64,000 nt of DNA from Pedobacter sp. BS3 (lineage in GTDB: Bacteria; Bacteroidota; Bacteroidia; Sphingobacteriales; Sphingobacteriaceae), in the NCBI RefSeq assembly GCF_008274585.1, contig NZ_VTRT01000003.1, positions 124,001-188,000 on the forward strand, given 5' to 3'. Numbering within the stretch: position 1 is the first letter of the stretch; every line of letters starts with the position of its first letter. The notes beneath the pieces were generated by a model, which worked only from the letters and a program-made list of their open reading frames with translations, had not been told where the DNA came from and made no database searches. The position numbers were made by a program, and so were the translations under genes. This document shows, in pieces, positions 1-64,000 of the stretch.

Positions 1-2086
1 TCTTATTAGCCAGGCTGCTTACGGTATATCCCGGCACTACCTGCTCATTAAGCGCATATTTAACCGGCAGATCATTATACGTGCTGCTAAAAATATTCAT
101 GTACAAATAATCGTCCATACGGTTATTACCGGATGTACCGTAGCTGGCACGAAGTTTCAGATCGGATATTACCGGGATATTTTTCATAAAATCTTCCTGC
201 GATATACGCCAGGCGACTGCTCCCGACGGGAAATAACCCCAGCGCTTATCGGGTGCGAATTTTGACGATCCGTCTGCACGCATACTGAATGTAGCCAGGT
301 ATTTGTCTTTGTAGGCGTAATTGGCCCGGCCAAAGAACGATACAATACGGCTCTCGTAAGCTGTTGCTAAAGGATATGAAGGAACAGATGTACCAATATT
401 CAGCTGATTCAGCGCTTTTTCGGCCGTGATACCAACCGGAAAATTTTTCAGCTCGTTATCCAGGCTTTTTGCCGATACATTATAAAATTCGTTTCCAAGC
501 AAGGCATCAAAATGATGATCTGACTTTTTTGAATTAGTATAAGAGAACACATTGGAATTGGTTAAGCTGCTGATATTATTGGTTACCACGCTAACCATCG
601 GCATGCCGGCACCCTGGTTTCTTGCCTTCGATGTGATATAATCATAGAAGCTGTTTAGCGTTTGATTCGTATAATTTACGCCCAGTGTTGACTTGAATGA
701 AAAGTGTTTATTAAACGTATAGTTGATATAGCCGTTCAGGTTGGTAACTTTAGTATACCGTTTACGGTACATGGCGTCACTTAATAGCACCGGATTAATA
801 ATGCCCACACCGTTACCGGTATTGGTTTCCTCATAATAGGCCTCGTCCAGATCTTCGGGCGATAAATTACCAATGAGCAAAGGCCGGTATTTAATGGTAT
901 GCCGTAACAAGTTATATGACACCGCTCCTGCATCAGATGTACCTGCGCCCGTAATAACCTGGTTGTTGTACCGTATATTAAAGCCTGCTCTTAACGCGTT
1001 ACTTACGTGGGTATCAAACCTGAAATTAACAAGCTTACGGTCAAAATCAGAGTTGAGCATGATACCATCTTCGCCATTGCTGGTCATGCTCAGGTTAAAT
1101 TGCGTGGTTTTGGTTCCGCCTACAATGCTTACATTATGGGTCTGGGTGATGGCATCGTTACCAAATGTTTTTTTCTGCCAGTCTATAAACGGTACACTTT
1201 TATACTGATCTAAATCTTCCCAATTGCCATACGTTTCGGCAAAACCGTTTTCTGTAGTGGTTAATCCGCGTGATCTTTCATATTGGCTGATCACGAAATC
1301 ATAAGGATGCATAACATCAAGCTCATTAGCCAGGCTTTTAAGACCTACCAGGCCATTATAATTTACCCGTGTTTTCATCACCTTCCCTCCTTTGGTCGTG
1401 ATAATAACCACTCCATTGGCCCCACGTGCACCATATATGGAAGTTGCCGAAGCATCTTTCAGTACATCCACAGATTCTATATCCTGCGGCGACAGGCTGG
1501 ATAAACCATCATCCACAACAATACCATCTATAACATATAACGGTGAATTGTCCTGGGTAATTGAACCACCGCCCCGCACTTTAATCTGCACTTCAGAGCC
1601 CGGCGCTCCTTCGGAAGAAGTAACCTGTACACCAGCCAGCCGGCCGGCCAGCGCCTCGGCGGCAGAGTTAATGGGAATATCTTTTAACTGCTTTTCGCCA
1701 ACTGAAGAAACCGAGCCGGTCAGATCTCTCCGGTTTACCGTAGCGTATCCGATAGCTACCACTTCATTGAGCTGAATATTATCATTTTTTAGCCGGAAAT
1801 GAGCAGTATTCTGGTTACCGGTAACAGTAATTTCCTGTGTTTTATAACCTATATAACGTGCTACTAACGTAATGTTGCCCTTAGCAGAAGTAGTTATGCT
1901 GAAATTGCCATTCGCATCGGTCTGTGTGCCTTTTGTCTCCCCTTTTATTACAATACTTACGCCAATCAATGACTCGTTGGTATCTGCATCTTTTACATTG
2001 CCGGTAATTTGCCTGGCAGTTTGAGCATTGGTTAGTGTTGCAACTCCCAGCATCAGCGAAAAACAAAGCGGTAAAATCTTTTTCAT
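1..2086 (-). CDS. SusC/RagA-family TonB-dependent outer-membrane receptor (3' end beyond window)
   Basis: The reading frame starts at the ATG complementary to 2084-2086 and stays open to the left edge, so about 695 N-terminal residues are visible and the C-terminal barrel is missing. A signal peptide (MKKILPLCFSLMLG..., ending near TNAQ) precedes a carboxypeptidase-D-like regulatory domain (about residues 27-100), a TonB-box-like stretch (NEVVAIGY) and a plug domain with the family signatures PLYVIDGIVVDD and SIYGARGANGVVIITTK. Such proteins import oligosaccharides together with a SusD lipoprotein, whose gene would be expected just past the left edge. Location next to esterases, glycoside hydrolases and amino-sugar genes suggests a glycan substrate; the exact ligand cannot be read from sequence. 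Confidence 0.93.
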   Translation of the reverse strand, partial: MKKILPLCFSLMLGVATLTNAQTARQITGNVKDADTNESLIGVSIVIKGETKGTQTDANGNFSITTSAKGNITLVARYIGYKTQEITVTGNQNTAHFRLKNDNIQLNEVVAIGYATVNRRDLTGSVSSVGEKQLKDIPINSAAEALAGRLAGVQVTSSEGAPGSEVQIKVRGGGSITQDNSPLYVIDGIVVDDGLSSLSPQDIESVDVLKDASATSIYGARGANGVVIITTKGGKVMKTRVNYNGLVGLKSLANELDVMHPYDFVISQYERSRGLTTTENGFAETYGNWEDLDQYKSVPFIDWQKKTFGNDAITQTHNVSIVGGTKTTQFNLSMTSNGEDGIMLNSDFDRKLVNFRFDTHVSNALRAGFNIRYNNQVITGAGTSDAGAVSYNLLRHTIKYRPLLIGNLSPEDLDEAYYEETNTGNGVGIINPVLLSDAMYRKRYTKVTNLNGYINYTFNKHFSFKSTLGVNYTNQTLNSFYDYITSKARNQGAGMPMVSVVTNNISSLTNSNVFSYTNSKKSDHHFDALLGNEFYNVSAKSLDNELKNFPVGITAEKALNQLNIGTSVPSYPLATAYESRIVSFFGRANYAYKDKYLATFSMRADGSSKFAPDKRWGYFPSGAVAWRISQEDFMKNIPVISDLKLRASYGTSGNNRMDDYLYMNIFSSTYNDLPVKYALNEQVVPGYTVSSLANK

Positions 2087-2284
2087 CCTGTTTTTTTATT
2101 TCCTAATTATTAAACGTTATTTCAAAACAATCCTCATTGAATAACATATACGTTATCCAAGACCGATTCTTCATTTTAATCAGGTAATGGTTTATAATAG
2201 TTGACTATGGTTTATCATAATCGTCAGAACAAGCTTACGTATTTTTATAGGAATGTAGATGCAACATGCCGCTAAAAATCTATG

Positions 2285-2319
2285 CAAGCGTTCTCGATAA
2301 CGCTACCGGTAACGATTGC
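2285..2319 (+). promoter_or_regulatory. Operator-like motif upstream of the first SGNH esterase
   Basis: This stretch contains CGTTCTCGATA followed by ACCGGTAACG. Aligned to the reverse complement of 10335-10372 it matches at about 29 of 39 positions, including 11 consecutive bases. The match lies 105-140 bp upstream of the esterase start and inside an implausible N-terminal extension of that gene, so it is better read as regulatory DNA. The LacI-type protein encoded at 14390-15400 is the natural candidate binder, which is inference. Confidence 0.5.
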
Positions 2320-2424
2320 ACAAATTTTTCTGAAGGATACCGGATTACCGACAGGCAAAAGCAGGTATATTCGGTAAAAGAAAATAACCAACTGATCTTT
2401 CAGTTCAATTTAAAACCAACGAAT

Positions 2425-3177
2425 ATGAAAACCAATTTCAGAATTATCTTAACATCCGCTACCTTACTTTTAATATTCCTTTGCTGGAAAAACGACCACA
2501 AACTGACTATTTATTCCATTGGTGATTCTACCATGTGCAATACCACAACAATAGACAATTACCCCGGTCGCGGCTGGATGCAAATGATTGCTCCTTACTT
2601 CGACGAACAAACCACTATTAATAACATGGCCGCCAGCGGACGCAGCTCCAAGTCATTTCGCAGCGAAGGAAGATGGGCACAGGTTATCGCGAAGGTTCAG
2701 CCCGGCGATTATGTGTTTATTCAATTTGGACATAATGACGAAAAACCGGATACGTTACGGCATACCGACCCTGAAACGACTTTCCGCCAGAATATAATTA
2801 ATTATGTTAACGAAGTAAAAGCTAAGGGCGCCCACCCCGTACTGTTCACTTCCATTACCCGAAGAAGGTTTGATAAAAGCGGGAAACTGATAGACACCCA
2901 TGGAAAGTATGTTTCTGTAATACGTGAGTTAGCACCCGAATTAAATATTCCCCTGGTTGATTTAAATAAAAAAACCACCGAGATGGTGCAGGAATTTGGC
3001 CCCGAAGAATCTAAAAAGCTGTACATGTATGTTGAGCCCGGTGTAACATCCAGATTACCACAGGGTAGAAAAGACGATACGCATTTATGTATATATGGCG
3101 CTACCAAAGTTGCCGGCCTGGCTGCCCGGGAACTGAAGGCGTTAAACCTTCCGGGATTGAGCGAGCATATTAAATAG
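2425..3177 (+). CDS. SGNH/GDSL hydrolase, rhamnogalacturonan-acetylesterase-like
   Basis: A 250-residue secreted esterase of the SGNH superfamily (CE12-like). Block I is IYSIGDST with the nucleophile Ser35, block III is FGHND and block V contains the Asp/His pair in KDDTHL. The frame is open back to an ATG at 2266, but those 53 residues are not family-like and overlap an operator-like motif; the ATG at 2425 begins a hydrophobic signal sequence (MKTNFRIILTSATLLLIF), so I place the start there. It probably removes acetyl groups from polysaccharide. It is a tandem paralogue of the next gene and lies divergent from susC. Confidence 0.85.
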   Translation: MKTNFRIILTSATLLLIFLCWKNDHKLTIYSIGDSTMCNTTTIDNYPGRGWMQMIAPYFDEQTTINNMAASGRSSKSFRSEGRWAQVIAKVQPGDYVFIQFGHNDEKPDTLRHTDPETTFRQNIINYVNEVKAKGAHPVLFTSITRRRFDKSGKLIDTHGKYVSVIRELAPELNIPLVDLNKKTTEMVQEFGPEESKKLYMYVEPGVTSRLPQGRKDDTHLCIYGATKVAGLAARELKALNLPGLSEHIK

Positions 3178-3186
3178 TCCACCTAA

Positions 3187-3207
3187 CCCCTCTCCTTTGG
3201 AGAGGGG
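3187..3207 (+). terminator. Hairpin after the first SGNH gene
   Basis: CCCCTCTCC - ttt - GGAGAGGGG forms a perfect 9-bp stem with a 3-nt loop, ten bases after the stop codon. There is no long T run after it, so it may be a processing or stabilising hairpin, or a copy of a common intergenic palindrome, rather than a classical terminator. Confidence 0.5.
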
Positions 3208-3337
3208 AACTGAACCATGCAGACATTGTAAACTATCCATTGTCCACTGTCAATTATTAAAACTTGCTTCCGGTCTTTTCTGACTTTCCGATATCCGGAC
3301 TATCTGCTATGAACCTAAACCACAAAAAAAATAATTC

Positions 3338-4099
3338 ATGAAAAAGAAACTATTGTTATTGTGCTGTGCGCTCGTATCGCTCTGTTTTAAAGATGACCCG
3401 AAAAACATCACCATCTATTCTATTGGCGATTCTACCATGTGCGACTTTAGCGAACGGTATTTATCAGCCTTTGGCGGCCCGAACTATCCTATACGGGGAT
3501 GGATGCAAGTGATGCCCCAGTTTTTTAATGACCAGGTAATTATACATAATGCCGCCAGAAGCGGACGAAGCTCTAAAAGCTTTCGCGATGAAGGTTTCTG
3601 GAAACCAGTAATTGATAGTGTTAAACCCGGCGATTATGTATTCATTATGTTCGGCGGCAACGACCAGAAGCCGGACACGCTGCGCCATACAGAACCGTTT
3701 ACCACCTACCGGGAAAACATGATGAACTATGTTAAGGAAGTGAGGGCAAAAGGCGCTAACCCCGTGCTGTTTACCTCTATTGTACGCCGTAAGTTTGATA
3801 AAAACGGCAAGCTGGTTGACACATACGGAGATTATGTTGTCGCAGTACGGAATTTGGCAAAAGAAATGCATGTCCCGATGATTGACCTGTATAAAAAAAC
3901 AGGCGATTTAGTTCAAAGCTACGGCCCGGAAGAATCTAAAAAATTGTTCCTGTACATTGAACCCGGAAAATTCACCAAGTTACCCAATGGGAAGAAAGAC
4001 GATAGCCATTTATGTATTTTCGGTGCAACGAAAGTTGCAGCATTAGCCGCCGAGGGATTAAAGGAACTAAAGCTCCCGATAGCAAAATACCTGAAATAG
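3338..4099 (+). CDS. SGNH/GDSL hydrolase, rhamnogalacturonan-acetylesterase-like (paralogue)
   Basis: A 253-residue paralogue of the preceding esterase, clearly similar along its whole length. It shows IYSIGDST (nucleophile Ser), the FGGND block and the KDDSHL Asp/His block, and ends LPIAKYLK. An N-terminal hydrophobic segment with cysteines (MKKKLLLLCCALVSLC) indicates export, possibly as a lipoprotein, although the lipobox is not canonical. The 160-bp gap to the first copy contains a hairpin. A tandem pair of such esterases suggests an acetylated substrate with more than one acetyl position; that is inference. Confidence 0.85.
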   Translation: MKKKLLLLCCALVSLCFKDDPKNITIYSIGDSTMCDFSERYLSAFGGPNYPIRGWMQVMPQFFNDQVIIHNAARSGRSSKSFRDEGFWKPVIDSVKPGDYVFIMFGGNDQKPDTLRHTEPFTTYRENMMNYVKEVRAKGANPVLFTSIVRRKFDKNGKLVDTYGDYVVAVRNLAKEMHVPMIDLYKKTGDLVQSYGPEESKKLFLYIEPGKFTKLPNGKKDDSHLCIFGATKVAALAAEGLKELKLPIAKYLK

Positions 4100-4180
4100 C
4101 TTCACACAACGAACTGTTAATTTTTTGCTCGATGGGATTTGTTCCTTTATAGGAGTCCTTTAGACACAGGAATCACTATG

Positions 4181-4417
4181 TACCTCAGTTTGATTAATAA
4201 TCCTACTAAAAAACAGGTTGAACAGAGATTATTCATTAGTTTTTATGTTTTTCAATGGTATTCATGAGCTCACTTCGTTCGGTTGCTTCGTCGTACCTCC
4301 TCGCAATGACGTAAATAGGTACGTCATTGTCCCGAGATTTCGGGAAAGGGCTGGAATTGTGCGTTGGAATGAAGCAATCTGTTACTAATCAAATAAATAA
4401 CAATCGAACTCAGGTTA
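4181..4417. repeat. Terminal-inverted-repeat element, copy A (about 237 bp)
   Basis: It starts TACCTCAGTTTGATTAATAA and ends with a nearly complementary AATCGAACTCAGGTTA. The right third is almost identical to the element at 53503-53677 (shared GGGCTGGAATTG, GCGTTGGAATGAAGCAATCT). Inside is a smaller stem, CAATGACG...CGTCATTG (about 4303-4328). It encodes nothing and behaves like a MITE or an intergenic repeat. Confidence 0.7.
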
Positions 4418-4442
4418 TTTGTAATCCCGTCGCCAATAGCAC

Positions 4443-4457
4443 CGGATTTGTAATCCG
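4443..4457. repeat. Small palindrome CGGATT-tgt-AATCCG
   Basis: A 6-bp stem with a 3-nt loop. The same design (a TTTGTAA or TTTGCAA centre between GC-rich arms) occurs repeatedly in the structured element at 50589-50788, so this may be a remnant of that family. The following 4466-4520 holds two imperfect copies of AGACTTC(T/G)GAAGTTT. Confidence 0.45.
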
Positions 4458-4530
4458 AAGAACATAAAAAGAGACTTCTGAAGTTTAATTTGCAAGCGAC
4501 TAGAAGACTTCGGAAGTTTTATAAAACAAA

Positions 4531-4563
4531 AACGCTGACAGGGTTTGAAACCCTGTCAGCGTT
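4531..4563. terminator. Bidirectional terminator-like perfect palindrome
   Basis: AACGCTGACAGGGTTT and its exact complement flank a single central base, giving a 16-bp stem. It lies between convergent genes (esterase ending at 4099 and glycoside hydrolase ending at 4585), with A-rich and T-rich flanks on the two sides, as expected for a two-way terminator. The rest of 4100-4584 holds repeats only. Confidence 0.75.
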
Positions 4564-4584
4564 GAAAGAAAAACTAATTCTTTC

Positions 4585-6711
4585 TTACTTCAATTTCATC
4601 ACAACCACATCGTAAACAGCTAATTGCGGGACTGTAAATGTAGCCCGGTTACTGTTTTCTTTAAAAGGTATCACGTTTTCAGAAGTATTATCAGGCGATA
4701 ATATCATCACCTGCTTTACTTTCTTTCCTGCCGGTACTTTTACGTCGACATGGATATTCTGTACAGCCGATTTTTGATAATTAAAATTCACCAGGTGAAG
4801 CAGCATAGCGCTTTTGTCCGTTTTCTCTGTAAGCTCCATAGTCACAGTTTCAGGTCCGTCAATATACAGGGACAAATTGTCGCCCGACGCCCATTTTACC
4901 GATTCTATCAGTTCCTGGTTGTTAAGCGGAAGTTTCAGGTACTTGCCTGACATGGCTGCTGCAGTTGGTTTGGGCACTGCGGCACGTACTTCGGGAATAT
5001 AAACCACCCGGCCTTTCCCAATTTGGTTTTTCTGTACCGGTATTTTTAAAATATCTTCCGGTTTGCTACGCAGATGCCATTCGGGAGCCTGTACTTTAAA
5101 TAAATCACGAAGTCCGAAATCGGCCTTCCGCCGGTACCAGTCTGTATATAACGACGTATGCTCTGTAGCGACTAACCCGCCGCCTTTACTGACAAAATTC
5201 CGGATGAGGTTGAGCTGTTCTTCAGTTAAACATTCCTGATCAGCTAAAACCAATACTTTGTATTTACCCAGGTTATTCAGTTGATCATCAAAAATAATAT
5301 CAAAAGGAATTTTACTCTGAATGAGGCTCTGCTCAAACAAAAATGTGCTTTGATACGGCCTGTCACTATCATACGTCATTGTGGCGTATGAATGAAGCAC
5401 CGCTACATCGGCAATATTCGTTACATCACGATAGTAATCGAACTGCTTGTGAAAAAACTTCACATATTCTTTCTCATCATCAGACAAATGATATTCCTTA
5501 CCCAGGTTCCCTCCTTCTATCTCTGTCATTCCGCCAATTAAACCCAGCCCCTGCCGGTCGTAGGCCATTGTTTCCGCCATTTCCAGTTTGTTTGTGGTAT
5601 TAACCAGCACCCTGTTGTTTAGGGTACGACCCATTTTAAACGTGCGAATCTTGGAGATTAAAACGCCGTCTGCCATAAGCCCGGTTTTCTCACCTTCGGT
5701 CCAGAAAAAATCAGAGTGAGCCAGTATCCGTGGAAAATCAACACTCTGCTGCCACATGGTATTCATACCAGCCAGCCCATGCGGGTTACATTCTACCGCT
5801 ACTTCGGGGTTAAGCTCACGAATATATTTTGCCATTTCGCCATAATAATCGGCAAGCTGCTGACACCTGAAATCTGTCCATTCCTGCAAAAGCGGATCAT
5901 ACATCCGGCTAACGTTCTTGTTGTACGGAGGCGGCTCCACATAGCTTACATCACTAAACCCGAACCGTTGCTTTAGTTGTGCCGGCGTATATTTATGCTT
6001 TAAAAACGTTCTGAAATTTTCCGCGGCCAACGGGTGATAAAACACCGGCGGAATACCCTGAACCGATGAATTATCAAAGTGGATCATATCAACTTTGAAA
6101 TCTTCTATGGCGATTTTAAGTACACGCTTGATATAGGCTTTATAACCTTCGTGCTGAAAATATACGAGTTTACGGAAAGTCTGGCTGCCATAAGTAACCG
6201 GCTGCCCCATATAATCGGGAACAATCCAGGCCTTAGCTTCGGGCATTTCAGCTAAAAATGTTTCATACGCCATAGTCGCTCCAATATAAGCTGCTATTTT
6301 CAGACCGTATTTCTTACACAAAGCCACTTCCTTTTTGGCATCTTCAATTTCTTCCTTTTCAGCAGTTAACCCAAACCCTTTATAGAAATTCATCACAAGC
6401 ACCGTTGCGCCCATTTCCTTAAACTTTTTAATACGCTCTTCGGTATGCGCTTGTGCGTAAGCATCATCCATCCATTCCGGGTTAGCCCCAACCCGGCGCC
6501 TGAATGTAAGCTTAATATCATGGTCGCAAACCAAAACCATCGGGTAATCGGCAACCCATGATGGCTGAGTCAATGCCTTTCCGGGGGCAGCGTTATTACG
6601 TTTTGCCTCTTGTGCAAAGCATAAAGTGGTTGCCAGGAAAAACAAGGCGGTTAAGCCGGACACATAACGCTTTTTATAAGGGGAATTGCTGTTAGTGATA
6701 ACTTTTCTCAT
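4585..6711 (-). CDS. Putative secreted glycoside hydrolase (GH42-like TIM barrel plus trimerisation-like domain)
   Basis: A 708-residue protein with a signal peptide (ending near TTLCFAQ). The first 400 residues read as a TIM barrel (MGATVLVMNFYKGF, MIHFDNSS, VAVECNPHG); the acidic residues of HFDN and the later WTEGE are candidate catalytic groups. Residues about 430-570 resemble the class-I-glutamine-amidotransferase-like beta-galactosidase trimerisation domain (KYKVLVLADQECLTEEQ, GGGLVATEHTS), followed by a beta-rich C-terminus. The family is not certain; GH42-like architecture is the closest I recognise. It is the last gene of the leftward operon. Confidence 0.7.
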   Translation of the reverse strand: MRKVITNSNSPYKKRYVSGLTALFFLATTLCFAQEAKRNNAAPGKALTQPSWVADYPMVLVCDHDIKLTFRRRVGANPEWMDDAYAQAHTEERIKKFKEMGATVLVMNFYKGFGLTAEKEEIEDAKKEVALCKKYGLKIAAYIGATMAYETFLAEMPEAKAWIVPDYMGQPVTYGSQTFRKLVYFQHEGYKAYIKRVLKIAIEDFKVDMIHFDNSSVQGIPPVFYHPLAAENFRTFLKHKYTPAQLKQRFGFSDVSYVEPPPYNKNVSRMYDPLLQEWTDFRCQQLADYYGEMAKYIRELNPEVAVECNPHGLAGMNTMWQQSVDFPRILAHSDFFWTEGEKTGLMADGVLISKIRTFKMGRTLNNRVLVNTTNKLEMAETMAYDRQGLGLIGGMTEIEGGNLGKEYHLSDDEKEYVKFFHKQFDYYRDVTNIADVAVLHSYATMTYDSDRPYQSTFLFEQSLIQSKIPFDIIFDDQLNNLGKYKVLVLADQECLTEEQLNLIRNFVSKGGGLVATEHTSLYTDWYRRKADFGLRDLFKVQAPEWHLRSKPEDILKIPVQKNQIGKGRVVYIPEVRAAVPKPTAAAMSGKYLKLPLNNQELIESVKWASGDNLSLYIDGPETVTMELTEKTDKSAMLLHLVNFNYQKSAVQNIHVDVKVPAGKKVKQVMILSPDNTSENVIPFKENSNRATFTVPQLAVYDVVVMKLK

Positions 6712-6801
6712 TATTCAGGTTTAGTTAGTGTTTAGAATTTTCTTAAAAGAATCCAATATAAACTTTATCGGGTTAATCTCAATAATAACAAATGCTTAAC
6801 A

Positions 6802-8001
6802 TTATTTCTTTGTCAGCACAGCGCCCGATGCCGGTTGCAATACCACAGTTCCGGATACGGTATCTCCGTTAAGCGTTTTCCATTTGCCTTTAGGCAGTTT
6901 TACGGTAACCGTATCTTTTGACGAAGGATTAACCAAAACCATTCCCTTCTGGTAAGCTCTCATCCAGGCATCACTGCTGTCTTTACGAGGGTCTTCAAGC
7001 GGTTTACCGATATTGACATCCATTTCGGGCCGGTAATTAAACTGCTGATACATGGCCTTCTTATTGGACATATCAAAACCTGCGACAGATAACATACTTT
7101 TCGGTCCGCGGCACAATAAAAAATTGGCGATTACCCATTCTATCTGCTCGTGCGGCGCTTCTTCAACGGTACCGTTAACCTGGTTAACACCAAAATAACC
7201 TTTTGAAGGGGTTATTTCCATAAGCGATGAGAATTCTCTTTCCCAGGACGCATCGGTTAGATTTTTTCCGCCATGGCTAAATCCTGTTTCGTCTCCCCAT
7301 ACATCAACGGCGTTTAACATTCTCAACCTTATCTCTTTGGGGGCGGTGGTAGCTTTTATATTGGCAGCAATGCTAACATCCAGAGGGTGCAGTCTGTCAC
7401 GAAGAAACTCTATCCAGCTAACCAGGTCCTTTTGAAATGCCGGATCATCCCTTTTGCCTGAATATAACGGCACCCACTTTGTGCCCGAATAATGTCCAAC
7501 GCATTTAGGCATATTGCTTAGACTCACATTATCCATAGCTACCATTTTATAACCGGCCTTTATAGCCGGTAATATGAACTCATTCATGTAATATTCCCTG
7601 ACTTCGGGGTTGGAAATATCAAGCGGCGTTGCGCCACCCCAGCTGTAAATAAATCCATACGCGGGCGTTACGCGATCTTCCTGGTACATAATCCAATCCG
7701 GGTGATGCTCTTTATACCAGTCAATAGTTCGTTTTCTATCCGGGTTACGCATGGATGGAAAATATTTGCTGGCCATAACGCCATCGGGTTGCTGTGGTGA
7801 CCTTGCGCCCCAGATGTAATATACTTTATTAGCATGCTGACGGTATACAGCAGGATCCGGCACTCTGGAGTCAAATGCCTGCGCCAAAGGCACTCCGTCG
7901 TACGGAATTTGCGATAACCAGGCTGTAGCGCTATCAGACTGCGCACTGGCGCTCAATGCTATTAAAATTACTGAAAGACAGCAAATAATGTTCTTTTTCA
8001 T
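6802..8001 (-). CDS. Putative secreted TIM-barrel glycoside hydrolase, family unassigned
   Basis: A 399-residue protein with a signal peptide (MKKNIICCLSVILIALSASA). Motifs such as YSWGGATPLDISNPEVREYY, GYKMVAMDNVSLSN and VDVWGDETGFSHGG look like strand ends of a (beta/alpha)8 barrel with acidic active-site residues; the last 60 residues form a small beta domain. I do not recognise a characterised family; it resembles hypothetical glycosyl-hydrolase-like families. It starts only 10 bp after the stop of nagB and is followed 90 bp later by the other glycoside hydrolase, so it is almost certainly co-transcribed with both. Confidence 0.65.
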   Translation of the reverse strand: MKKNIICCLSVILIALSASAQSDSATAWLSQIPYDGVPLAQAFDSRVPDPAVYRQHANKVYYIWGARSPQQPDGVMASKYFPSMRNPDRKRTIDWYKEHHPDWIMYQEDRVTPAYGFIYSWGGATPLDISNPEVREYYMNEFILPAIKAGYKMVAMDNVSLSNMPKCVGHYSGTKWVPLYSGKRDDPAFQKDLVSWIEFLRDRLHPLDVSIAANIKATTAPKEIRLRMLNAVDVWGDETGFSHGGKNLTDASWEREFSSLMEITPSKGYFGVNQVNGTVEEAPHEQIEWVIANFLLCRGPKSMLSVAGFDMSNKKAMYQQFNYRPEMDVNIGKPLEDPRKDSSDAWMRAYQKGMVLVNPSSKDTVTVKLPKGKWKTLNGDTVSGTVVLQPASGAVLTKK

Positions 8002-8011
8002 AACTTAAGGC

Positions 8012-8761
8012 TTAAACCAAATGTTTTGATGAAAGTAAAGCTGCCGATGACTGGTCTAAATAGAAGCTGCAGGATGGATGCAGTTGCAAAATACTTGCGG
8101 GAAAAAGATTGCTCACCGGCTGCTCCAGGCTGTCTCTTACGGCCTGGGCCTTGCGGCTATCAGGTACTGAACAAATAATGTGTTTTGATTTCATAATTTG
8201 CTTTACCGACATGCTGATGGCCTGCGAGGGAACATCATCTACCGATTTAAACCAGCCTTCGCCAAATTGCTGCATCCGGCATTTCTCGTCCAGGTCAACA
8301 ATAATATAGGGGTCTTCCACGTCAAAATCTGCCGGCGGATCGTTAAACGCCAGATGCCCGTTTTCGCCAATACCTACCAGCGCCACGTCGATAGGATGCT
8401 GTTCAATGATGTTCTTTAACCGCCGGCGTTCTTCTTCCGGATCAGCTTCGCCATTAATCAGGTAACTGGCTTTTAACGCCGGTACTTTAGCCAGGAAACG
8501 TTCTTTAAGATATTTTCTGAAGCTTGCCGGCTCGGTAATGGGTAAACCGATATATTCATCCAAATGGAACATCACCACTTTGCTCCAGTCAATATCCTTT
8601 TCCGTGATTAACTGGTTCAGGGTTTCAAACTGACTGGTGCCGGTGGCAAGGATAACATTTGCCTGACCTTTTTCTTTAATTGCTTCTTTTATCAGGCTGG
8701 CCGCATCTTTTCCGGCCGCTTCACCTAATTCATAGTGGTTGTTTGTAACTATAATTTTCAT
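8012..8761 (-). CDS. nagB: Glucosamine-6-phosphate deaminase
   Basis: A 249-residue cytoplasmic enzyme of the NagB/RpiA fold that converts glucosamine-6-phosphate to fructose-6-phosphate and ammonia. Family motifs are present: LATGTSQFETL (phosphate loop), FHLDEYIGL with Asp68/Glu69, and GIGENGHLAFNDPP with catalytic Glu133, His136 and Asp141. The length fits the short form of the family, without the long C-terminal domain found in some Bacteroidota NagB proteins. It acts after NagA, which is encoded in the divergent operon. Confidence 0.93.
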   Translation of the reverse strand: MKIIVTNNHYELGEAAGKDAASLIKEAIKEKGQANVILATGTSQFETLNQLITEKDIDWSKVVMFHLDEYIGLPITEPASFRKYLKERFLAKVPALKASYLINGEADPEEERRRLKNIIEQHPIDVALVGIGENGHLAFNDPPADFDVEDPYIIVDLDEKCRMQQFGEGWFKSVDDVPSQAISMSVKQIMKSKHIICSVPDSRKAQAVRDSLEQPVSNLFPASILQLHPSCSFYLDQSSAALLSSKHLV

Positions 8762-8816
8762 AAACGATTAAATTATTTACTAATTATTGCGATAGATGTA
8801 ATAAGAATGTTATTTA

Positions 8817-10226
8817 TCAGATAATGCGGGTAGTACCTCCGGATTCAAGGGATATATCTACCGGTTTATTGGTTTTCCAGGAACCTGCAGTAAAATCAGG
8901 TACGTCAATAGAGTTAGATCGGTGTGCTACAGACCATTCACTAAGCGGACCTATAGCGCTCCATAAAGCGGCATCGTAAACATCCTGATCTAAAGGCAAA
9001 CCGTTTCTTAAGCAATCGATAGTACGCCAGTCCATAAAGAAATCCATCCCCCCGTGACCGCCGTATTTTTTAGCCTTATCTCCTATTTTCTTTACCAAAG
9101 GCGGATTATATTGCTCCTGTAAAGCCTTAAATTCCTCTGCACTGGCCCACTTATCTCCTATGGCCAGCCGGTTTGGCAGCGGGTCGCCCTGGGCGGTAGC
9201 TTTAGTACCGCTAATCAGTTGTATGGTAGATTTCGGCCTGGGAGATGTTACATCGTGCTGAATCATGATAGTACGCCCTTTGCTGGTACGTATGGTCGTG
9301 GTATTCATGTTGCCCCGGTATGCTTTATCAACATAAGGCTTATAAAACGCGTCGTTAGCCGCCAGTTTTTTAGCCAGATCATTCATCATAAAATCATTGC
9401 TGGAAACAGAAGTAAGATATTCCATCTTGTCGCCGCGATTTATATTCATAACCTGTGCAACCGGACCCAGGCCATGTGTTGGATATAAATTACCGTTACG
9501 ACCAATATTCTCTTTTAACCGCCACAGGTTCCAGTATTTCTCTTTGGAAAAATGCCCGGCAAGCAGGTTATGGATATAGGCGCCTTCGCAGTGAACTATC
9601 TCCCCGAAAAAGCCCTGTCTTGCCATACTTAACGTTAGCATTTCAAAAAAGCCGTAGCAATTATTTTCCAGCATCATGCAGTGCTTTTTAGTGCTTTCTG
9701 ATGCTTTGACCAATTGCCAGCATTCATCAATAGTAGTAGCGGCAGGTACTTCCACGCAAACATGTTTACCATGATTCATGGCATATACCGCCATGGGCGT
9801 ATGCAAATTCCACGGAGTAGCTATATAAACCAGGTCGATGTCGTCGCGTTCGCACATCTTCTTCCAGTCATCTTCCGTTTTACCGTATAGCACCGGTTGA
9901 TGTGCTGTACCGGCCAGTTTTTTGTTTACTAACTGAAGTTTCTCCGGCCGCAGATCGCATAAGCCTTTAATTTCTACACCCTCAATATGGGTCATCCGGG
10001 TAACTGCTGCCGGACCGCGGTTACCTAACCCGATAAATCCAATCCGGACCTTGTCTAATTTAGGAGCGGCATAACCACACATATTAAACCGTTGAGCCGC
10101 GTTTTTTTCAGCGAAGTAACTTGCTGTCGCCTCATCTGCTGTAAATCCCTGCAGCAGTCCCGCCCCTGCAAGGCTCATGCCGGCAAGACCGGACAGTTTC
10201 AGAAATTCTCTGCGATTAGTTTCCAT
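8817..10226 (-). CDS. GH109-like Gfo/Idh/MocA protein (alpha-N-acetylgalactosaminidase candidate)
   Basis: A 469-residue protein with a Tat-type leader (NRREFLKLSGLAGMSLAGAGLL). The NAD-binding Rossmann motif is IGFIGLGNRGPAAV; then come VEVPAATTIDECW and YPTHGLGPVAQVMNINRGD, which strongly resemble GH109 enzymes that use bound NAD to hydrolyse alpha-linked N-acetylgalactosamine. The product would be GalNAc in the periplasm. It is the first gene of the leftward operon with nagB and two hydrolase genes. The alternative is a general sugar oxidoreductase. Confidence 0.82.
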   Translation of the reverse strand: METNRREFLKLSGLAGMSLAGAGLLQGFTADEATASYFAEKNAAQRFNMCGYAAPKLDKVRIGFIGLGNRGPAAVTRMTHIEGVEIKGLCDLRPEKLQLVNKKLAGTAHQPVLYGKTEDDWKKMCERDDIDLVYIATPWNLHTPMAVYAMNHGKHVCVEVPAATTIDECWQLVKASESTKKHCMMLENNCYGFFEMLTLSMARQGFFGEIVHCEGAYIHNLLAGHFSKEKYWNLWRLKENIGRNGNLYPTHGLGPVAQVMNINRGDKMEYLTSVSSNDFMMNDLAKKLAANDAFYKPYVDKAYRGNMNTTTIRTSKGRTIMIQHDVTSPRPKSTIQLISGTKATAQGDPLPNRLAIGDKWASAEEFKALQEQYNPPLVKKIGDKAKKYGGHGGMDFFMDWRTIDCLRNGLPLDQDVYDAALWSAIGPLSEWSVAHRSNSIDVPDFTAGSWKTNKPVDISLESGGTTRII

Positions 10227-10283
10227 GATATTTAAAGGTGATTGTTAAGATTAAAAACACGGTTAGCACTTCCAATACCGGTT

Positions 10284-10291
10284 CAAATGTA
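10284..10291 (-). promoter_or_regulatory. -7 box of the leftward amino-sugar operon
   Basis: On the minus strand this reads TACATTTG, a perfect TAnnTTTG box, 58 bp upstream of the start at 10226. No clear TTG at the usual -33 distance was seen. The operator-like repeats at 10335-10372 lie roughly 45-80 bp upstream of it. Confidence 0.5.
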
Positions 10292-10334
10292 TTAATTAGA
10301 CATTCCCGTTTTGAGCATTAAACCAATTAAAATA

Positions 10335-10372
10335 GCGAGAACGTTGCCGGGAACGGTATCGAGAACGTTACC
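10335..10372. promoter_or_regulatory. Operator-like direct repeats between divergent amino-sugar operons
   Basis: CGAGAACGTTGCC and CGAGAACGTTACC are repeated at a 24-bp spacing with a degenerate GGAACGGTAT between them. The AACGTT core with a central CG is typical of LacI-family operators. The same composite motif recurs in reverse orientation at 2285-2319. Placement between the two operons fits coordinated control by the LacI-type regulator at 14390-15400. Confidence 0.6.
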
Positions 10373-10480
10373 ATTTATTTATCCGGAAATAACGATATAA
10401 ACCGAACCAATAATCAATACTTTAGTCGCATCAATTACAAGCATAAACTCTTAAATTAAACCTGACAATCACGTGTTTTT

Positions 10481-11806
10481 ATGAGAAAAGACAGCTCAGC
10501 CATACATGCTTCATCGCTTACCAGGCAACAAACCACCATCTCTATACTGATTATTGGTGTGATGTTTTTTGTCATCGGCTTTATTTCCTGGGTAAACTCC
10601 ATTCTGATTCCTTATTTTAAGATTGCCTGCGAGCTCACCAACTTTGAATCTTATTTTGTCACTTTCGCTTTTTATATCTCTTATTTCGTCATATCGGTGC
10701 CCTCCTCCTACCTGCTAAAAAAAACAGGGTTTAAAAAAGGAATCATGATTGGGTTCTGGATTATGGCCCTGGGAGCCTTTATTTTTGTACCGGCCGCCCT
10801 TGCCCGTACTTATGGATTATTTTTAACCGGTTTATTTTCTTTGGGCGTAGGTCTGGCTATTTTACAAACGGCAGCCAACCCGTACGTTACCATTCTGGGG
10901 CCTGTGGAACGGGCCGCACAACGCTTTAGCATATTGGGTATATGCAATAAAGGCGCAGGCATTGTAGCGCCACTAATTTTTGCCGCTGTAATTCTACGCA
11001 GCACCGACAGCGAATTGTTTAAGCAAATTCCCCTGATGGGAGAAGCCGAGCGGAGCGTGGTGCTCGATGAACTTATCCGGCGGGTGATAGTTCCCTATGC
11101 TATAGTAGGAAGCATCCTTGTTCTTCTTGGGCTGGTGGTATTGTATTCGCCGTTGCCCGAAATTGACACCGAACATGAAAACCCGGAAGTCGCCGAAGCT
11201 AATTCAGGTAAGAAGAACATCTTTCAGTTTCCGTACCTGGTACTGGGTGCTTTCGCCATTTTTCTGCATGTAGGCACACAGGTAATTTCCATCGATACCA
11301 TTATCGGGTATGCCACATCCATGCATATTCCCCTGCTTGAAGCCAAGGTATTCCCGTCATATACCCTATTCGCCACAATATGCGGCTACCTGATTGGAAT
11401 CGTCGCAATACCCAGATACATCAGCCAGAAAGCCGCTTTACAGCTTTGTACTCTATTGGGAACTATCCTTACCCTGCTTATTGTATTTGTAAAGGGACAA
11501 ATGATACTGCTGGGACATACGGCCGATATTTCTATCTGGTTTGTAGTGTTGCTTGGTTTAGCTAACTCGCTGATATGGCCCGGAATATGGCCGTTAGCAT
11601 TAAACAATCTGGGACGCTTTACTAAATTGGGCGCATCGCTTATGATTATGGGCTTATGCGGAAATGCCATACTGCCACTTTTTTACGGACATTTAGCCGA
11701 TATTTATACTACCAGAACCGCATATTGGGTATTATTGCCCTGCTACGCCTACCTGGTTTATTATTCATTTTATGGATATAAAATAAAAAAGTGGTCCATT
11801 AAATAA
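10481..11806 (+). CDS. Sugar permease, major facilitator superfamily (FucP/NagP-like)
   Basis: A 441-residue inner-membrane protein with about 12 hydrophobic segments. The N-terminal pattern FFVIGFISWVNSILIPYFK and the QTAANPYVTILG motif in transmembrane segment 5 are characteristic of the FucP subfamily of proton-sugar symporters, to which NagP permeases for N-acetylglucosamine belong. It is first in the rightward operon, 32 bp before nagA, so uptake of N-acetylhexosamine is the likely role. No phosphotransferase system is involved, so imported sugar would need a separate kinase. Confidence 0.85.
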   Translation: MRKDSSAIHASSLTRQQTTISILIIGVMFFVIGFISWVNSILIPYFKIACELTNFESYFVTFAFYISYFVISVPSSYLLKKTGFKKGIMIGFWIMALGAFIFVPAALARTYGLFLTGLFSLGVGLAILQTAANPYVTILGPVERAAQRFSILGICNKGAGIVAPLIFAAVILRSTDSELFKQIPLMGEAERSVVLDELIRRVIVPYAIVGSILVLLGLVVLYSPLPEIDTEHENPEVAEANSGKKNIFQFPYLVLGAFAIFLHVGTQVISIDTIIGYATSMHIPLLEAKVFPSYTLFATICGYLIGIVAIPRYISQKAALQLCTLLGTILTLLIVFVKGQMILLGHTADISIWFVVLLGLANSLIWPGIWPLALNNLGRFTKLGASLMIMGLCGNAILPLFYGHLADIYTTRTAYWVLLPCYAYLVYYSFYGYKIKKWSIK

Positions 11807-11838
11807 AGGAACCCGTTTTCCATTAAACAATATATATT

Positions 11839-13071
11839 ATGCAACAGCATCTGAAAATTTTTAACGCACAGGCAATTACACCGCATCGTATGATCAGGAA
11901 TGCTACTATTGTGGTTACCGATGGGATTATCAGCTATGTGGGAGATAAAAATATGGAAATTGATGACGCATACGAAATAGATGCGCAGGGAAAATATGTC
12001 AGCCCCGGTTTTATCGACATCCACCTGCATGGCGGAGGTGGCGGTGATTTTATGGATGGTGATGTGAATGCCTTTTTAGCAATAGCCGAAACTCATGCCA
12101 GGTACGGAATGACGGCCATGTGTCCTACCACATTAACCAGTGAAAAGGAAGGGTTGCTTGAAACACTGAAAATTTACGAAAAAGCCGATAAGCTAAATAC
12201 CAAAGGCGCTCAGTTTATCGGGATGCATCTTGAAGGGCCTTATTTCGCGTTGAGCCAGCGTGGCGCCCAGGATCCCAAGTATATCAGGGATCCCAACCCG
12301 GAAGAATACCAGGAGATAGTTGCCAGCTCGTCCGTTATTAAACGGTGGAGTGCCGCTCCTGAGCTGAATGGAGCCATAGAATTCGGCCGATATATGCGTT
12401 CTAACGGTATATTACCCGCCATTGCTCATACCGATGCCGTTTACGATGACGTAATCAAGGCGTTTGAAGCCGGTTATACGCTGGCCACCCATTTTTATTC
12501 GAGCATGTCCGGTGTTACCCGGCGCAACTGTTTCCGCCACGCCGGCGTAATAGAAAGCGGTTACCTCATTGATGAAATGGATATTGAAATGATTGCCGAT
12601 GGTGTGCACTTGCCAGCCGAGCTACTAAAACTAATCTATAAAATTAAAGGCTCAGACCGGGTAGCTTTAATTACCGACGCCATGCGGGGAGCCGGAATGC
12701 CTCCGGGCGACAGCGTAATTGGCAACCTCCATACCGGACTTAAAGTAATTATAGAGGATGGCGTTGCTAAATTACCCGATCGCAGTTCGTTTGCAGGCAG
12801 CATTGCAACAGCAGACAGGCTGGTGAGAAATGTAATTCAGATGGCAGAAGTACCTCTTACCGAGGCGGTAAAAATGATGACCAGCACACCGGCCAGAATT
12901 ATGGGTGTGGACGACAAAAAAGGTTCATTGTTTCCCGGGAAGGATGCCGACCTGGTAATTTTTGATGAGAATATAACTATTGAAACAACAATAATTAAAG
13001 GAAACATTATTTACCAGCGTGCAGGCTCACTTTCAACCGGAAAACCGGCAGAGGCGGTTTCTTTGGAATAG
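11839..13071 (+). CDS. nagA: N-acetylglucosamine-6-phosphate deacetylase
   Basis: A 410-residue amidohydrolase-superfamily enzyme that removes acetate from N-acetylglucosamine-6-phosphate. Visible signatures are GFIDIHLHGGGGGDFMDGD after strand 1, the metal-binding Glu in HLEGPYF, histidines in IAHTDA and ATHFYSSMSG, and the catalytic Asp in LITDAMRG. Length is normal. It is the second gene of the permease operon, and its product feeds NagB in the divergent operon. Confidence 0.92.
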   Translation: MQQHLKIFNAQAITPHRMIRNATIVVTDGIISYVGDKNMEIDDAYEIDAQGKYVSPGFIDIHLHGGGGGDFMDGDVNAFLAIAETHARYGMTAMCPTTLTSEKEGLLETLKIYEKADKLNTKGAQFIGMHLEGPYFALSQRGAQDPKYIRDPNPEEYQEIVASSSVIKRWSAAPELNGAIEFGRYMRSNGILPAIAHTDAVYDDVIKAFEAGYTLATHFYSSMSGVTRRNCFRHAGVIESGYLIDEMDIEMIADGVHLPAELLKLIYKIKGSDRVALITDAMRGAGMPPGDSVIGNLHTGLKVIIEDGVAKLPDRSSFAGSIATADRLVRNVIQMAEVPLTEAVKMMTSTPARIMGVDDKKGSLFPGKDADLVIFDENITIETTIIKGNIIYQRAGSLSTGKPAEAVSLE

Positions 13072-13119
13072 CTCCTTTTTTATTAATATTAACCGGTTCA
13101 ATTATAATTCACTAACATA

Positions 13120-14343
13120 ATGACAGGTAATACCATCTCCAGGAGAAAATTTGTGTCAGCCGGCGCTTTAGCTTTATCAGGAACGGTTTTAGGTACATTT
13201 CCGTTATCGCTTATTGGCCGGGAAAAAATAAGTGCGAATGATATCATTAACTTAGGAATTATCGGAACGGGTAATCGTGGCGGAGGAACGGCCAGATTAA
13301 TTAAAGCTTTGCCGGGTATCAGGATAATGGCATGTTGCGATATTATTCCCGGAAATCTTCAGCGTGGTATGCAGCATGCGGCAACAGGTGCAAAAGCATA
13401 TACCGATTATCGTGAGCTGATTGAGGATAAAAATATCGATGCTGTATTTATAGCTACTCCCTTGTATCTGCATGCACCGATGGCTCTCGATGCCATACGT
13501 AAGGGAAAGCACGTTTACCTCGAAAAAACCATGAGCTACAATATTCCGCAAACGCTTGACCTTGTTCAGGCTGTAAAAAAATCGGGACTGGCATTCCAGG
13601 TAGGACATCAATATCGTTACTATGCTTTATATCACCGGATTAAAGAAATTATATCACAAAACTGGTTAGGTGAAATCACACACTTCGAGTGCCAGTATCA
13701 CCGGAATTCAAACTGGCGTTTTCCGGTTGTTCCGCCAGCTACGGAACGGCAGGTTAACTGGCGCATGTACAAGGAATATTCCGGGGGATTAATGGCCGAA
13801 TTGTGCGGTCACCAGATTGACATTGTAAACTGGATGCTGGATAGCCATCCGGTTAAAGTAACCGGCATTGGCGGGATAAACTATTGGAAAGACGGCCGGG
13901 AAGTTTACGATAATGTCCGGGCGGTATTTGAGTATCCCAATGGTGTTAAGTCCAACGTATCGTCAATCCTCTCAAATGCTTATCACGGCTACGAAATCCG
14001 CATATTGGGCAGCAAGGCAACGCTGCAAATACAACGCGATGAAGCTTTGCTGTATGCAGAAGCCACTAAAAAGCAAACCGGAACTGTGGATGGCGTTACG
14101 GGAGCTACTATTCTGAATGCTACCCAGGGGAAAGCCGTTCCATTAACCTTTAATTATCAGGATAATGAGAAACGGGATCCCACATCGTACGCCTTTCTTG
14201 ACTTTGCAGATTGTATCCGTACCGGCCGGAAACCCTTTTCTGGCGTGGACACAGGCAAAGACGCGGCTATAGCTGTACACCTGGCTAACCTTGCTATGGA
14301 AACCGAAACGTTTCAGCGATGGAAACCGGAGTATGATAGTTGA
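13120..14343 (+). CDS. Gfo/Idh/MocA-family oxidoreductase with Tat leader
   Basis: A 407-residue NAD(P)-binding protein. An N-terminal twin-arginine leader (SRRKFVSAGALALSG) indicates export in folded form with cofactor. The Rossmann motif is NLGIIGTGNRGGG; EKTMSYNIPQTLDLV follows, where Lys is the usual catalytic residue (EK motif), and HQYRYYALYHRI and GGLMAELCGHQIDIVNWML mark the substrate domain. It is third in the permease-nagA operon. It differs from the GH109-like protein at 8817 and probably oxidises or rearranges a sugar in the periplasm; the substrate is unknown. Confidence 0.8.
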   Translation: MTGNTISRRKFVSAGALALSGTVLGTFPLSLIGREKISANDIINLGIIGTGNRGGGTARLIKALPGIRIMACCDIIPGNLQRGMQHAATGAKAYTDYRELIEDKNIDAVFIATPLYLHAPMALDAIRKGKHVYLEKTMSYNIPQTLDLVQAVKKSGLAFQVGHQYRYYALYHRIKEIISQNWLGEITHFECQYHRNSNWRFPVVPPATERQVNWRMYKEYSGGLMAELCGHQIDIVNWMLDSHPVKVTGIGGINYWKDGREVYDNVRAVFEYPNGVKSNVSSILSNAYHGYEIRILGSKATLQIQRDEALLYAEATKKQTGTVDGVTGATILNATQGKAVPLTFNYQDNEKRDPTSYAFLDFADCIRTGRKPFSGVDTGKDAAIAVHLANLAMETETFQRWKPEYDS

Positions 14344-14389
14344 GCTAACACGCTTCAATTTTATTACCCCGGCACCGGTGGAGTGAATA

Positions 14390-15400
14390 TTAACGCATTG
14401 TTGATTCCCGGGCAATCAGTCTGCCGGGCAACACAATTTCTTCGGGATGAAAATAACTTTTGGCGATGTGCTTTAGCAGTAGTTCACAGCTTTTTCGCCC
14501 GATATCAAAAGCAGGCTCGGCCATGGTAGTCAGCGTAGGCGAAATAATGGTCGATGCCGGATCGTTGGTAAAACCCATCACGCCCATCTCTTTACCTATT
14601 TTAATGTTTCGTTTTTTCAGGGTGAGCATTGCCCCGATTGCTTTACGATCGTTAACGGCAAAAATAGCATCCGGTACATCGGCACATTCCAGCAACTGGT
14701 ACGCGTCAGATTCACCGCACTCCTGCGAAAAGCCCGAGCAGATAATCCAATCTTCTTTTACCGGGATATCGTGTTTTTTCAATGCGTCCAGGTATCCCTG
14801 CATCCGTCTTTGCGTAAAAGTAAGACCTTCCGGGCCGGCAATATGCGCTATTTTTTTATAACCACAGGATATCAGGTATTCAACAGCTTCAAAAGCGCCA
14901 TTGTAATCGTCCTGCATTACTTTTGAAGTTTCTATGTTAGCGGCAACCCGGTCAAAAAATACAACCGGAACACCCATGTTCATCACTTCCTGGAAATGAT
15001 TACAGGCATCTGAACTGGATGAAATGGAAACCAGCAGGCCATCTAAACTGGTAATGGGCAGGTTGTTAACAATAGATAACTCCCGTTCGGGAGAATCGTT
15101 GGTAACGTGCAGCACAATATTGTAACCGCCTTGGTAAGCCACTTCCTGGATACCCGTAATTACAGTTGAGAAATAGTAATTGGTAATAAAGGGCAATATG
15201 ACGGCAATATTATGCGAGCTCCCTTTTGCCAGACCGGTGGCATTAAAATTGGGTTTGTAGTTCAGTTCAGCAGCCATTGCCAGCACTTTATCACGGGTTT
15301 CCTTATTGACATCATAAGTATCCCGCAAGGCACGCGACACCGTTGAAACCGATATATTTAGTTCCCTGGCTATATCCTTAATCGTGGTAAAATGCTTCAT
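14390..15400 (-). CDS. LacI/GalR-family transcriptional regulator
   Basis: A 336-residue repressor-type regulator. Residues 5-26 are a classic LacI helix-turn-helix (TIKDIARELNISVSTVSRAL), followed by the hinge region (NYKPNFNATGLAKGSSHNIAV) and a periplasmic-binding-protein-like sensor domain. It is convergent with the amino-sugar operon, ending 46 bp from the oxidoreductase stop. By position it is the likely controller of the amino-sugar genes, binding AACGTT-core sites at 10335-10372 and 2285-2319; the effector would be an amino sugar or its phosphate (inference). Confidence 0.9.
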   Translation of the reverse strand: MKHFTTIKDIARELNISVSTVSRALRDTYDVNKETRDKVLAMAAELNYKPNFNATGLAKGSSHNIAVILPFITNYYFSTVITGIQEVAYQGGYNIVLHVTNDSPERELSIVNNLPITSLDGLLVSISSSSDACNHFQEVMNMGVPVVFFDRVAANIETSKVMQDDYNGAFEAVEYLISCGYKKIAHIAGPEGLTFTQRRMQGYLDALKKHDIPVKEDWIICSGFSQECGESDAYQLLECADVPDAIFAVNDRKAIGAMLTLKKRNIKIGKEMGVMGFTNDPASTIISPTLTTMAEPAFDIGRKSCELLLKHIAKSYFHPEEIVLPGRLIARESTMR

Positions 15401-15417
15401 GTTACGTTAGTGTTAAA

Positions 15418-15447
15418 TCAAAAGTGAAAAGTAAAAATATTAAAAAA
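15418..15447 (-). repeat. Pyrimidine heptad tract upstream of the LacI-type gene
   Basis: On the coding strand it reads TTTTTACTTTTCACTTTTGA and ends about 18 bp before the start codon at 15400. It belongs to a recurring family of (T)TTTTGAC/TTTTAAC units. Confidence 0.55.
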
Positions 15448-15663
15448 TGACGAACCGAAGCGTCGGAAATGTGGATAGAATATTCATCAGGCTTCTGCCG
15501 GAAAGCGATCTCGTCTTCAATTGAAAGATGATATGTCCGTCCAACCAGCAGCAAGCAATTAGATGCGCCTGCCGCAGCGTAACAAGTGACAACAGCGAAT
15601 GCTCTGAGATTATGGATTATGATACATCCATATAGCAACAATCTGCCTTGAAAAGTATTTATA

Positions 15664-15698
15664 CTATCTAACAACTAACATCTAACCATCCATCCAAC
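15664..15698. repeat. Low-complexity CTAAC/CTAACCA tract
   Basis: Repeats of CTAACAACTAACATCTAACC-type units, similar to tracts at 41741-41783 and 44574-44610. No function is evident. Confidence 0.5.
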
Positions 15699-15759
15699 AA
15701 ATCCATTTGACTTTTCTCCTGACATTCCTTATTTTCAATCCATCTTTTATAAACCGGCT

Positions 15760-18700
15760 ATGAAAAACCAAAATCCCAGTTCCTCGCTCAGTAAAAAGCT
15801 TATTGTAATTATTCCGGCGGTTATCTTGCTGGCACTGATTGCTTTTCTGGTAAGCAAACGGCATAAAAGCGTTACCGATAAGCAACGTTACGCTCAATAC
15901 ATTGATGCCTATACATCGGGTATCATTTCCAAAAAAAGCGCCATCCGCATTCACCTGACCGGTTCGGTGCAAACCCTTGGCGCTGTTGGCGAAGCTGATA
16001 AACGGGAACTGTTCAGCTTCTCGCCGGAGATAAAAGGAAAAGCCTACTGGATAGATGCCCAGACCATTGAGTTCAGGCCGGACGAAGACCTCTCTCCCGG
16101 CAAGGAATATGACGCTACTTTTCACCTCAGCGAGGTATCGCCTACGGAAAAGGGACTGGAAGATTTTGATTTTACTTTTACCATTATGAAACCGGGACTT
16201 AGCCTGAGCCAGAATGGCCTGGTTTCTCAAAACAATACTTCCCTGGATTACATGAAGCTTACGGGCGAGATCGTTACAGCCGATTCGGAAAAGCCGGAAA
16301 CCATAGAGAAATGCCTGCAGGTTATGTACACTCAGCAGCTTCGTGTTAAATGGCAGCATAATCCCGAAAAAAAGACATCTGTATTTACCATAGACAGCAT
16401 TAAGAGAGAAAAAACGGAGCAATCCTTACAATTAAACTGGAACGGCGACGCCATCCACGCGAACGATAACGGTAAAGAAATACTCCCCGTTCCTGCGGTA
16501 GGCGATTTTAAGGTGCTAGCTATTAAAGCCGTGCAGCAGGACGAAGATTACGCGTTGGTGCAGTTTTCCGATCCGGTAAGTGTATCGCAAGACCTTACGG
16601 GACTAATTACTCTTGGCACTTTAACCGATTTACGTTATACCATTGAGGGAAGCCAGGTTAAAGTTTATTCGCCCGACCCGCTGGAAGGCAATTATGCCGT
16701 AACGGTGCTTCAGGGCATTGAAAATATCAGCAATAAAAAACTTCAGGGCGGCGTCACTTCAAACGTTGTTTTTGAAAATAAGCTGCCGGCCGTAAGCATT
16801 GAAGGTACGGGAACCATCCTGCCCAATTCAGGAAAGCTGCTGCTACCCTTTGAGGCTATAAACCTGAACGCGGTTGATGTAACCATTATCAAAATTTATG
16901 AGAACAATGTGCCCCAGTTTTTCCAGAGCAATAATTACAAGGAAAGCAATGATTTACGGCGTGTCGGCAAGCCTGTTGTGCAGAAAACTATCCGCCTTGA
17001 CGAAGATAAATCACTCAACCTGCACAAAAAGAACCGCTTTACCTTAGACCTGGACAAGCTGTTAAAAACAGAACCCGGCGCCATTTACCATGTCACCATC
17101 GGTTTCAGGCAGGAATATAACGTGTATAAATGCGGTTCGGCAAAACAGGCAGCCGACAATAACGAAGATGAAGGAGCGTATGATTATTATGGCTATGGCG
17201 AGAAAATTGACGAGGATGATGATTTCTGGGAACGTTATAATAATTACTACCCGCCGCATTATCGCTGGAACGACCGGGATAATCCCTGTACACCCTCCTA
17301 CTACACTAACGACCGCTGGGCAAGCCGTAACCTGATGGCTTCTAACATTGGCCTTATGGCTAAACGCGGCAACGACAACAGCATGCTGGTTGCGGCAACC
17401 GATTTACTGACCACCCAGCCGCTCAGTGGTATCACCATAGAACTATTAGATTACCAGAAACAGGTGCTATATACAACAAAAACGGGTTCCGACGGCTTAG
17501 CTTCGTTTGAGCTGAAACGCAAACCGTTCCTGTTAATCGCCAAAAATGGTAGCGAACGCGGGTATCTTAAGCTGGATGACGGAAATTCCCTACCGCTTAG
17601 CCGCTTCGATGTAGGCGGCGATGTGATACAAAACGGGCTGAAAGGTTTCATCTATGGTGAACGTGGCGTATGGCGACCCGGCGATTCCATTTACCTGTCA
17701 TTCATACTCGAAGATAAACAGCAAAAATTGCCTCCAACCTACCCGGTCACTTTTGAATTTTATAATCCCCGCGGGCAACTAGTGCAGAAAACCATTAACG
17801 GCAAACCGCTTAACGGGTTTTACACCTTTAAAACCGCAACCATAAGCACTGCTCCCACAGGTAACTGGACAGCTAAAGTAAAGGCCGGCGGCGCTGTTTT
17901 CCAGAAAACGGTAAAGGTAGAAACCATTATGCCCAACCGCCTGAAAATCAATTTCGATATTGGTAACCGCACCTATCTCACCAATCAGAACGGTTCGGCA
18001 GCGACACTCTCGGCAAAATGGCTGTTCGGCACCATTGCCAAAAATCTCAAAGCCAAAGTGGATGTAAACCTGAACACCATGCAAACCACGTTTAAAGGCT
18101 TTGAAGATTATACATTTGATAATCCAACTGTCGCGTTTCAATCGCAGCTAACATCGGTATTTGAAGGAACCTTAGATGAAAATGGCTCTACCCGTGTTAA
18201 TACCAACCTGAACGAAGGACATGCCGCTCCCGGGGTGCTGAAAGCCAATTTTACCACCAAAGTGTTTGAGCCCGGCGGCAACTTCAGTATCGATAACTTC
18301 AGTATTCCCTATCACGTTTATAGCAATTACCTGGGAATAAGAACGCCGCAGGGCGATAAGCTGAGCGGCATGCTGGTAACCGGAAAAGACCATCGTATAG
18401 ATTTCGTAGATGTTGACCGCGACGGCAAGCTGCTCAGCGGCACTAAAACCGTGCAGCTTGAATTGTATAAAGTGCAATGGCGCTGGTGGTGGGAACAGGA
18501 TAACCAGGAAACGTATGCCAATTTCACGCAGGATAACTACAATAAAATCCTGAAGAAGGATTACGTTACACTAACCAACGGACGCGGCTCATGGACATTG
18601 CGTATCAATGAACCTGAATGGGGCCGTTATCTCATACTTGTCCGCGATTTAAGTGGCGGACATGTTACCGGTAAATCGGTATATGTCGACTGGCCGGGAT

Positions 18701-21339
18701 GGGCACAGCGTGAACAACGCGACAACCCTACAGAAGCGTCCATGCTTTCGTTTACAGCCAATAAAACCAAATTTACCGTCGGCGAAAACATCGTGCTAAC
18801 CATTCCTACCGCTAAGAACGGCCGGGCGCTTATTTCCATAGAAAATGGCAGCAAGATTTTAAAAACCTATTGGACGGATACCCGTGCGGGACAAACACAA
18901 TTTACATTCAGGGCCGAAAAGGAAATGGCGCCTAACGTATTTGCCAATGTTACGCTGCTGCAGCCTCACGCCCAAACGGTGAATGACCTGCCTATACGCA
19001 TGTACGGCGCTATTCCGCTCCTTATTGAAGACCCGCAGACCATACTGAAACCGGTTATCAGAATGGCGGATAAGCTGCGTCCCGAAACCGAAAGCAGCAT
19101 CACGGTAAGCGAGCAGCAGGGCAAAGCCATGACGTATACCATCGCCCTGGTTGACGAAGGGCTGCTTGACCTCACCCGCTTTAAAACTCCCGATCCGCAC
19201 AGCGTATTTTACGCCCGTGAAGGTCTCGGTGTAAAAACCTGGGATTTATTTGATAACGTACTGGGCGCCTGGGGCGGCGATTTACAACGCATACTCAGTA
19301 TCGGCGGCGACGGAAGCATCAACCGGAATCTGAACCCGGCCAAGGCCAACCGATTTAAACCCGTAATTAAGTTCATGGGGCCGTTTTACCTGCCTAAAGG
19401 CGATAGTAAAACCCACCGCTTCAAGCTGCCGCAATATGTGGGCGCTGTACGGGCGATGGTCATTGCCGGTCAGGATGGCGCTTATGGCAATGCCGAGAAA
19501 TCGGTGCAGGTTAAAAAGCCGTTAATGCTGATGGCTACCCTGCCGCGGGTAATCGGCCCCGGCGAAACCTTTACCCTACCGGCAACGGTATTTGCCACCG
19601 AAAACAATATCAAAAAGGTCAACGTACAGTTGCAAACCAGGAATCTACAGGTAAGCGGCAGCGCCACACAGCAGATAAGCTACGCACAACCCGGCGAGCA
19701 AATGGTATATTACCAGGTAAAAGTGCCCGAAATTACCGGTGTTGCTACCGTTCGCCTTATCGCACAAAGCGGTACTGAAAAAGCCGTTTATGATACCGAA
19801 ATCGAAATCAGGAACCCGAACCCATATATTACCAATACCACGGCATCAGTTATACAGCCCGGTGATACCTGGAAAACAAGCTATACGGCCATCGGTATAG
19901 CTGGCACCAACTCCGGCAGTGTGGAAGTTTCGTCCATTCCGGCAATCAACCTCAAAAAACGCCTGGGCTTCCTGATACAATACCCGCATGGCTGTGTAGA
20001 GCAAACCACTTCATCCGTATTCCCGCAGTTGTATTTAGACCGGCTGATGGAGCTTTCGCAATCGCAAAAAGCGGGCACCGAACGAAACATTAAAGCCGGT
20101 ATCAACAAATTAAGGGAATTTCAAACGGCCGATGGCGGTTTAAGTTACTGGCCGGGTAATTCCGAAGCCGACGAATGGGGCAGCAACTATGCCGGTCATT
20201 TCCTGGTCGAAGCCCAGAAATCAGGCTATAGCCTTCCTGTTGGTATGCTCGATGGCTTAACCCGGTATCTCAGGAACAAGGCGGCAAACTGGGCGCCCGG
20301 CACGACCAATTTCTATGGCGGCGATTTAGTGCAAGCCTATCGTTTATATGTGCTTGCGCTGGCCGGTAAAGCCGATATCGCGGCCATGAACCGCTTACGG
20401 GCATTTCAGTATCTTTCCGTGAGCGCCAAATGGCGACTCGCCGCGGCTTATAAGTTAGCCGGTCAGACTGATATTGCCGTAAAACTGATTAGCGGACTGG
20501 AAACCAGCATAAAACCCTACCACCAATCGGGCGGCACGTATGGCTCCGATGTTCGCGATGAAGCCATGATACTGGAAACCCTCACCTTGCTTGGTCAGCG
20601 GTCAAAAGCCGTACAACTGGTGCAGCACCTGGCGTCAAAGCTTGGCGAAGATAGCTGGTACAGCACGCAAACTACCGCTTACAGCCTGTTAGCCATCGCC
20701 AAATTCTGCGGTACCGGCAAAAGTCAGCTGAACTATACCTGCACATTAAATGGCAAAAAGGCTGCTGTTCACACCAATAAATACGTAAATACCATGCCGC
20801 TCGACTTTAACGGCAACAGCCTGGTTATCAATAATACCGGCAGCCAGGTGCTGTTTGTCACCGTAACGGTGCAGGGACAGCCTGCCGCGGGGCAGAATAA
20901 TTTCATGCCCAACCGCAACGATGTGCTGCAAATGAACGTCAGCTATAAATATCTGAACGGAAAGCCCATCGACCCTGCCGAAATCAAACAGGGAACAGAC
21001 TTTTACGCCGAAGTCACGTTGAAAAATCCGGGCGGCAGAGGTTATTACGAGCAAATGGCCTTAACGCAGATATTTCCGTCGGGTTGGGAGATTATCAATA
21101 CCCGCTTAAACGACAACGAAGGAGCGCTGGCGTCGTCGCCCTATACGTACCGCGACATCCGCGACGACCGGGTGTTTACCTACTTTAATATCCGGGAATA
21201 CGAAACGCTGACCTTTAAAGTGCTGCTCAACGCGTCGTACGCCGGGAGCTATTACCTGCCGGCCGTTCAATGCGAAGCCATGTACGATAATACCATCAGT
21301 GCGATGGAACGCGGCGAGTGGGTGCAGGTAGTACGGTAA
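15760..21339 (+). CDS. Alpha-2-macroglobulin family protein (bacterial ECAM-like)
   Basis: A 1859-residue periplasmic protease-trapping protein. A single N-terminal membrane segment (residues 13-34) anchors it. Multiple macroglobulin domains follow (SDGLASFELKR, GFIYGERGVWRPGDSIYLSF), with a Tyr/Asp-rich insert near residues 465-520 typical of Bacteroidota members. The thioester motif GCVEQ is intact at residues 1411-1415 (Cys1412, Gln1415), followed by the alpha-helical thioester domain. Such proteins usually sit directly before pbpC, and are thought to protect the cell envelope with that peptidoglycan synthase. Here pbpC is over 1.1 kb further on, beyond a RAYT and REPs. Confidence 0.95.
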   Translation: MKNQNPSSSLSKKLIVIIPAVILLALIAFLVSKRHKSVTDKQRYAQYIDAYTSGIISKKSAIRIHLTGSVQTLGAVGEADKRELFSFSPEIKGKAYWIDAQTIEFRPDEDLSPGKEYDATFHLSEVSPTEKGLEDFDFTFTIMKPGLSLSQNGLVSQNNTSLDYMKLTGEIVTADSEKPETIEKCLQVMYTQQLRVKWQHNPEKKTSVFTIDSIKREKTEQSLQLNWNGDAIHANDNGKEILPVPAVGDFKVLAIKAVQQDEDYALVQFSDPVSVSQDLTGLITLGTLTDLRYTIEGSQVKVYSPDPLEGNYAVTVLQGIENISNKKLQGGVTSNVVFENKLPAVSIEGTGTILPNSGKLLLPFEAINLNAVDVTIIKIYENNVPQFFQSNNYKESNDLRRVGKPVVQKTIRLDEDKSLNLHKKNRFTLDLDKLLKTEPGAIYHVTIGFRQEYNVYKCGSAKQAADNNEDEGAYDYYGYGEKIDEDDDFWERYNNYYPPHYRWNDRDNPCTPSYYTNDRWASRNLMASNIGLMAKRGNDNSMLVAATDLLTTQPLSGITIELLDYQKQVLYTTKTGSDGLASFELKRKPFLLIAKNGSERGYLKLDDGNSLPLSRFDVGGDVIQNGLKGFIYGERGVWRPGDSIYLSFILEDKQQKLPPTYPVTFEFYNPRGQLVQKTINGKPLNGFYTFKTATISTAPTGNWTAKVKAGGAVFQKTVKVETIMPNRLKINFDIGNRTYLTNQNGSAATLSAKWLFGTIAKNLKAKVDVNLNTMQTTFKGFEDYTFDNPTVAFQSQLTSVFEGTLDENGSTRVNTNLNEGHAAPGVLKANFTTKVFEPGGNFSIDNFSIPYHVYSNYLGIRTPQGDKLSGMLVTGKDHRIDFVDVDRDGKLLSGTKTVQLELYKVQWRWWWEQDNQETYANFTQDNYNKILKKDYVTLTNGRGSWTLRINEPEWGRYLILVRDLSGGHVTGKSVYVDWPGWAQREQRDNPTEASMLSFTANKTKFTVGENIVLTIPTAKNGRALISIENGSKILKTYWTDTRAGQTQFTFRAEKEMAPNVFANVTLLQPHAQTVNDLPIRMYGAIPLLIEDPQTILKPVIRMADKLRPETESSITVSEQQGKAMTYTIALVDEGLLDLTRFKTPDPHSVFYAREGLGVKTWDLFDNVLGAWGGDLQRILSIGGDGSINRNLNPAKANRFKPVIKFMGPFYLPKGDSKTHRFKLPQYVGAVRAMVIAGQDGAYGNAEKSVQVKKPLMLMATLPRVIGPGETFTLPATVFATENNIKKVNVQLQTRNLQVSGSATQQISYAQPGEQMVYYQVKVPEITGVATVRLIAQSGTEKAVYDTEIEIRNPNPYITNTTASVIQPGDTWKTSYTAIGIAGTNSGSVEVSSIPAINLKKRLGFLIQYPHGCVEQTTSSVFPQLYLDRLMELSQSQKAGTERNIKAGINKLREFQTADGGLSYWPGNSEADEWGSNYAGHFLVEAQKSGYSLPVGMLDGLTRYLRNKAANWAPGTTNFYGGDLVQAYRLYVLALAGKADIAAMNRLRAFQYLSVSAKWRLAAAYKLAGQTDIAVKLISGLETSIKPYHQSGGTYGSDVRDEAMILETLTLLGQRSKAVQLVQHLASKLGEDSWYSTQTTAYSLLAIAKFCGTGKSQLNYTCTLNGKKAAVHTNKYVNTMPLDFNGNSLVINNTGSQVLFVTVTVQGQPAAGQNNFMPNRNDVLQMNVSYKYLNGKPIDPAEIKQGTDFYAEVTLKNPGGRGYYEQMALTQIFPSGWEIINTRLNDNEGALASSPYTYRDIRDDRVFTYFNIREYETLTFKVLLNASYAGSYYLPAVQCEAMYDNTISAMERGEWVQVVR

Positions 21340-21350
21340 ATGAAGATGGC

Positions 21351-21458
21351 TTTTAGAAAAGCAGGTGCAGTAAAACGTGGGCAACGATAGTCCCGTGTTA
21401 CGCTCATACGCCTACATGCGTTATGCACAAGGCCGGTATCCGCTGCACCCGGGTTTAA
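21351..21458 (-). repeat. Dispersed ~110-bp repeat, copy 1
   Basis: The reverse complement contains GTGCAGCGGATACCGGCCTT, GGCGTATGAGCG, ACACGGGACTATCG and ends CTGCTTTTCTAAAA. Four related copies lie at 28370-28474, 39866-39991, 46382-46480 and 47563-47670. It begins 12 bp after the macroglobulin stop codon. Confidence 0.75.
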
Positions 21459-21496
21459 CTGGCGGGGACTGTGCTGGTATGATGCAAACTAACGCC

Positions 21497-21520
21497 CCGA
21501 TTCGTGTCTCCACGAATCGG
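21497..21520 (+). repeat. REP hairpin 1
   Basis: CCGATTCGTG - tctc - CACGAATCGG, a perfect 10-bp stem with a 4-nt loop, preceded by CTAACGCC. First of the array around the RAYT gene. Confidence 0.8.
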
Positions 21521-21523
21521 TAA

Positions 21524-21594
21524 AAGGAGGCTTGATGGAGACACAAAATCTGGCTTGGATAAATAATAACTAAAATGGATAAGAACCTGTTTAC
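21524..21594 (+). repeat. 71-bp direct duplication containing the RAYT start codon (upstream copy)
   Basis: Identical base for base to 21757-21827, 233 bp downstream. It contains an ATG at 21575 and the codons for MDKNLFT, then runs straight into REP hairpin 2 instead of the rest of the RAYT gene, so it is a decapitated 5' fragment. Confidence 0.85.
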
Positions 21595-21601
21595 TAACGC
21601 C

Positions 21602-21648
21602 CCGGTTCGTGTCTTCACGAATCGGTAAAAAGCATCGTGAAGACACGA
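21602..21648 (+). repeat. REP hairpin 2 with adjoining small hairpin
   Basis: CCGGTTCGTG - tctt - CACGAATCGG (21602-21625, one G-T pair) is followed by TCGTG - aaga - CACGA (21635-21648), in which loop and stem are the inverse of the REP sequence. This pairing of head-to-head units recalls a BIME. Confidence 0.75.
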
Positions 21649-21729
21649 AGCTTGGCCCGGAGATTTGATAATTGATTTAAACAAACGATAATGAGAAAGC
21701 TAATTGCAGCAATCAATATGGCTAACGCC

Positions 21730-21753
21730 CCGGTTCGTGTCTTCACGAACCGG
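21730..21753 (+). repeat. REP hairpin 3
   Basis: CCGGTTCGTG - tctt - CACGAACCGG, a perfect stem 55 bp upstream of the RAYT start codon. The duplicated 71-bp segment follows it. Confidence 0.8.
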
Positions 21754-21807
21754 CATAAGGAGGCTTGATGGAGACACAAAATCTGGCTTGGATAAATAAT
21801 AACTAAA

Positions 21808-22365
21808 ATGGATAAGAACCTGTTTACCGCCCGAAGAAAATCATTTATAGAAACTGGCAAAATTTACTTTTGGACAGCTACCATGAATAAGTGGATGCGC
21901 CTGTTTGAAAATAACTCTTTTAAAATACCGGTTTTAGATTCGTTATCCTATTTGAGCCGGATGGCCAAAATAGATGTTTTTGGATTTGTAATCATGCCCA
22001 ATCACATTCACCTCATCTGGCGGATGAACGCATTAAACGGGAAAGAATCGGCACATGGCTCCTTTTTGAAATATACTGCTCATCAATTCAAGAAACTGAT
22101 GCAGAAAGAGAAGATGAATATGCATCCCTATTTGGTAAACGCCAGTAATAAGCAATATGAATTCTGGCAGAAAGATTCTCTGGCTGTTGAATTGTATAGC
22201 AGAGAGGTAGCCTTTCAAAAATTGGACTATATTCATAACAATCCTTTGGCTGCACATTGGAATCTTGTTACCCATCCCTGTGATTATGAATATTCTTCCG
22301 CATCATTTTATGAATTGGGAGAAAATAAACATACCTTTTTAAAAGATTTAAGATTTGAGTTTTAA
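21808..22365 (+). CDS. REP-associated tyrosine transposase (RAYT, IS200/IS605-type Y1 nuclease)
   Basis: A 185-residue single-stranded-DNA transposase/nuclease-like protein. The HUH motif lies in VIMPNHIHLIW (His66, His68) and the catalytic tyrosine is Tyr141 in DYIHNNPLAAHW, both as in the Y1 transposase family. It has no mobile-element ends of its own; instead it is flanked by REP hairpins (three upstream, two downstream), the standard setting for RAYTs, which are thought to spread or process REPs. Its 5' end is duplicated 233 bp upstream. It interrupts the usual macroglobulin-pbpC gene pair. Confidence 0.9.
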   Translation: MDKNLFTARRKSFIETGKIYFWTATMNKWMRLFENNSFKIPVLDSLSYLSRMAKIDVFGFVIMPNHIHLIWRMNALNGKESAHGSFLKYTAHQFKKLMQKEKMNMHPYLVNASNKQYEFWQKDSLAVELYSREVAFQKLDYIHNNPLAAHWNLVTHPCDYEYSSASFYELGENKHTFLKDLRFEF

Positions 22366-22394
22366 TTTCGCCTTGACTCCTGTCTTCTAACGCC

Positions 22395-22450
22395 CCGATT
22401 CGTGTCTCCACGAATCGGAATAAGAAGCTTCGTGAAGACACGAAGCTTGG
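22395..22450 (+). repeat. REP hairpin 4 with inverted companion hairpin
   Basis: CCGATTCGTG - tctc - CACGAATCGG (22395-22418), then AAGCTTCGTG - aaga - CACGAAGCTT (about 22426-22449). It lies 30 bp after the RAYT stop codon. Confidence 0.75.
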
Positions 22451-22471
22451 CCACACAAAGCTTGGCTTAGA

Positions 22472-24922
22472 ATGATTTTTAACGAAAATACAAATCACGA
22501 TAAACATACGCCCCGGTTCGTGTCTTCACGAATCGGTATAAAAAAGCTTCACGAAAAAATAAATTGGAGCATACTCATCAGCGATGGCGTATTTCTGCTG
22601 CTTTTCCTGGCATTCTGGTTTTCTCTGCCACGGAAATTGTTCCGGTCGCCTACCTCTTACGTTATTGAAGCAGCCGACGGGCGTTTGCTCAGCGCTGCCA
22701 TTGCATCCGATGGGCAATGGCGTTTCCCCCCGCCCGATACCGTTCCGGATAAATTTATCAAGTGCATTCTCGCTTTCGAGGATAAGCGCTTTTACCATCA
22801 TCCGGGTATCGACATTTTCGCTCTGGCACGTGCCATCCGGCAGGATATCCGGGCCAAAGCCATCGTGAGCGGTGGTAGCACCATCAGCATGCAGGTTATT
22901 CGCTTATCGCGAAACAGGGAACGTACCATTGGGCAAAAGTTAGTGGAAATGCTTCTTGCTGTGCGATTGGAATTGCGTTATTCCAAACAGCAGATTATGC
23001 AACTATATGCCGGTAACGCTCCCTTTGGCAGCAACGTAGTTGGTCTTGATGCGGCCGCGTGGCGCTATTACGGACGAAGCGCAGAAAACCTTTCCTGGGG
23101 CGAGATGGCTACGCTGGCCGTATTGCCCAACAGCCCGGCGCTGGTACATCCCGGCAGAAACGAAAAGCAGCTTATCCGCAAACGCAACCAGCTCATTGAC
23201 CGTTTGCACGAGCTCGGGTACATCGACCCGTCAACCGCCGAACTTTCCAAGCTGGAGCCTGTTCCCGGAAAACCGTTTCCTTTGCCCAATGAAGCTCCTC
23301 ACCTGCTCAGTCGTTTTAAAACCGAAAGGTCAAAGCTCCATGTGTCATCCACTCGGATTATCACCACCATCAATTATAACCTGCAAACCCAGATTAACGA
23401 TTTACTGAAACGTTACAATAACCGTTACCGGGCCAATGATATCAATAATATTGCTGCCCTGGTGCTGGACGTAAAAACTGGTACTGTGCGGTGTTACGCC
23501 GGTAATATCTATGAGCCAGCCAATAAAGAGCTGGAAAGTCACGTGGATATGATACGTGCGCCTCGAAGCCCGGGCAGCACGCTGAAACCCTTGCTCTATG
23601 CCAGCATGCTTACCGATGGCTTTTTATTACCCCACACACTGGTGCCCGATATTCCAACCCAGATTGCCGGTTATTCGCCGCAAAACTATGATTTAGGCTA
23701 CGATGGCGCCATCCCCGCAGATAAGGCGCTCAGTCGTTCGCTGAATGTACCAGCAGTCCGTATGCTTCAGCAATATAAATACGAGCGCTTTTATGACCAG
23801 CTGAAAAAGCTCGGTTTCTCCACCCTCACCCAGCCCGCCGACCATTATGGACTATCGCTGATACTGGGCGGCAGCGAGGTAACTCTGTGGGATTTGGCAC
23901 GAACCTATATGGGTATGGCCCGGACATTAAACCATTTTAACGATTACCGGGGCCGCTACAATCCGCACGATTACGACAATCCGGTTTATATCCGGCAAAA
24001 TGCCCCGGAACATATCCGGGTTGACCATTTACCGGCCAGGTATATATTAGACCATGCGGCAATCTGGTCGGCCTTTAACGCCATGGAAGAAGTGATGCGT
24101 CCCGGCGATGAAGGCTTATGGGAGCAGTTTACCTCGTCGCAGCGTATCGCCTGGAAAACCGGAACAAGCTTTGGCTTTCGTGATGCCTGGGCCGTGGGGT
24201 TAACACCCGGATATGTAGTATGCGTATGGGTGGGCAATGCCGACGGCGAAGGACGCCCGGGTCTTACCGGAATTGAAGCGGCGGCTCCGGTACTGTTTGA
24301 TATTTTCAGGTTGCTGCCACAAGGCAAATGGTTCCCAGTTCCTAAAACCAAGCTCAGAAAACTGAAAGTTTGCAAGCAAAGCGGGTATAAGGCCGGCGAT
24401 TACTGTACCGATATTGTCGAAGAGCTTGTTCCGGCAGCGGGATTACGCACCCCGGTTTGCCCCTATCACCGCCTCATCCACCTGGATAAAACCGGCACGT
24501 ACCAGGTCACCGACCGTTGCGAAAGCGTGGTTAATATGATTCACAGATCGTGGTTCGTGCTTCCTCCTTCTATGGAATACTACTATAAGATCCGCAATAG
24601 CGGTTACAAAATGTTGCCTCCTTTTAAACCGGGCTGCGATGATACCGGCAGCAATGCGGTAATGGATATGATCTATCCTAAAAACAACGCATCGGTATAT
24701 ATTCCATTAGAAATTGACGGCAGCCGCGGTAAGCTGATCCTTTCGGTAGCGCACCGTAATCCCGGTATTACCATTTACTGGCACATCGATAATCAATATA
24801 TCGGCAGCACACGAAGCTTTCATCAGATGGCTGTAAGTCCGCCACCCGGCAGGCATATCCTCACCTTGGTCGATGAAAACGGTGAGCGTTTGGTACAAAC
24901 GTTTACGATATTGGAGAAGTAA
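22472..24922 (+). CDS. pbpC: Penicillin-binding protein 1C (peptidoglycan glycosyltransferase/transpeptidase)
   Basis: An 816-residue membrane-anchored peptidoglycan synthase-like protein. One transmembrane segment (36-52) precedes the GT51 domain with catalytic Glu103 in FEDKRFYHHPG and GGSTISMQVIRL. The transpeptidase domain has SPGSTLKP (Ser369, Lys372), SRSLNVPA and KTGTS, and the C-terminus carries a BiPBP_C domain. The first 27 residues are odd: they are encoded by a REP hairpin (22513-22536) and its flank, with no ribosome-binding site before the 22472 ATG and no ATG in frame after the REP until well into the gene. The true start may be a non-ATG codon. Confidence 0.92.
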   Translation: MIFNENTNHDKHTPRFVSSRIGIKKLHEKINWSILISDGVFLLLFLAFWFSLPRKLFRSPTSYVIEAADGRLLSAAIASDGQWRFPPPDTVPDKFIKCILAFEDKRFYHHPGIDIFALARAIRQDIRAKAIVSGGSTISMQVIRLSRNRERTIGQKLVEMLLAVRLELRYSKQQIMQLYAGNAPFGSNVVGLDAAAWRYYGRSAENLSWGEMATLAVLPNSPALVHPGRNEKQLIRKRNQLIDRLHELGYIDPSTAELSKLEPVPGKPFPLPNEAPHLLSRFKTERSKLHVSSTRIITTINYNLQTQINDLLKRYNNRYRANDINNIAALVLDVKTGTVRCYAGNIYEPANKELESHVDMIRAPRSPGSTLKPLLYASMLTDGFLLPHTLVPDIPTQIAGYSPQNYDLGYDGAIPADKALSRSLNVPAVRMLQQYKYERFYDQLKKLGFSTLTQPADHYGLSLILGGSEVTLWDLARTYMGMARTLNHFNDYRGRYNPHDYDNPVYIRQNAPEHIRVDHLPARYILDHAAIWSAFNAMEEVMRPGDEGLWEQFTSSQRIAWKTGTSFGFRDAWAVGLTPGYVVCVWVGNADGEGRPGLTGIEAAAPVLFDIFRLLPQGKWFPVPKTKLRKLKVCKQSGYKAGDYCTDIVEELVPAAGLRTPVCPYHRLIHLDKTGTYQVTDRCESVVNMIHRSWFVLPPSMEYYYKIRNSGYKMLPPFKPGCDDTGSNAVMDMIYPKNNASVYIPLEIDGSRGKLILSVAHRNPGITIYWHIDNQYIGSTRSFHQMAVSPPPGRHILTLVDENGERLVQTFTILEK
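22513..22536 (+). repeat. REP hairpin 5, inside the predicted 5' end of pbpC
   Basis: CCGGTTCGTG - tctt - CACGAATCGG. If translation starts at 22472 this hairpin encodes residues 14-22 of PBP1C (RFVSSRIG region) without a stop codon. Confidence 0.8.
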
Positions 24923-24948
24923 GCCGGTTATTTATTGATCATTGTTTG

Positions 24949-24968
24949 GTTGATCGTATACGATCAAC
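24949..24968. terminator. Palindrome between convergent pbpC and CAP-domain gene
   Basis: GTTGATCGTATACGATCAAC is a perfect 20-bp palindrome, 26 bp after the pbpC stop and 40 bp before the stop of the leftward gene. It may act as a two-way terminator; the absence of a loop makes a protein-binding site an alternative. Confidence 0.45.
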
Positions 24969-25008
24969 TGCTTTTGACTTCTGTTTTTAACCTTAACTTA
25001 AAAACTCT

Positions 25009-25668
25009 TTAATGTAACGCTACAAAATCTATAACTGAGCAAAACCGGTAAGAAGGATGACGGGCGATACTTACGCCGACAAAATTAAAGCGATAACTGG
25101 TATTCAGTATATTGATACGATGCCCCAACGAAGGTACGCCTTTATCAAGCAGCAGGTTGCATACAATGTTCAGGCCTTTGCTGTTACCAAATTCACAGTT
25201 CTCGGCCAAAGCTTTTCGCGGGTAAATTTTGCCAATACGCATAGCCGGCGTGGTTCCTGTGCTCGAAATATGTCCTGTAAGGTTGTGCCGGTTCAGGTCA
25301 CCGGCCTGGTTGGCCGCTACCTGGCATAAGGCTTTATCGGGGTAAAGCATAGGCAATCCTTTAATTTGTTGCAGATCTTTTTTTAGCGACTTATAATAGG
25401 ATGTGTGTTTTTCAATCTTAAGCTCATCGTAATTGCTGTACTGCTTCATTTCTTCGTTGTTGGCTTCAACATATTCCATAAAGCAGGTTTTAAAAAACTT
25501 CTCGCCGTCAAGGCGGGCAAGATTCATATAAAAGATAATATTTTTCTCCTCGGCGCTTAGATAGTTTGCATTGGCTGCGGTATTGGCAGCTTTCAATTCC
25601 CCGGAAGTCCAGGTTTGTGCATAAACAGGTACATACAATATCCAAAATAAGGCGGTGAGTAATTTCAT
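25009..25668 (-). CDS. Secreted CAP-domain (SCP/PR-1-like) protein
   Basis: About 219 residues with a signal peptide (MKLLTALFWILYVPVYA). The CAP fold is shown by ARLDGEKFFKTCF, the HNLTGHISSTG segment, ALAENCEFG and the LGHRINILNTSY motif, which carries a conserved His. I use the ATG at 25668 because it begins directly at the signal peptide; an in-frame ATG at 25686 adds six residues. Bacterial CAP proteins are extracellular and mostly uncharacterised. It is convergent with pbpC. Confidence 0.8.
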   Translation of the reverse strand: MKLLTALFWILYVPVYAQTWTSGELKAANTAANANYLSAEEKNIIFYMNLARLDGEKFFKTCFMEYVEANNEEMKQYSNYDELKIEKHTSYYKSLKKDLQQIKGLPMLYPDKALCQVAANQAGDLNRHNLTGHISSTGTTPAMRIGKIYPRKALAENCEFGNSKGLNIVCNLLLDKGVPSLGHRINILNTSYRFNFVGVSIARHPSYRFCSVIDFVALH

Positions 25669-25744
25669 AACCGGCATATAACGCAAATCGTGTCCTGATA
25701 TTTTACCAGTATGGCCGTAAGCCGGTTTGCCGGAACAATATCTG

Positions 25745-27550
25745 TCAGGTAATATTTAATTTGGATACGGACGACAATTCCAGCAGTTTTCTGTACAAAT
25801 GCTCAGGATTGAATGGTTTTGACAGGTATCCGTCCATTCCGGCTTCTATTACTTCTTTAGCTACGCTATTATTAACGGTAGCCGTAAACGCTATAATGGG
25901 TACATTGGCCTTAACGGGATTATCCATTTTCCGTATCGCTTTGGCTACCTCATAACCATCCATCTGCGGCATGTAAAGATCCATCAATATAATATCGAAG
26001 TCCTCCTGTTCTAATTTCCCGAGTGCAGCCGGCCCGTTTTCGGCCACTACCGGCTTTATGTTCCATAGTTCGAGTGTTTTTTTGACAACCAGGATATTTA
26101 CAGCATTATCTTCGGCAACCAGAATTTTAAGATGTGCCAGCTCTGAGGTGCGGCTTGTTGATTTAAGAGCTACCGGCGCCGGCTCCTGCTGGTACCTGAA
26201 ATCAATATCAAAAATAAATTTTGTGCCTACGGCAGGTGTACTGATCAGCCTGATCTGGCTTTTGAACATCTTTAAAACCTTTTTAACAATAGGAAGCCCC
26301 AAACCGGTACCCCCATAATGCCTGTTGGTGCTTGTTGAAGCCTGAATAAATGCATCGAAGATGGTTTGCTGCCTGTCCGGCTCAATACCAATACCGGTAT
26401 CTTCAACAGTAAAACGAACGGTTATCTGGCTATCTTTTATCCTGGCAGTTTGGGCTTCCAAGCTAACAAAGCCTGTTTCTGTAAACTTTATAGCGTTGTT
26501 TAACAGGTTCAGCAACACCTGCGTTAAACGGGTAGGATCGCTGATCACCGTTTTATCTTCGATCTCCTTATCAATAGATAGCTTCAGCTCCAGGTGCTTT
26601 TCCTCGGCCTTTGGCTTAAGACTGGCGTGATTATTTCTTAAAACGTTTGCAAGATTGAATGGAATGCTCTCCAGCTCGGCCTTTTGAGAATCCAGCTTAT
26701 TGAAATCGAGAATATCATTAATAAGCGACAATAAATTTTCGGCAGAGAACTTAAGCACAGAAAGGTTTTCCTGCTGGTCTTCACGCGGGTTTTGAAGCAA
26801 TAAGGCGTTCGATAAGCCAATTACCCCGTTTAATGGCGTACGCAGTTCATGCGACATGGTCGACAGGAATTCCATACGGGCGTTGGCCAGTTTTTTAAGG
26901 TCGGCCAGGGTGACAGCCAGCTTTTTATTGAGCTCGTTCAGCTCGTTTTTGGTACGTGTAAGCTTAATGAAATTATGGTTGAATGCCCTAAAAAAGTAAT
27001 AATGAAGAAAAATGATAAGCAGAAAATTGTAAGTGATCACAAACAGGTAAGTGGCCTGGCTAACCGGTTGAGCGCCCATACCGATATAGAAATAGTTTTT
27101 ATTATCAATGGCGGTATATACCAATACCGGAAGCACATTAATGCTTGAATAAAACCATCCCCATTTTAACCCGTGCATATAAAAGCCCAGCGCTGCAGCC
27201 AGCCAGATGTATTGCAGGGTTGAGATATTTACTCCCTGTACAAACAATAATACATTGGTCCAAACCATCATGGTAACCAGCCAGAGCACAATGTGCGAAA
27301 CCAGCTTCCAGGCATGGAAATAACGGACTATGGCAAAAAGTGACCAGGCAAATACCGAAGCTACACAGGCCCGGAGCAGTTGCAGGGTTTCGCCTCCGAT
27401 AAAGTAAGATATGGTTAAAATGCCGGTAAACAGTATGTTTAAAAACAGCGCATATATAAATATTTTTACACGGGCCTGGTTTATAGGGTCTGTTTCGCGA
27501 TTTACTGACTTGGCTACGATACTGTTAAGATAGTTAAGCAAGGGAGGCAT
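25745..27550 (-). CDS. Membrane-bound hybrid sensor histidine kinase
   Basis: A 601-residue protein. Residues about 30-190 contain roughly six transmembrane segments with almost no periplasmic domain, suggesting a membrane or cytoplasmic signal. A short coiled coil (201-225) leads to HisKA with the phosphorylated His234 in FLSTMSHELRTPLNG, an ATPase domain (NLLNNAIKFTETG, DTGIGI, GGTGLGLPIVKK) and a C-terminal receiver domain (KILVAEDNAVN, acceptor Asp in ILMDLYMPQMDGYE). No response regulator is adjacent, so it probably works by phosphorelay. Divergent from ubiX. Confidence 0.92.
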   Translation of the reverse strand: MPPLLNYLNSIVAKSVNRETDPINQARVKIFIYALFLNILFTGILTISYFIGGETLQLLRACVASVFAWSLFAIVRYFHAWKLVSHIVLWLVTMMVWTNVLLFVQGVNISTLQYIWLAAALGFYMHGLKWGWFYSSINVLPVLVYTAIDNKNYFYIGMGAQPVSQATYLFVITYNFLLIIFLHYYFFRAFNHNFIKLTRTKNELNELNKKLAVTLADLKKLANARMEFLSTMSHELRTPLNGVIGLSNALLLQNPREDQQENLSVLKFSAENLLSLINDILDFNKLDSQKAELESIPFNLANVLRNNHASLKPKAEEKHLELKLSIDKEIEDKTVISDPTRLTQVLLNLLNNAIKFTETGFVSLEAQTARIKDSQITVRFTVEDTGIGIEPDRQQTIFDAFIQASTSTNRHYGGTGLGLPIVKKVLKMFKSQIRLISTPAVGTKFIFDIDFRYQQEPAPVALKSTSRTSELAHLKILVAEDNAVNILVVKKTLELWNIKPVVAENGPAALGKLEQEDFDIILMDLYMPQMDGYEVAKAIRKMDNPVKANVPIIAFTATVNNSVAKEVIEAGMDGYLSKPFNPEHLYRKLLELSSVSKLNIT

Positions 27551-27569
27551 TAATTTCGTTATGACCGTA

Positions 27570-27577
27570 CAAATTTA
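27570..27577 (-). promoter_or_regulatory. -7 box for the hybrid histidine kinase gene
   Basis: On the minus strand TAAATTTG, matching TAnnTTTG, 20 bp upstream of the start at 27550. A matching -33 TTG was not found at standard spacing. Confidence 0.4.
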
Positions 27578-27659
27578 AAACAATTGAATGTAATTTGTTA
27601 TGAATTGTTATTTAAAGTTGTGATTGCTTTATGCCGGTAAGTTTATTCTTTACGAAAGC

Positions 27660-27667
27660 TATATTTG
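27660..27667 (+). promoter_or_regulatory. -7 box for ubiX, very close to the start codon
   Basis: TATATTTG matches TAnnTTTG perfectly and ends 10 bases before the ATG at 27678. Transcription from it would give a leader of only a few bases. Confidence 0.45.
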
Positions 27668-27677
27668 CAAGCATATT

Positions 27678-28244
27678 ATGAAGAGAAAAATAGTAGTTGC
27701 GGTAACGGGTGCAAGCGGAGCTATTTATGCAAAAGTACTTCTGGATAGCCTGGGTACATTGTCAGACCAGATTGCAGATATAGGCTTTGTGATGTCTGAT
27801 AATGCCCGTGAGGTTTGGAAGCATGAGCTGAGGAACGAAAGCTATACCACTTATCCGTTTCACTTGTACACTAAAAACGATTTCAATGCGCCGTTTGCAT
27901 CAGGATCTGCCCATTACGATACCATGATCGTTTGTCCCTGCTCTATGGGTACCCTGGGCCGCATTGCCTCCGGTGTTTCAGACGATCTGCTTACCCGTGC
28001 TGCCGATGTGATGCTCAAAGAACGTCGCAGGCTTATTCTGGTAGTTCGGGATACTCCCTTCAACCTGATACATATCAATAACATGAAAACGGTAACCGAG
28101 GCCGGCGGTATTATTTGCCCTGCAAATCCCTCATTTTACAGCTTACCCAAAACCATTGAAGACGTAGCCGCCACAGTAACCAACCGGGTTTTAGATTTAG
28201 CAGGCTTTAAAGTGAACAGCTACCGCTGGCAGGAAGGATATTAA
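27678..28244 (+). CDS. ubiX: Flavin prenyltransferase
   Basis: A 188-residue enzyme that prenylates FMN to make the cofactor of UbiD-type decarboxylases. The FMN-binding start IVVAVTGASGAIYAKVLLD, the FASGSAHYDTMIVCPCSMGTLG segment and LVVRDTPFNLIHINNM are family signatures. I start at ATG 27678; an upstream in-frame ATG (27624) adds 18 residues that do not match the family and overlap the -7 box. No ubiD gene lies nearby. Confidence 0.9.
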   Translation: MKRKIVVAVTGASGAIYAKVLLDSLGTLSDQIADIGFVMSDNAREVWKHELRNESYTTYPFHLYTKNDFNAPFASGSAHYDTMIVCPCSMGTLGRIASGVSDDLLTRAADVMLKERRRLILVVRDTPFNLIHINNMKTVTEAGGIICPANPSFYSLPKTIEDVAATVTNRVLDLAGFKVNSYRWQEGY

Positions 28245-28684
28245 TTGCCCGAAGGATGATTTATTGAGATACGATCTTAGCTGTACGAACAATACAGCAC
28301 TACTACCCCGATTAACCGTTAAGCAGCAACCTTCCGGATACTTTAATAGCAGCGATGCCTGGTGTTAGCTAAACCGGATGGCAGCGGATACCGGCCTTGT
28401 GCGGTTAGGCTTGCAGGCGTATGAGCGTACAGCCGGGCTACCGGAACCCAAGCGATGCGGACACTGCTTTTCAAGAGCGAATGATGTGCTATAAGGCTCT
28501 TATCCGGGGTAAATTTACCGTCTTAAATTAATTTACTTTAACTACCCGTTTTATCAGGCTTTTAACTATTTTTAGCGCCGCAATGAAAAGGCCTTGTTTA
28601 CCCTTTTTGACGGGTTTTTAACAAATTTTTTATTGTGGTTTCTGGTAAAATTGCAGATTAACGATTAAGTACAGTTTAAAACGA
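28245..28684. other. Gene-free interval upstream of lysC
   Basis: 440 bp without a plausible gene. It contains copy 2 of the dispersed 110-bp repeat (28370-28474) and then an AT-rich stretch (about 28500-28680) that must hold the lysC promoter; GTAAAATTGCA at about 28648 is a one-mismatch -7 box. I see no recognisable lysine riboswitch. Confidence 0.55.
28370..28474 (+). repeat. Dispersed ~110-bp repeat, copy 2
   Basis: TAAACCGGATGGCAGCGGAT, TGCGGTTAGGCTTGCAGG, CGTATGAGCGTACAGCCGGG and a terminal CTGCTTTTC. Nearly identical to copy 5 at 47563-47670 in its first 80 bases. Confidence 0.8.
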
Positions 28685-29995
28685 ATGAAAATTTTAAAAT
28701 TTGGCGGGACATCGGTAGGGAGCCCGGAGCGGATGAAAAGGTTATTGGATATCATCCGTCCCCAAGAGAAGCAAATTGTTGTATTATCGGCTGTGGCCGG
28801 AACAACAAACAGCCTGGTAGAAATTGCGAATGCGTATCAGAATAGCGATAAGCAAAAGGCCAAGGAGTTGATCAAGGCGCTTCATGCCAAATACGAAGTT
28901 TTTATTAAGGAGTTATTCAGTTCTGATGAGGGTTTGGCAAGCGGCCGGGAACTGATTGATTATCATTTTGCGCTGATATCGGATTTTGCCAATGAGCTAT
29001 TTACACCGATAGAGGAAAAAATCATCCTGGCCCAGGGCGAATTGCTGTCAACTACTTTATATCATTTTTACCTGAAAGAAATTGGTGTGAAATCGGTGCT
29101 GCTGCCGGCGCTTGACTTCATGAAAATAGATGAAGATAACGAGCCGATGGTTGAGTATATCGGTGAGCATTTGCAGCCGTTGCTGGATAAACACGCCGAT
29201 AATACCTTGTTCATCACACAGGGCTATATTTGCCGTAACTCTTTTGGCGAGATAGATAATTTGCGTCGTGGCGGAAGCGATTATACTGCATCGCTGATTG
29301 GCGCTGCCATTAAGGCGGAGGAAGTGCAGATATGGACCGATATTGACGGTATGCACAACAACGATCCGCGTATTGTGAAAGGAACAACGCCAATTGCCCA
29401 GCTTTCATTTGACGAGGCGGCCGAGCTGGCTTACTTCGGTGCAAAAATTCTGCATCCGCAGAGTGTTTTCCCGGCACAGAAGTATAAAATCCCGGTAAGG
29501 TTGCTGAATACGATGGAGCCAGCGGCTGCCGGTACATTGATCACCAACGAAAGCGAAAAAGGCAAAATCAAATCTATTGCAGCAAAAGACGGCATTACAG
29601 CCATAAAAATACAGTCGAGCCGGATGTTGCTGGCTTACGGGTTTTTGCGCCGCGTATTTGAGATCTTTGAACGGTACAAAACTCCTATCGATTTAATTAC
29701 CACATCGGAAGTTGCGGTTTCGCTTACCATTGATGAGACCCGTTACTTAGATGATATTATACGTGAGCTTAAAGATTTCGGCACGGTAGAGGTTGATGAT
29801 AACCAAACCATTATCTGCGTTGTTGGTGATTTTAGCGTGGGTGTACATGGTTTTGCATCGCGTGTATTGGATGCGCTGAAACATATTCCGCTGCGTATGG
29901 TATCGTACGGAGGCAGCAATCACAATATTTCCTTGCTGGTAAAAACCGATGATAAGACCGAGGCCCTGAGAAGTTTACATAACCGCTTATTTTAA
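28685..29995 (+). CDS. lysC: Aspartate kinase
   Basis: A 436-residue monofunctional aspartokinase, the first step of lysine, threonine and methionine synthesis. The kinase domain starts with KFGGTSVGS (residues 4-12) and includes RRGGSDYTASLIGAA and IWTDIDGMHNNDPRIV; two ACT modules (about 300-436) would bind the feedback amino acid. It is 11 bp before lysA, so the two form a lysine/diaminopimelate operon that also supplies peptidoglycan precursor. Confidence 0.95.
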   Translation: MKILKFGGTSVGSPERMKRLLDIIRPQEKQIVVLSAVAGTTNSLVEIANAYQNSDKQKAKELIKALHAKYEVFIKELFSSDEGLASGRELIDYHFALISDFANELFTPIEEKIILAQGELLSTTLYHFYLKEIGVKSVLLPALDFMKIDEDNEPMVEYIGEHLQPLLDKHADNTLFITQGYICRNSFGEIDNLRRGGSDYTASLIGAAIKAEEVQIWTDIDGMHNNDPRIVKGTTPIAQLSFDEAAELAYFGAKILHPQSVFPAQKYKIPVRLLNTMEPAAAGTLITNESEKGKIKSIAAKDGITAIKIQSSRMLLAYGFLRRVFEIFERYKTPIDLITTSEVAVSLTIDETRYLDDIIRELKDFGTVEVDDNQTIICVVGDFSVGVHGFASRVLDALKHIPLRMVSYGGSNHNISLLVKTDDKTEALRSLHNRLF

Positions 29996-30006
29996 TTGTT
30001 TATTTT

Positions 30007-31164
30007 ATGTTTAGCGAGGATGTTATTCAGCAGTTCGGGCAACAGGAAACCCCTTTTTATCACTATAACCTGGCATTGCTGAAAAAAACGCTATCGGCCT
30101 GCACACAGGCTGCTGCACGGTATGATTTCCATGTGCATTATGCGCTGAAAGCCAATTTTAACCCCAGGGTACTGGAAATGATCATGCAATGGGGCATAGG
30201 TGCCGATTGTGTAAGCGGCAACGAAGTGCAAAAGGCGGCTGAGGTTGGTTTTGACCGGAACAAAATTGTTTTTGCCGGTGTCGGTAAATCCGATAAGGAA
30301 ATTAACCAGGCCATTGACCTGGATATTTTTTGCTTCAATGTGGAATCTATCCAGGAACTAACAGTAATAGATTCGCTGGCCGCAGCCAAAGGCAAAAAAG
30401 TTCGTGTTGCTATACGCATTAACCCTAACGTAGATGCGCACACACACCACAATATTACCACCGGGCTGGAAGAAAATAAATTTGGCATAAATAGTTGGGA
30501 ATTAACCGATTGTATTCATGTAATTCAAGAATGCGATCATGTTGAACTGGTGGGTATTCATTTCCACGTAGGTTCCCAAATTACAGATATGACGGTATTC
30601 AAAAGCCTGTGCGTAAAGGTTAATGAGATTCACCAATGGTTTGAAGAACATGGCTTTAACCTAAAGGTATTGAACGTTGGTGGTGGTTTAGGTATAGATT
30701 ATCACCAGCCGGACGAACAGCCCATTGCTGATTTTGAAAGCTATTTTGCTGTGTTCAACCAGTTCTTGGAGCGCAAACCGGGACAGGAAGTTCATTTTGA
30801 GTTGGGCCGGGCCCTGGTAGCACAATCGGGTAACCTGGTTAGCCGGGTGCTGTATGTAAAACATGGTATCAAGAAAAACTTTTTGATATTGGATGCCGGA
30901 ATGACCGAGCTGATGAGGCCTATGCTGTACCAGGCTTATCATAAGATCGAAAACCTGTCAAAAAGCGAGTCGGATTTTGATGCAGTGAAATACGATGTGG
31001 TTGGTCCGATCTGTGAGTCGACCGATTGTTTCGGTAAAGAGGTAGATTTACCGGTTTCAGAGCGTGGCGACCTGATTGCCATACGTACCGCCGGCGCTTA
31101 TGGCGAAGTAATGGCCTCAGGGTATAACCTGCGGGACACTATCCGGCATTTTTATACGGAGTAA
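30007..31164 (+). CDS. lysA: Diaminopimelate decarboxylase
   Basis: A 385-residue PLP enzyme of the alanine-racemase fold that makes lysine from meso-diaminopimelate. The PLP lysine is Lys48 in HYALKAN; other signatures are HFHVGSQI, LNVGGGLGIDY, the phosphate-binding region ELGRALVAQSG, and the second-subunit cysteine region GPICESTDCFG. Length is slightly short of the E. coli enzyme, as usual in Bacteroidota. Second gene of the lysC-lysA pair. Confidence 0.95.
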   Translation: MFSEDVIQQFGQQETPFYHYNLALLKKTLSACTQAAARYDFHVHYALKANFNPRVLEMIMQWGIGADCVSGNEVQKAAEVGFDRNKIVFAGVGKSDKEINQAIDLDIFCFNVESIQELTVIDSLAAAKGKKVRVAIRINPNVDAHTHHNITTGLEENKFGINSWELTDCIHVIQECDHVELVGIHFHVGSQITDMTVFKSLCVKVNEIHQWFEEHGFNLKVLNVGGGLGIDYHQPDEQPIADFESYFAVFNQFLERKPGQEVHFELGRALVAQSGNLVSRVLYVKHGIKKNFLILDAGMTELMRPMLYQAYHKIENLSKSESDFDAVKYDVVGPICESTDCFGKEVDLPVSERGDLIAIRTAGAYGEVMASGYNLRDTIRHFYTE

Positions 31165-31216
31165 ACCGGTAATTATACCAAGTCAAGTTTCGTGTTACCA
31201 TGAAGCTTTCCTTATA

Positions 31217-31239
31217 CCGGTTCGTAAAGAACGAATCGG
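31217..31239 (-). repeat. REP hairpin 6 (inverted orientation)
   Basis: CCGGTTCGT - aaaga - ACGAATCGG, followed by GACGTTAGC, the complement of the CTAACGCC prefix seen in the RAYT array. Same family, opposite orientation, about 9 kb from the RAYT. Confidence 0.65.
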
Positions 31240-31292
31240 GACGTTAGCCTTATTTTTTCTGGATTACAAACAAAAATCACCCGGCTTTCGCC

Positions 31293-31316
31293 CCGGTTGG
31301 TGTCTCCACCAACCGG
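31293..31316 (+). repeat. REP hairpin 7 with compensatory stem changes
   Basis: CCGGTTGGTG - tctc - CACCAACCGG. Relative to the RAYT array, C in the left arm became G and the matching G became C, so the stem is kept while the sequence changed. Confidence 0.75.
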
Positions 31317-31399
31317 CGACAATTTGAATTGCACCCACAAAAATCACCTTAACTATATTAACGTTAGCTTTTTGTAGATTTAGCATTCACAAAAAGCGT

Positions 31400-32224
31400 A
31401 TGGCGAAGAACACAAAGATAAATGTCCAGGGAGTTGATATTGTTTTATATGAAGACAATATCACAGACTTTATTTCACTCACCGATATAGCCCGGCATAA
31501 AGATCCTGAGCATATAGATACAATTATTCAGAATTGGATGAGGAACCGAAATACCATTGAACTTTTAGGATTTTGGGAAACGATTTACAACTCTGATTTT
31601 AAACCCCTCGAATTCGAGGGGTTTAGAAAACAGGCTGGGCTGAACAGCTTTGTAATGACGCCAAAACGTTGGATAGAGAGTACAAATGCCATTGGTATAG
31701 TTTCAAAATCGGGTAGATATGGCGGTACTTTTGCGCATAAAGATATTGCTTTAGAATTCGCTTCCTGGATTTCCATCGAATTCAAGTTGTATGTAATCAA
31801 GGAATTTCAGCGTCTGAAAGATGATGAAAACGACAGGCTTCAATTAGAGTGGAATTTACAACGGACTATTTCAAAAATTAATTATCAGATACATACCGAT
31901 GCTATTAAAGAAAACATGGTGCCGAAAGAAGTTACCCGGCAACAGGCAAGCTATACTTATGCCAACGAAGCGGATTTACTGAACGTTGCTCTTTTCGGAA
32001 TTACAGCAAAAGAATGGCGAGATAATAATCCCGGTAAAAGCGGAAATATGAGAGATTATGCAACTTTAGAGCAATTGGTTGTATTGAGCAATATGGAAAG
32101 CATCAATGCGTTACTTATTGGACAAAATTTGTCGCAAAGTGAACGGCTTATTCAGCTTAATAAGGTTGCTATTACTCAAATGAAATCTTTAACAGAAAGT
32201 AAAGCGATTAAGAAGCTGAACTAA
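31400..32224 (+). CDS. KilA-N domain protein
   Basis: A 274-residue protein with an N-terminal KilA-N/APSES-type DNA-binding domain (residues about 20-140: FISLTDIARHKD, FEGFRKQAG, SKSGRYGGTFAHKDIALEFASWIS) and a conserved C-terminal region (YANEADLLNVALFGITAKEWRDNNP). The family occurs in phages and mobile islands and also as single chromosomal genes in Bacteroidota. Codons 68-75 lie within a 26-bp palindrome. No phage structural genes are nearby. Confidence 0.85.
   Translation: MAKNTKINVQGVDIVLYEDNITDFISLTDIARHKDPEHIDTIIQNWMRNRNTIELLGFWETIYNSDFKPLEFEGFRKQAGLNSFVMTPKRWIESTNAIGIVSKSGRYGGTFAHKDIALEFASWISIEFKLYVIKEFQRLKDDENDRLQLEWNLQRTISKINYQIHTDAIKENMVPKEVTRQQASYTYANEADLLNVALFGITAKEWRDNNPGKSGNMRDYATLEQLVVLSNMESINALLIGQNLSQSERLIQLNKVAITQMKSLTESKAIKKLN
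31600..31625. repeat. 26-bp perfect palindrome inside the KilA-N coding region
   Basis: TAAACCCCTCGAA followed by its exact complement TTCGAGGGGTTTA. It encodes the family-conserved FKPLEFEGF stretch, so it is coding sequence that also happens to be a perfect palindrome. Confidence 0.8.
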
Positions 32225-32280
32225 TGAATATTAAAAGCGGTGCTTACTACAAGTAATCCGCCAGTATCTGATTTAGCTCA

Positions 32281-32637
32281 ATGGATATAGAAACGTTACG
32301 TGATTATTGCCTGTCTAAGCCAGCGGTAGAAGAGTGTATGCCGTTTGGCGATGATACCTTAGTGTTTAAGGTTGCGGGTAAGATTTTCCTGCTGGCCCCA
32401 TTAAGTACCAGCCTGAGCATGAACGTAAAGTGCGATCCGGAGCTGGCTGTTGAGCTGCGGGAAAAGCATCCGGAAGTAAAGCCTGGATATCACATGAATA
32501 AAAAAATGTGGAATACGGTTGATTTAACCGGTACACTCAGCGACAAGCAAATTACCGGATTTATTGATCATTCATATCAGCAGGTTGTTGCAGGGCTGCC
32601 AAAGAAAATACAACAGGAAATTTTAAGTGCCGGATAA
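32281..32637 (+). CDS. MmcQ/YjbR family protein
   Basis: A 118-residue small protein of the MmcQ/YjbR (CyaY-like fold) family: VEECMPFGDDTLVFKVAGKIF, the VKCDPELAVELREKHP segment and the PGYHMNKKMWNTV signature are diagnostic. Molecular function is not established; members are proposed to bind DNA or nucleotide. Single gene, 56 bp after the KilA-N gene. Confidence 0.88.
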   Translation: MDIETLRDYCLSKPAVEECMPFGDDTLVFKVAGKIFLLAPLSTSLSMNVKCDPELAVELREKHPEVKPGYHMNKKMWNTVDLTGTLSDKQITGFIDHSYQQVVAGLPKKIQQEILSAG

Positions 32638-32705
32638 CCCGGAAACCTCGTGCCTGTTATCGCGGATATTAGGATGTGACCGCTGTTTTCAGTCCTAAGC
32701 TCAAC

Positions 32706-33494
32706 CTAAAGTACATATATTTCTCCTTTAAGATAAGTAACGGCCTTACCTGAAATCAATACGCGATCACCTTGCAGGGTGCACCAGAGTTCGCCTTGCC
32801 GGGATGACAACTGGAGGGCGTGAAGGTTGTTTTTGCCCAATCGTTTGGCCCAGTAGGGAATCAGGTTGCAATGTGCCGACCCGGTAACAGGATCTTCGTT
32901 AATACCTGCTTTTGGAGCAAAGCAACGGGAAACAAAATCGCTGTTATTGCCTGGAGCAGTAACAATAACGGCTATGGTGTCGAATTGGCTTAATGCGTTG
33001 AAATCGGGTTTTATTGCTTTTATCTGTTCTTCGGTCTCATAAACCAGCATATAATCGCGGGCACGCCGGCACTCAACAGGTATATCTGTGCCTAAGGCTT
33101 CTGCCATTCCGCCGGGTAACACTACCTGCTCTGTTGGCCGTGAGGGGAAATTAAGGGTGTATAATCCTTCCCGGCGGCTAACTATTAAGGTTCCGGCCTT
33201 TAGCGTATGAAAATGTATGGTGTCTTTTGAATAACCCAATTCGGTATATAAAATATGAGCCGTAGCCAGTGTGGCATGTCCGCATAAGTCTATTTCCAGC
33301 TCCGGGGTAAACCAACGCAGTTCAAAATCATCGCCTTGCGGAACGAAAAAAGCCGTTTCGGCCAGGTTATTTTCCGCTGCAATTTTTTGCATTTCAGGAA
33401 CGGGCAGCCATTGTTCTAATGGGCAAATCGCCGCCGGGTTGCCACCAAATAGTTTACCGGTAAAAGCATCGGCCTGGTAAATAGGAATTTTCAT
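32706..33494 (-). CDS. PhzF family isomerase-like protein
   Basis: A 262-residue protein of the PhzF/diaminopimelate-epimerase-like fold. Motifs: AFTGKLFGGNPAAICPL at the N-terminus, NNLAETAFFVP with the conserved catalytic Glu, RWFTPELEIDLCGHATLA, and GINEDPVTGSAHCNLIPYW. I start at ATG 33494 because the 11 extra residues from 33527 are not family-like. Substrate unknown; most chromosomal PhzF-like proteins are uncharacterised. Confidence 0.88.
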   Translation of the reverse strand: MKIPIYQADAFTGKLFGGNPAAICPLEQWLPVPEMQKIAAENNLAETAFFVPQGDDFELRWFTPELEIDLCGHATLATAHILYTELGYSKDTIHFHTLKAGTLIVSRREGLYTLNFPSRPTEQVVLPGGMAEALGTDIPVECRRARDYMLVYETEEQIKAIKPDFNALSQFDTIAVIVTAPGNNSDFVSRCFAPKAGINEDPVTGSAHCNLIPYWAKRLGKNNLHALQLSSRQGELWCTLQGDRVLISGKAVTYLKGEIYVL

Positions 33495-33588
33495 AGTGTA
33501 CAAATATAGTGTTAAGTTAAAATACAAAAGCTGAGTGAAACGAGATGCCTTTGCATACGCGTTAAGGTTAATTTTACGTAAGGGAGTC

Positions 33589-33607
33589 CCGGTATTCCGA
33601 ATACCGG
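33589..33607. repeat. Hairpin CCGGTATT-ccg-AATACCGG
   Basis: An 8-bp stem in the gap between phzF-like and XRE genes. It may be a two-way terminator or an intergenic repeat remnant. Confidence 0.4.
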
Positions 33608-33716
33608 CAGGTAGAATGACGCAAGAGCTCTTAGCCTCTTAACGTGACGCTTATGTGAAACTGCAGGAAAATAACTCAATAAAAACAACCTGTCAAACCA
33701 GAAAGCCCCCGCAAGC

Positions 33717-34076
33717 CTACTTCCCAGCCAGCCTGCTTTCCAACTCTTTTATACGTTCTTCCAGCAGCTTTATTTTATCCTCGTATAGCTACTTAATTTC
33801 ACGACTTATCTGGTATTGATGCACTATATTATTATTAGTTGAGTGCTCATTATTACTAAAGTTAAACACATATCGTTCATCAAAACCCAGGATAGATTCC
33901 TTGTCGGTTCCCAAAATATCCGCGATTTTTAGCAACCGGTCTTCACTCAAGCCTATATCTTCGTTTTCTATACGGGCATAATTGCTCTGGCTTATGCCCA
34001 AACGTTCGGCCACATATCCTTGTGTAAAATTCCGTAACTCCCTGAATTTCTTAATCTTTTTACCAGCGGCTCGCAT
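33717..34076 (-). pseudogene. XRE-family regulator with an in-frame amber codon before its coiled-coil tail
   Basis: The intact part (33789-34076, 95 residues) is an XRE helix-turn-helix (LRNFTQGYVAERLGISQSNYARIEN) with the usual linker. Translation stops at TAG (33789-33791). The same frame then continues for exactly 23 codons, LYEDKIKLLEERIKELESRL followed by AGK, and ends in TAG at 33717-33719. That tail is the leucine-heptad coiled coil normally fused to this regulator type. So the gene appears to have suffered a nonsense mutation; the truncated product may still bind DNA but could fail to oligomerise. Confidence 0.75.
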
Positions 34077-34088
34077 AATTATAATAAA

Positions 34089-34108
34089 TTATGCACGAAT
34101 ATACATAA
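34089..34108. promoter_or_regulatory. Inverted-repeat operator candidate of the XRE regulator
   Basis: TTATGCACGAATATACATAA has half sites TTATG-CA and TG/CA-TAA in inverted order, 13 bp upstream of the regulator start and between it and the divergent lipoprotein gene. This is the expected place for an autoregulatory XRE operator. Confidence 0.5.
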
Positions 34109-34177
34109 AGTTTGCAAGCAGAGAAATAATATTTTAACCGGGTTTGAGAATATTTGGCAGAACTAAATTAAGAACTC

Positions 34178-34565
34178 ATGAAAAAACTATTATTAAGCTC
34201 TATTGTACTGTTTATCTTTTCGCTCTCTATCCTGATTTTCCAGATAAGCTGTAAGAAATCAGCTAAAGGCAGATCAACCGAAAGAAACATCCACCGTCAG
34301 CAGTAAAATACTATACATGGTCTACAATTCTGACAATAGCTCATTTTGGATTGCAAACAACGATGGAACCGACAAGCAGAAATTAAATATTCCATTACCA
34401 TCGGGGCATACATGGTCTTATGTCGAACATTTTGCTATATCTCCCGATGGGAAAAAGATTTTTATAGGATTTGCTGATGCTCCTAATGCCATTTATTCAT
34501 GTAATATTGATGGAAGCGACATGAAAAAAATTGTAGATGACGCGGTGAACTTTGTATTGTATTAG
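34178..34565 (+). pseudogene. Frameshifted lipoprotein with PD40/TolB-like repeat
   Basis: An ATG at 34178 opens a lipoprotein signal (MKKLLLSSIVLFIFSLSILI, then FQISCKKSAK) but the frame stops at 34304. In the next frame, reading from about 34269, the sequence continues naturally as ADQPKETSTVSSKILY and then MVYNSDNSSFWIANNDGTD, a PD40-like beta-propeller repeat ending at 34565. A single extra G in AAAGGCAG (34265-34270) explains the break. It could be a true frameshift or a sequencing error. A degenerate relative lies at 35879-35995. Confidence 0.7.
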
Positions 34566-34590
34566 ATATATCTAATTCCTTTCCATTAAA

Positions 34591-35496
34591 ATGAATAATA
34601 ATTTTTGTAATGCGTGTGGGGCAAAATTCTATAGTCTGGAAAAGTTTTGTCCAAACTGTGGGACAAAACGAGAAACTACTGACAATAGCATAGAGAGTAA
34701 TAAAAAAAGTCACTCCAAAAGCTTACCAGAAGGCTATAAAGAATTAAAACAAAGAATTTCGCATCTGGTAAAGAATAAAGGATTTATTGTCGCCAGTCTT
34801 CTGGAAGAATATTATATCCAATTTTTAAAAGAAGATAGCGATTTTCTATACTATGAAATTGTGACATCAGCCAATAATTCCAAAATCACCCAACAAATGG
34901 ACGCAGAGGTTGAAGCATTGGGATATAAAGTAAATAAAGAAGGCACAAACTATTATAAAACGACAGATGATCTATCCATTACATCAATAAACAATATTAT
35001 CGAAGAAGCACATCACATTTTTCACAATATATATAAAGTTGACAGCGACGAAAAGTTCAGTTTTGAAGAACAAATACAACTTGTCAGCGATACAATGCTT
35101 GCTTCTCATAACGAAGCCAGTTCTGTAAGTAGTGAACCAACCTCCAATCAGAAATATGGTTGTATAATAGGCATCATACTTTTGGCAGCTATAGGTTACT
35201 ATAGTCAAAGCCCCTCAGAAAAAGCAGCAGATAAAGCCAGACAAGATATTGAATCAAAGTTTAGTGCTTGGGATGGTTCGCATATAAAATTGGTAGAATA
35301 TGTTAAACCACGATTACGTGACCCCAGTAGTTTTGAACACGTTGAAACAACATACATAGATAAGGGAGATGAAATTTTTGTCACGATGCACTTTCGTTGT
35401 AAAAATGGATTTAATGGCGTAAACAACTGTTATGCTTATGCCTATTGTGATAAGGCCACAGGTGAGGTATTAAGTTGTAAAATTATGGATGAATAA
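34591..35496 (+). CDS. Zinc-ribbon membrane protein, paralogue 1
   Basis: A 301-residue protein. Cys6, Cys9, Cys20 and Cys23 form a zinc ribbon (FCNACG, FCPNCG). Residues 46-165 are a conserved alpha/beta module (YYIQFLKEDSDFLYYEI, SKITQQMDAEVEALGYK, YYKTTDDL) that I cannot name with confidence; it loosely resembles YbjN-like chaperone folds. One transmembrane segment (190-205) separates it from a C-terminal domain (VKPRLRDPSSFEHVETTYID). The first 165 residues are closely shared with the protein at 36023, the C-terminus is not. Confidence 0.75.
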   Translation: MNNNFCNACGAKFYSLEKFCPNCGTKRETTDNSIESNKKSHSKSLPEGYKELKQRISHLVKNKGFIVASLLEEYYIQFLKEDSDFLYYEIVTSANNSKITQQMDAEVEALGYKVNKEGTNYYKTTDDLSITSINNIIEEAHHIFHNIYKVDSDEKFSFEEQIQLVSDTMLASHNEASSVSSEPTSNQKYGCIIGIILLAAIGYYSQSPSEKAADKARQDIESKFSAWDGSHIKLVEYVKPRLRDPSSFEHVETTYIDKGDEIFVTMHFRCKNGFNGVNNCYAYAYCDKATGEVLSCKIMDE

Positions 35497-35509
35497 AAAA
35501 TCAAACATC

Positions 35510-35782
35510 ATGACAGAGATCATAAGAAACAGAACTATTAGGCCCTCGTCCCGGCAAAGACAGTCAATAAGTTATAAAATAGATACTACAAAAATAGGTG
35601 CAGAGGATATATTAATAGTCAATATAACACATGAAAACAACTCCTTTAACAGAACATATAAATTTAAAGGGTCGGATGTTGCACACAGAAATAGTATTCA
35701 CTTTATTGTTATTGATCCGGATACTTCAATAAATATTAGTTGGAGCGGAGCTCAACCCATAGAATCAATAATAAACACTTAA
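35510..35782 (+). CDS. Small hypothetical protein
   Basis: A 90-residue protein beginning MTEIIRNRTIRP, predicted to be beta-rich and without a signal peptide; not recognised. An earlier ATG (35489) would overlap the preceding gene by 8 bp. Its last codons and stop (from 35770) lie in the 45-bp repeat that is also found at 36521-36565, so the C-terminal end was probably set by a recombination event. Confidence 0.5.
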   Translation: MTEIIRNRTIRPSSRQRQSISYKIDTTKIGAEDILIVNITHENNSFNRTYKFKGSDVAHRNSIHFIVIDPDTSINISWSGAQPIESIINT

Positions 35783-35814
35783 ACAGCGACATTATGAAAG
35801 ATGCTCAGGAAACG
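35770..35814 (+). repeat. 45-bp direct repeat, copy 1
   Basis: From AATAAACACTTAAACAGCGA to GATGCTCAGGAAACG. It matches 36521-36565 with one mismatch. Here it is followed by a double-hairpin intergenic repeat; in the second copy it encodes the junction before a transmembrane helix. Confidence 0.85.
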
Positions 35815-35820
35815 CCTGAT

Positions 35821-35874
35821 GGAGCGAAGCTCCAGCTTCGTTCTGTCACTTTAAAGCCTTCGGCTTTACTTATA
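35821..35874 (+). repeat. Double-hairpin repeat (gagcgaagctcc family), copy 1
   Basis: GAGCGAAGCT-cc-AGCTTCG followed by AAAGCC-tt-CGGCTTT. The related copy lies at 37739-37791. Confidence 0.65.
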
Positions 35875-35878
35875 CATC

Positions 35879-35995
35879 TTGATAGGAAAAATATCTTTAC
35901 AGGATTCTCTGACACTATCAATGTCATTCATTCCTGTAACATGGATGAAACGACATGAAAAAATCATAGATAATGCGTGGGGCTTTGATTTGTAT
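35879..35995 (+). pseudogene. Degenerate PD40-repeat fragment
   Basis: The DNA resembles 34447-34565 (ATAGGAAAAATATCTTTACAG, then CATTCATTCCTGTAACATGG, then CATGAAAAAATCATAGATAA), including the spacing to the following zinc-ribbon gene. It lacks the 5' part and is out of frame, so it is a remnant of a duplicated lipoprotein-plus-zinc-ribbon unit, cut off on the left by the double-hairpin repeat. Confidence 0.65.
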
Positions 35996-36022
35996 TAAAA
36001 GCTCTAATCGATCTCCATTAAA

Positions 36023-37027
36023 ATGAATAATAACTTTTGTATTGCGTGTGGAACAAAATTCTATAATCTGGAAAAGTTTTGTCCGAACTGCGGAGTTAAG
36101 CGATTAACAGATAGTAGCAATACAGAAACTAATATAATTAAACTGCCATCTGTTGAGCTGCCAGAAAGCTACAAAGCACTAAAAACAAAACTTCTATATC
36201 TGATCAAAAGCGACGGCTTTTGCTTTCTTGTTGCTGATATTTCGGACTATTATATCCAGTTTGTAAAAGACAGCGGTTATCTGCATTACGAAGTTATTTC
36301 ATCTGCCTACAATTCTAAAATTACGCAACAAATGGATATCGAAGTAGAGGCACTTGGATATAAATTAGATTCAGATCCCAATCGCAAAAACCGCTATAAA
36401 ACAACTGAAGATCTCTCTGAGACTTCAATTGATGCTATTGTTAGAGAGGCGTATTATATATTTCGGCATATTTATAAAATCTCTGACAGCGAATTTTTTT
36501 CTTTTGAACAAGAAGACAACAATAAACGCTTAAACAGCGACATTATGAAAGATGCTCAGGAAACGTCCTCGGGAAAAACAATATTTTTTATTGTCATAGC
36601 TGTAATATTGGTCATTGCTTATTGTACCGGATCTAATAAAAATGAGTATACTAATAATTCACCAGCAGAAAACGAGACTGTAAATCTGAATAATTTCTCC
36701 GGGCGGCAATTTACATTTAAAAGCACATTATATGATAAGGAGGTTGATGGCACGACAGTATCAACCCGACATGAGGTCACTTATCATACGTTTGATTTTA
36801 TAAATATGACGGTTACCCAGAAATCTCCCCTAAATGGAAAATGGGTAACAATAACATATTCTATAAACGATGTCTATCAGGAAAAAGGAATGCTTGCTAC
36901 AACTTATGTCATAAAAGTCGGCACACTCGGTGTGCAGGAGATTTGGTTTAGCCCTGATGTACCTAATTTAGGCTATGATTATGATGATGGTTCCCGAATT
37001 GCTTTTTATAAAATTACAAAAGAATAA
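36023..37027 (+). CDS. Zinc-ribbon membrane protein, paralogue 2
   Basis: A 334-residue paralogue of the 34591 protein. Cys6, Cys9, Cys20 and Cys23 form the zinc ribbon, residues 46-165 are the same unassigned module (SKITQQMDIEVEALGYK, YKTTEDLSETSID). Residues 167-181 come from the 45-bp repeat, a transmembrane segment spans 186-203, and the outer domain (FSGRQFTFKSTLYDKEVDG, VQEIWFSPDVPNLGYDYDDG) is unrelated to that of paralogue 1. So the N-terminal modules are shared and the external domain has been exchanged. Confidence 0.75.
   Translation: MNNNFCIACGTKFYNLEKFCPNCGVKRLTDSSNTETNIIKLPSVELPESYKALKTKLLYLIKSDGFCFLVADISDYYIQFVKDSGYLHYEVISSAYNSKITQQMDIEVEALGYKLDSDPNRKNRYKTTEDLSETSIDAIVREAYYIFRHIYKISDSEFFSFEQEDNNKRLNSDIMKDAQETSSGKTIFFIVIAVILVIAYCTGSNKNEYTNNSPAENETVNLNNFSGRQFTFKSTLYDKEVDGTTVSTRHEVTYHTFDFINMTVTQKSPLNGKWVTITYSINDVYQEKGMLATTYVIKVGTLGVQEIWFSPDVPNLGYDYDDGSRIAFYKITKE
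36521..36565 (+). repeat. 45-bp direct repeat, copy 2 (coding)
   Basis: One mismatch to 35770-35814. It encodes NNKRLNSDIMKDAQET just before the transmembrane helix of the 36023 protein. Confidence 0.85.
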
Positions 37028-37126
37028 AATAATTAAAGTAATAGAGCGAAGCTTCCACCGCCGGATCAAACTTAAACAACTGACTGTGTGTCGGCTTAAC
37101 TTGTGCCTTTGCTTTTAAAGGGTCGA

Positions 37127-37363
37127 TTAAAGCTTTAAATACAATCCAATAATCATTAATGCTAATGTGAGAAAAAGCCCTACAAACCATTTGATCATAT
37201 CTGTTTTAGCATTAGCCAAGTCGGCCTTTGATGCAAGATGCTGTGTTTTATCAACAACACTATGCTCTATTTTAGCCTCAATATAAGTTGTCAGACTTTC
37301 TGCTGTTTCTTTACCAACCTTCTCACTCAATAAAGTATATAACTGAGTTATCGTAATGTTCAT
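37127..37363 (-). CDS. Small coiled-coil membrane protein
   Basis: A 78-residue protein with a helical N-terminus (LLSEKVGKETAESLTTYIEAKIE, coiled-coil propensity) and a C-terminal transmembrane segment (WFVGLFLTLALMIIGLYLKL at residues 59-78). The pattern is like DUF1640/CCDC90-type small proteins often found in Bacteroidota beside repeats. Function unknown. Confidence 0.65.
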   Translation of the reverse strand: MNITITQLYTLLSEKVGKETAESLTTYIEAKIEHSVVDKTQHLASKADLANAKTDMIKWFVGLFLTLALMIIGLYLKL

Positions 37364-37479
37364 AGCAATAAATTTAGAACTTTATATTAAAATGCCGCAA
37401 ATCATAATCAATGTTTCGCACCCTCATAACAAAGATACGTGAATATATATAACTACAAAACCCTACTACCGGCGCAAGC

Positions 37480-37613
37480 CCAATGTCATTAAGTTAAGCC
37501 TTTTGAACTATAAACATTTTATCATATCTGATAATAGAAAGTATCTATTCGGGCTAAAAACAGATTCTTCACTACGTTCAGAATGACAGTATTCCTTAAC
37601 TTAATGACATTGG
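37480..37613. mobile_element. 134-bp MITE with 8-bp target duplication
   Basis: Perfect 19-bp terminal inverted repeats (CCAATGTCATTAAGTTAAG at 37480-37498, complement at 37595-37613) are flanked by identical 8-bp direct repeats GCGCAAGC (37472-37479 and 37614-37621). The interior has no coding capacity. These are the defining features of a non-autonomous transposon that inserted recently; the supplying transposase is not in the window. Confidence 0.88.
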
Positions 37614-37738
37614 GCGCAAGCTTAAGCGGCTGATTGCGTACCTGCTTAGCATGTGCCTTTATTTCTAAAAAGGTCCGAGCCGAAGGCTCGAACTAGCAAG
37701 TGATGTTTCTTTATAAACCGTAATAAAACAACGAGATA

Positions 37739-37791
37739 GAGCGAAGCTCCGGCTTCGCTCTTTTACCTTAAAGCCTCCGGCTTTACTTATA
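37739..37791 (+). repeat. Double-hairpin repeat (gagcgaagctcc family), copy 2
   Basis: GAGCGAAGC-tccg-GCTTCGCTC then AAAGCC-tcc-GGCTTT. Similar to 35821-35874; lies just downstream of the leftward LTA-synthase-like gene. Confidence 0.65.
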
Positions 37792-37832
37792 AAACATCCG
37801 TCATCCCGTATTTACCCGCAACCAATCAATTA

Positions 37833-39761
37833 TCACCTCACTACCAAGGCATTATCCACCATGTGCCGGTTATATTGCTGTAAAAAGGCCTTTATGTATT
37901 GTTCCAGCTTCTGCTGTACCTCAGGCTGCTTGCCGCGTAAGTTGTGCTGTAGTAAAATATCCTCCCGGTAATTATATAAGCCAACCGTTTCCTTACCATC
38001 CCATTGCAGCACATAATCACCCGCAATAACCTGGTAAAGCCCGTTTATAGACTGAACAATAAAATGATCAGGCCGGTAATGAATCATATCATTACCAAAA
38101 GCGAAATACGGTTTATCAAAATGCAGGTAATTCAGCAGACTAGGCATAATATCCGCTTGCTGCACCGGCTGTTTCACTTCTCCTTTCAGCTCGCCCGAAG
38201 GGTCAAAAATTAAAATCGGTATGGCAAAAGCGCCAAGCGAAGTTTTATACTCATCATGCCACGCCACGCTCGAATGATCGGCGGTAATAACAAAAATGGT
38301 ATTTTTATACCAGGGCATTTTTGATGCCGTAGCAAAAAATTCCTTTAAAGCCATATCCGTATAGCCAATTCCCTGATGTACCGGCAACGTGCCTTTCGGG
38401 AATTTCCCTTCATATTTTTCAGGAACCTTAAACGGATGATGCGACGAAAGCGTAAACACCGCACTGAAGAATGGCTGCTTAAACGTATTCAGCGTTTTAG
38501 CGAAATACTGCAAAAACGGCTCGTCCCATATCCCCCACATACCGTCAAAATCCGCGTCATTATTATATTCGGTTTTGCCGTAATAGTGCTCAATACCAGC
38601 CATCTTAATGTACGACGAGAAACCCATAGAGCCATTGGGCGCACCATGAAAAAACGCCGTATAATAACCCTTTTGCTTTAGCAAACCACCTATGCTGCTT
38701 ATCTTGTTGCCCGAATAATAGCCCAGCACAAAAGGCTCATTAATACCCGGTATGCTCGAAATTACCGAAGGCAACGCTTCAATAGATTTCCGGCCATTAG
38801 CGTACGCATTGTCAAAAGCCAGTGATTGCTGCTTCAGCGAATCTATAAAAGGAGCATACCCTTTATAGTTACCATGTTCCAGGTCAGGATTAAAGCTGCC
38901 CACATATTCCCGGCTCAGGCTTTCCCAGATAATGATCACAATGTTTTTTGGTCTGAACCCCACGCTGTCTGCCGGTTGCTTAACCGGATTATAAATACTG
39001 TTTAATTGTTCAGTACTAAAGTAATTCAGCTTTTTTAAGGGTTGAGTATGAATTGTCCGGATAATAGAAAAAGGCGTATTGATCACAATACTAATTTCAT
39101 CCGGGTGCGTCACATATTCCCCGGCATTGCTCAGGGTAATTGGCCGCGTACTGTGCCTGAAACCGCCCCGTATACCAGCCACCACACATCCCGAAACAAG
39201 CACCAGGGCCAGCAAAGACGATAAATAATAAGCCGGATAACCAAAATGCCGGGGCTTAGCCACCCTTATCTTCCGGTACAGCCAAACCATGGCAAACAGC
39301 AGCGCAACATAAAACAGGGTAATATACCAGTAATCTACAAAAATGAATTTAAACAGCAGCCGGCCCTTATTTTCCTCGTTGGCAAACTGCGAAAAAAGCG
39401 TGAATGTGGTACGTTTCAGCGTAAACGGATAATAGGCAACATCCGCCACGTTCATGGCAAGCGCAATGCCGTTGGTTACATAAAAAATCCAGGAGCTTAT
39501 TTTCTGGTACGTTTTACCATACCGGAACCGGAAAGGAATGATCTGACTGACAATAAACAGCAGGTTAACGTACATAATAGCGCTGATGTCAAACTTCAGC
39601 CCACCCCATAGCATGGTCAGGAAATCCGGGATCCCGATCGGGTTAAAAAGCCCGGCATTCGCCCGGTAAAACACCAGCCGGCAAAGCGTAAACAAAACCA
39701 GAATAATACCTAAACGCAGAATGAGCGCCTTGTAGATATTCCCCTTCCAATATTCAGACAT
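37833..39761 (-). CDS. LTA-synthase-like sulfatase/phosphatase-superfamily membrane protein
   Basis: A 642-residue protein. Five transmembrane segments in the first 210 residues are followed by an extracellular alkaline-phosphatase-superfamily domain: NIVIIIWESLSREYVG, the candidate nucleophile in NGRKSIEALPSV, FSSYIKMAG, FFSAVFTLSSHHPF and VITADHSS with metal ligands. In Gram-negative Bacteroidota such enzymes are thought to transfer phospho-head groups (for example phosphoethanolamine or glycerophosphate) to envelope glycans or lipids. The exact donor and acceptor are unknown. Confidence 0.87.
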   Translation of the reverse strand: MSEYWKGNIYKALILRLGIILVLFTLCRLVFYRANAGLFNPIGIPDFLTMLWGGLKFDISAIMYVNLLFIVSQIIPFRFRYGKTYQKISSWIFYVTNGIALAMNVADVAYYPFTLKRTTFTLFSQFANEENKGRLLFKFIFVDYWYITLFYVALLFAMVWLYRKIRVAKPRHFGYPAYYLSSLLALVLVSGCVVAGIRGGFRHSTRPITLSNAGEYVTHPDEISIVINTPFSIIRTIHTQPLKKLNYFSTEQLNSIYNPVKQPADSVGFRPKNIVIIIWESLSREYVGSFNPDLEHGNYKGYAPFIDSLKQQSLAFDNAYANGRKSIEALPSVISSIPGINEPFVLGYYSGNKISSIGGLLKQKGYYTAFFHGAPNGSMGFSSYIKMAGIEHYYGKTEYNNDADFDGMWGIWDEPFLQYFAKTLNTFKQPFFSAVFTLSSHHPFKVPEKYEGKFPKGTLPVHQGIGYTDMALKEFFATASKMPWYKNTIFVITADHSSVAWHDEYKTSLGAFAIPILIFDPSGELKGEVKQPVQQADIMPSLLNYLHFDKPYFAFGNDMIHYRPDHFIVQSINGLYQVIAGDYVLQWDGKETVGLYNYREDILLQHNLRGKQPEVQQKLEQYIKAFLQQYNRHMVDNALVVR

Positions 39762-39865
39762 ACTAAACTCTCAATGCCTGTGTTAACAGAAAACAGGCCG
39801 CAGCAAAGTTCCCGATGTTTTCACAGAATTACAAATAAACATAGTAGCACTACCCTAACAAAAAT

Positions 39866-39991
39866 AAACCCGGGTGCAGCGGATACCGGCCTTGTGCGTA
39901 ACGCCCCACGAGGTATCGGGGCAGGGTTGCAGGCGTATGAGCGCAACACGGGACTATCGGTGCCAACGCTTTACTGCATCTGCTTTTCTAA
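39866..39991 (+). repeat. Dispersed ~110-bp repeat, copy 3 (with insertion)
   Basis: TAAACCCGGGTGCAGCGGAT, GGCGTATGAGCG, ACACGGGACTATCG, ending CTGCTTTTCTAA. Compared with copies 2 and 5 it carries about 25 extra bases containing TAACGCCCCACGAGG and ATCGGGGC, which resemble the REP prefix. Confidence 0.8.
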
Positions 39992-40021
39992 TTATTTTGA
40001 AAAACTTGTTGGCTTTATTCT

Positions 40022-40861
40022 TTATTCAAATACGATGGTTTTATTTCCGGTGATAAAAACACGGTCTTCGAGCACCAGCTTGAGGGCCTGGCTCAATACG
40101 GCCTTTTCGATCTCTTTACCGGATGTTACCATTTGTGCTACGCCAAAAGTATGGTTTACCGGTATGGTTTGCTGGGCAATGATGGGGCCCTCGTCCAGAT
40201 CATTAGTAACAAAATGTGCGGTTGCTCCGATCAGCTTCACGCCGCGTTCAAATGCCTGTTTATAGGGCCGGGCGCCAATAAAAGCGGGTAAAAAGGAATG
40301 ATGAATATTGATGATACGGTTGGTGAATTGCGCTATAAATGCCGGGGAGAGAATACGCATGAACTTGGCAAGCACAATATAATCTATGTTATAATGGGTT
40401 AACAGGGCTGCAATTTCTGATTCAAATGCTTCTTTGCTTTTGTCTTCATGACTGATGTAATGGAACGGAACCTGGTTCTGTACGGTATATTGCTCTAACG
40501 TATTGTAATTACCTATCACGCAGCTAACTTCTGCACTTAAAGTGTTAAATGAGTTGCGGGCCAGTATATCGCTTAAACAGTGATACTCTTTGGTAACCAG
40601 TATGGCTATTTTTTTCCTGCTTTTGGGGTTAATGGTGATACCGGCATCGCCGGGCAGCTGATCTTTTAATTCGGTGTACAACAGTTGTTCATTGCCGAGG
40701 TTGCCGATGCAATCAATTCGTGTAAAAAAGCGTGAAGCCTGTTCATCTACAAATTCACGCATGGCGGTAATGTTGAGATTATGGCTTGCCAGTATTTGTG
40801 ATATGAGCGCTACCAGTCCGACATTATCTTTACACTGAATTAAAATGAGATGTCTGTCCAT
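40022..40861 (-). CDS. purU: Formyltetrahydrofolate deformylase
   Basis: A 279-residue enzyme that hydrolyses 10-formyl-tetrahydrofolate to formate and tetrahydrofolate. An N-terminal ACT domain (ILIQCKDNVGLVALISQILA) precedes a formyltransferase domain with the catalytic Asn-His-Asp set in INIHHSFLPAF and NDLDEGPIIAQ. Length matches E. coli PurU. It supplies formate for purine synthesis and balances one-carbon pools. A pyrimidine heptad tract lies directly upstream of its start. Confidence 0.93.
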   Translation of the reverse strand: MDRHLILIQCKDNVGLVALISQILASHNLNITAMREFVDEQASRFFTRIDCIGNLGNEQLLYTELKDQLPGDAGITINPKSRKKIAILVTKEYHCLSDILARNSFNTLSAEVSCVIGNYNTLEQYTVQNQVPFHYISHEDKSKEAFESEIAALLTHYNIDYIVLAKFMRILSPAFIAQFTNRIINIHHSFLPAFIGARPYKQAFERGVKLIGATAHFVTNDLDEGPIIAQQTIPVNHTFGVAQMVTSGKEIEKAVLSQALKLVLEDRVFITGNKTIVFE

Positions 40862-40865
40862 TGAG

Positions 40866-40897
40866 AAGTCAAAAGTTAAAAATCAAAAGTCAAAAAC
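40866..40897 (-). repeat. Pyrimidine heptad tract upstream of purU
   Basis: On the coding strand it reads TTTTTGACTTTTGATTTTTA and onward, and begins 5 bp upstream of the start codon at 40861. Confidence 0.6.
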
Positions 40898-40968
40898 TAC
40901 GGATGCCTTAAAAATAAAAACCTGTTAATAATTCAGCGGGCAAAACGGGATGAATCGGTTTGCCCGTG

Positions 40969-41709
40969 TTATACTAACCCGGAGCGTAATATTTTTTGCA
41001 GGTCTTCGGGTGTATCAACGGCCTGCGTTTCCACATCGGTTACCGCTACTTTAATGCTATAGCCGTTCTCGATCCACCGTAGCTGCTCTAAACCTTCGGC
41101 CCGCTCAAGCGACGAAACCTCCAGGCCGGTGATGGCCAGCAAAGTATCTTTACGGTAACCGTAAATGCCGATATGCTTATAATATACCTGCTGGCGAAGC
41201 CATTCGGATTGCTCTTTTCCTTTGAGATAGGGAATGGGATTACGGCTAAAATAAATGGCTTGCGAAGCTTTATTTAAAACTACCTTGGGCGAATTGGGAT
41301 TGAACAGTTCATCAGCAGAGGTGATCTCTTTTACCAATGTGGCCAGTGTTGTCTGCGGATCTGAGAAACAGGTGCATAGCAGGTTAATCTGTACCGGGTC
41401 AATAAAAGGTTCATCGCCCTGGATGTTGACGACCACATCAAAACCGGGTAATTTTTTAATGACTTCGGCACAACGGTCTGTTCCGCTTTGATGCTGATCG
41501 GACGTTAAAATAGCTTTGCCGCCAAAGTCATGTACGCACAGCAAAATACGTTCATCGTCGGTAGCAACTACCACATCATCCAGTTGGGTGGCGGTTTTAG
41601 CCTTTTCGTACACACGCTGTATCATGGTTTTGCCTCCGATTTCAATCAGCGGCTTTCCGGGATATCGCGTTGACGCGTAACGTGCAGGTATAATGCCCAG
41701 TATTTTCAT
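40969..41709 (-). CDS. kdsB: 3-deoxy-manno-octulosonate cytidylyltransferase
   Basis: A 246-residue nucleotidyltransferase that activates Kdo to CMP-Kdo for lipopolysaccharide. Signatures: IIPARYASTRYPGKPL at the N-terminus, VVATDDERI, NIQGDEPFIDP and YKHIGIYGYRKDTLL. It shows that the organism makes a Kdo-containing outer membrane. It lies in the same direction as the deoxynucleoside kinase and trpS genes upstream, but with gaps of 75 and 52 bp. Confidence 0.95.
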   Translation of the reverse strand: MKILGIIPARYASTRYPGKPLIEIGGKTMIQRVYEKAKTATQLDDVVVATDDERILLCVHDFGGKAILTSDQHQSGTDRCAEVIKKLPGFDVVVNIQGDEPFIDPVQINLLCTCFSDPQTTLATLVKEITSADELFNPNSPKVVLNKASQAIYFSRNPIPYLKGKEQSEWLRQQVYYKHIGIYGYRKDTLLAITGLEVSSLERAEGLEQLRWIENGYSIKVAVTDVETQAVDTPEDLQKILRSGLV

Positions 41710-41740
41710 CTACGATTTACGAATTTTGATTTACGATCTA

Positions 41741-41783
41741 CTAATAACTAACCATCTAACCAACTAAAAAACTAACCAACCAT
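41741..41783. repeat. Low-complexity CTAACCA tract
   Basis: CTAATAACTAACCATCTAAC and further units, ending just before the stop codon of the deoxynucleoside kinase gene. Same class as 15664-15698 and 44574-44610. Confidence 0.5.
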
Positions 41784-41784
41784 C

Positions 41785-42399
41785 TTAAAAAAGTCCATGC
41801 ATTTCACGTTCAATTCGCTGTATGATCAGTCCGAGATCTTCGGGGTTATTGGCAAAATCGAGCGTATCTTTATCTAATACCAGTAATTTACCTTCCTGGT
41901 AGCTGTTTATCCATTTGGTATATTTATCATTCAGCTTGGAGAGATAATCCAGCCGGATGCCGGCTTCGTATTCGCGACCCCGGCGTTGTATGTTGTTTAC
42001 CAGTGTAGGCACCGAGGCTTTCAGATAGATCAGCAGATCGGGAGGCTTAATAAACGAGGTGATATTACTGAAAATAGACAGGTAATTTTCATAATCGCGG
42101 GTAGTCATTAAGCCCATTTCGTGCAGGTTTTCGGCAAAGATGTAAGCATCTTCATAAATGGTACGGTCTTGCACGATGTTACGATCCTGCTTTTGTATCT
42201 CTATTAGCTGGTTAAAGCGACTGTTCAGGAAGTAGATCTGGAGGTTAAAGCTCCAGCGTTTCATATCGCTGTAAAAATCTTCCAGATAGGGATTATGGTC
42301 AACTACCTCAAACTGCGGGTCCCAGCCTAAATATTTGGCCAACAGTTCGGTTAAGGTAGTTTTTCCGGCTCCGATATTACCTACTATAGCTATATGCAT
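41785..42399 (-). CDS. Deoxynucleoside kinase
   Basis: A 204-residue kinase of the dNK/dCK/dGK family that phosphorylates deoxynucleosides in the salvage pathway. The P-loop is GNIGAGKT (residues 7-14); FYSDMKRWSFNLQIYFLNSR and the DRTIYEDAYIFAENL motif (with the DR(S/T)IYED signature) follow, and RRGREYEAGI is the lid region. Substrate preference, probably purine deoxynucleosides by analogy, cannot be decided here. Confidence 0.9.
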   Translation of the reverse strand: MHIAIVGNIGAGKTTLTELLAKYLGWDPQFEVVDHNPYLEDFYSDMKRWSFNLQIYFLNSRFNQLIEIQKQDRNIVQDRTIYEDAYIFAENLHEMGLMTTRDYENYLSIFSNITSFIKPPDLLIYLKASVPTLVNNIQRRGREYEAGIRLDYLSKLNDKYTKWINSYQEGKLLVLDKDTLDFANNPEDLGLIIQRIEREMHGLF

Positions 42400-42451
42400 G
42401 GGTTTAATGTAAAAGTAAAGGCCTAAAATAAGTTATTCCTGCCATAAATAC

Positions 42452-43447
42452 TCAGAATCGTTTAAAGCCAATAAATTCCCTGACAGCAGTGAGGGTTTTG
42501 CGGGCGCTTTCACGGGCTTTTTCTGCGCCAAAGGTGGCTACTTTATGGAGATAATTAGTATCTGATGCGATTTCCTGGATGCGTTCACGTACCGGTTGGG
42601 TAGCAATGATCATATCCTCGGCCAGTTGTTTCTTAAAATCGCCATAGCGTATCTGGCAGGAATTATACAACTGGTCAAAATGCTGATAAGTATCTTCGGA
42701 GGATACAATTTTCATCAGATCGAACAGATTTTGAATAGCTTCGGGCTTTTGCTGGTTCGGTTCCGTTGGGCCGCTATCGCTGACCGCCCGCATTACTTTT
42801 TTGCGGATTATTTCCGGTGTATCTGATAGATATACGGCGTTAGCCTCGCCTTCAGATTTTCCCATTTTGCCTTTCCCGTCGAGGCCGGGAACCTTAACCA
42901 GCTTATCAGAAAAGCTGAATGCATAAGGCTCGGGGAAATAGTCCACGTTATACATCCGGTTAAACCGGTTACCAAAAGTTCTTGCCATTTCCAGGTGCTG
43001 TTCCTGGTCTTTTCCAACCGGAACTTTGGTTGCCCGGTGGATCAGGATATCGGCGGCCATAAGCACCGGATAGGTTAACAATCCGGCATTAACGTTATTG
43101 GGCTGTGCCCGTACTTTATCTTTAAAAGAAGTGCTTCGCTCCAGTTCGCCCAGGTACGCATTCATATTTAAGAATAAATATAATTCGATCACCTCAGGCA
43201 CGTCAGATTGCAGATATATGGTAGCTTTTTCGGGATCAATGCCTGCCGCCAGGTATTCAACCAGTACGTGCTTTACATTTTCGTGCAGGTTTTGCGGGGT
43301 TGGATGGGTAGTTAATGAATGATAATCAGCAATGAAGAAAAAACAATGATACTCATGCTGCATTTTTACAAAATTCTGAATGGCTCCGTAATAATTTCCT
43401 AAGTGAAGTTTTCCGGTACTCCGGATGCCGCTGACAACAGTTTCCAT
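42452..43447 (-). CDS. trpS: Tryptophanyl-tRNA synthetase
   Basis: A 331-residue class I aminoacyl-tRNA synthetase. The HIGH-type motif is KLHLGNYYGA (residues 13-22) and the KMSKS-type motif is GKMGKSEGEANA; PVLMAADILIH and PVGKDQEQHLE are typical of bacterial TrpS. Length is standard. It is divergent from plsC with only 41 bp between the two start codons. Confidence 0.96.
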   Translation of the reverse strand: METVVSGIRSTGKLHLGNYYGAIQNFVKMQHEYHCFFFIADYHSLTTHPTPQNLHENVKHVLVEYLAAGIDPEKATIYLQSDVPEVIELYLFLNMNAYLGELERSTSFKDKVRAQPNNVNAGLLTYPVLMAADILIHRATKVPVGKDQEQHLEMARTFGNRFNRMYNVDYFPEPYAFSFSDKLVKVPGLDGKGKMGKSEGEANAVYLSDTPEIIRKKVMRAVSDSGPTEPNQQKPEAIQNLFDLMKIVSSEDTYQHFDQLYNSCQIRYGDFKKQLAEDMIIATQPVRERIQEIASDTNYLHKVATFGAEKARESARKTLTAVREFIGFKRF

Positions 43448-43472
43448 ATACGGCGAAAGTAAGTATTTTTTC

Positions 43473-43480
43473 TATTTTTG
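43473..43480 (+). promoter_or_regulatory. -7 box for plsC, very close to the start codon
   Basis: TATTTTTG matches TAnnTTTG and ends 8 bases before the ATG at 43489. As for ubiX, the mRNA would be nearly leaderless. Confidence 0.45.
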
Positions 43481-43488
43481 ATGGCGCT

Positions 43489-44217
43489 ATGCTCCGACTT
43501 TTGAAAAAAGTACACCTTTGGTTTTACGCTATTGAAGTATGCTTATATTTCTTTTTGCTGTATCCGCTTTTGTACTACTTTTCACGCAAGGTATCGCGAT
43601 TTTCACGTTTGAATAAAGTACGCCGGTTTTTAGGATTCATCAGCTCGGCAACAGCCGGATTTTTTTATTCCTTTTCATACGAAGTACCCGTTGACTGGTC
43701 AAAAACCTACATTATCTGTCCAAACCATACGTCTTTTCTGGATATATCTGCCGTTAGCGTAATGATAACCGGTAATTTTGCTTTTATGGGCAAGGATGAG
43801 CTGTTGGAGAACCCGGTAACCCGGTTGTTTTTTAAAACGATTGATATTCCTTTAAACCGTCAAAGTAAAATATCGTCGTTCAGGGCATTTAAGCGAGCCG
43901 AAACCTATCTGAAACAAGGCATCAGCATGGTCATCTTCCCCGAAGGAAAGATCGGAGATACTTATCCGCCGGTGTTACATTCGTTCAAAGACGGGCCGTT
44001 CAGGCTGGCCATAGAGCAGCAGATACCCATTGTACCGGTAACCATACGTGATACCTGGAAAAAAATGTGGGATAATGGTTTTAAATATGGAAGTAGACCG
44101 GGGATTTGCGATATTTGCGTGCACAAACCCATAGAAACATCCGGGTTAACGGTAAATGATGAGGATAGTTTGCGGGAAACGGTTTTCCGGATTATCCAAA
44201 AAGAGTTTCGGACATAG
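43489..44217 (+). CDS. plsC: 1-acyl-sn-glycerol-3-phosphate acyltransferase
   Basis: A 242-residue membrane-associated acyltransferase that makes phosphatidic acid from lysophosphatidic acid. A long N-terminal hydrophobic segment (residues 10-32) anchors it. The catalytic HX4D motif is CPNHTSFLD (His80, Asp85) and the substrate motif is FPEGKIGD. Divergent from trpS and followed 62 bp later by gatC. Confidence 0.9.
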   Translation: MLRLLKKVHLWFYAIEVCLYFFLLYPLLYYFSRKVSRFSRLNKVRRFLGFISSATAGFFYSFSYEVPVDWSKTYIICPNHTSFLDISAVSVMITGNFAFMGKDELLENPVTRLFFKTIDIPLNRQSKISSFRAFKRAETYLKQGISMVIFPEGKIGDTYPPVLHSFKDGPFRLAIEQQIPIVPVTIRDTWKKMWDNGFKYGSRPGICDICVHKPIETSGLTVNDEDSLRETVFRIIQKEFRT

Positions 44218-44250
44218 ATGCAAAGATTGATTGGGATTTCGTTGTACTCA

Positions 44251-44275
44251 ATTTTTAACTTTTGACTTTTTACTT
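44251..44275 (+). repeat. Pyrimidine heptad tract upstream of gatC
   Basis: ATTTTTAACTTTTGACTTTT and TAC, ending 4 bp before the gatC start codon. Confidence 0.6.
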
Positions 44276-44279
44276 AGAA

Positions 44280-44573
44280 ATGAAGCTTGATAACGCTACT
44301 ATTGATAAAATTGCTCACCTGGCACGTCTTAACGTTGCCGATAGCGAACGCGAAAACCTGCTGAAGGATATGAACAATATCCTCAATTTTATGGAAAAGC
44401 TGAACGAACTGGACACTACCGGCGTTGAGCCGCTTATTTACCTGACAGACAGCGTAAATGTTTGCCGCGAGGATGTGGTAAATAAGGAGATCACTGTTGA
44501 AGAAGCGCTTAGAAATGCTCCCTTGCACGATGAACACTATTTTAAGGTAGCTAAGGTTATTCATAAGCAGTAA
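44280..44573 (+). CDS. gatC: Asp-tRNA(Asn)/Glu-tRNA(Gln) amidotransferase subunit C
   Basis: A 97-residue subunit that helps assemble the GatCAB complex, which amidates misacylated Glu-tRNA(Gln) or Asp-tRNA(Asn). IAHLARLNVADSERENL, INNILNFMEKL-like helix and TTGVEPLIY are family features. The ATG at 44280 is chosen over 44262 because the six extra residues come from the pyrimidine heptad tract. gatA and gatB are not in this window. Confidence 0.9.
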   Translation: MKLDNATIDKIAHLARLNVADSERENLLKDMNNILNFMEKLNELDTTGVEPLIYLTDSVNVCREDVVNKEITVEEALRNAPLHDEHYFKVAKVIHKQ

Positions 44574-44610
44574 TTGGTTGGTTAGTGGTTAGTTGTTAGT
44601 GATTAGATGG
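44574..44610. repeat. Low-complexity TTAGTTGG tract
   Basis: TTGGTTGGTTAGTGGTTAGT and further units directly after the gatC stop codon. The complement is like the CTAACCA tracts elsewhere in the window. Confidence 0.5.
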
Positions 44611-44698
44611 CTGTATCTCCTATCTCCCTCCCTCAGGTAGGGTTGGGCTACCAACTCTGTAACAAATCTTACTGGCCGGTGTCTAAAGAAATAAAAAC

Positions 44699-45460
44699 AT
44701 GCCCGATAAGCCGTTAATCAGCATTAAAGACATTGGCCGGAAATACGTCATTGGTGCAGAAACCATCTATGCCCTGAAATCTGTAAGCCTGGAAATTCAC
44801 AAAGGTGAGTTTGTTGCTTTGATGGGCCCGTCGGGTTCGGGAAAATCTACGCTGATGAATATTCTGGGCTGCCTGGATACGCCATCTAAAGGCGACTATA
44901 TCCTTAACGGGATACACGTAAGCCAGATGAGCGATAGTGAGCTGGCTGAGGTACGTAATAAAGAGATCGGATTTGTTTTCCAGACATTTAACCTGCTGCC
45001 GCGTTCATCGTCGTTAGATAATGTGGCGTTGCCTTTAGTTTATGCCGGTATTAGTAAAAGCGAGCGTACCGAGCGGGCAAAAAAAGCTCTGGAGAATGTA
45101 GGTCTGGGAAACCGTATCGATCATAAGCCTAATGAATTATCCGGCGGACAGCGCCAGCGGGTGGCTGTAGCACGGGCGTTGATCAATGATCCATCTATTA
45201 TTCTGGCCGATGAACCTACCGGTAACCTCGATACCAAAACCTCAGTAGAGATCATGGGCTTGCTGGAAGAGATCCATTCACGAGGCAATACGATTATCCT
45301 GGTGACCCACGAGGAAGATATTGCGCAACATGCCCATCGTATTGTGCGTATGCGTGACGGCCTGATAGAAAACGATTATAAAAACACTGATATCAAATCC
45401 GTTTCACCGCGTTTACAGGCCTTCAAAGATAACGGTTCAGACTGGGAGAAAATCCCATGA
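44699..45460 (+). CDS. ABC transporter ATP-binding protein (MacB/LolD-like)
   Basis: A 253-residue ATPase subunit. Walker A is GPSGSGKS (residues 43-50), the Q-loop [11 protein letters not shown], signature LSGGQRQR, Walker [13 protein letters not shown] and the H-loop LVTHEE. The sequence [15 protein letters not shown] and the motif order match the MacB/LolD/FtsE group that drives mechanotransmission or lipoprotein release. No permease gene adjoins it, so its membrane partner must be encoded elsewhere. Confidence 0.92.
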
Positions 45461-45724
45461 AGTCTGTTGCTTAGTTTTTTAGTTTGTTGGCTGTTTAGCA
45501 GGATTTGTATTTGCCCCATTTTTGAAGAATAAGACTGCATATTTTACAACTGTAATTCACTGCAACGTATCATGTACAGCATTTTCCATCATCATTTTTA
45601 AGTAAAAACTTCAAATGCGACGTTCATTAACCAGGCAAATATCTTTAAATTTACCCATCAAAAAACATCTGCGTAAACATCATTGTTTATAGTACAAATC
45701 CGTAACCGAGAAATTTTATTTTGT

Positions 45725-46363
45725 ATGCATTTTGAGAAAATACATAACAAAGGTCAAGCCCGATTATTCCAGAACAATTTTTTAGAAAGTCTCACAAAAA
45801 CCCGCCCCTGGGTTATTTATATCATGTATATTCCCCTGTCGGCCTGGATGCTTTATCACAGTTATGCAGCATTTGGCTGGTCGCTGGGTTTTATTGCCGG
45901 GCTATTTTTGCTGGCTTTTTTCAGCTGGACGTTATTTGAGTATTTTGCCCACCGTTACCTGTTCCACTACGAGGCAACCTCAACGTTGGGACAGCGTATT
46001 GTGTACATATTTCACGGCAACCATCATGAATATCCCCGCGACAGGATGCGCCTGTTTATGCCGCCCGTACCCAGCATTATCCTGGCAGCAGTTATATTTT
46101 CGCTCATTTACGGACTGTCGGCACTGTTTACCGGAAACGGCGATTACGCCTTTGTCTATTTTCCCGGCTTCCTGATGGGCTACCTGGCGTATGTCTCCAT
46201 GCACTATGCCATACACGCCTACCCGCCGCCCAGAATGCTCAAATCCCTGTGGCGAAACCATCACCTGCATCATTACAAATATCCCGAAAAAGGCTTTGGC
46301 GTAAGCTCCGTTTTCTGGGACAAAGTGTTCAGAACCGAACCCAGGGAAGAAATACAATCGTAA
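45725..46363 (+). CDS. Fatty acid hydroxylase superfamily protein
   Basis: A 212-residue integral membrane di-iron enzyme. The eight-histidine pattern is visible in HRYLFH, FHGNHHEYPRD, MHYAIHAY and WRNHHLHHYKYPEKGFGVSS; this order fits the FA2H/sterol-desaturase group, which hydroxylates acyl chains. In Sphingobacteria, which make sphingolipids and 2-hydroxy fatty acids, sphingolipid acyl 2-hydroxylation is a reasonable guess. I start at ATG 45725; the upstream 14 residues (from 45683) are not family-like. Confidence 0.85.
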   Translation: MHFEKIHNKGQARLFQNNFLESLTKTRPWVIYIMYIPLSAWMLYHSYAAFGWSLGFIAGLFLLAFFSWTLFEYFAHRYLFHYEATSTLGQRIVYIFHGNHHEYPRDRMRLFMPPVPSIILAAVIFSLIYGLSALFTGNGDYAFVYFPGFLMGYLAYVSMHYAIHAYPPPRMLKSLWRNHHLHHYKYPEKGFGVSSVFWDKVFRTEPREEIQS

Positions 46364-46381
46364 AATTCTTCATTTTTATTG

Positions 46382-46480
46382 AAAAGCAAGTTCCGGCAAC
46401 TATCGGTCACGATAGCCCGGCTTTACGCTTATACTGCACAAGCATTAGCCACAGGCCGGTATCCGCTCCAATCCGGTTTA
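46382..46480 (-). repeat. Dispersed ~110-bp repeat, copy 4 (diverged)
   Basis: The reverse complement contains TAAACCGGATTGGAGCGGAT, ACCGGCC, and AAAGCCGGGCTATCG, ending GCTTTTC. It lies 18 bp after the hydroxylase stop codon. It is the most diverged of the five. Confidence 0.65.
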
Positions 46481-46507
46481 TTGATCAATGGTCAGTGCAG
46501 TTAATAA

Positions 46508-46654
46508 AAATGAGGGTGTCTCAAAAGTCAGTAAAACCATCTATTTACAGTCACGCTTCCCCCGAATTCTCGGGGGAAGCGCCTGTAGCCATAATGAACC
46601 AATCCTTCGACAGGCTCAGGATGACCATAGGGGACTTTTGAGACACCCTCATTT
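46508..46654. mobile_element. 147-bp MITE-like element
   Basis: Perfect 22-bp terminal inverted repeats begin AAATGAGGGTGTCTCAAAAG (46508) and end with the complement at 46654. GGGTGTCTCAAAA-type ends are common on insertion sequences. The interior holds a strong hairpin CGCTTCCCCCGA-attc-TCGGGGGAAGCG (46554-46581) but no gene. No target duplication is obvious. Confidence 0.75.
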
Positions 46655-46731
46655 CAGTACGCCGGAATGCTATTGTCAAACTTTGCAGTGATTATATTGT
46701 TTTGGCTTATATTATTATTTAAAATAGCAAC

Positions 46732-47484
46732 ATGAAAATATTAACCTTATCAGCAGTAATGCTATATTTTTCTGTTCCGGTAATGGCACAAGACCTAAAA
46801 CAAGTTAGCTACTGGGATGGGCAGCAAAAACTAAATGGCCTGGTAACCAAAAACACAGGTAAAAAGCTTCCCGGTGTTTTAATACTTCCCGCCTGGAAAG
46901 GAATTGACGAGGAAGCAAAGAATGCCGCGTTAGCATTAGAAAAGCAGGGCTACGTAGCATTCATCGCCGATATCTATGGTGAAGGCAATATTCCTGCCGA
47001 TAATGCTGCGGCTGCCCGTATATCATCCAGCTTTAAAAACGATTACAAAGCCTACCAGAAAAGAATCAGTCTGGCGTTAGAGCAGCTAAAAAAGAACGCC
47101 AACAGTCAGAAGCTGGCTGTTATCGGTTATTGTTTTGGAGGAACAGGAGCATTGGAGGCGGCCCGTGCCAATCTCCCGGTGCAAGGCGTAGTGTCTATTC
47201 ATGGCGGGCTTGGCAAAGCCAGCGACAGGAAAAACGGCCCATTAAGCACCAAGATACTGATTGAGAATCCCGCAGATGATAAGAGCGTAACTCCCGAAAT
47301 CATGACCAACCTGATTGCGGAAATGAATGAAGCCAATGCCGATTGGCAGATCATCACTTATGCTCATTCAAAGCACACATTTACAGACCCCAAATCGCCG
47401 GATTATAATGAGATAATGGCTAAAAGAGCCTGGAACCATACCTTGTTATTTTTGAATGAGGTGCTGAGAAGTCAACAATTTTGA
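46732..47484 (+). CDS. Secreted dienelactone-hydrolase family protein
   Basis: A 250-residue alpha/beta hydrolase with a signal peptide (MKILTLSAVMLYFSVPVMAQ). The nucleophile elbow is GYCFGG (Cys), with the other triad members likely in NPADDKSV (Asp) and KHTFTDP (His); this is the dienelactone hydrolase pattern. The natural substrate is unknown. A strong hairpin follows 3 bp after the stop. Confidence 0.87.
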   Translation: MKILTLSAVMLYFSVPVMAQDLKQVSYWDGQQKLNGLVTKNTGKKLPGVLILPAWKGIDEEAKNAALALEKQGYVAFIADIYGEGNIPADNAAAARISSSFKNDYKAYQKRISLALEQLKKNANSQKLAVIGYCFGGTGALEAARANLPVQGVVSIHGGLGKASDRKNGPLSTKILIENPADDKSVTPEIMTNLIAEMNEANADWQIITYAHSKHTFTDPKSPDYNEIMAKRAWNHTLLFLNEVLRSQQF

Positions 47485-47486
47485 TA

Positions 47487-47516
47487 GTTTTGACAACTTT
47501 AAAAAGTTGTCAAAAC
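47487..47516 (+). terminator. Terminator hairpin after the dienelactone hydrolase gene
   Basis: GTTTTGACAACTTT - aa - AAAGTTGTCAAAAC forms a perfect 14-bp stem immediately after the stop codon at 47484. Confidence 0.7.
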
Positions 47517-47562
47517 TCAGCTATCAAACCCAAAACTGTGTACAGCACTGCCCCACCCTATC

Positions 47563-47670
47563 TAAACCGGATGGCAGCGGATACCGGCCTTGTGCGGTTA
47601 GGCTTGCAGGCGTATGAGCGTACAGCCGGACTACCGGAACCCATCATTACAGAATCCTGCTTTTCTAAAA
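47563..47670 (+). repeat. Dispersed ~110-bp repeat, copy 5
   Basis: TAAACCGGATGGCAGCGGAT, TGCGGTTAGGCTTGCAGG, CGTATGAGCGTACAGCCGGA, ending CTGCTTTTCTAAAA. An open frame across it (47481-47699) is not considered a gene. Confidence 0.8.
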
Positions 47671-47784
47671 TGCTAAACCAACCTATCTCCGGCTCATAGT
47701 TTATTTTTTATCGCTGATTATCAACGACTTAAACCTATAATTCTATATAATCTACAAAATATATAGATTTTATATAAAATATAT

Positions 47785-47792
47785 TATTTTTG
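47785..47792 (+). promoter_or_regulatory. -7 box of the orphan TonB receptor gene
   Basis: TATTTTTG in a very AT-rich stretch, 145 bp upstream of the start. The deduced leader contains two small stems (CCATAC-t-GTATGG at about 47838 and CACGC-actgaaa-GCGTG at about 47865). No known riboswitch was recognised. Confidence 0.45.
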
Positions 47793-47937
47793 CAGCCAAA
47801 TACACACGAATGATATCTTACAAGCTATTTATCAGGCCATACTGTATGGCGCAGGCAAATACCAGCACGCACTGAAAGCGTGATCCAATCCCGATTTCAC
47901 TAAATCTATTATCAACAATTAATCATACACAACAATC

Positions 47938-50517
47938 ATGAAACAACTTCTATATTTTACCTTATTCATTTTATTATGGGGCAGCACCGTATTTGCCCAG
48001 CAAAGTTTAACAGGAACGGTTAAAAACAACAAAGGCGAGGTTTTAGAAGGGACAACGCTCCGGATAAAAGGAACCACCGCGTATGCCATTTCAGATAACA
48101 ACGGAAAGTTCACCATCACCCTGAGAAAAGCTCCCCCCTTCTCACTTCTGGTTAGCCAGGTTGGTTATAAACTAAGAGAAGTTCCGGTTAGCACATTACC
48201 TGATACCCCGTTAGAGATAGTTCTTGACAACGACGACCAATTGTCGGAAATTGTGGTTACAGCCCGGCGAAGAAAAGAAATCGTACAGGATATTCCTATC
48301 CCTATCTCGGTAGTAAGCGGCGCTGCAGCAGAGAATGCGGGTGCTTTTAATGTAAACCGCTTAAAGGAGCTGGTACCTTCTGTTCAGTTATATGCATCAA
48401 ACGCCAGAAACACTACGCTCAATATCCGCGGATTGGGCTCTACCTTTGGATTAACCAATGATGGTATTGATCCGGGTGTTGGTTTTTATGTAGACGGAGT
48501 TTACTACGCTCGTCCGGCAGCTACCGCCGTAGATTTTATTGATGTAGATCAGATAGAAATATTGCGGGGCCCCCAGGGCACTTTATTTGGCAAGAACACT
48601 ACTGCGGGCGCATTTAACATTACTACCAAAAAGCCCAGCCAGATACCCAGCGCAAAGGTAGAGCTTAGCTACGGAAACTATAATTACATACAGGCTAAAA
48701 CATCGGTTACGGGGCCTGTAGCAAAAAATCTGGCGGCAAGAATATCCATTTCGGGCACGCAAAGAGATGGTACGATCTGGAACGCCAATGAAGAACGAAG
48801 GTATAATGGGCTAAATAACCTGGGCGCTAAAGGGCAATTATACTTTACACCGTCCGATAAATTTGAGCTGCTGTTAAGCGGAGACGTAAATATTCAGCAT
48901 CCTGCCGGTTATCCTTTGGTAGTGGCAGGAATTACTACAACCGAAAGAAGCGCTTATCGTCAATACGACCGGATCATTGCCGATCTGGGCTATCAGCCAA
49001 CTAAAGTTGATCCTTTTTCAAGAGTGATATATACGAATACGCCCTGGAAACAAGATCAATCCATAGGCGGAATATCGCTGAACGCGGATTATAAAATAGG
49101 CAAAGGGACATTAACCTCTACCACGGCCTGGAGATTCTGGAACTGGGATCCTACAAACGACAGGGATTTTACCGAGGTGGTGGCGCTTACCAAATCACAG
49201 GGCAATAGCCGCCATGACCAATATTCGCAGGAAGTGAGATATGCAGGTAACATCAATGATAAACTAAGCGGCGTTATTGGCGTTTTCCTGCTGGGACAAA
49301 AATTGCAGGGATTAGACCAAACCGAAGAGGTTGGCAAAGATCAGTGGCGGTTTGTGCAAACCAGCAACAACGGACAACAAGCAAAATATTCGACCCCGGG
49401 CCTGCTAGATGGGTACGGTATAAAAACAAATTCGGTAATTAACTCGTTAAGTACAGCCATATTTGCCCAGGTTGACTGGGAGTTTGTAAAGCATCTGCAC
49501 ATCTTACCGGGAATACGATTTACCTACGACAAAAAAGATGTTGATTACAACAGAACTACATACGGAGGATTGGAAACTACAGATCCGGACTTGCTTGCTC
49601 TGAAAAAGGCGGTTTATTCCGATCAAAAATTCAATACCAGTACACACAATAACAACATTTCGGGCAACTTAACCTTGTCTTACAGACCGGCAGATAAGTT
49701 TAACGTTTTCGCCACCTACTCTACTGCTTACAAACCGGTTGGTGTAAACGTAGGTGGATTGCCGACAACGTCTACCGGAGATCCGGATCTGTCTGTAGCG
49801 GTAGTAAAACCGGAATATGTGAAACATTACGAATTAGGTATTAAAACCCAACCGGTAAAAGGCGCTATATTCAATGTAACGGCATTCAATTCTGATATTA
49901 AGGATTATCAAACTACTGTTCAATCGCCGCAATTAGGTGTAAACAGGGGTTATCTGGCCAATGCGGAAAAAGTAAATGTAAAAGGTTTAGAAGTTGAAGG
50001 AAACTACCAGTTAGAACGTTTTTTGACCTTAAACGCCGCGGTTACCTATCTGGATGGTAAATATGTATCATTTAAAAACGCTCCTCTGCCATTGGAAGAA
50101 ACCGGTCATACCGAAGTAATTGATGGTGTAAGCACGCAGGTGGCGTTCAAGGATGCTTCCGGAGGTGTACTACCGGGAATTTCAAAGTGGAACGCCGCGG
50201 GAGGTGCGGAATTTAGTACGGCGGGTAGTTTAATTAATAAACAAGGCCGGTATTTTATTGCGGGTGATGTTACCTACCGTTCATCTTACTCATCAAATGC
50301 AACACCTTCTAACGTGTTGGTAGTAGACGGTTATTCTTTATTGAATGTCCGGTTAGGATTCCAGTCGGCAGCATTCTCGCTGTTTGTTTGGAGCAGAAAC
50401 CTAACCAATAAGAATTATTTTGAGCAGTTGCAGCCTGCTTCCGGAAACGCCGGTTTGTATGCCGGTGTACTTGGTGACCCAAGAACTTATGGAGCAACGG
50501 TACGTTATGCGTTTTAA
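47938..50517 (+). CDS. TonB-dependent outer-membrane receptor (FecA/siderophore-type, orphan)
   Basis: An 859-residue receptor with a signal peptide (ending near TVFAQ), a carboxypeptidase-D-like domain (residues 22-100), TonB box region (SEIVVTARRRKE), plug domain (VDQIEILRGPQGTLFGKNTTAG) and a 22-strand barrel ending in the aromatic RYAF. The plug signature and lack of a SusD neighbour place it with iron-complex or small-nutrient receptors, not the SusC group. It has its own promoter and a strong terminator, so it is monocistronic. Ligand unknown. Confidence 0.92.
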   Translation: MKQLLYFTLFILLWGSTVFAQQSLTGTVKNNKGEVLEGTTLRIKGTTAYAISDNNGKFTITLRKAPPFSLLVSQVGYKLREVPVSTLPDTPLEIVLDNDDQLSEIVVTARRRKEIVQDIPIPISVVSGAAAENAGAFNVNRLKELVPSVQLYASNARNTTLNIRGLGSTFGLTNDGIDPGVGFYVDGVYYARPAATAVDFIDVDQIEILRGPQGTLFGKNTTAGAFNITTKKPSQIPSAKVELSYGNYNYIQAKTSVTGPVAKNLAARISISGTQRDGTIWNANEERRYNGLNNLGAKGQLYFTPSDKFELLLSGDVNIQHPAGYPLVVAGITTTERSAYRQYDRIIADLGYQPTKVDPFSRVIYTNTPWKQDQSIGGISLNADYKIGKGTLTSTTAWRFWNWDPTNDRDFTEVVALTKSQGNSRHDQYSQEVRYAGNINDKLSGVIGVFLLGQKLQGLDQTEEVGKDQWRFVQTSNNGQQAKYSTPGLLDGYGIKTNSVINSLSTAIFAQVDWEFVKHLHILPGIRFTYDKKDVDYNRTTYGGLETTDPDLLALKKAVYSDQKFNTSTHNNNISGNLTLSYRPADKFNVFATYSTAYKPVGVNVGGLPTTSTGDPDLSVAVVKPEYVKHYELGIKTQPVKGAIFNVTAFNSDIKDYQTTVQSPQLGVNRGYLANAEKVNVKGLEVEGNYQLERFLTLNAAVTYLDGKYVSFKNAPLPLEETGHTEVIDGVSTQVAFKDASGGVLPGISKWNAAGGAEFSTAGSLINKQGRYFIAGDVTYRSSYSSNATPSNVLVVDGYSLLNVRLGFQSAAFSLFVWSRNLTNKNYFEQLQPASGNAGLYAGVLGDPRTYGATVRYAF

Positions 50518-50549
50518 TATGATGGTTTAACTAACACCTATTGGAAAAG

Positions 50550-50579
50550 AAAGAGTGGTTTCGTACCACTCTTTTTTTG
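50550..50579 (+). terminator. Intrinsic terminator of the TonB receptor gene
   Basis: AAAGAGTGGT - ttcgt - ACCACTCTTT followed by TTTTG: a 10-bp stem with a T run, 33 bp after the stop codon. Confidence 0.9.
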
Positions 50580-50588
50580 TTTGCTAGA

Positions 50589-50788
50589 TTAACGTGAGTT
50601 CGGGATAGGAAACGCACAACCTGTTTGCGCTCGTTTGCAAAACGAGTGCATCAATCTCCGGCGTTTGTAACGCCGGTAATAGCGGCCTTTGCTTGTTTTA
50701 AGCAACATTGCGGCGTTGAAAACGCCGTTTTATGGCATCCCGATTGCAAATCGGGACGAGCCTCCGCCTTAACCCGAACTCACGTTAA
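50589..50788. mobile_element. 200-bp multi-hairpin element with 16-bp inverted ends
   Basis: Perfect 16-bp terminal inverted repeats (TTAACGTGAGTTCGGG at 50589 and its complement ending at 50788) enclose four palindromes of one design: CTCGTTTGCAAAACGAG, CCGGCGTTTGTAACGCCGG, GGCGTTGAAAACGCC and CCCGATTGCAAATCGGG. It abuts the stop codon (50790-50792) of the TIGR02757 gene. No coding capacity. Confidence 0.75.
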
Positions 50789-50789
50789 C

Positions 50790-51665
50790 TTAAAACCGCT
50801 CTTCTATCCCCAAACCAAATAAAGCAAAATCGTACTTCACGGGGTCATTGGCATCAAATTCCCGTAGCCGGGCAGTAAGTTCTACAGCGGTTTGCCAATC
50901 GGTTTGCTTGCGGGTAATCAGCCTAAGCTTACGGGCAACACGGTCAACATGCAAATCGCAGGGGCAAATAAGCTGCGATGGCTTAACCTGATTCCAGATT
51001 CCAAAGTCAACGCCATTGTTATCTTTTCTCACCATCCAGCGTAAAAACATGTTTAACCGCTTACAGGTAGATTTTTGCTGTGGTGACGATACGTGCTTAA
51101 CCGTACGGTGGGGATAATCGGGCAAGCTGAAAAAATACCCGCGAAAGTAGTTCAATGCGCTTTCAATAGTCAGTCCTTTGAGCTCATGCTGATAACACAC
51201 CGAAGATGTGTTCGCCTGTGCTTGTTCTGTTATAATTGAATTATCCAGGTATTCTTCACGGAAATTGTTTTTTTCCTTAAAAGGCATAAACGCTTGCTCC
51301 AGCGAGTCGAACTGCCGGTAATGTTCTGCAAAGAAACTGATAAAATATAGCAGGTCGGTATCGTTAAAAGTGCGATGCTTGAACCCGAGCAGGCTTTTTA
51401 AATCCGAGTCACTGTGATTTAAAACAAAATCGTGTGGCGCATTATCCATACGGGCCATCAGCTCGCGGCATTTGCTGATGATAGTTTTGCGTTGTCCCCA
51501 GGCTAATATCGCTGCAAAAAATCCCGAAATTTCAATATCCTGTTTTTTTGAAAAACCATGCGGAATTACAACAGGATCATTTTCGATAAAACCCGGCTGG
51601 TTATATTGTTCGGCTTTGGCATCCAGAAATGCCTTGAGATTTGTAATAACGGGCTGATAGTGCAT
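50790..51665 (-). CDS. TIGR02757 (DUF2400) family protein
   Basis: A 291-residue protein of the TIGR02757 family, found mainly in Bacteroidota. Conserved stretches include FFAAILAWGQRKTIISKCRELM, FKHRTFNDTDLLYFI, CKRLNMFLRWMVRKDNNGVDFGIW and PCDLHVDRVARKLRL. The C-terminal half resembles HhH-GPD DNA-glycosylase helices, but no function is established. The downstream 200-bp repeat starts 1 bp after its stop codon. It follows the trans-sulfuration gene in the same direction, 19 bp away. Confidence 0.88.
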   Translation of the reverse strand: MHYQPVITNLKAFLDAKAEQYNQPGFIENDPVVIPHGFSKKQDIEISGFFAAILAWGQRKTIISKCRELMARMDNAPHDFVLNHSDSDLKSLLGFKHRTFNDTDLLYFISFFAEHYRQFDSLEQAFMPFKEKNNFREEYLDNSIITEQAQANTSSVCYQHELKGLTIESALNYFRGYFFSLPDYPHRTVKHVSSPQQKSTCKRLNMFLRWMVRKDNNGVDFGIWNQVKPSQLICPCDLHVDRVARKLRLITRKQTDWQTAVELTARLREFDANDPVKYDFALFGLGIEERF

Positions 51666-51684
51666 CGTGTAAAGCTTACCTGGA

Positions 51685-52824
51685 TTAGTTCAACGCCTGT
51701 TCTAAATCGGCCAGCAAATCATCAATATCCTCAACGCCCACACTTAAACGCAACAGGTTATCCACCACACCGGCCTTTTCGCGTTCTTCGCGGGGAATAG
51801 ACGCATGAGTCATGGTTGCGGGGTGATTAACCAGCGACTCCACTCCTCCCAGCGATTCTGCCAGTGTAAACACTTTGAAAGATGAAGCGATTTTGAACGT
51901 TTCCTGCAACCCGGCGTTTTTCAATACGATGGAAATCATGCCGCCGAAATCACGCATCTGCGCTTTCGCGATGTGGTGATTGGGATGATGTTCAAAGCCC
52001 GGCCAATATACTTTTTCTATTCTGGGATGATTTTGCAGAAACTCCGCCACCCTGCGTCCGTTAGCGCAATGAGCCTGCATACGCAGATGCAGCGTTTTTA
52101 TTCCACGTAGCACCAAAAAGCTATCCATTGGCCCCGGAGTTGCCCCACACGAATTATAGATAAACCATAAATCCTTATACAACTGTTCGTTGTTGGTCAT
52201 TAATGCGCCCATAACCACGTCAGAATGGCCGCCAATGTATTTGGTAACCGAGTGCATGACTAAATCAGCACCTAAATCAATCGGGTTTTGCAGATAAGGC
52301 GAGGCAAAGGTATTATCTACGGTTAACAACACATTCTCCGCTTTCGCGATAGCTGCCACAGCCCGGATGTCAATAACCTGCATCGTAGGATTGGTAGGTG
52401 TTTCTATCCATATCAGGCGTGTTTTTTCTGAAATGTGATGACGAATAATTTCGGGATCAGAGAGATTGAGAAAATGGAATTTGATACCGTAATTAGCGAA
52501 AACCTTAGTAAAGATACGATAAGAACCACCGTACAGATCGTTACCGGTAATTACCTCATCGCCGGGTTTCAGCAGCTTCAAAACAGCATCGGTTGCAGCC
52601 ATACCGCTGGCAAATGCCAATCCGAATTTTGCGTTTTCCAAAGCCGCCATACAATCCTCAAGCGCTTTTCGGGTAGGATTTGTTCCCCTCGAGTATTCAT
52701 ATCCTTTATGGTCGCCGGGCGATTTTTGGGCGTATGTAGATGTTTGATAAACGGGAGTCATTACAGCGCCGGTAGCCGGATCGGGATGCTGACCGGCATG
52801 TATGGCTTTGGTTGCAAATTTCAT
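51685..52824 (-). CDS. metB: Cystathionine gamma-synthase / gamma-lyase family PLP enzyme
   Basis: A 379-residue trans-sulfuration enzyme of the Cys/Met metabolism PLP family. Signatures: [41 protein letters not shown], the PLP lysine in [12 protein letters not shown], and [17 protein letters not shown]. Synthase (O-acyl-homoserine plus cysteine) and lyase activities cannot be separated reliably by eye; synthase is favoured. It is transcribed together with the TIGR02757 gene. Confidence 0.85.
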
Positions 52825-52834
52825 AGTATATTAA

Positions 52835-52866
52835 TTCAAAAGTAAAAATTCAAAATTCAAAAGTTG
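52835..52866 (-). repeat. Pyrimidine heptad tract upstream of the trans-sulfuration gene
   Basis: On the coding strand CAACTTTTGAATTTTGAATT and onward, ending 10 bp upstream of the start at 52824. Confidence 0.55.
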
Positions 52867-52876
52867 AACGTAGTGA

Positions 52877-53225
52877 AATCCCGGCTTTCCGGGATTGAGT
52901 CCCGTATCCCGAATCGTTCCTCTCGGGACAGGCAGTACGGGAAAGTCCCGACCACTCGGGATAAAATCGGGTACGAAGCTCAATATCTCAGTATAAAAAT
53001 CAGAGCGTACATTACTCATATCAGACTTTGTATTCAATTATCCTGCAAAGATAGCCTTTTTGAAAACGAGCTGAAAGCCTATAGAGAGGTAAAAGGTAGA
53101 AGGTAGAAGGTGTAAGGTATAAGGCTCAATACGCAAATGAGAAGCAAGAACATAGATGCAAGAAACAAGAGAGGAACATAGTCCTGCCCCTCTTCCGCCA
53201 GCCGGCGGAGGGTCGGGGGAGAGGC
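52877..53225. repeat. GC-rich palindromic repeat patches
   Basis: AATCCCGG-cttt-CCGGGATT (52877-52896) is followed by several CCCGA/TCGGG words up to 52974, and a GC-rich CCGCCAGCCGGCGG-type palindrome near 53190-53206. Similar CCCGA/TCGGG words recur at 59918-59963. No gene is visible in 52825-53289. Confidence 0.45.
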
Positions 53226-53289
53226 TTCTAACAACTAAAGCAAAACCGCAATGCCTGTACATTGTTCTATCAGTATAATTGATTTACTT

Positions 53290-53505
53290 ATGAAAAATTC
53301 GAAAAACAAACCCGGGCAGGTGCGGGAGCAAAGCAGTGAGCAGGGAACTCCGCTTGGAAACAAGTATGATAAGGATAAAAAGTCTAAGCCTTCAGTTAAA
53401 CCGGATGCGGAAAATAAAAAGCAGAAAATACACGAAGATAAAGGCAGTATAGAAGATTACAGCAAGGTTCAGCAGCACGGTGGTGATGAGGTGAAGACCT
53501 ATTAA
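53290..53505 (+). CDS. Small charged hypothetical protein
   Basis: A 71-residue, lysine/glutamate-rich, probably disordered protein (MKNSKNKPGQVREQSSEQGT...). ATG 53290 is chosen over 53251, whose extra residues are not in keeping with the rest. Its stop codon TAA (53503-53505) is also the first three bases of a terminal-inverted-repeat element, so the element defines the end of the gene. Function unknown. Confidence 0.55.
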   Translation: MKNSKNKPGQVREQSSEQGTPLGNKYDKDKKSKPSVKPDAENKKQKIHEDKGSIEDYSKVQQHGGDEVKTY

Positions 53506-53677
53506 CCTCAGTTCGATTAATAATACTGCTCAAAGCAGGTTTAACAAAGATTGCTTCGTCCTATCGTCCTCGCAAAGACGAAAATAGGAGCGTCATTGCG
53601 AATCGAAGGGCTGGAATTGAGCGTTGGAATGAAGCAATCTATTCATAATCAAGCAAATAATAATCGAACTGAGGTTA
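53503..53677. mobile_element. Terminal-inverted-repeat element, copy B (175 bp)
   Basis: Perfect 17-bp terminal inverted repeats TAACCTCAGTTCGATTA (53503-53519) and complement (53661-53677). The interior contains AGATTGCTTC and GAAGCAATCT in inverted order, and is closely related to 4181-4417. No coding capacity. Confidence 0.78.
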
Positions 53678-53692
53678 TTAGCTTGTAAAGCT

Positions 53693-54325
53693 CTACTTCT
53701 TCTCCAGGTCTTCCGGCTTTAATTCATGCAGGTCAAAGCTGTTATTCCGGATGTCATATTGAACAATTTTTTTGCCTCCGGTAGGTTTATTGTCAGCATC
53801 GGCATCCTGGTAAAGCGGGAATTCACGTATCAGCTTACCTTCTTTCATATAAACAGAATCGCGGCCGCGATAACTTTCCTGCGTTTTAGCTGTTAGCTTC
53901 GGGAAGCTGATTTCGCGACCGTTGCCGTTGTTATCAAATTCGTACACATACATATCCAGGTAATTCCGTTCGCCGGAAATAACAGCCTGAATAAATATCT
54001 CCGGGTTACCGTCGTTATCCAGATCGGTATTCCAGACATCCACAATTTTACCACCCATCGCCCCGCTTAACGACTGAAATCTGTTATGCGTGGAATCAGA
54101 GCGCAGGATCACATAGGCTCCTTCCCCATCTTTACCTCTCCCCCACGCCAGCACGTCAAATATCAGTCCCGGCTTTACCTCCACTACTTTGTGATAGGTA
54201 AACGGTCTGGGCAATACCGTACGCACTACCGGCTTACTGGATTTCTCAGGTTGGTTATCTGTACAGGCCGAAAAAAGCGTAAGCCCGGACAGCAAACTTA
54301 TGATGATAAAAACACTATGCTTCAT
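53693..54325 (-). CDS. Lipoprotein with PliI-like and calcium-type motif
   Basis: A 210-residue predicted lipoprotein (signal ending FSAC at residues 18-21). The middle, FDVLAWGRGKDGEGAYVILRSD, loosely resembles the fold of periplasmic inhibitors of I-type lysozyme, and NTDLDNDGNPEIFIQ is a calcium-binding-like DxDxDG motif. Both assignments are tentative. The gene stands alone between repeats and the ddl gene region. Confidence 0.65.
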   Translation of the reverse strand: MKHSVFIIISLLSGLTLFSACTDNQPEKSSKPVVRTVLPRPFTYHKVVEVKPGLIFDVLAWGRGKDGEGAYVILRSDSTHNRFQSLSGAMGGKIVDVWNTDLDNDGNPEIFIQAVISGERNYLDMYVYEFDNNGNGREISFPKLTAKTQESYRGRDSVYMKEGKLIREFPLYQDADADNKPTGGKKIVQYDIRNNSFDLHELKPEDLEKK

Positions 54326-54331
54326 TTTGTT

Positions 54332-54361
54332 AAGTCAAAATTAAAAATTTAAAAGTCAAAA
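54332..54361 (-). repeat. Pyrimidine heptad tract upstream of the lipoprotein gene
   Basis: On the coding strand GTTTTGACTTTTAAATTTTT and onward, ending 6 bp before the start at 54325. Confidence 0.55.
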
Positions 54362-54479
54362 CATTTGAACCGGTTAAAATCAATAAATATAAAAACAGAT
54401 TGATGTAACAGTCTGAAATTGACGATATACTAAGTTACAACGTTTATAGGTTAAGCCTATTATATTTATTTTCAGCATT

Positions 54480-55463
54480 TTACTTCATAAGCGCCTGCTC
54501 AATCAGCTCACCATAAAAATCAGCAATGTCTTTACCGGCCGCCTTTACCTGTTGCGGAATAAAGCTGGTTGCTGTTTGTCCCGGTATGGTATTGATTTCC
54601 ACGAAATAAAAATTCCCGGTTTCATGTTCCAGGAAATAATCTACACGTACCATTCCACGGCAATTCAGAACCTGGTAAATATCGGTAATAATGCGCTCTA
54701 CCCTGCTTCGTTCCTCCGCCGACATGCGCCCGGGAGTAATTTCTTCGGTAACGCCGGGAGTATATTTTGCTTCAAAATCAAAAAATTCCTTACTGCTAAT
54801 CACCTCGGTCGCAGGCAGTACCTCGATACCATTTTTACCGGTGTAAGCGCCAACGGAAAATTCCCGGCCGTTAATAAATTCTTCTACCAGCACCTGCTCA
54901 TCCTCGGCGAAAGCCTTTCTGAGCGCTTCGGGTAATTCATCTTCGGTCTTCACCTTGCTCATCCCGATGCTGCTGCCACCGTTATTGGGCTTTATAAAAT
55001 AAGGCAGCTTAAGTGCACCGGTTACTTTTTGAATATTATCGGGCGAATCGTTAAACAACTGCAATGATTTAGCCACATGCAATTGTTCAACGTTGCTTAC
55101 AATGGCCTTGGTATAACCCTTATTCATGGTAAGCGATGAAGTCAGCGCATTACAACTGGTATAGGGCAAACCTATCATATCAAAATATCCCTGTAGCCTA
55201 CCGTCTTCGCCCGGCGAGCCGTGCAGGATAATAAAGGCCACATCAAACGTTATTTTTTTCCCCGAAAGGGTTAATGAAAAATCATTTTTATCGATGTTAT
55301 GCCTGCCGCTTTCATCCTCGTAATACCATTGCTTTGGCGATATAATGATAGTATAAACAGTATATTTTTCGGGATTGAGCTTAGAGGCTACAAAGGCGGC
55401 GCTTTTTAACGAAACAACAGATTCGCCGGTAAAACCACCGGTTATTAGGGCAACGGTTTTCAT
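54480..55463 (-). CDS. ddl: D-alanine--D-alanine ligase
   Basis: A 327-residue ATP-grasp enzyme making the D-Ala-D-Ala dipeptide of peptidoglycan. AFIILHGSPGEDGRLQG, NNGGSSIGMSKV, EEFINGREFSVGAY, and RVDYFLEHETGNFYFVEINTIPG carry the expected ATP and metal ligands (Glu, Asn). It is divergent from the PASTA-protein gene with about 100 bp between the two starts. Confidence 0.95.
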   Translation of the reverse strand: MKTVALITGGFTGESVVSLKSAAFVASKLNPEKYTVYTIIISPKQWYYEDESGRHNIDKNDFSLTLSGKKITFDVAFIILHGSPGEDGRLQGYFDMIGLPYTSCNALTSSLTMNKGYTKAIVSNVEQLHVAKSLQLFNDSPDNIQKVTGALKLPYFIKPNNGGSSIGMSKVKTEDELPEALRKAFAEDEQVLVEEFINGREFSVGAYTGKNGIEVLPATEVISSKEFFDFEAKYTPGVTEEITPGRMSAEERSRVERIITDIYQVLNCRGMVRVDYFLEHETGNFYFVEINTIPGQTATSFIPQQVKAAGKDIADFYGELIEQALMK

Positions 55464-55565
55464 GGTTTCAAAGATATTTTAAATTCACAGTTCCGCAATT
55501 ACTGTGAATCATTATCTTACAAAAAATATTACTTTTGACAGCCCGAAAGACATAGATTTGAGATA

Positions 55566-56327
55566 ATGAGTAAACTCTTTTTATACCTGAAAACAAAAAC
55601 CTTCCGCAACAACCTGTTGGTTGCTATTGGTTCGGTCATTGGCTTTGTACTGATTGTATTTTTCTGTTTGCGCTTTTATACCCGTCATGGCGAGGGCCTG
55701 CCAGTACCTAAACTTAAAGGACTTTCGGTTGAAAATGCTATCCAGTTGCTGGAATCGCAGGGATTTAAGTACCAGATAGATTCGGTTTTCCAGATGGACA
55801 AAGCGCCGGGACTGGTTGTGGAACAAGACCCGGACCCGAATACGAACGTAAAAAATAACCGTACGATTTACCTTACCATTATCACCCGGCAGGCTCCGAA
55901 TGTTGGTTTCCCTGATATACAAAACATCACCTTCCTGGAAGCTCAGGCTATTTTAAGCAATTACGGTCTTAAAATAGGCGATACTACCTATATTTCTGAT
56001 ATTGCCCGCGACCGGGTTCTGGCCGCTAAATTTGGTGGTGAACCGGTAGAAAAAGGTCAGATGCTACCCAAAGGTTCGAAAGTTGACCTGGTGCTGGGCG
56101 ATGGCAAAGGTGCCAGCGAGGTTGACCTGCCCGATTTAAAAGGTTTAACGCTCAGCGAAGCCATCTTTTCGCTAAAAGGCGCATCACTCAGTTTAGGCAC
56201 CGTGATGTACGAAGGCGCTATAACCGATTCGCTCAATGCGCATATCATCCGGCAATATCCCGCTTTAAGCGATTCGCTGAGCAAAGTTGCCATTGGAACA
56301 AAGGTTGATGTGGTGGTTTCAAATTAA
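55566..56327 (+). CDS. PASTA-domain membrane protein
   Basis: A 253-residue protein with one N-terminal transmembrane segment (about residues 17-40) and three periplasmic PASTA repeats (VPKLKGLSVENAIQLLESQGF, PDIQNITFLEAQAILSNYGL, LPDLKGLTLSEAIFSLKGASL). PASTA domains bind peptidoglycan stem peptides or beta-lactams. No kinase or transpeptidase domain is fused. Location beside ddl and mltG fits a cell-wall sensing or scaffolding role. The rhodanese gene follows 8 bp later. Confidence 0.88.
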   Translation: MSKLFLYLKTKTFRNNLLVAIGSVIGFVLIVFFCLRFYTRHGEGLPVPKLKGLSVENAIQLLESQGFKYQIDSVFQMDKAPGLVVEQDPDPNTNVKNNRTIYLTIITRQAPNVGFPDIQNITFLEAQAILSNYGLKIGDTTYISDIARDRVLAAKFGGEPVEKGQMLPKGSKVDLVLGDGKGASEVDLPDLKGLTLSEAIFSLKGASLSLGTVMYEGAITDSLNAHIIRQYPALSDSLSKVAIGTKVDVVVSN

Positions 56328-56335
56328 CGTATCCG

Positions 56336-56635
56336 ATGATTATCAACCCGGCAGAACTTAAAGAGCGGCTGTCACACCACGAAGCATTAAACCTGGTTGA
56401 TGTGCGGGAGCCTGTTGAATTCAGCACGTTCAATATTGGTGGCATCAACATCCCGTTACAGACATTGCATCAGCACATTGATGCCCTGAAGCACCTGGCT
56501 AACCAGGAAATTATTGTAATATGTCAACGCGGCCTACGCAGCCGAACCGCACAAAAGCTGCTGATTGACGCCGGGTTTACTTCGGTAAAAAACCTGGAAG
56601 GCGGCCTGCTGGCCTACAACCTCATAAATTCTTAA
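56336..56635 (+). CDS. Rhodanese-like sulfurtransferase
   Basis: A 99-residue single rhodanese domain. LVDVREPVEFSTFNIGGINIPL is the conserved start and ICQRGLRSRTA holds the active-site cysteine in the CxxGxR loop. It transfers a sulfur atom between small acceptors, or could simply handle phosphatase-like chemistry; the partner is unknown. It lies between the PASTA gene and mltG, likely in one transcript. Confidence 0.9.
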   Translation: MIINPAELKERLSHHEALNLVDVREPVEFSTFNIGGINIPLQTLHQHIDALKHLANQEIIVICQRGLRSRTAQKLLIDAGFTSVKNLEGGLLAYNLINS

Positions 56636-56684
56636 AACCCGTTTACAGTATACTTGTTAATAAAAACCGTTTCGTTTTAACTAT

Positions 56685-57734
56685 ATGGCATCCAAATCTT
56701 CATCCGGTTTGTTCAGAAAAACCATCATCGCATTAGTAATTATCCTGGTTATTGCCCTGGGGATTACGTTTGTAAATTACTACCTTAAATATTTTGGCCC
56801 AAACGTTACCGGCAACAAAAAGTACCTGTATATACGTACAGGCTCTGATTTTGCCGCAGTTTTCGATAGCATTAAGCAGGGCGATATGCTAAAAGACACT
56901 ACCTCATTTTTATGGGCAGCCGATAAAATGAAGTATACCAACCACGTAAAACCGGGACGGTACACGCTTACCAAAGGGATGAGCAACCGCACCCTCATTA
57001 ACATGCTGAAATCCGGCAACCAGCAACCCGTTACATTACGGTTCCATAACCTGCGCTTAAAGGAAGATTTTGCACGATACGTATCCAGCCAGTTGGAAAC
57101 CGACTCTATGGAGTTAATTAACCTGCTGGACTCGGCAACATTTGTTGGCCGTTATGGCTTTACGCCGGATAACGTTTACACGATGTTTATACCCAACTCG
57201 TACGAAATTTACTGGAACACCAACGCTGCCAAATTTTATGAGCGCATGTACAGCGAGTACCAGAAATTCTGGAACAGCGACCGCAAGAACAAAGCCGAAG
57301 CCATCGGACTCTCCCCCATCCAGGTAACTATACTGGCATCCATTGTTGATGCCGAAGCCCTGCATGATGATGAAATGCCGGATATTGCCGGACTTTATAT
57401 GAACCGCTATAAACGCGGCATGAAGCTGGAAGCTGACCCGACGGTAATTTTTGCCACCCAGGATTTCACCATCCGCAGGGTACTGAATAAGCATCTCAGA
57501 ACCCTGTCGCCATACAATACCTATTTACATACCGGCTTGCCTCCCGGGCCCATTATGATGCCCAGCGTAAACGCGATAGATGCTGTTTTGAACTATAAAC
57601 ATCATGATTATTTGTACATGTGCGCCAAAGACGATTTTTCAGGCTACCATAATTTTGCATCGACAATGGCGCAGCACCTGGTTAATGCCCGGAAATTCCA
57701 GGAGGCTCTTAACAAGCGAAATATCAAGAAGTAA
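56685..57734 (+). CDS. mltG: Endolytic peptidoglycan transglycosylase
   Basis: A 349-residue inner-membrane enzyme with one transmembrane segment (residues 13-32). It cleaves nascent glycan strands. ILASIVDAEALHDDEMP matches the MltG catalytic region, with the key Glu kept in VDAEA although the surrounding residues differ from the usual EKET form; MKLEADPTVIFA and THTGLPPGPI-like LHTGLPPGPIMMPSVNAI are further signatures. Its stop overlaps the next gene by one base (TAATG). Confidence 0.93.
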   Translation: MASKSSSGLFRKTIIALVIILVIALGITFVNYYLKYFGPNVTGNKKYLYIRTGSDFAAVFDSIKQGDMLKDTTSFLWAADKMKYTNHVKPGRYTLTKGMSNRTLINMLKSGNQQPVTLRFHNLRLKEDFARYVSSQLETDSMELINLLDSATFVGRYGFTPDNVYTMFIPNSYEIYWNTNAAKFYERMYSEYQKFWNSDRKNKAEAIGLSPIQVTILASIVDAEALHDDEMPDIAGLYMNRYKRGMKLEADPTVIFATQDFTIRRVLNKHLRTLSPYNTYLHTGLPPGPIMMPSVNAIDAVLNYKHHDYLYMCAKDDFSGYHNFASTMAQHLVNARKFQEALNKRNIKK

Positions 57735-58138
57735 TGTTTACACACGAAACTAAAATACGCGTACGTTATGGCGAAACCGACCAGATGGGTTACATGTATT
57801 ACGGCAATTACGCTTCGTTTTACGAAGTCGGCCGGGTAGAAATGCTCCGCAGCCTCGGTTTAACCTATAAAGGTATGGAAGCATCCGGCATTATGCTGCC
57901 AGTGCTTGAGCTACGCTGCAAATACATCAAACCGGCTTTTTACGATGAGGAGATTCGTGTAAAAATCATTCTTGAAAAACTTCCGGGCATCCGGATACAT
58001 TTCACTTATGAGCTGTATAATGAACAGGATGAGCTGATCAACATCGGCGAAACTACGCTGGTATTTGTTGATATGAAAAAAAACAAACCCTGCAATCCGC
58101 CGGAGGATTTTATTGAAAAACTAAAGCCGTATTTTTAG
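57734..58138 (+). CDS. YbgC-type acyl-CoA thioesterase
   Basis: A 134-residue hot-dog-fold thioesterase. The pattern VRYGETDQMGYMYYGNYASFYEVGRVE contains the conserved Asp of the family and YIKPAFYDEEIRV the substrate loop. It hydrolyses short acyl-CoA esters, or acts in lipid turnover near the envelope. Translationally coupled to mltG by a one-base overlap. Confidence 0.9.
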   Translation: MFTHETKIRVRYGETDQMGYMYYGNYASFYEVGRVEMLRSLGLTYKGMEASGIMLPVLELRCKYIKPAFYDEEIRVKIILEKLPGIRIHFTYELYNEQDELINIGETTLVFVDMKKNKPCNPPEDFIEKLKPYF

Positions 58139-58220
58139 GTTAGCGTATACCTTTGTTGCTAAGTTAATTACGAATTGGTCTGTGTATTCTTTAACAGTAT
58201 TTGATTTTAAACCGTTACCC

Positions 58221-58256
58221 ATTTTTGACTTTTAACTTTTTACTTTTTACTTTCAA
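58221..58256 (+). repeat. Pyrimidine heptad tract upstream of the YihY gene
   Basis: ATTTTTGACTTTTAACTTTT, TTACTTTTTACTTTCAAC, ending 9 bp before the start at 58266. Confidence 0.6.
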
Positions 58257-58265
58257 CTACAACGT

Positions 58266-59240
58266 ATGGGATGGATACATAAAACCTTGTTGAAATTTAA
58301 GCCTTACCATTACCTGATAGAATGGACCAAGGTTATTATTTTTCCGGGTTTTAGTCCGCTGCCTTTATATACTGTCGGCGTTTTCTTTTTCCAGGAGATA
58401 AAAAAGGAATCGCTAACAAATAAGGCATCGTCTCTGGCTTATAACTTTATGCTGGCCATATTTCCCGGCCTGCTGTTTTTATTCACCCTAATACCCTATA
58501 TACCCATAGCCAATTTCCAGGATCAGCTGATCTCGCTGATCGCCCTGGTATTACCGCACAACGCTTACATGGCTGTTGAATCAACCTTACAGGATATTGT
58601 TAAAAAGCAAAACGGCGGATTGCTTTCTTTCGGTTTCTTTGCGGCATTATACTTTGCTACCAATGGCGTGCATAAGCTGATGCAGGCCTTTAACAAGGCA
58701 TCGCTCACGTTAGAGACCCGGGGCTGGTTTAAACAACGTGTTATCGCCTTAAACCTTACTTTATTAATGGTTAGCGCCTTAATTGTAGGGCTTGTTATTA
58801 TTACCATCGGCGAGTATATCCTGAACTTCTTAAAAAGCGAACTGGAATTAAAAGATTCATTCTGGATCTATGTGCTTATGCTTTCCCGCTGGATCATCAT
58901 GATCGCCATTTATTTCACAACCATATCCATTTTATACCGCTATGGGCCGGCAAATCCTAAGCGATGGCGGCTTTTCAGCGCCGGAGCCTGGCTGGCTACC
59001 TTTCTGGCCATACTAACTTCCCTGGGTTTTGCCTTTTACATCAATAATTTTGGCAATTACAACAAATTATATGGTTCTATAGGTACACTTATCGTTATCA
59101 TGATATGGCTTTACCTTAATTCGCTGATTATTTTAGTCGGATTCGAGCTAAATGCCAGCATAGACCTCTCCAAAAAGAGCATAAAAATTGTTAAACCGGT
59201 ATTTAACTCGTTTAAGAGACAGCCTGCTGATAACCAGTGA
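58266..59240 (+). CDS. YihY/virulence-factor-BrkB family membrane protein
   Basis: A 324-residue inner-membrane protein with about six transmembrane segments. Characteristic stretches are KASSLAYNFMLAIFPGLLFLFTLIPYIP, YFATNGVHKLMQAFNKASL, LYRYGPANPKRWRLFSAGAWLATFLA and GSIGTLIVIMIWLYLNSLIILVGFELNA. The family has no settled function; it was once mis-annotated as RNase BN. Confidence 0.9.
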   Translation: MGWIHKTLLKFKPYHYLIEWTKVIIFPGFSPLPLYTVGVFFFQEIKKESLTNKASSLAYNFMLAIFPGLLFLFTLIPYIPIANFQDQLISLIALVLPHNAYMAVESTLQDIVKKQNGGLLSFGFFAALYFATNGVHKLMQAFNKASLTLETRGWFKQRVIALNLTLLMVSALIVGLVIITIGEYILNFLKSELELKDSFWIYVLMLSRWIIMIAIYFTTISILYRYGPANPKRWRLFSAGAWLATFLAILTSLGFAFYINNFGNYNKLYGSIGTLIVIMIWLYLNSLIILVGFELNASIDLSKKSIKIVKPVFNSFKRQPADNQ

Positions 59241-59316
59241 GCCGCGTCATTGAATAAACCTGTGGATTTATTAAGGAATGTTTATAAAAACAGCCTTAAA
59301 AATATACGCAAAAACC

Positions 59317-59347
59317 TTTGGTTAAGTAACTTAAACCACTATCTTTG
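59317..59347 (+). promoter_or_regulatory. Complete Bacteroidota promoter of the RRM gene
   Basis: TTTG (59317-59320), 19-bp spacer, TATCTTTG (59340-59347), an exact match to TTTG-N19-TAnnTTTG. The transcript would start about 59354 and have a leader of about 205 nt before the start at 59560. Confidence 0.75.
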
Positions 59348-59559
59348 TGAAATAAATAACATATTTTATTACATTAAACATTTAAACACTGACAGAAGCT
59401 ACACATAAGAGGCATATTTCTTCCAAGAATAGTTCTAAAACATCAGGCTTCCACATCATATAAATCCTTTTCTTCAGCGGTTTTCATCTCAAATATATTT
59501 CCCACATACGCTTCTTAATCCTGTTCTATTTAACCACTCAATTACATATCAATTATCAA
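59348..59559 (+). other. Long 5' leader of the RRM gene
   Basis: About 205 nt between the promoter and the RRM start codon, AT-rich, with no open frame and no strong hairpin. Long leaders of this type are seen on cold-shock-responsive RNA-binding protein genes, so RNA-based control is possible. Confidence 0.45.
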
Positions 59560-59880
59560 ATGAAAATTTTTGTTGCCAGTCTTCCTTTCCAATTAGAGGA
59601 AACAGACGTAAAGGAAACTTTTGAAGAGTACGGCGAGGTATCTTCAGTAAAGTTAATTCTGGACAAAGAAACCGGAAGAAAAAGAGGCTTTGGATTCGTA
59701 GAAATGCCTAACGACGACGAAGCCGGGAAAGCAATTGAAGAGCTGAACGGCTTTGAGATCTATGGCCGCTCTATTGCTGTTTCAAAAGCCGAAGACCGTA
59801 AGGAAGGTGCAAGACGCCCCGGCTTTAGCAGAGACAATAACCGCCGCCGGGATTTTACCCGTAACGAAAGAAGCTGGTAG
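59560..59880 (+). CDS. Single-RRM RNA-binding protein
   Basis: A 106-residue protein with one RNA recognition motif: RNP2 is IFVASLPF (residues 3-10) and RNP1 is RGFGFVEM (about 43-50). A basic, disordered tail follows (RRPGFSRDNNRRRDFTRN). Such proteins are common in Bacteroidota and cyanobacteria, and some are cold-induced RNA chaperones. It has its own promoter and long leader. Confidence 0.92.
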   Translation: MKIFVASLPFQLEETDVKETFEEYGEVSSVKLILDKETGRKRGFGFVEMPNDDEAGKAIEELNGFEIYGRSIAVSKAEDRKEGARRPGFSRDNNRRRDFTRNERSW

Positions 59881-60026
59881 CCTTAAAAGGTAAAGGTTTA
59901 AGGCGTAAGGTTTAGGCGAAGTGAAATCCCGATACCCGTCCCGGGTAATTCGGGGTTCGGGATACAAGGTTAAATACTGAAATAGCAGTAAGAAAAGCTG
60001 GTGTAATGGGGTATTATGCCTGCTTT

Positions 60027-60500
60027 TCAAATGATATCCAGCAATAGCTGCGCTACTCTATTGGCTGTTTGTAGCACAATGCTCTCCGGGCTGCCGTCAA
60101 AAACGTTGTAGTCCCGGTAATCCCGGGCTTTATGCCGGATGTGAATAAACATGCTTCCAACCGGCTTCTCGGGTGTTTCGCTACCACCGGGCTTTGTTAA
60201 ACCCGTTACTGCAATGTGTATATCTGCCGGCATAATCTGAGATAACTGCACGGCAAGCGCTTCGGTCACCTCGGCTGATTCGGGTGTGTATTTATTGATC
60301 AGTTCATCAGAAACGCCCAGCACGTCTTTTTTAATACAAACATTATAACAAACTATTCCGCCACATAAAACCTCACCGGCAAACGGCGTTAACGAAAACT
60401 CTGCCGCCAGCCGGCCGGCCGTTGCACTTTCGGCAAAAGCAATAGTGAGCTTTTGCTTAGCCAGTTTTTCGCTGCTTGATATAATGTCTGATGATGGCAT
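60027..60500 (-). CDS. CinA C-terminal-domain protein (nicotinamide-nucleotide amidohydrolase, PncC-like)
   Basis: A 157-residue stand-alone CinA C-terminal domain. LTIAFAESATAGRLAAEFSLTPFAGEVLCGGIVCYN and AVTGLTKPGGSETPEKPVGSMFI are diagnostic. The family deamidates NMN to nicotinic acid mononucleotide in NAD recycling. A heptad tract lies just upstream of the start codon. Confidence 0.9.
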   Translation of the reverse strand: MPSSDIISSSEKLAKQKLTIAFAESATAGRLAAEFSLTPFAGEVLCGGIVCYNVCIKKDVLGVSDELINKYTPESAEVTEALAVQLSQIMPADIHIAVTGLTKPGGSETPEKPVGSMFIHIRHKARDYRDYNVFDGSPESIVLQTANRVAQLLLDII

Positions 60501-60504
60501 GTGT

Positions 60505-60540
60505 TAAAAAAGTTAAAAGTTAAAAGTTAAAAGTTAAAAG
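60505..60540 (-). repeat. Pyrimidine heptad tract upstream of the CinA-type gene
   Basis: On the coding strand, repeats of TTTTAAC (four perfect copies, CTTTTAACTTTTAACTTTTA), ending 4 bp before the start at 60500. Confidence 0.65.
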
Positions 60541-60575
60541 GTCTGAACGCACAACCATAAAAAAGCTAAAAAGAA

Positions 60576-61238
60576 TTATTTCCCTGTTTCCGTATGCGGG
60601 GCATCAACCGGTTTGGATTCCGGTGAACCCTTTTGTCGCAGGTAAATGGTTAAAAACACAATAGAAGCAACAGACAAAAATTCGCTTTGCCAGTTCTGAA
60701 AAGTTTCAAACCAGAACTCAGGCTTACATAAATATTGTATAACAGTGTCAGGATGTTTGTGATGAATTAATTGCTCGGCGTTATTATCCTGCCAGCTTCC
60801 ATAAAAATGGAGTCCCCAACTGGCTAAAAATAACAGTACAAAGCTTAACGATAAAGAGTGACTGTACAATTTCAGTATCCAGCCGCCTTTCTTCACCGGC
60901 CAGGGCGCATTGGGTGATTTCCGGGGTTCACGGTCAACATCTTCTTTTCCTGACAGCTTTTTCGATTCGCCGGAACCGATTTGCCGTAAAGAAATGGTGA
61001 GCACCACATATAAGGCCATTTGCAGAAACTCGCTTTGAAAATTCTCAAACGTTGCGGAAATAAAATGCCCGCAATGAAGGTAACCTGAAAAGCTGAGCGT
61101 TTGAACGTGTTCCTGTTTCCGTTCATCATTATACGCTTTCCACCCGGTAAACGCCTGCGCCAGCAGCGTAACCAGAAATAACGTCATGAAAACAATGGTT
61201 AACCCATTACGATAAAAGAAAGAGTATTTTTTTGTCAT
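60576..61238 (-). CDS. DUF6766-type membrane protein
   Basis: A 220-residue membrane protein with four transmembrane segments in two pairs. The halves are related: FENFQSEFLQMALYVVLTIS with LRQIGSGESK, and FQNWQSEFLSVASIVFLTIY with LRQKGSPESK. So the protein is an internal duplication. Function unknown; the family is common in soil bacteria. It follows the CinA-type gene upstream in the same direction. Confidence 0.8.
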   Translation of the reverse strand: MTKKYSFFYRNGLTIVFMTLFLVTLLAQAFTGWKAYNDERKQEHVQTLSFSGYLHCGHFISATFENFQSEFLQMALYVVLTISLRQIGSGESKKLSGKEDVDREPRKSPNAPWPVKKGGWILKLYSHSLSLSFVLLFLASWGLHFYGSWQDNNAEQLIHHKHPDTVIQYLCKPEFWFETFQNWQSEFLSVASIVFLTIYLRQKGSPESKPVDAPHTETGK

Positions 61239-61320
61239 TGCGCCAGGTTAGTGCCATGTCAATGGAATAATGCCCTATTCAGACATTCAAAAACAAGGTT
61301 AGCCTGTGCGTGGCCTTTCT

Positions 61321-61347
61321 TATTTTTGACTTTTTCCTTTTGACTTA
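61321..61347. repeat. Pyrimidine heptad tract without matching orientation
   Basis: TATTTTTGACTTTTTCCTTT and TGAC on the plus strand, between two minus-strand genes. It is the one copy not placed just upstream of a start codon in the coding-strand orientation. Confidence 0.45.
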
Positions 61348-61428
61348 GCAACAGTTATGTAACAATAACTAACCTGATGGTATAAAAGTTTGATTAATGA
61401 ATATCCCGAAACAATATTAGCCAGATAT

Positions 61429-61833
61429 TCAGGTTAATAATTTGTCGTTCTTCTTTTTCTTTTTAGTGCCAGACCACGCTGCCGATACGTAATATTTTAT
61501 CCGGTCAACCAGCTTAAACAAATCAAAAGGTTTAGGTATAAATTCATTACACCCATACGTTCCAAGCGATAAAAATACGCGGGGATACGCAGACATCATA
61601 ATTACCGGCAGACTTTGAAAATTTCGCTTTAGCTGGTGGCATATTTCTCCGCCATTGATTCCATTCAATAAATAATCCAACAACACTAAATCAGGCTTGT
61701 ACTCTTTGATTATTTCAAAAAAGCGGCTGTTATCATTGGTAGCCATTACTTCAAAATTTTCGTAATAGAGCGCTTCTGTAAGCACATCCAGAGTACCTGC
61801 GTCATCATCCAGTATTAAAATTCTCTTTTTCAT
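61429..61833 (-). CDS. Single-domain response regulator
   Basis: A 134-residue receiver domain only. ILILDDDAGTL supplies the acidic pocket, the phosphorylation site is Asp in LVLLDYLLNG, and PVIMMSAYP and FIPKPFD supply the Thr/Ser-type and Lys residues. It ends in a lysine-rich tail (GTKKKKKNDKLL). The start at 61833 follows the canonical receiver length; 61857 would add eight residues. It is divergent from the kinase to its right, a likely partner. Confidence 0.88.
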   Translation of the reverse strand: MKKRILILDDDAGTLDVLTEALYYENFEVMATNDNSRFFEIIKEYKPDLVLLDYLLNGINGGEICHQLKRNFQSLPVIMMSAYPRVFLSLGTYGCNEFIPKPFDLFKLVDRIKYYVSAAWSGTKKKKKNDKLLT

Positions 61834-62082
61834 CAGATTAGATTTAAGTGTAATCATTGCATTTTTTATTCCTGGAGAGCGCCTGAACTTACTGGTTATC
61901 CTGGTCTGGTTATATGATCCATTTTGAACTGTTTTACAAAGCAGAAAGTCAAATCTACAACTATATCATGCTAACATCAACGCGATTTATACCTGTTTTA
62001 TCTGTAAAAATACGTTTTTTTTAAATCAATATATTATTAAAGATGTTAACCCTTCGCGGCAACCTATGAAATAATTTAAATT

Positions 62083-64000
62083 ATGAATTTAAACATAGAT
62101 TTTAAAGCTATAACAGAAAACTCGCCTGATATTATTACGCGGTGGAACAGGCAATGTAAATTAATCTATGCTAATGCCGGCTTCGAAGCAAAAACCGGCA
62201 TGAAAAACGGCTTTCTGATAGGCAAAACCAAATTAGAAATGGGCTTACCGGCAGATATTGCTCTTCCATGGGCTCAAAGCCTGAAAAAGGTATTTAAAAC
62301 AGGAATGCCGACAGAGCATTACAACCATTTTCCATTACCTCACGGCAACCTGCATCTTTTTTCGAGAATGGTTCCCGAACTGGATGAACGTGGGAAGGTA
62401 CAGAGTGTGCTGGCTGTATCGCGTGATATTACCACGCTGAAAAAAATTGAAGAAACACTGAAAGAGCAGGCTCATTTCATAGAGCAGATCAGCAATGCCA
62501 TGCCCGATATGCTGTATGTTATTGATCCTGTAAAAAAAGAAATAAGCTATGTAAACGAACGGGTACAGCAGATATTAAATATTAAGCCGGCAGATATTTA
62601 TAAACGAGGCCTTAATGTTGCTAAAAAGGCCTTGCTGCCAGCTGATTATGAACGCTACATAGAACACCTGGATGAATGTACGCGGCTGAAAGACAACCAG
62701 GTAAAGGAAATAGAGCTGCCCATACGAACGGAAAATAAAACGATGCGCTGGTTCCGCATACGCGATAAAGTGTTTAAGCGTAATGCCGATGGCTCTGCCG
62801 CCCAGCTTATAGGCATTGCCCAGGATATTGACGATCATATTAAGGTGCGTGAAAAATTTACAGCCGATCACCGCCGGTTAAAAGAGGCCCAGGCTATCGG
62901 GCATATCGGCAGCTTTGAGTGGCAGGCCGGCGATATCCGCGAGTACTGGACGGATGAGCTTTATCACATCTATGGAATAAAGCCCCGCAACCGCGGAATA
63001 ACGGTCAATGAGTTGCTCGGGTTTGTTCATAAAGCCGACCGCCCTGAACTGTTAAACGCCATTAAAACTGCCCGGAACGCAGGCCAACCAACAGATATTA
63101 CGCATCAGATCATACGGAAAGACGGCACTATCCGGTACATCCAGCGACGTTCGCAAAGCATTTTCGATGAAAAGGGCCGCATCCGGAAGGTATATGGCAC
63201 TGTTCAGGATATTACCGATATTAAGCAGGCCGAAAAAAGCCTGCGTAAAACTACCGAGCTGTTAGAATCTATATTTAATACCACCACAAACGGCATATTC
63301 GTACTTCGTTCTGTGCGTAACACCCGCGGCAGGTTAATCGGCTTTAAGCTGGAGCTGATGAACCGGATAGCCCAGGATATGATTGGCGGTAACCTGGTCG
63401 GCGAATCGTACACCAATGTGTTTCCGGCAGCCATAGCTGGCGATCTGTTTCATGAATACAGGAAAGTAATTGAAGAAAACAATATCATGGATGTCGAGCA
63501 ACCTTACGAGCATTTTGGCACTAAAGGTTGTCTGCACCTTGTTGCCGTGAAATTGAACGACGGCCTGGTGGCTACCTGGAATGATATTACCAACCAGAAA
63601 AAACTGGAAAAAGAGCGCCGGGAGCTTGAGATCAAACACCGCAATGAGATTTTAGATGCCCAGGAAATTGAACGCAAACGCATCGCGGAAGCTATTCATA
63701 ATGAAATCGGACAACTGTTGTCTATAGCCAAAATGAAAATAAGCCAGAACGGAGCTGAGGCGGAACGCATATTAAACGAGGCTATAAAAAAAGTGCGTAA
63801 CATATCGTTTGAGCTGATGCCCGCCATTTTATACGATTTTGGCTTGGAAGCAGCTATCGTAGACCTTTTCCAGTCGAAGCTTCGCCTGGCAGATATTACC
63901 TATAACCTCAACTTAACAGGTACGCAATTGCAGCTTGCCAAAAACGCCGAGCTGGCTATATTTCGCATTATCCAGGAGCTGATAACCAACGTTATTAAAC
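62083..64000 (+). CDS. Multi-PAS sensor histidine kinase (3' end beyond window)
   Basis: At least 639 residues are visible, without transmembrane segments at the N-terminus (MNLNIDFKAITENSPDIITR), so it is cytoplasmic. Four PAS/PAC-type modules follow one another (NAGFEAKTG, AMPDMLYVIDPVKKEISYV, WQAGDIREYWTDELYHIYGI, LLESIFNTTTNGIFVLRSV). The visible end is a HisKA_3-type dimerisation motif EIERKRIAEAIHNEIGQLLS with the phosphorylated His, then the start of the ATPase domain (ELITNVIK). NarX-type kinases pair with LuxR-type regulators, so the neighbouring receiver may serve phosphorelay. The frame runs off the right edge. Confidence 0.92.
   Translation, partial: MNLNIDFKAITENSPDIITRWNRQCKLIYANAGFEAKTGMKNGFLIGKTKLEMGLPADIALPWAQSLKKVFKTGMPTEHYNHFPLPHGNLHLFSRMVPELDERGKVQSVLAVSRDITTLKKIEETLKEQAHFIEQISNAMPDMLYVIDPVKKEISYVNERVQQILNIKPADIYKRGLNVAKKALLPADYERYIEHLDECTRLKDNQVKEIELPIRTENKTMRWFRIRDKVFKRNADGSAAQLIGIAQDIDDHIKVREKFTADHRRLKEAQAIGHIGSFEWQAGDIREYWTDELYHIYGIKPRNRGITVNELLGFVHKADRPELLNAIKTARNAGQPTDITHQIIRKDGTIRYIQRRSQSIFDEKGRIRKVYGTVQDITDIKQAEKSLRKTTELLESIFNTTTNGIFVLRSVRNTRGRLIGFKLELMNRIAQDMIGGNLVGESYTNVFPAAIAGDLFHEYRKVIEENNIMDVEQPYEHFGTKGCLHLVAVKLNDGLVATWNDITNQKKLEKERRELEIKHRNEILDAQEIERKRIAEAIHNEIGQLLSIAKMKISQNGAEAERILNEAIKKVRNISFELMPAILYDFGLEAAIVDLFQSKLRLADITYNLNLTGTQLQLAKNAELAIFRIIQELITNVIK

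Follow-up and report, generated by a model that had tools for sequence, protein, structure and literature searches.

In the window, a 64,000-nt stretch of DNA from Pedobacter sp. BS3, a gene for a RAYT (TnpAREP) and a set of REP sequences lie between the genes for a bacterial alpha-2-macroglobulin (A2M) and for PBP1C (pbpC). The A2M, RAYT and pbpC ORFs are all on the + strand. The locus is organised as follows (positions in the window):

15760..21339, + strand: A2M, 1859 aa, Pedobacter-type (ORF; Pfam bMG domains; tree of the C-terminal 350 aa)
21351..21476, + strand: member of a dispersed repeat family of ~125 nt, unrelated to the REPs, directly after A2M
21489..21594, + strand: duplicated stretch with a REP and the RAYT 5' end (first ~20 nt of the CDS), 95% identical to 21722-21827
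21493..21520, + strand: REP 1, loop TCTC, with a degenerate inverted partner at 21532-21547
21594..21656, + strand: REPIN 2, REP 21598-21625 (loop TCTT) with an inverted partner from 21634
21726..21753, + strand: REP 3, loop TCTT, with a degenerate inverted partner at 21765-21780
21808..22365, + strand: RAYT/TnpAREP, 185 aa, HuH H66-H68, Y141 (ORF, motifs, AlphaFold model)
22387..22451, + strand: REPIN 4, complete, REP (loop TCTC) with the inverted partner GCCAAGC...
22507..22550, + strand: REPIN 5, second arm lost, within the pbpC ORF
22472..24922, + strand: pbpC (PBP1C), Pedobacter-type (ORF as called)

The RAYT carries the motifs NHIH at 65, FWQ at 119 and YIHNNP at 141. The sequence-only reading had described a RAYT with five REPs and with intact HIH and Tyr141, and this is borne out: H66/H68 and Tyr141 are invariant across 14 aligned RAYTs (the window, 12 of the 16 type-A junction loci introduced below and one type B; L044 and L022, which have a stop in frame, were left out, and L039 and L092 were also not included). 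The best AlphaFold model (mean pLDDT 81.1, with residues 1-12 and 106-114 below 50) has as its top PDB match 4er8, the E. coli RAYT-REP complex (E 9.7e-7), and the protein is thus predicted to have the Y1 transposase fold. A Pfam search at E 0.001 returned no match for this protein, and phmmer against solved structures gave none either. The NCBIfam model NF047646 scores it at 70.5 bits, a Pedobacter copy at 68.8 and type B at 104 against a cut-off of 80, which is a detection threshold and not a biological feature.

Five forward REPs match CGCCCCGRTTCGTGTCTYCACGAAYCGG exactly (starts 21493, 21598, 21726, 22391 and 22509); shuffled sequence gave no match even with up to three mismatches. Their loops are TCTC in two copies and TCTT in three, as previously noted from the sequence. 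Five hairpins had also been placed between the genes. There are indeed five REPs, but the last falls within the pbpC ORF as called, and four inverted partners had been missed, at 21634 (one mismatch), 22429 (none), 21532 and 21765 (three each). The repeats are therefore REPIN/BIME-type units, five in number, each consisting of a REP and an inverted partner, with some partners degenerate or, in the fifth unit, lost. The two inverted REPs form paired hairpins: in 17 aligned units 94.8% of cells are paired, with a covariation score equalled or exceeded in 3 of 500 shuffles, and three base pairs are changed on both sides, a count reached by 56 of 500 shuffles. REPIN 4 folds with -23.1 kcal/mol (z -8.65). 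Most copies read have GCC as the foot of both arms; the 5' GT[AG]G foot of canonical REPs was not found, so the repeats are not classed as canonical GTAG REPs. A sixth match, with two mismatches, lies at 31289. An Rfam search of the window at the gathering score gave no matches, and a terminator search gave a single terminator-like site, on the opposite strand, against 1.2 in shuffles. As this is chance level, the REPs were rejected as terminators between A2M and pbpC, and nothing shows the separate transcription of the two partners that had been suggested.

The locus thus has what is expected of a RAYT, namely HuH with one tyrosine, a predicted Y1 fold and flanking REPs that are also dispersed genome-wide. 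By its sequence it is classed as a REPtron, a RAYT (TnpAREP, subclass 2.6-like) accompanied by GCC-footed REPINs of its own; the kind is known, its history here unusual. In the sections of PMC6006769 concerned with TnpAREP subclass 2.6 of the Bacteroidetes, the motifs NH[LIV]H, WQ and YIH[QN]NP and a length of ~180 aa are shared with the window protein, as are SS in the C-terminal extension, the lack of a GT[AG]G foot and structure copies elsewhere in the genome; the HuH-Y spacing is ~75 in the window against a median of 82 in the subclass. The flanking structures are described in the same sections as atypical and weaker, and were found by hand, whereas the window repeats are regular, with 10-bp stems, a TCTY loop, the GCC foot and an inverted partner. 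With a TTCGTG-TCTY-CACGAA core, they would provide a clear definition of a Bacteroidota REP. The E. coli RAYT with its BIMEs (4er8) is alike in predicted fold, in HuH and one tyrosine and in the inverted REP pairs flanking the gene, but the window repeats have neither the GTAG foot nor a bulged stem, and identity over the structural alignment is 18%. IS200/IS605 elements share the Y1 HuH catalytic fold and likewise have hairpins at their ends. Unlike these, the A2M-pbpC interval has no tnpB (the RAYT is its sole ORF of at least 100 aa), the genome has one full-length RAYT copy at the search depth used, and the dispersed units are short REPINs.

REPs were counted beyond the window as exact-pattern and BLAST matches, with 40 of 111 repeat candidates scored. 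This genome has 36 copies of the exact pattern, of which 30 lie away from the home interval, at 22 places. Among the 37 genomes searched, it is absent from G001, the only other genome of the window's genus in the sets searched as far as their listings show, and a single copy is present in one of 36 relatives. The sequence-only reading had raised the case of REPs spread genome-wide without relation to the RAYT; they are genome-wide, yet nearly confined to this genome among the 37. The pattern is found in 18 of 20 carriers of a RAYT of the window's type (type A, at least 57% identity) against 18 of 125 other genomes (Fisher 3e-11, kinship ignored). As 13 of the 18 REP-positive genomes without type A have another RAYT match at E 1e-25, specificity of the pattern to type A alone was rejected. 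Some 95 kb away, a glycosidase (GH2) gene is interrupted by two REPINs and a copy of the RAYT 3' part with 96% identity, and this truncated copy stops at a REPIN foot, GCC, inside the gene. The distribution and the truncated copy fit a REPIN unit that may move or multiply, and the 96% copy makes recent RAYT/REP activity plausible, in agreement with the earlier suggestion that the module is possibly still active.

Type-A RAYTs have a preferred address. Twenty were found among 145 genomes of a Pedobacter genus, and 19 of them are situated at most 1 kb upstream of pbpC in the same orientation; type A also occurs away from this address, in G135 and in two genomes of a different genus, G277 and G285. 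Named A2M-pbpC junctions number 74 (80 named loci minus six without an A2M match, including a few non-Pedobacter loci from Solitalea, Chitinophaga, Nubsella and MAGs). Type A or its remains is present at 16 of these, so that presence of the same interval in all relatives, which the sequence-only reading had named as counting against its own view, is borne out only in part; 52 junctions are RAYT-free, with a gap below 100 nt in 23 and not in 29. Across 15 named loci, RAYT identity rises with pbpC identity (r 0.66, Mantel p 2e-4). The RAYT is probably a long-term resident of this spot in Pedobacter and not a fresh insertion. Since type-A presence alone is unclustered on the pbpC tree (12 changes against 12.5 in shuffles) and so many junctions are RAYT-free, gains and losses must be frequent.

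It has to be considered whether the interval is simply a permissive site that the RAYT entered on separate occasions in Pedobacter and in the lineage of the window. Type B, a distantly related RAYT (28% identity) that has another REP, occupies the same gap in 7 of 7 genomes and accounts for 6 of the 74 junctions; other ORFs fill the interval at L024, L028, L056 and L078; gap lengths are very different; and the unclustered presence of type A would also fit. This reading is nevertheless unlikely, given that the type-A RAYT and pbpC trees have four sister pairs in common, that A2M and pbpC of the window are both Pedobacter-type, and that 'A or B present', a combination tried after the separate types, is clustered (9 changes against 13.3, with 11 of 1000 shuffles as low). 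In Pseudomonas and Stenotrophomonas, the parts of PMC3686654 on RAYT orthogroups likewise report one fixed chromosomal address, REPs without their RAYT and proposed horizontal transfer. Orthologous RAYTs at one address may have different REP classes there, whereas the A2M-pbpC interval holds, in different species, two RAYTs that are 28% identical. Is such an address beside an envelope enzyme selected, or merely tolerant?

In G001, A2M and pbpC adjoin, with at most 74 nt between them and no room for a RAYT, which bears out the earlier view that the module sits between usual neighbours. The window pbpC is at 73% to Pedobacter and 63% to G001; for MnmA, a single marker, the values are 81% and 86%. 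AU tests on chosen subsets, with the tested clades picked after an earlier tree had been inspected, reject the grouping of the window with G001 for pbpC (25 rows, p 4e-6) and for the A2M C-terminus (24 rows, p 0.0004). Since both A2M and pbpC group with Pedobacter and not with G001, it seems that the RAYT entered the window's genus by horizontal transfer, most likely together with both flanking genes. Without transfer, a Pedobacter-type A2M-RAYT-pbpC arrangement would have been ancestral in the family, retained here, and G001 and others would have replaced or lost it (hidden paralogy). The patchiness of pbpC, matched in 19 of 37 genomes at E 1e-100, leaves room for this, but each pbpC-bearing family member has a single match in that search, and the A2M tree nests the window inside Pedobacter beside the clade where type A occurs (support 95/97 and 90/83), although the pbpC tree places it at the base of Pedobacter; such a history is improbable. 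An ordinary recent RAYT insertion interrupting an operon, which the adjoining RAYT-free pair in G001 and the hint of recent movement in the 96% copy would suit, is very improbable and was rejected in view of the shared address and the Pedobacter-type flanks. The RAYT does lie between A2M and pbpC, but a new local split of the pair, as first proposed, is not supported: 19 of 20 carriers have it at this address and the flanks are Pedobacter-type, so it probably came with them.

The pbpC of the window is without its usual start codon: in this one assembly, the position of the Pedobacter pbpC Met is CAC 22550. The only in-frame ATG, GTG or TTG codons ahead of the membrane segment are ATG 22472 and GTG 22520, both within the REP module, and the start would be one of these unless a non-standard codon is used. 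A narrow-term literature search found no precedent for a REP as coding start.

Taken together, the anatomy of the locus, its address, the distribution of the REPs, the trees and the missing start codon point, with a probability of roughly 0.62, to a REPtron resident in the Pedobacter A2M-pbpC interval, transfer of the block to this genus, spread of REPs and replacement of the pbpC start; we infer the enzymatic action, the direction and order of events and which start is used. The REPtron would be an old occupant of the interval in the Pedobacter lineage, and the A2M-RAYT-pbpC block would have passed horizontally into the window's genus, after which REPs of the same family would have reached about two dozen further places, sampled relatives being without them. 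By analogy with known RAYTs, the protein presumably binds folded single-stranded REPs, would use Tyr141 to cut close to their GCC foot and would copy REPINs in trans. REP activity at the home site may have kept rearranging its surroundings, duplicating the RAYT 5' end (the 106-nt stretch with a REP and the gene start, present at 21489-21594 and 21722-21827), moving a truncated RAYT copy to another site and replacing the pbpC start region, so that translation would have to start inside the REP module, barring a non-standard start. In a more specific version, the RAYT entered a REP-free lineage within the A2M-pbpC block and seeded REPs at about two dozen places, pbpC took its start codon and first residues from a home REPIN, and the interval is a slot occupied alternately by two distant RAYT-REP systems; this, which would amount to a natural experiment in REPIN spreading by a RAYT, we regard as possible, at somewhat less than even odds. 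If true, arrival of a RAYT with both flanks in a REP-less genus would make RAYT-driven REPIN spread datable and testable by strain comparison, and a REP giving pbpC its start codon would offer a tangible example of repeat DNA turned coding.

A literature search for Pedobacter and REP-associated tyrosine transposase found nothing, and mutual exclusion of the RAYT types by genome is not significant (chance of no overlap 0.32). The RAYT is less diverged than extrapolated, with 62% observed against 47% predicted from pbpC and 37% from A2M, which could reflect saturation or separate arrival.

The alpha-2-macroglobulin gene (A2M) and the PBP1C gene (pbpC) flank a REP-associated transposase gene (RAYT, TnpA-REP), and the locus is a subclass-2.6-like REPtron, a known kind of element with an unusual history. 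RAYTs at fixed addresses, the occurrence of different REP classes at one and the same address, REPs without their RAYT and a proposal of horizontal transfer are described in PMC3686654 and PMC6006769. A search of the openly licensed literature found no paper on the A2M-RAYT-pbpC locus. Its genes are arranged as follows.

15760-21339, + strand: alpha-2-macroglobulin gene (ORF and domain search)
21808-22365, + strand: RAYT, 185 aa (ORF and family search)
22472-24922, + strand: pbpC ORF (ORF and domain search)

A pattern search of the locus finds five exact forward REPs (21493, 21598, 21726, 22391 and 22509; 0 expected from shuffles), of which REPs 1-4 have an inverted partner beside them, two good and two degenerate. 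The complete unit, GCC-CCGG-TTCGTG-TCTY-CACGAA-CCGG followed by a short spacer and the inverted GCC-AAGC-TTCGTG-TCTT-CACGAA-GCTT, is a REPIN. The DNA fold of REPIN 4 has an energy of -23.1 kcal/mol, whereas shuffles average -6.6. Among 17 aligned REPIN units of the window genome, 94.8% of cells are paired (94.0% in shuffles); the covariation score is equalled in 3/500 shuffles and the three pairs altered on both sides in 56/500, and simple conservation accounts for much of the pairing. The piece between REPIN 2 and REP 3 (21655-21721), which we take to resemble the start of a dihydrofolate-reductase-type gene, has no second copy among the genome matches listed. A second dispersed repeat family of approximately 125 nt, whose copies are roughly 69-90% alike, is represented five times in the window (21351-21476, the others near 28367, 39865, 46374 and 47543) and by at least 23 further genome matches among those listed; it has no Rfam match at the gathering score.

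The HuH histidines 66 and 68 and the catalytic Tyr141 are invariant in an alignment of 14 RAYTs, one of them of the distant type B described below. The best AlphaFold model (mean pLDDT 81) has as its top PDB match 4er8, a complex of the E. coli RAYT with a REP hairpin (E 9.7e-7); IS200/IS605-type transposases come next. The protein scores 70.5 bits with the NCBIfam RAYT model, whose cut-off is 80, and has no Pfam match at E 0.001. The motifs NHIH, WQ and YIHNNP agree with the subclass 2.6 entry in PMC6006769, according to which this subclass is without GT[AG]G and its flanking structures are atypical; the window REPs have the foot GCC. For the biochemistry of TnpA-REP, our source is PMC8266576.

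Exact matches to GCCNNNNTTCGTGTCTYCACGAA number 36 in the window genome, six in the A2M-pbpC interval (the home interval) and 30 at 22 other places, matches less than 1 kb apart being counted as one place. The pattern is absent from G001, a genome of the same genus, and among the 36 relatives searched a single copy occurs in one genome; reversed-pattern controls gave 0. BLAST of the home interval added diverged copies among the matches listed, and 49 REP arms were read with at most three mismatches in the fetched loci of the window genome, home included. Small tandem REPIN clusters lie at C1:76473-76959, C21:333345-334281 and C23:226879-227210, with spacings of about 211, 360 and 259 bp. The same genome holds two more RAYT-length matches (33-34% identity) and one fragment (C22:65932, C25:189480 and C22:218624), presumably with their own REPs. 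At 31289-31316 the window has an isolated REP-like hairpin whose stem differs (GTTGGTG-TCTC-CACCAAC); this variant recurs in a fetched locus (L210) near a RAYT of 50% identity with one internal stop.

Of 80 named loci fetched around pbpC, 74 also contain A2M. Sixteen of these 74 junctions carry a RAYT of the window's kind (type A) or its remains, six a distant RAYT with another REP (type B, 28% identical to type A in alignment) and 52 neither, the gap being shorter than 100 nt in 23 of the 52. Type A is incomplete in L092 (a 37-residue remnant), L022 and L044 (internal stop) and L039 (partial). The gap is also used by other genes: an ORF of 361-364 aa, presumably a Fic protein (L056 and L078), and a 211-aa ORF for a hypothetical protein (L024, L028 and L078).

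The address was also compared in 145 genomes of one Pedobacter genus (that of G013, which has the same pbpC as Pedobacter sp. Leaf170). Twenty type-A matches reach at least 57% identity (next best 46%), three with an internal stop, and 19 are found upstream of pbpC in the same orientation, 182-967 nt from the matched part, the sole exception being G135. All seven type-B matches at 77% or more lie within 500 nt upstream of pbpC, and 17 weaker ones (at most 58%) are all located elsewhere. A REP pattern is present in 18 of the 20 type-A carriers versus 18 of the 125 other genomes (Fisher 3e-11, treating genomes as independent of kinship), and 13 of the latter 18 have another RAYT match. G083, G125, G171 and G188 retain a REP within 1 kb upstream of pbpC, compatible with a type-A RAYT having been lost; in G188 that position is now occupied by type B.

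In 15 named loci, identities of type-A RAYT and pbpC are correlated (r 0.66, Mantel p 2e-4), and their trees, in each of which many forks are unresolved, have four sister pairs in common. On a tree of 39 crown Pedobacter junctions, presence of at least one of the two types is clustered (9 changes versus 13.3 shuffled, 11/1000); on the same tree neither A alone (12 versus 12.5) nor B alone (5 versus 4.8) shows clustering. L092 combines an A fragment with an apparent B tail, and in L090 an A-type REP adjoins an intact B. Because of these presence patterns and mixtures, the slot seems to switch RAYT occupants, which might proceed by differential loss from a former A+B pair or by cassette exchange.

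The window pbpC shares 73% identity with Pedobacter and 63% with G001, whereas the marker MnmA shows the opposite (86% to G001, 89% to G014, 81% to G013). The AU test rejects a group of window and G001 on pbpC (p 4e-6) and on the A2M C-terminus (0.0004), as it does a group that also takes in the neighbours of G001 (2e-14 and 0.017); the groups were picked after a first tree. In the A2M tree the window adjoins the Pedobacter clade with type-A RAYT (support 90/83) inside a 95/97 group; in the pbpC tree it lies at the base of Pedobacter. In G001, no more than 74 nt separate A2M from pbpC. The simplest reading of these sequence comparisons would be that A2M, RAYT and pbpC arrived together. The RAYT is 62% identical where straight extrapolation predicts 47% from pbpC and 37% from A2M, and type A also occurs at non-pbpC loci, in G135 and in another genus (G277 and G285); this lower divergence and these other loci count against an over-tidy story of joint arrival. 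The neighbours in G135 are presumably secG and groES, and in G277 presumably bioB; the G285 contig ends at the locus.

Several duplications stop at REPs. At C21:50.3 kb of the window genome, the 3' part of the RAYT recurs together with two REPINs, 96% identical over 432 aligned columns; this copy terminates, as near as can be read, at the REPIN foot GCC, cutting a LacZ4-like GH2 glycosidase gene (L015 147-1286), whose 380-aa fragment matches GH2 profiles to residue 379 and stops at position 80 of 302 in Glyco_hydro_2_C. The window holds the RAYT 5' end, together with a REP, in two copies. In Pedobacter, L032 (11-860) has, upstream of a longer copy, four additional partial RAYT N-termini interspersed with REPs. 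In L057 (2523-2911), about 50 codons of the pbpC 5' end are duplicated just upstream of the intact gene, and a REP pair breaks this truncated duplicate. Such duplications would fit action of a RAYT on REP ends, but may also have arisen by recombination between repeats.

The module also reaches the start of pbpC, as read in one assembly. The Pedobacter start MNKIPKAFLISD aligns with HEKINWSILISD in the window, where the Met position is CAC (22550), and the only in-frame ATG, GTG or TTG codons upstream, back to the stop at 22433, are ATG 22472 and GTG 22520. Both belong to the REP module, since 22472-22550 also occurs, with one substitution and one gap, in the 50-kb copy, where pbpC is absent. 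A REP-like hairpin (at most three mismatches) ends no more than 40 nt ahead of the pbpC ATG in seven of the 16 junction loci with type A, so that the window arrangement looks like one step further.
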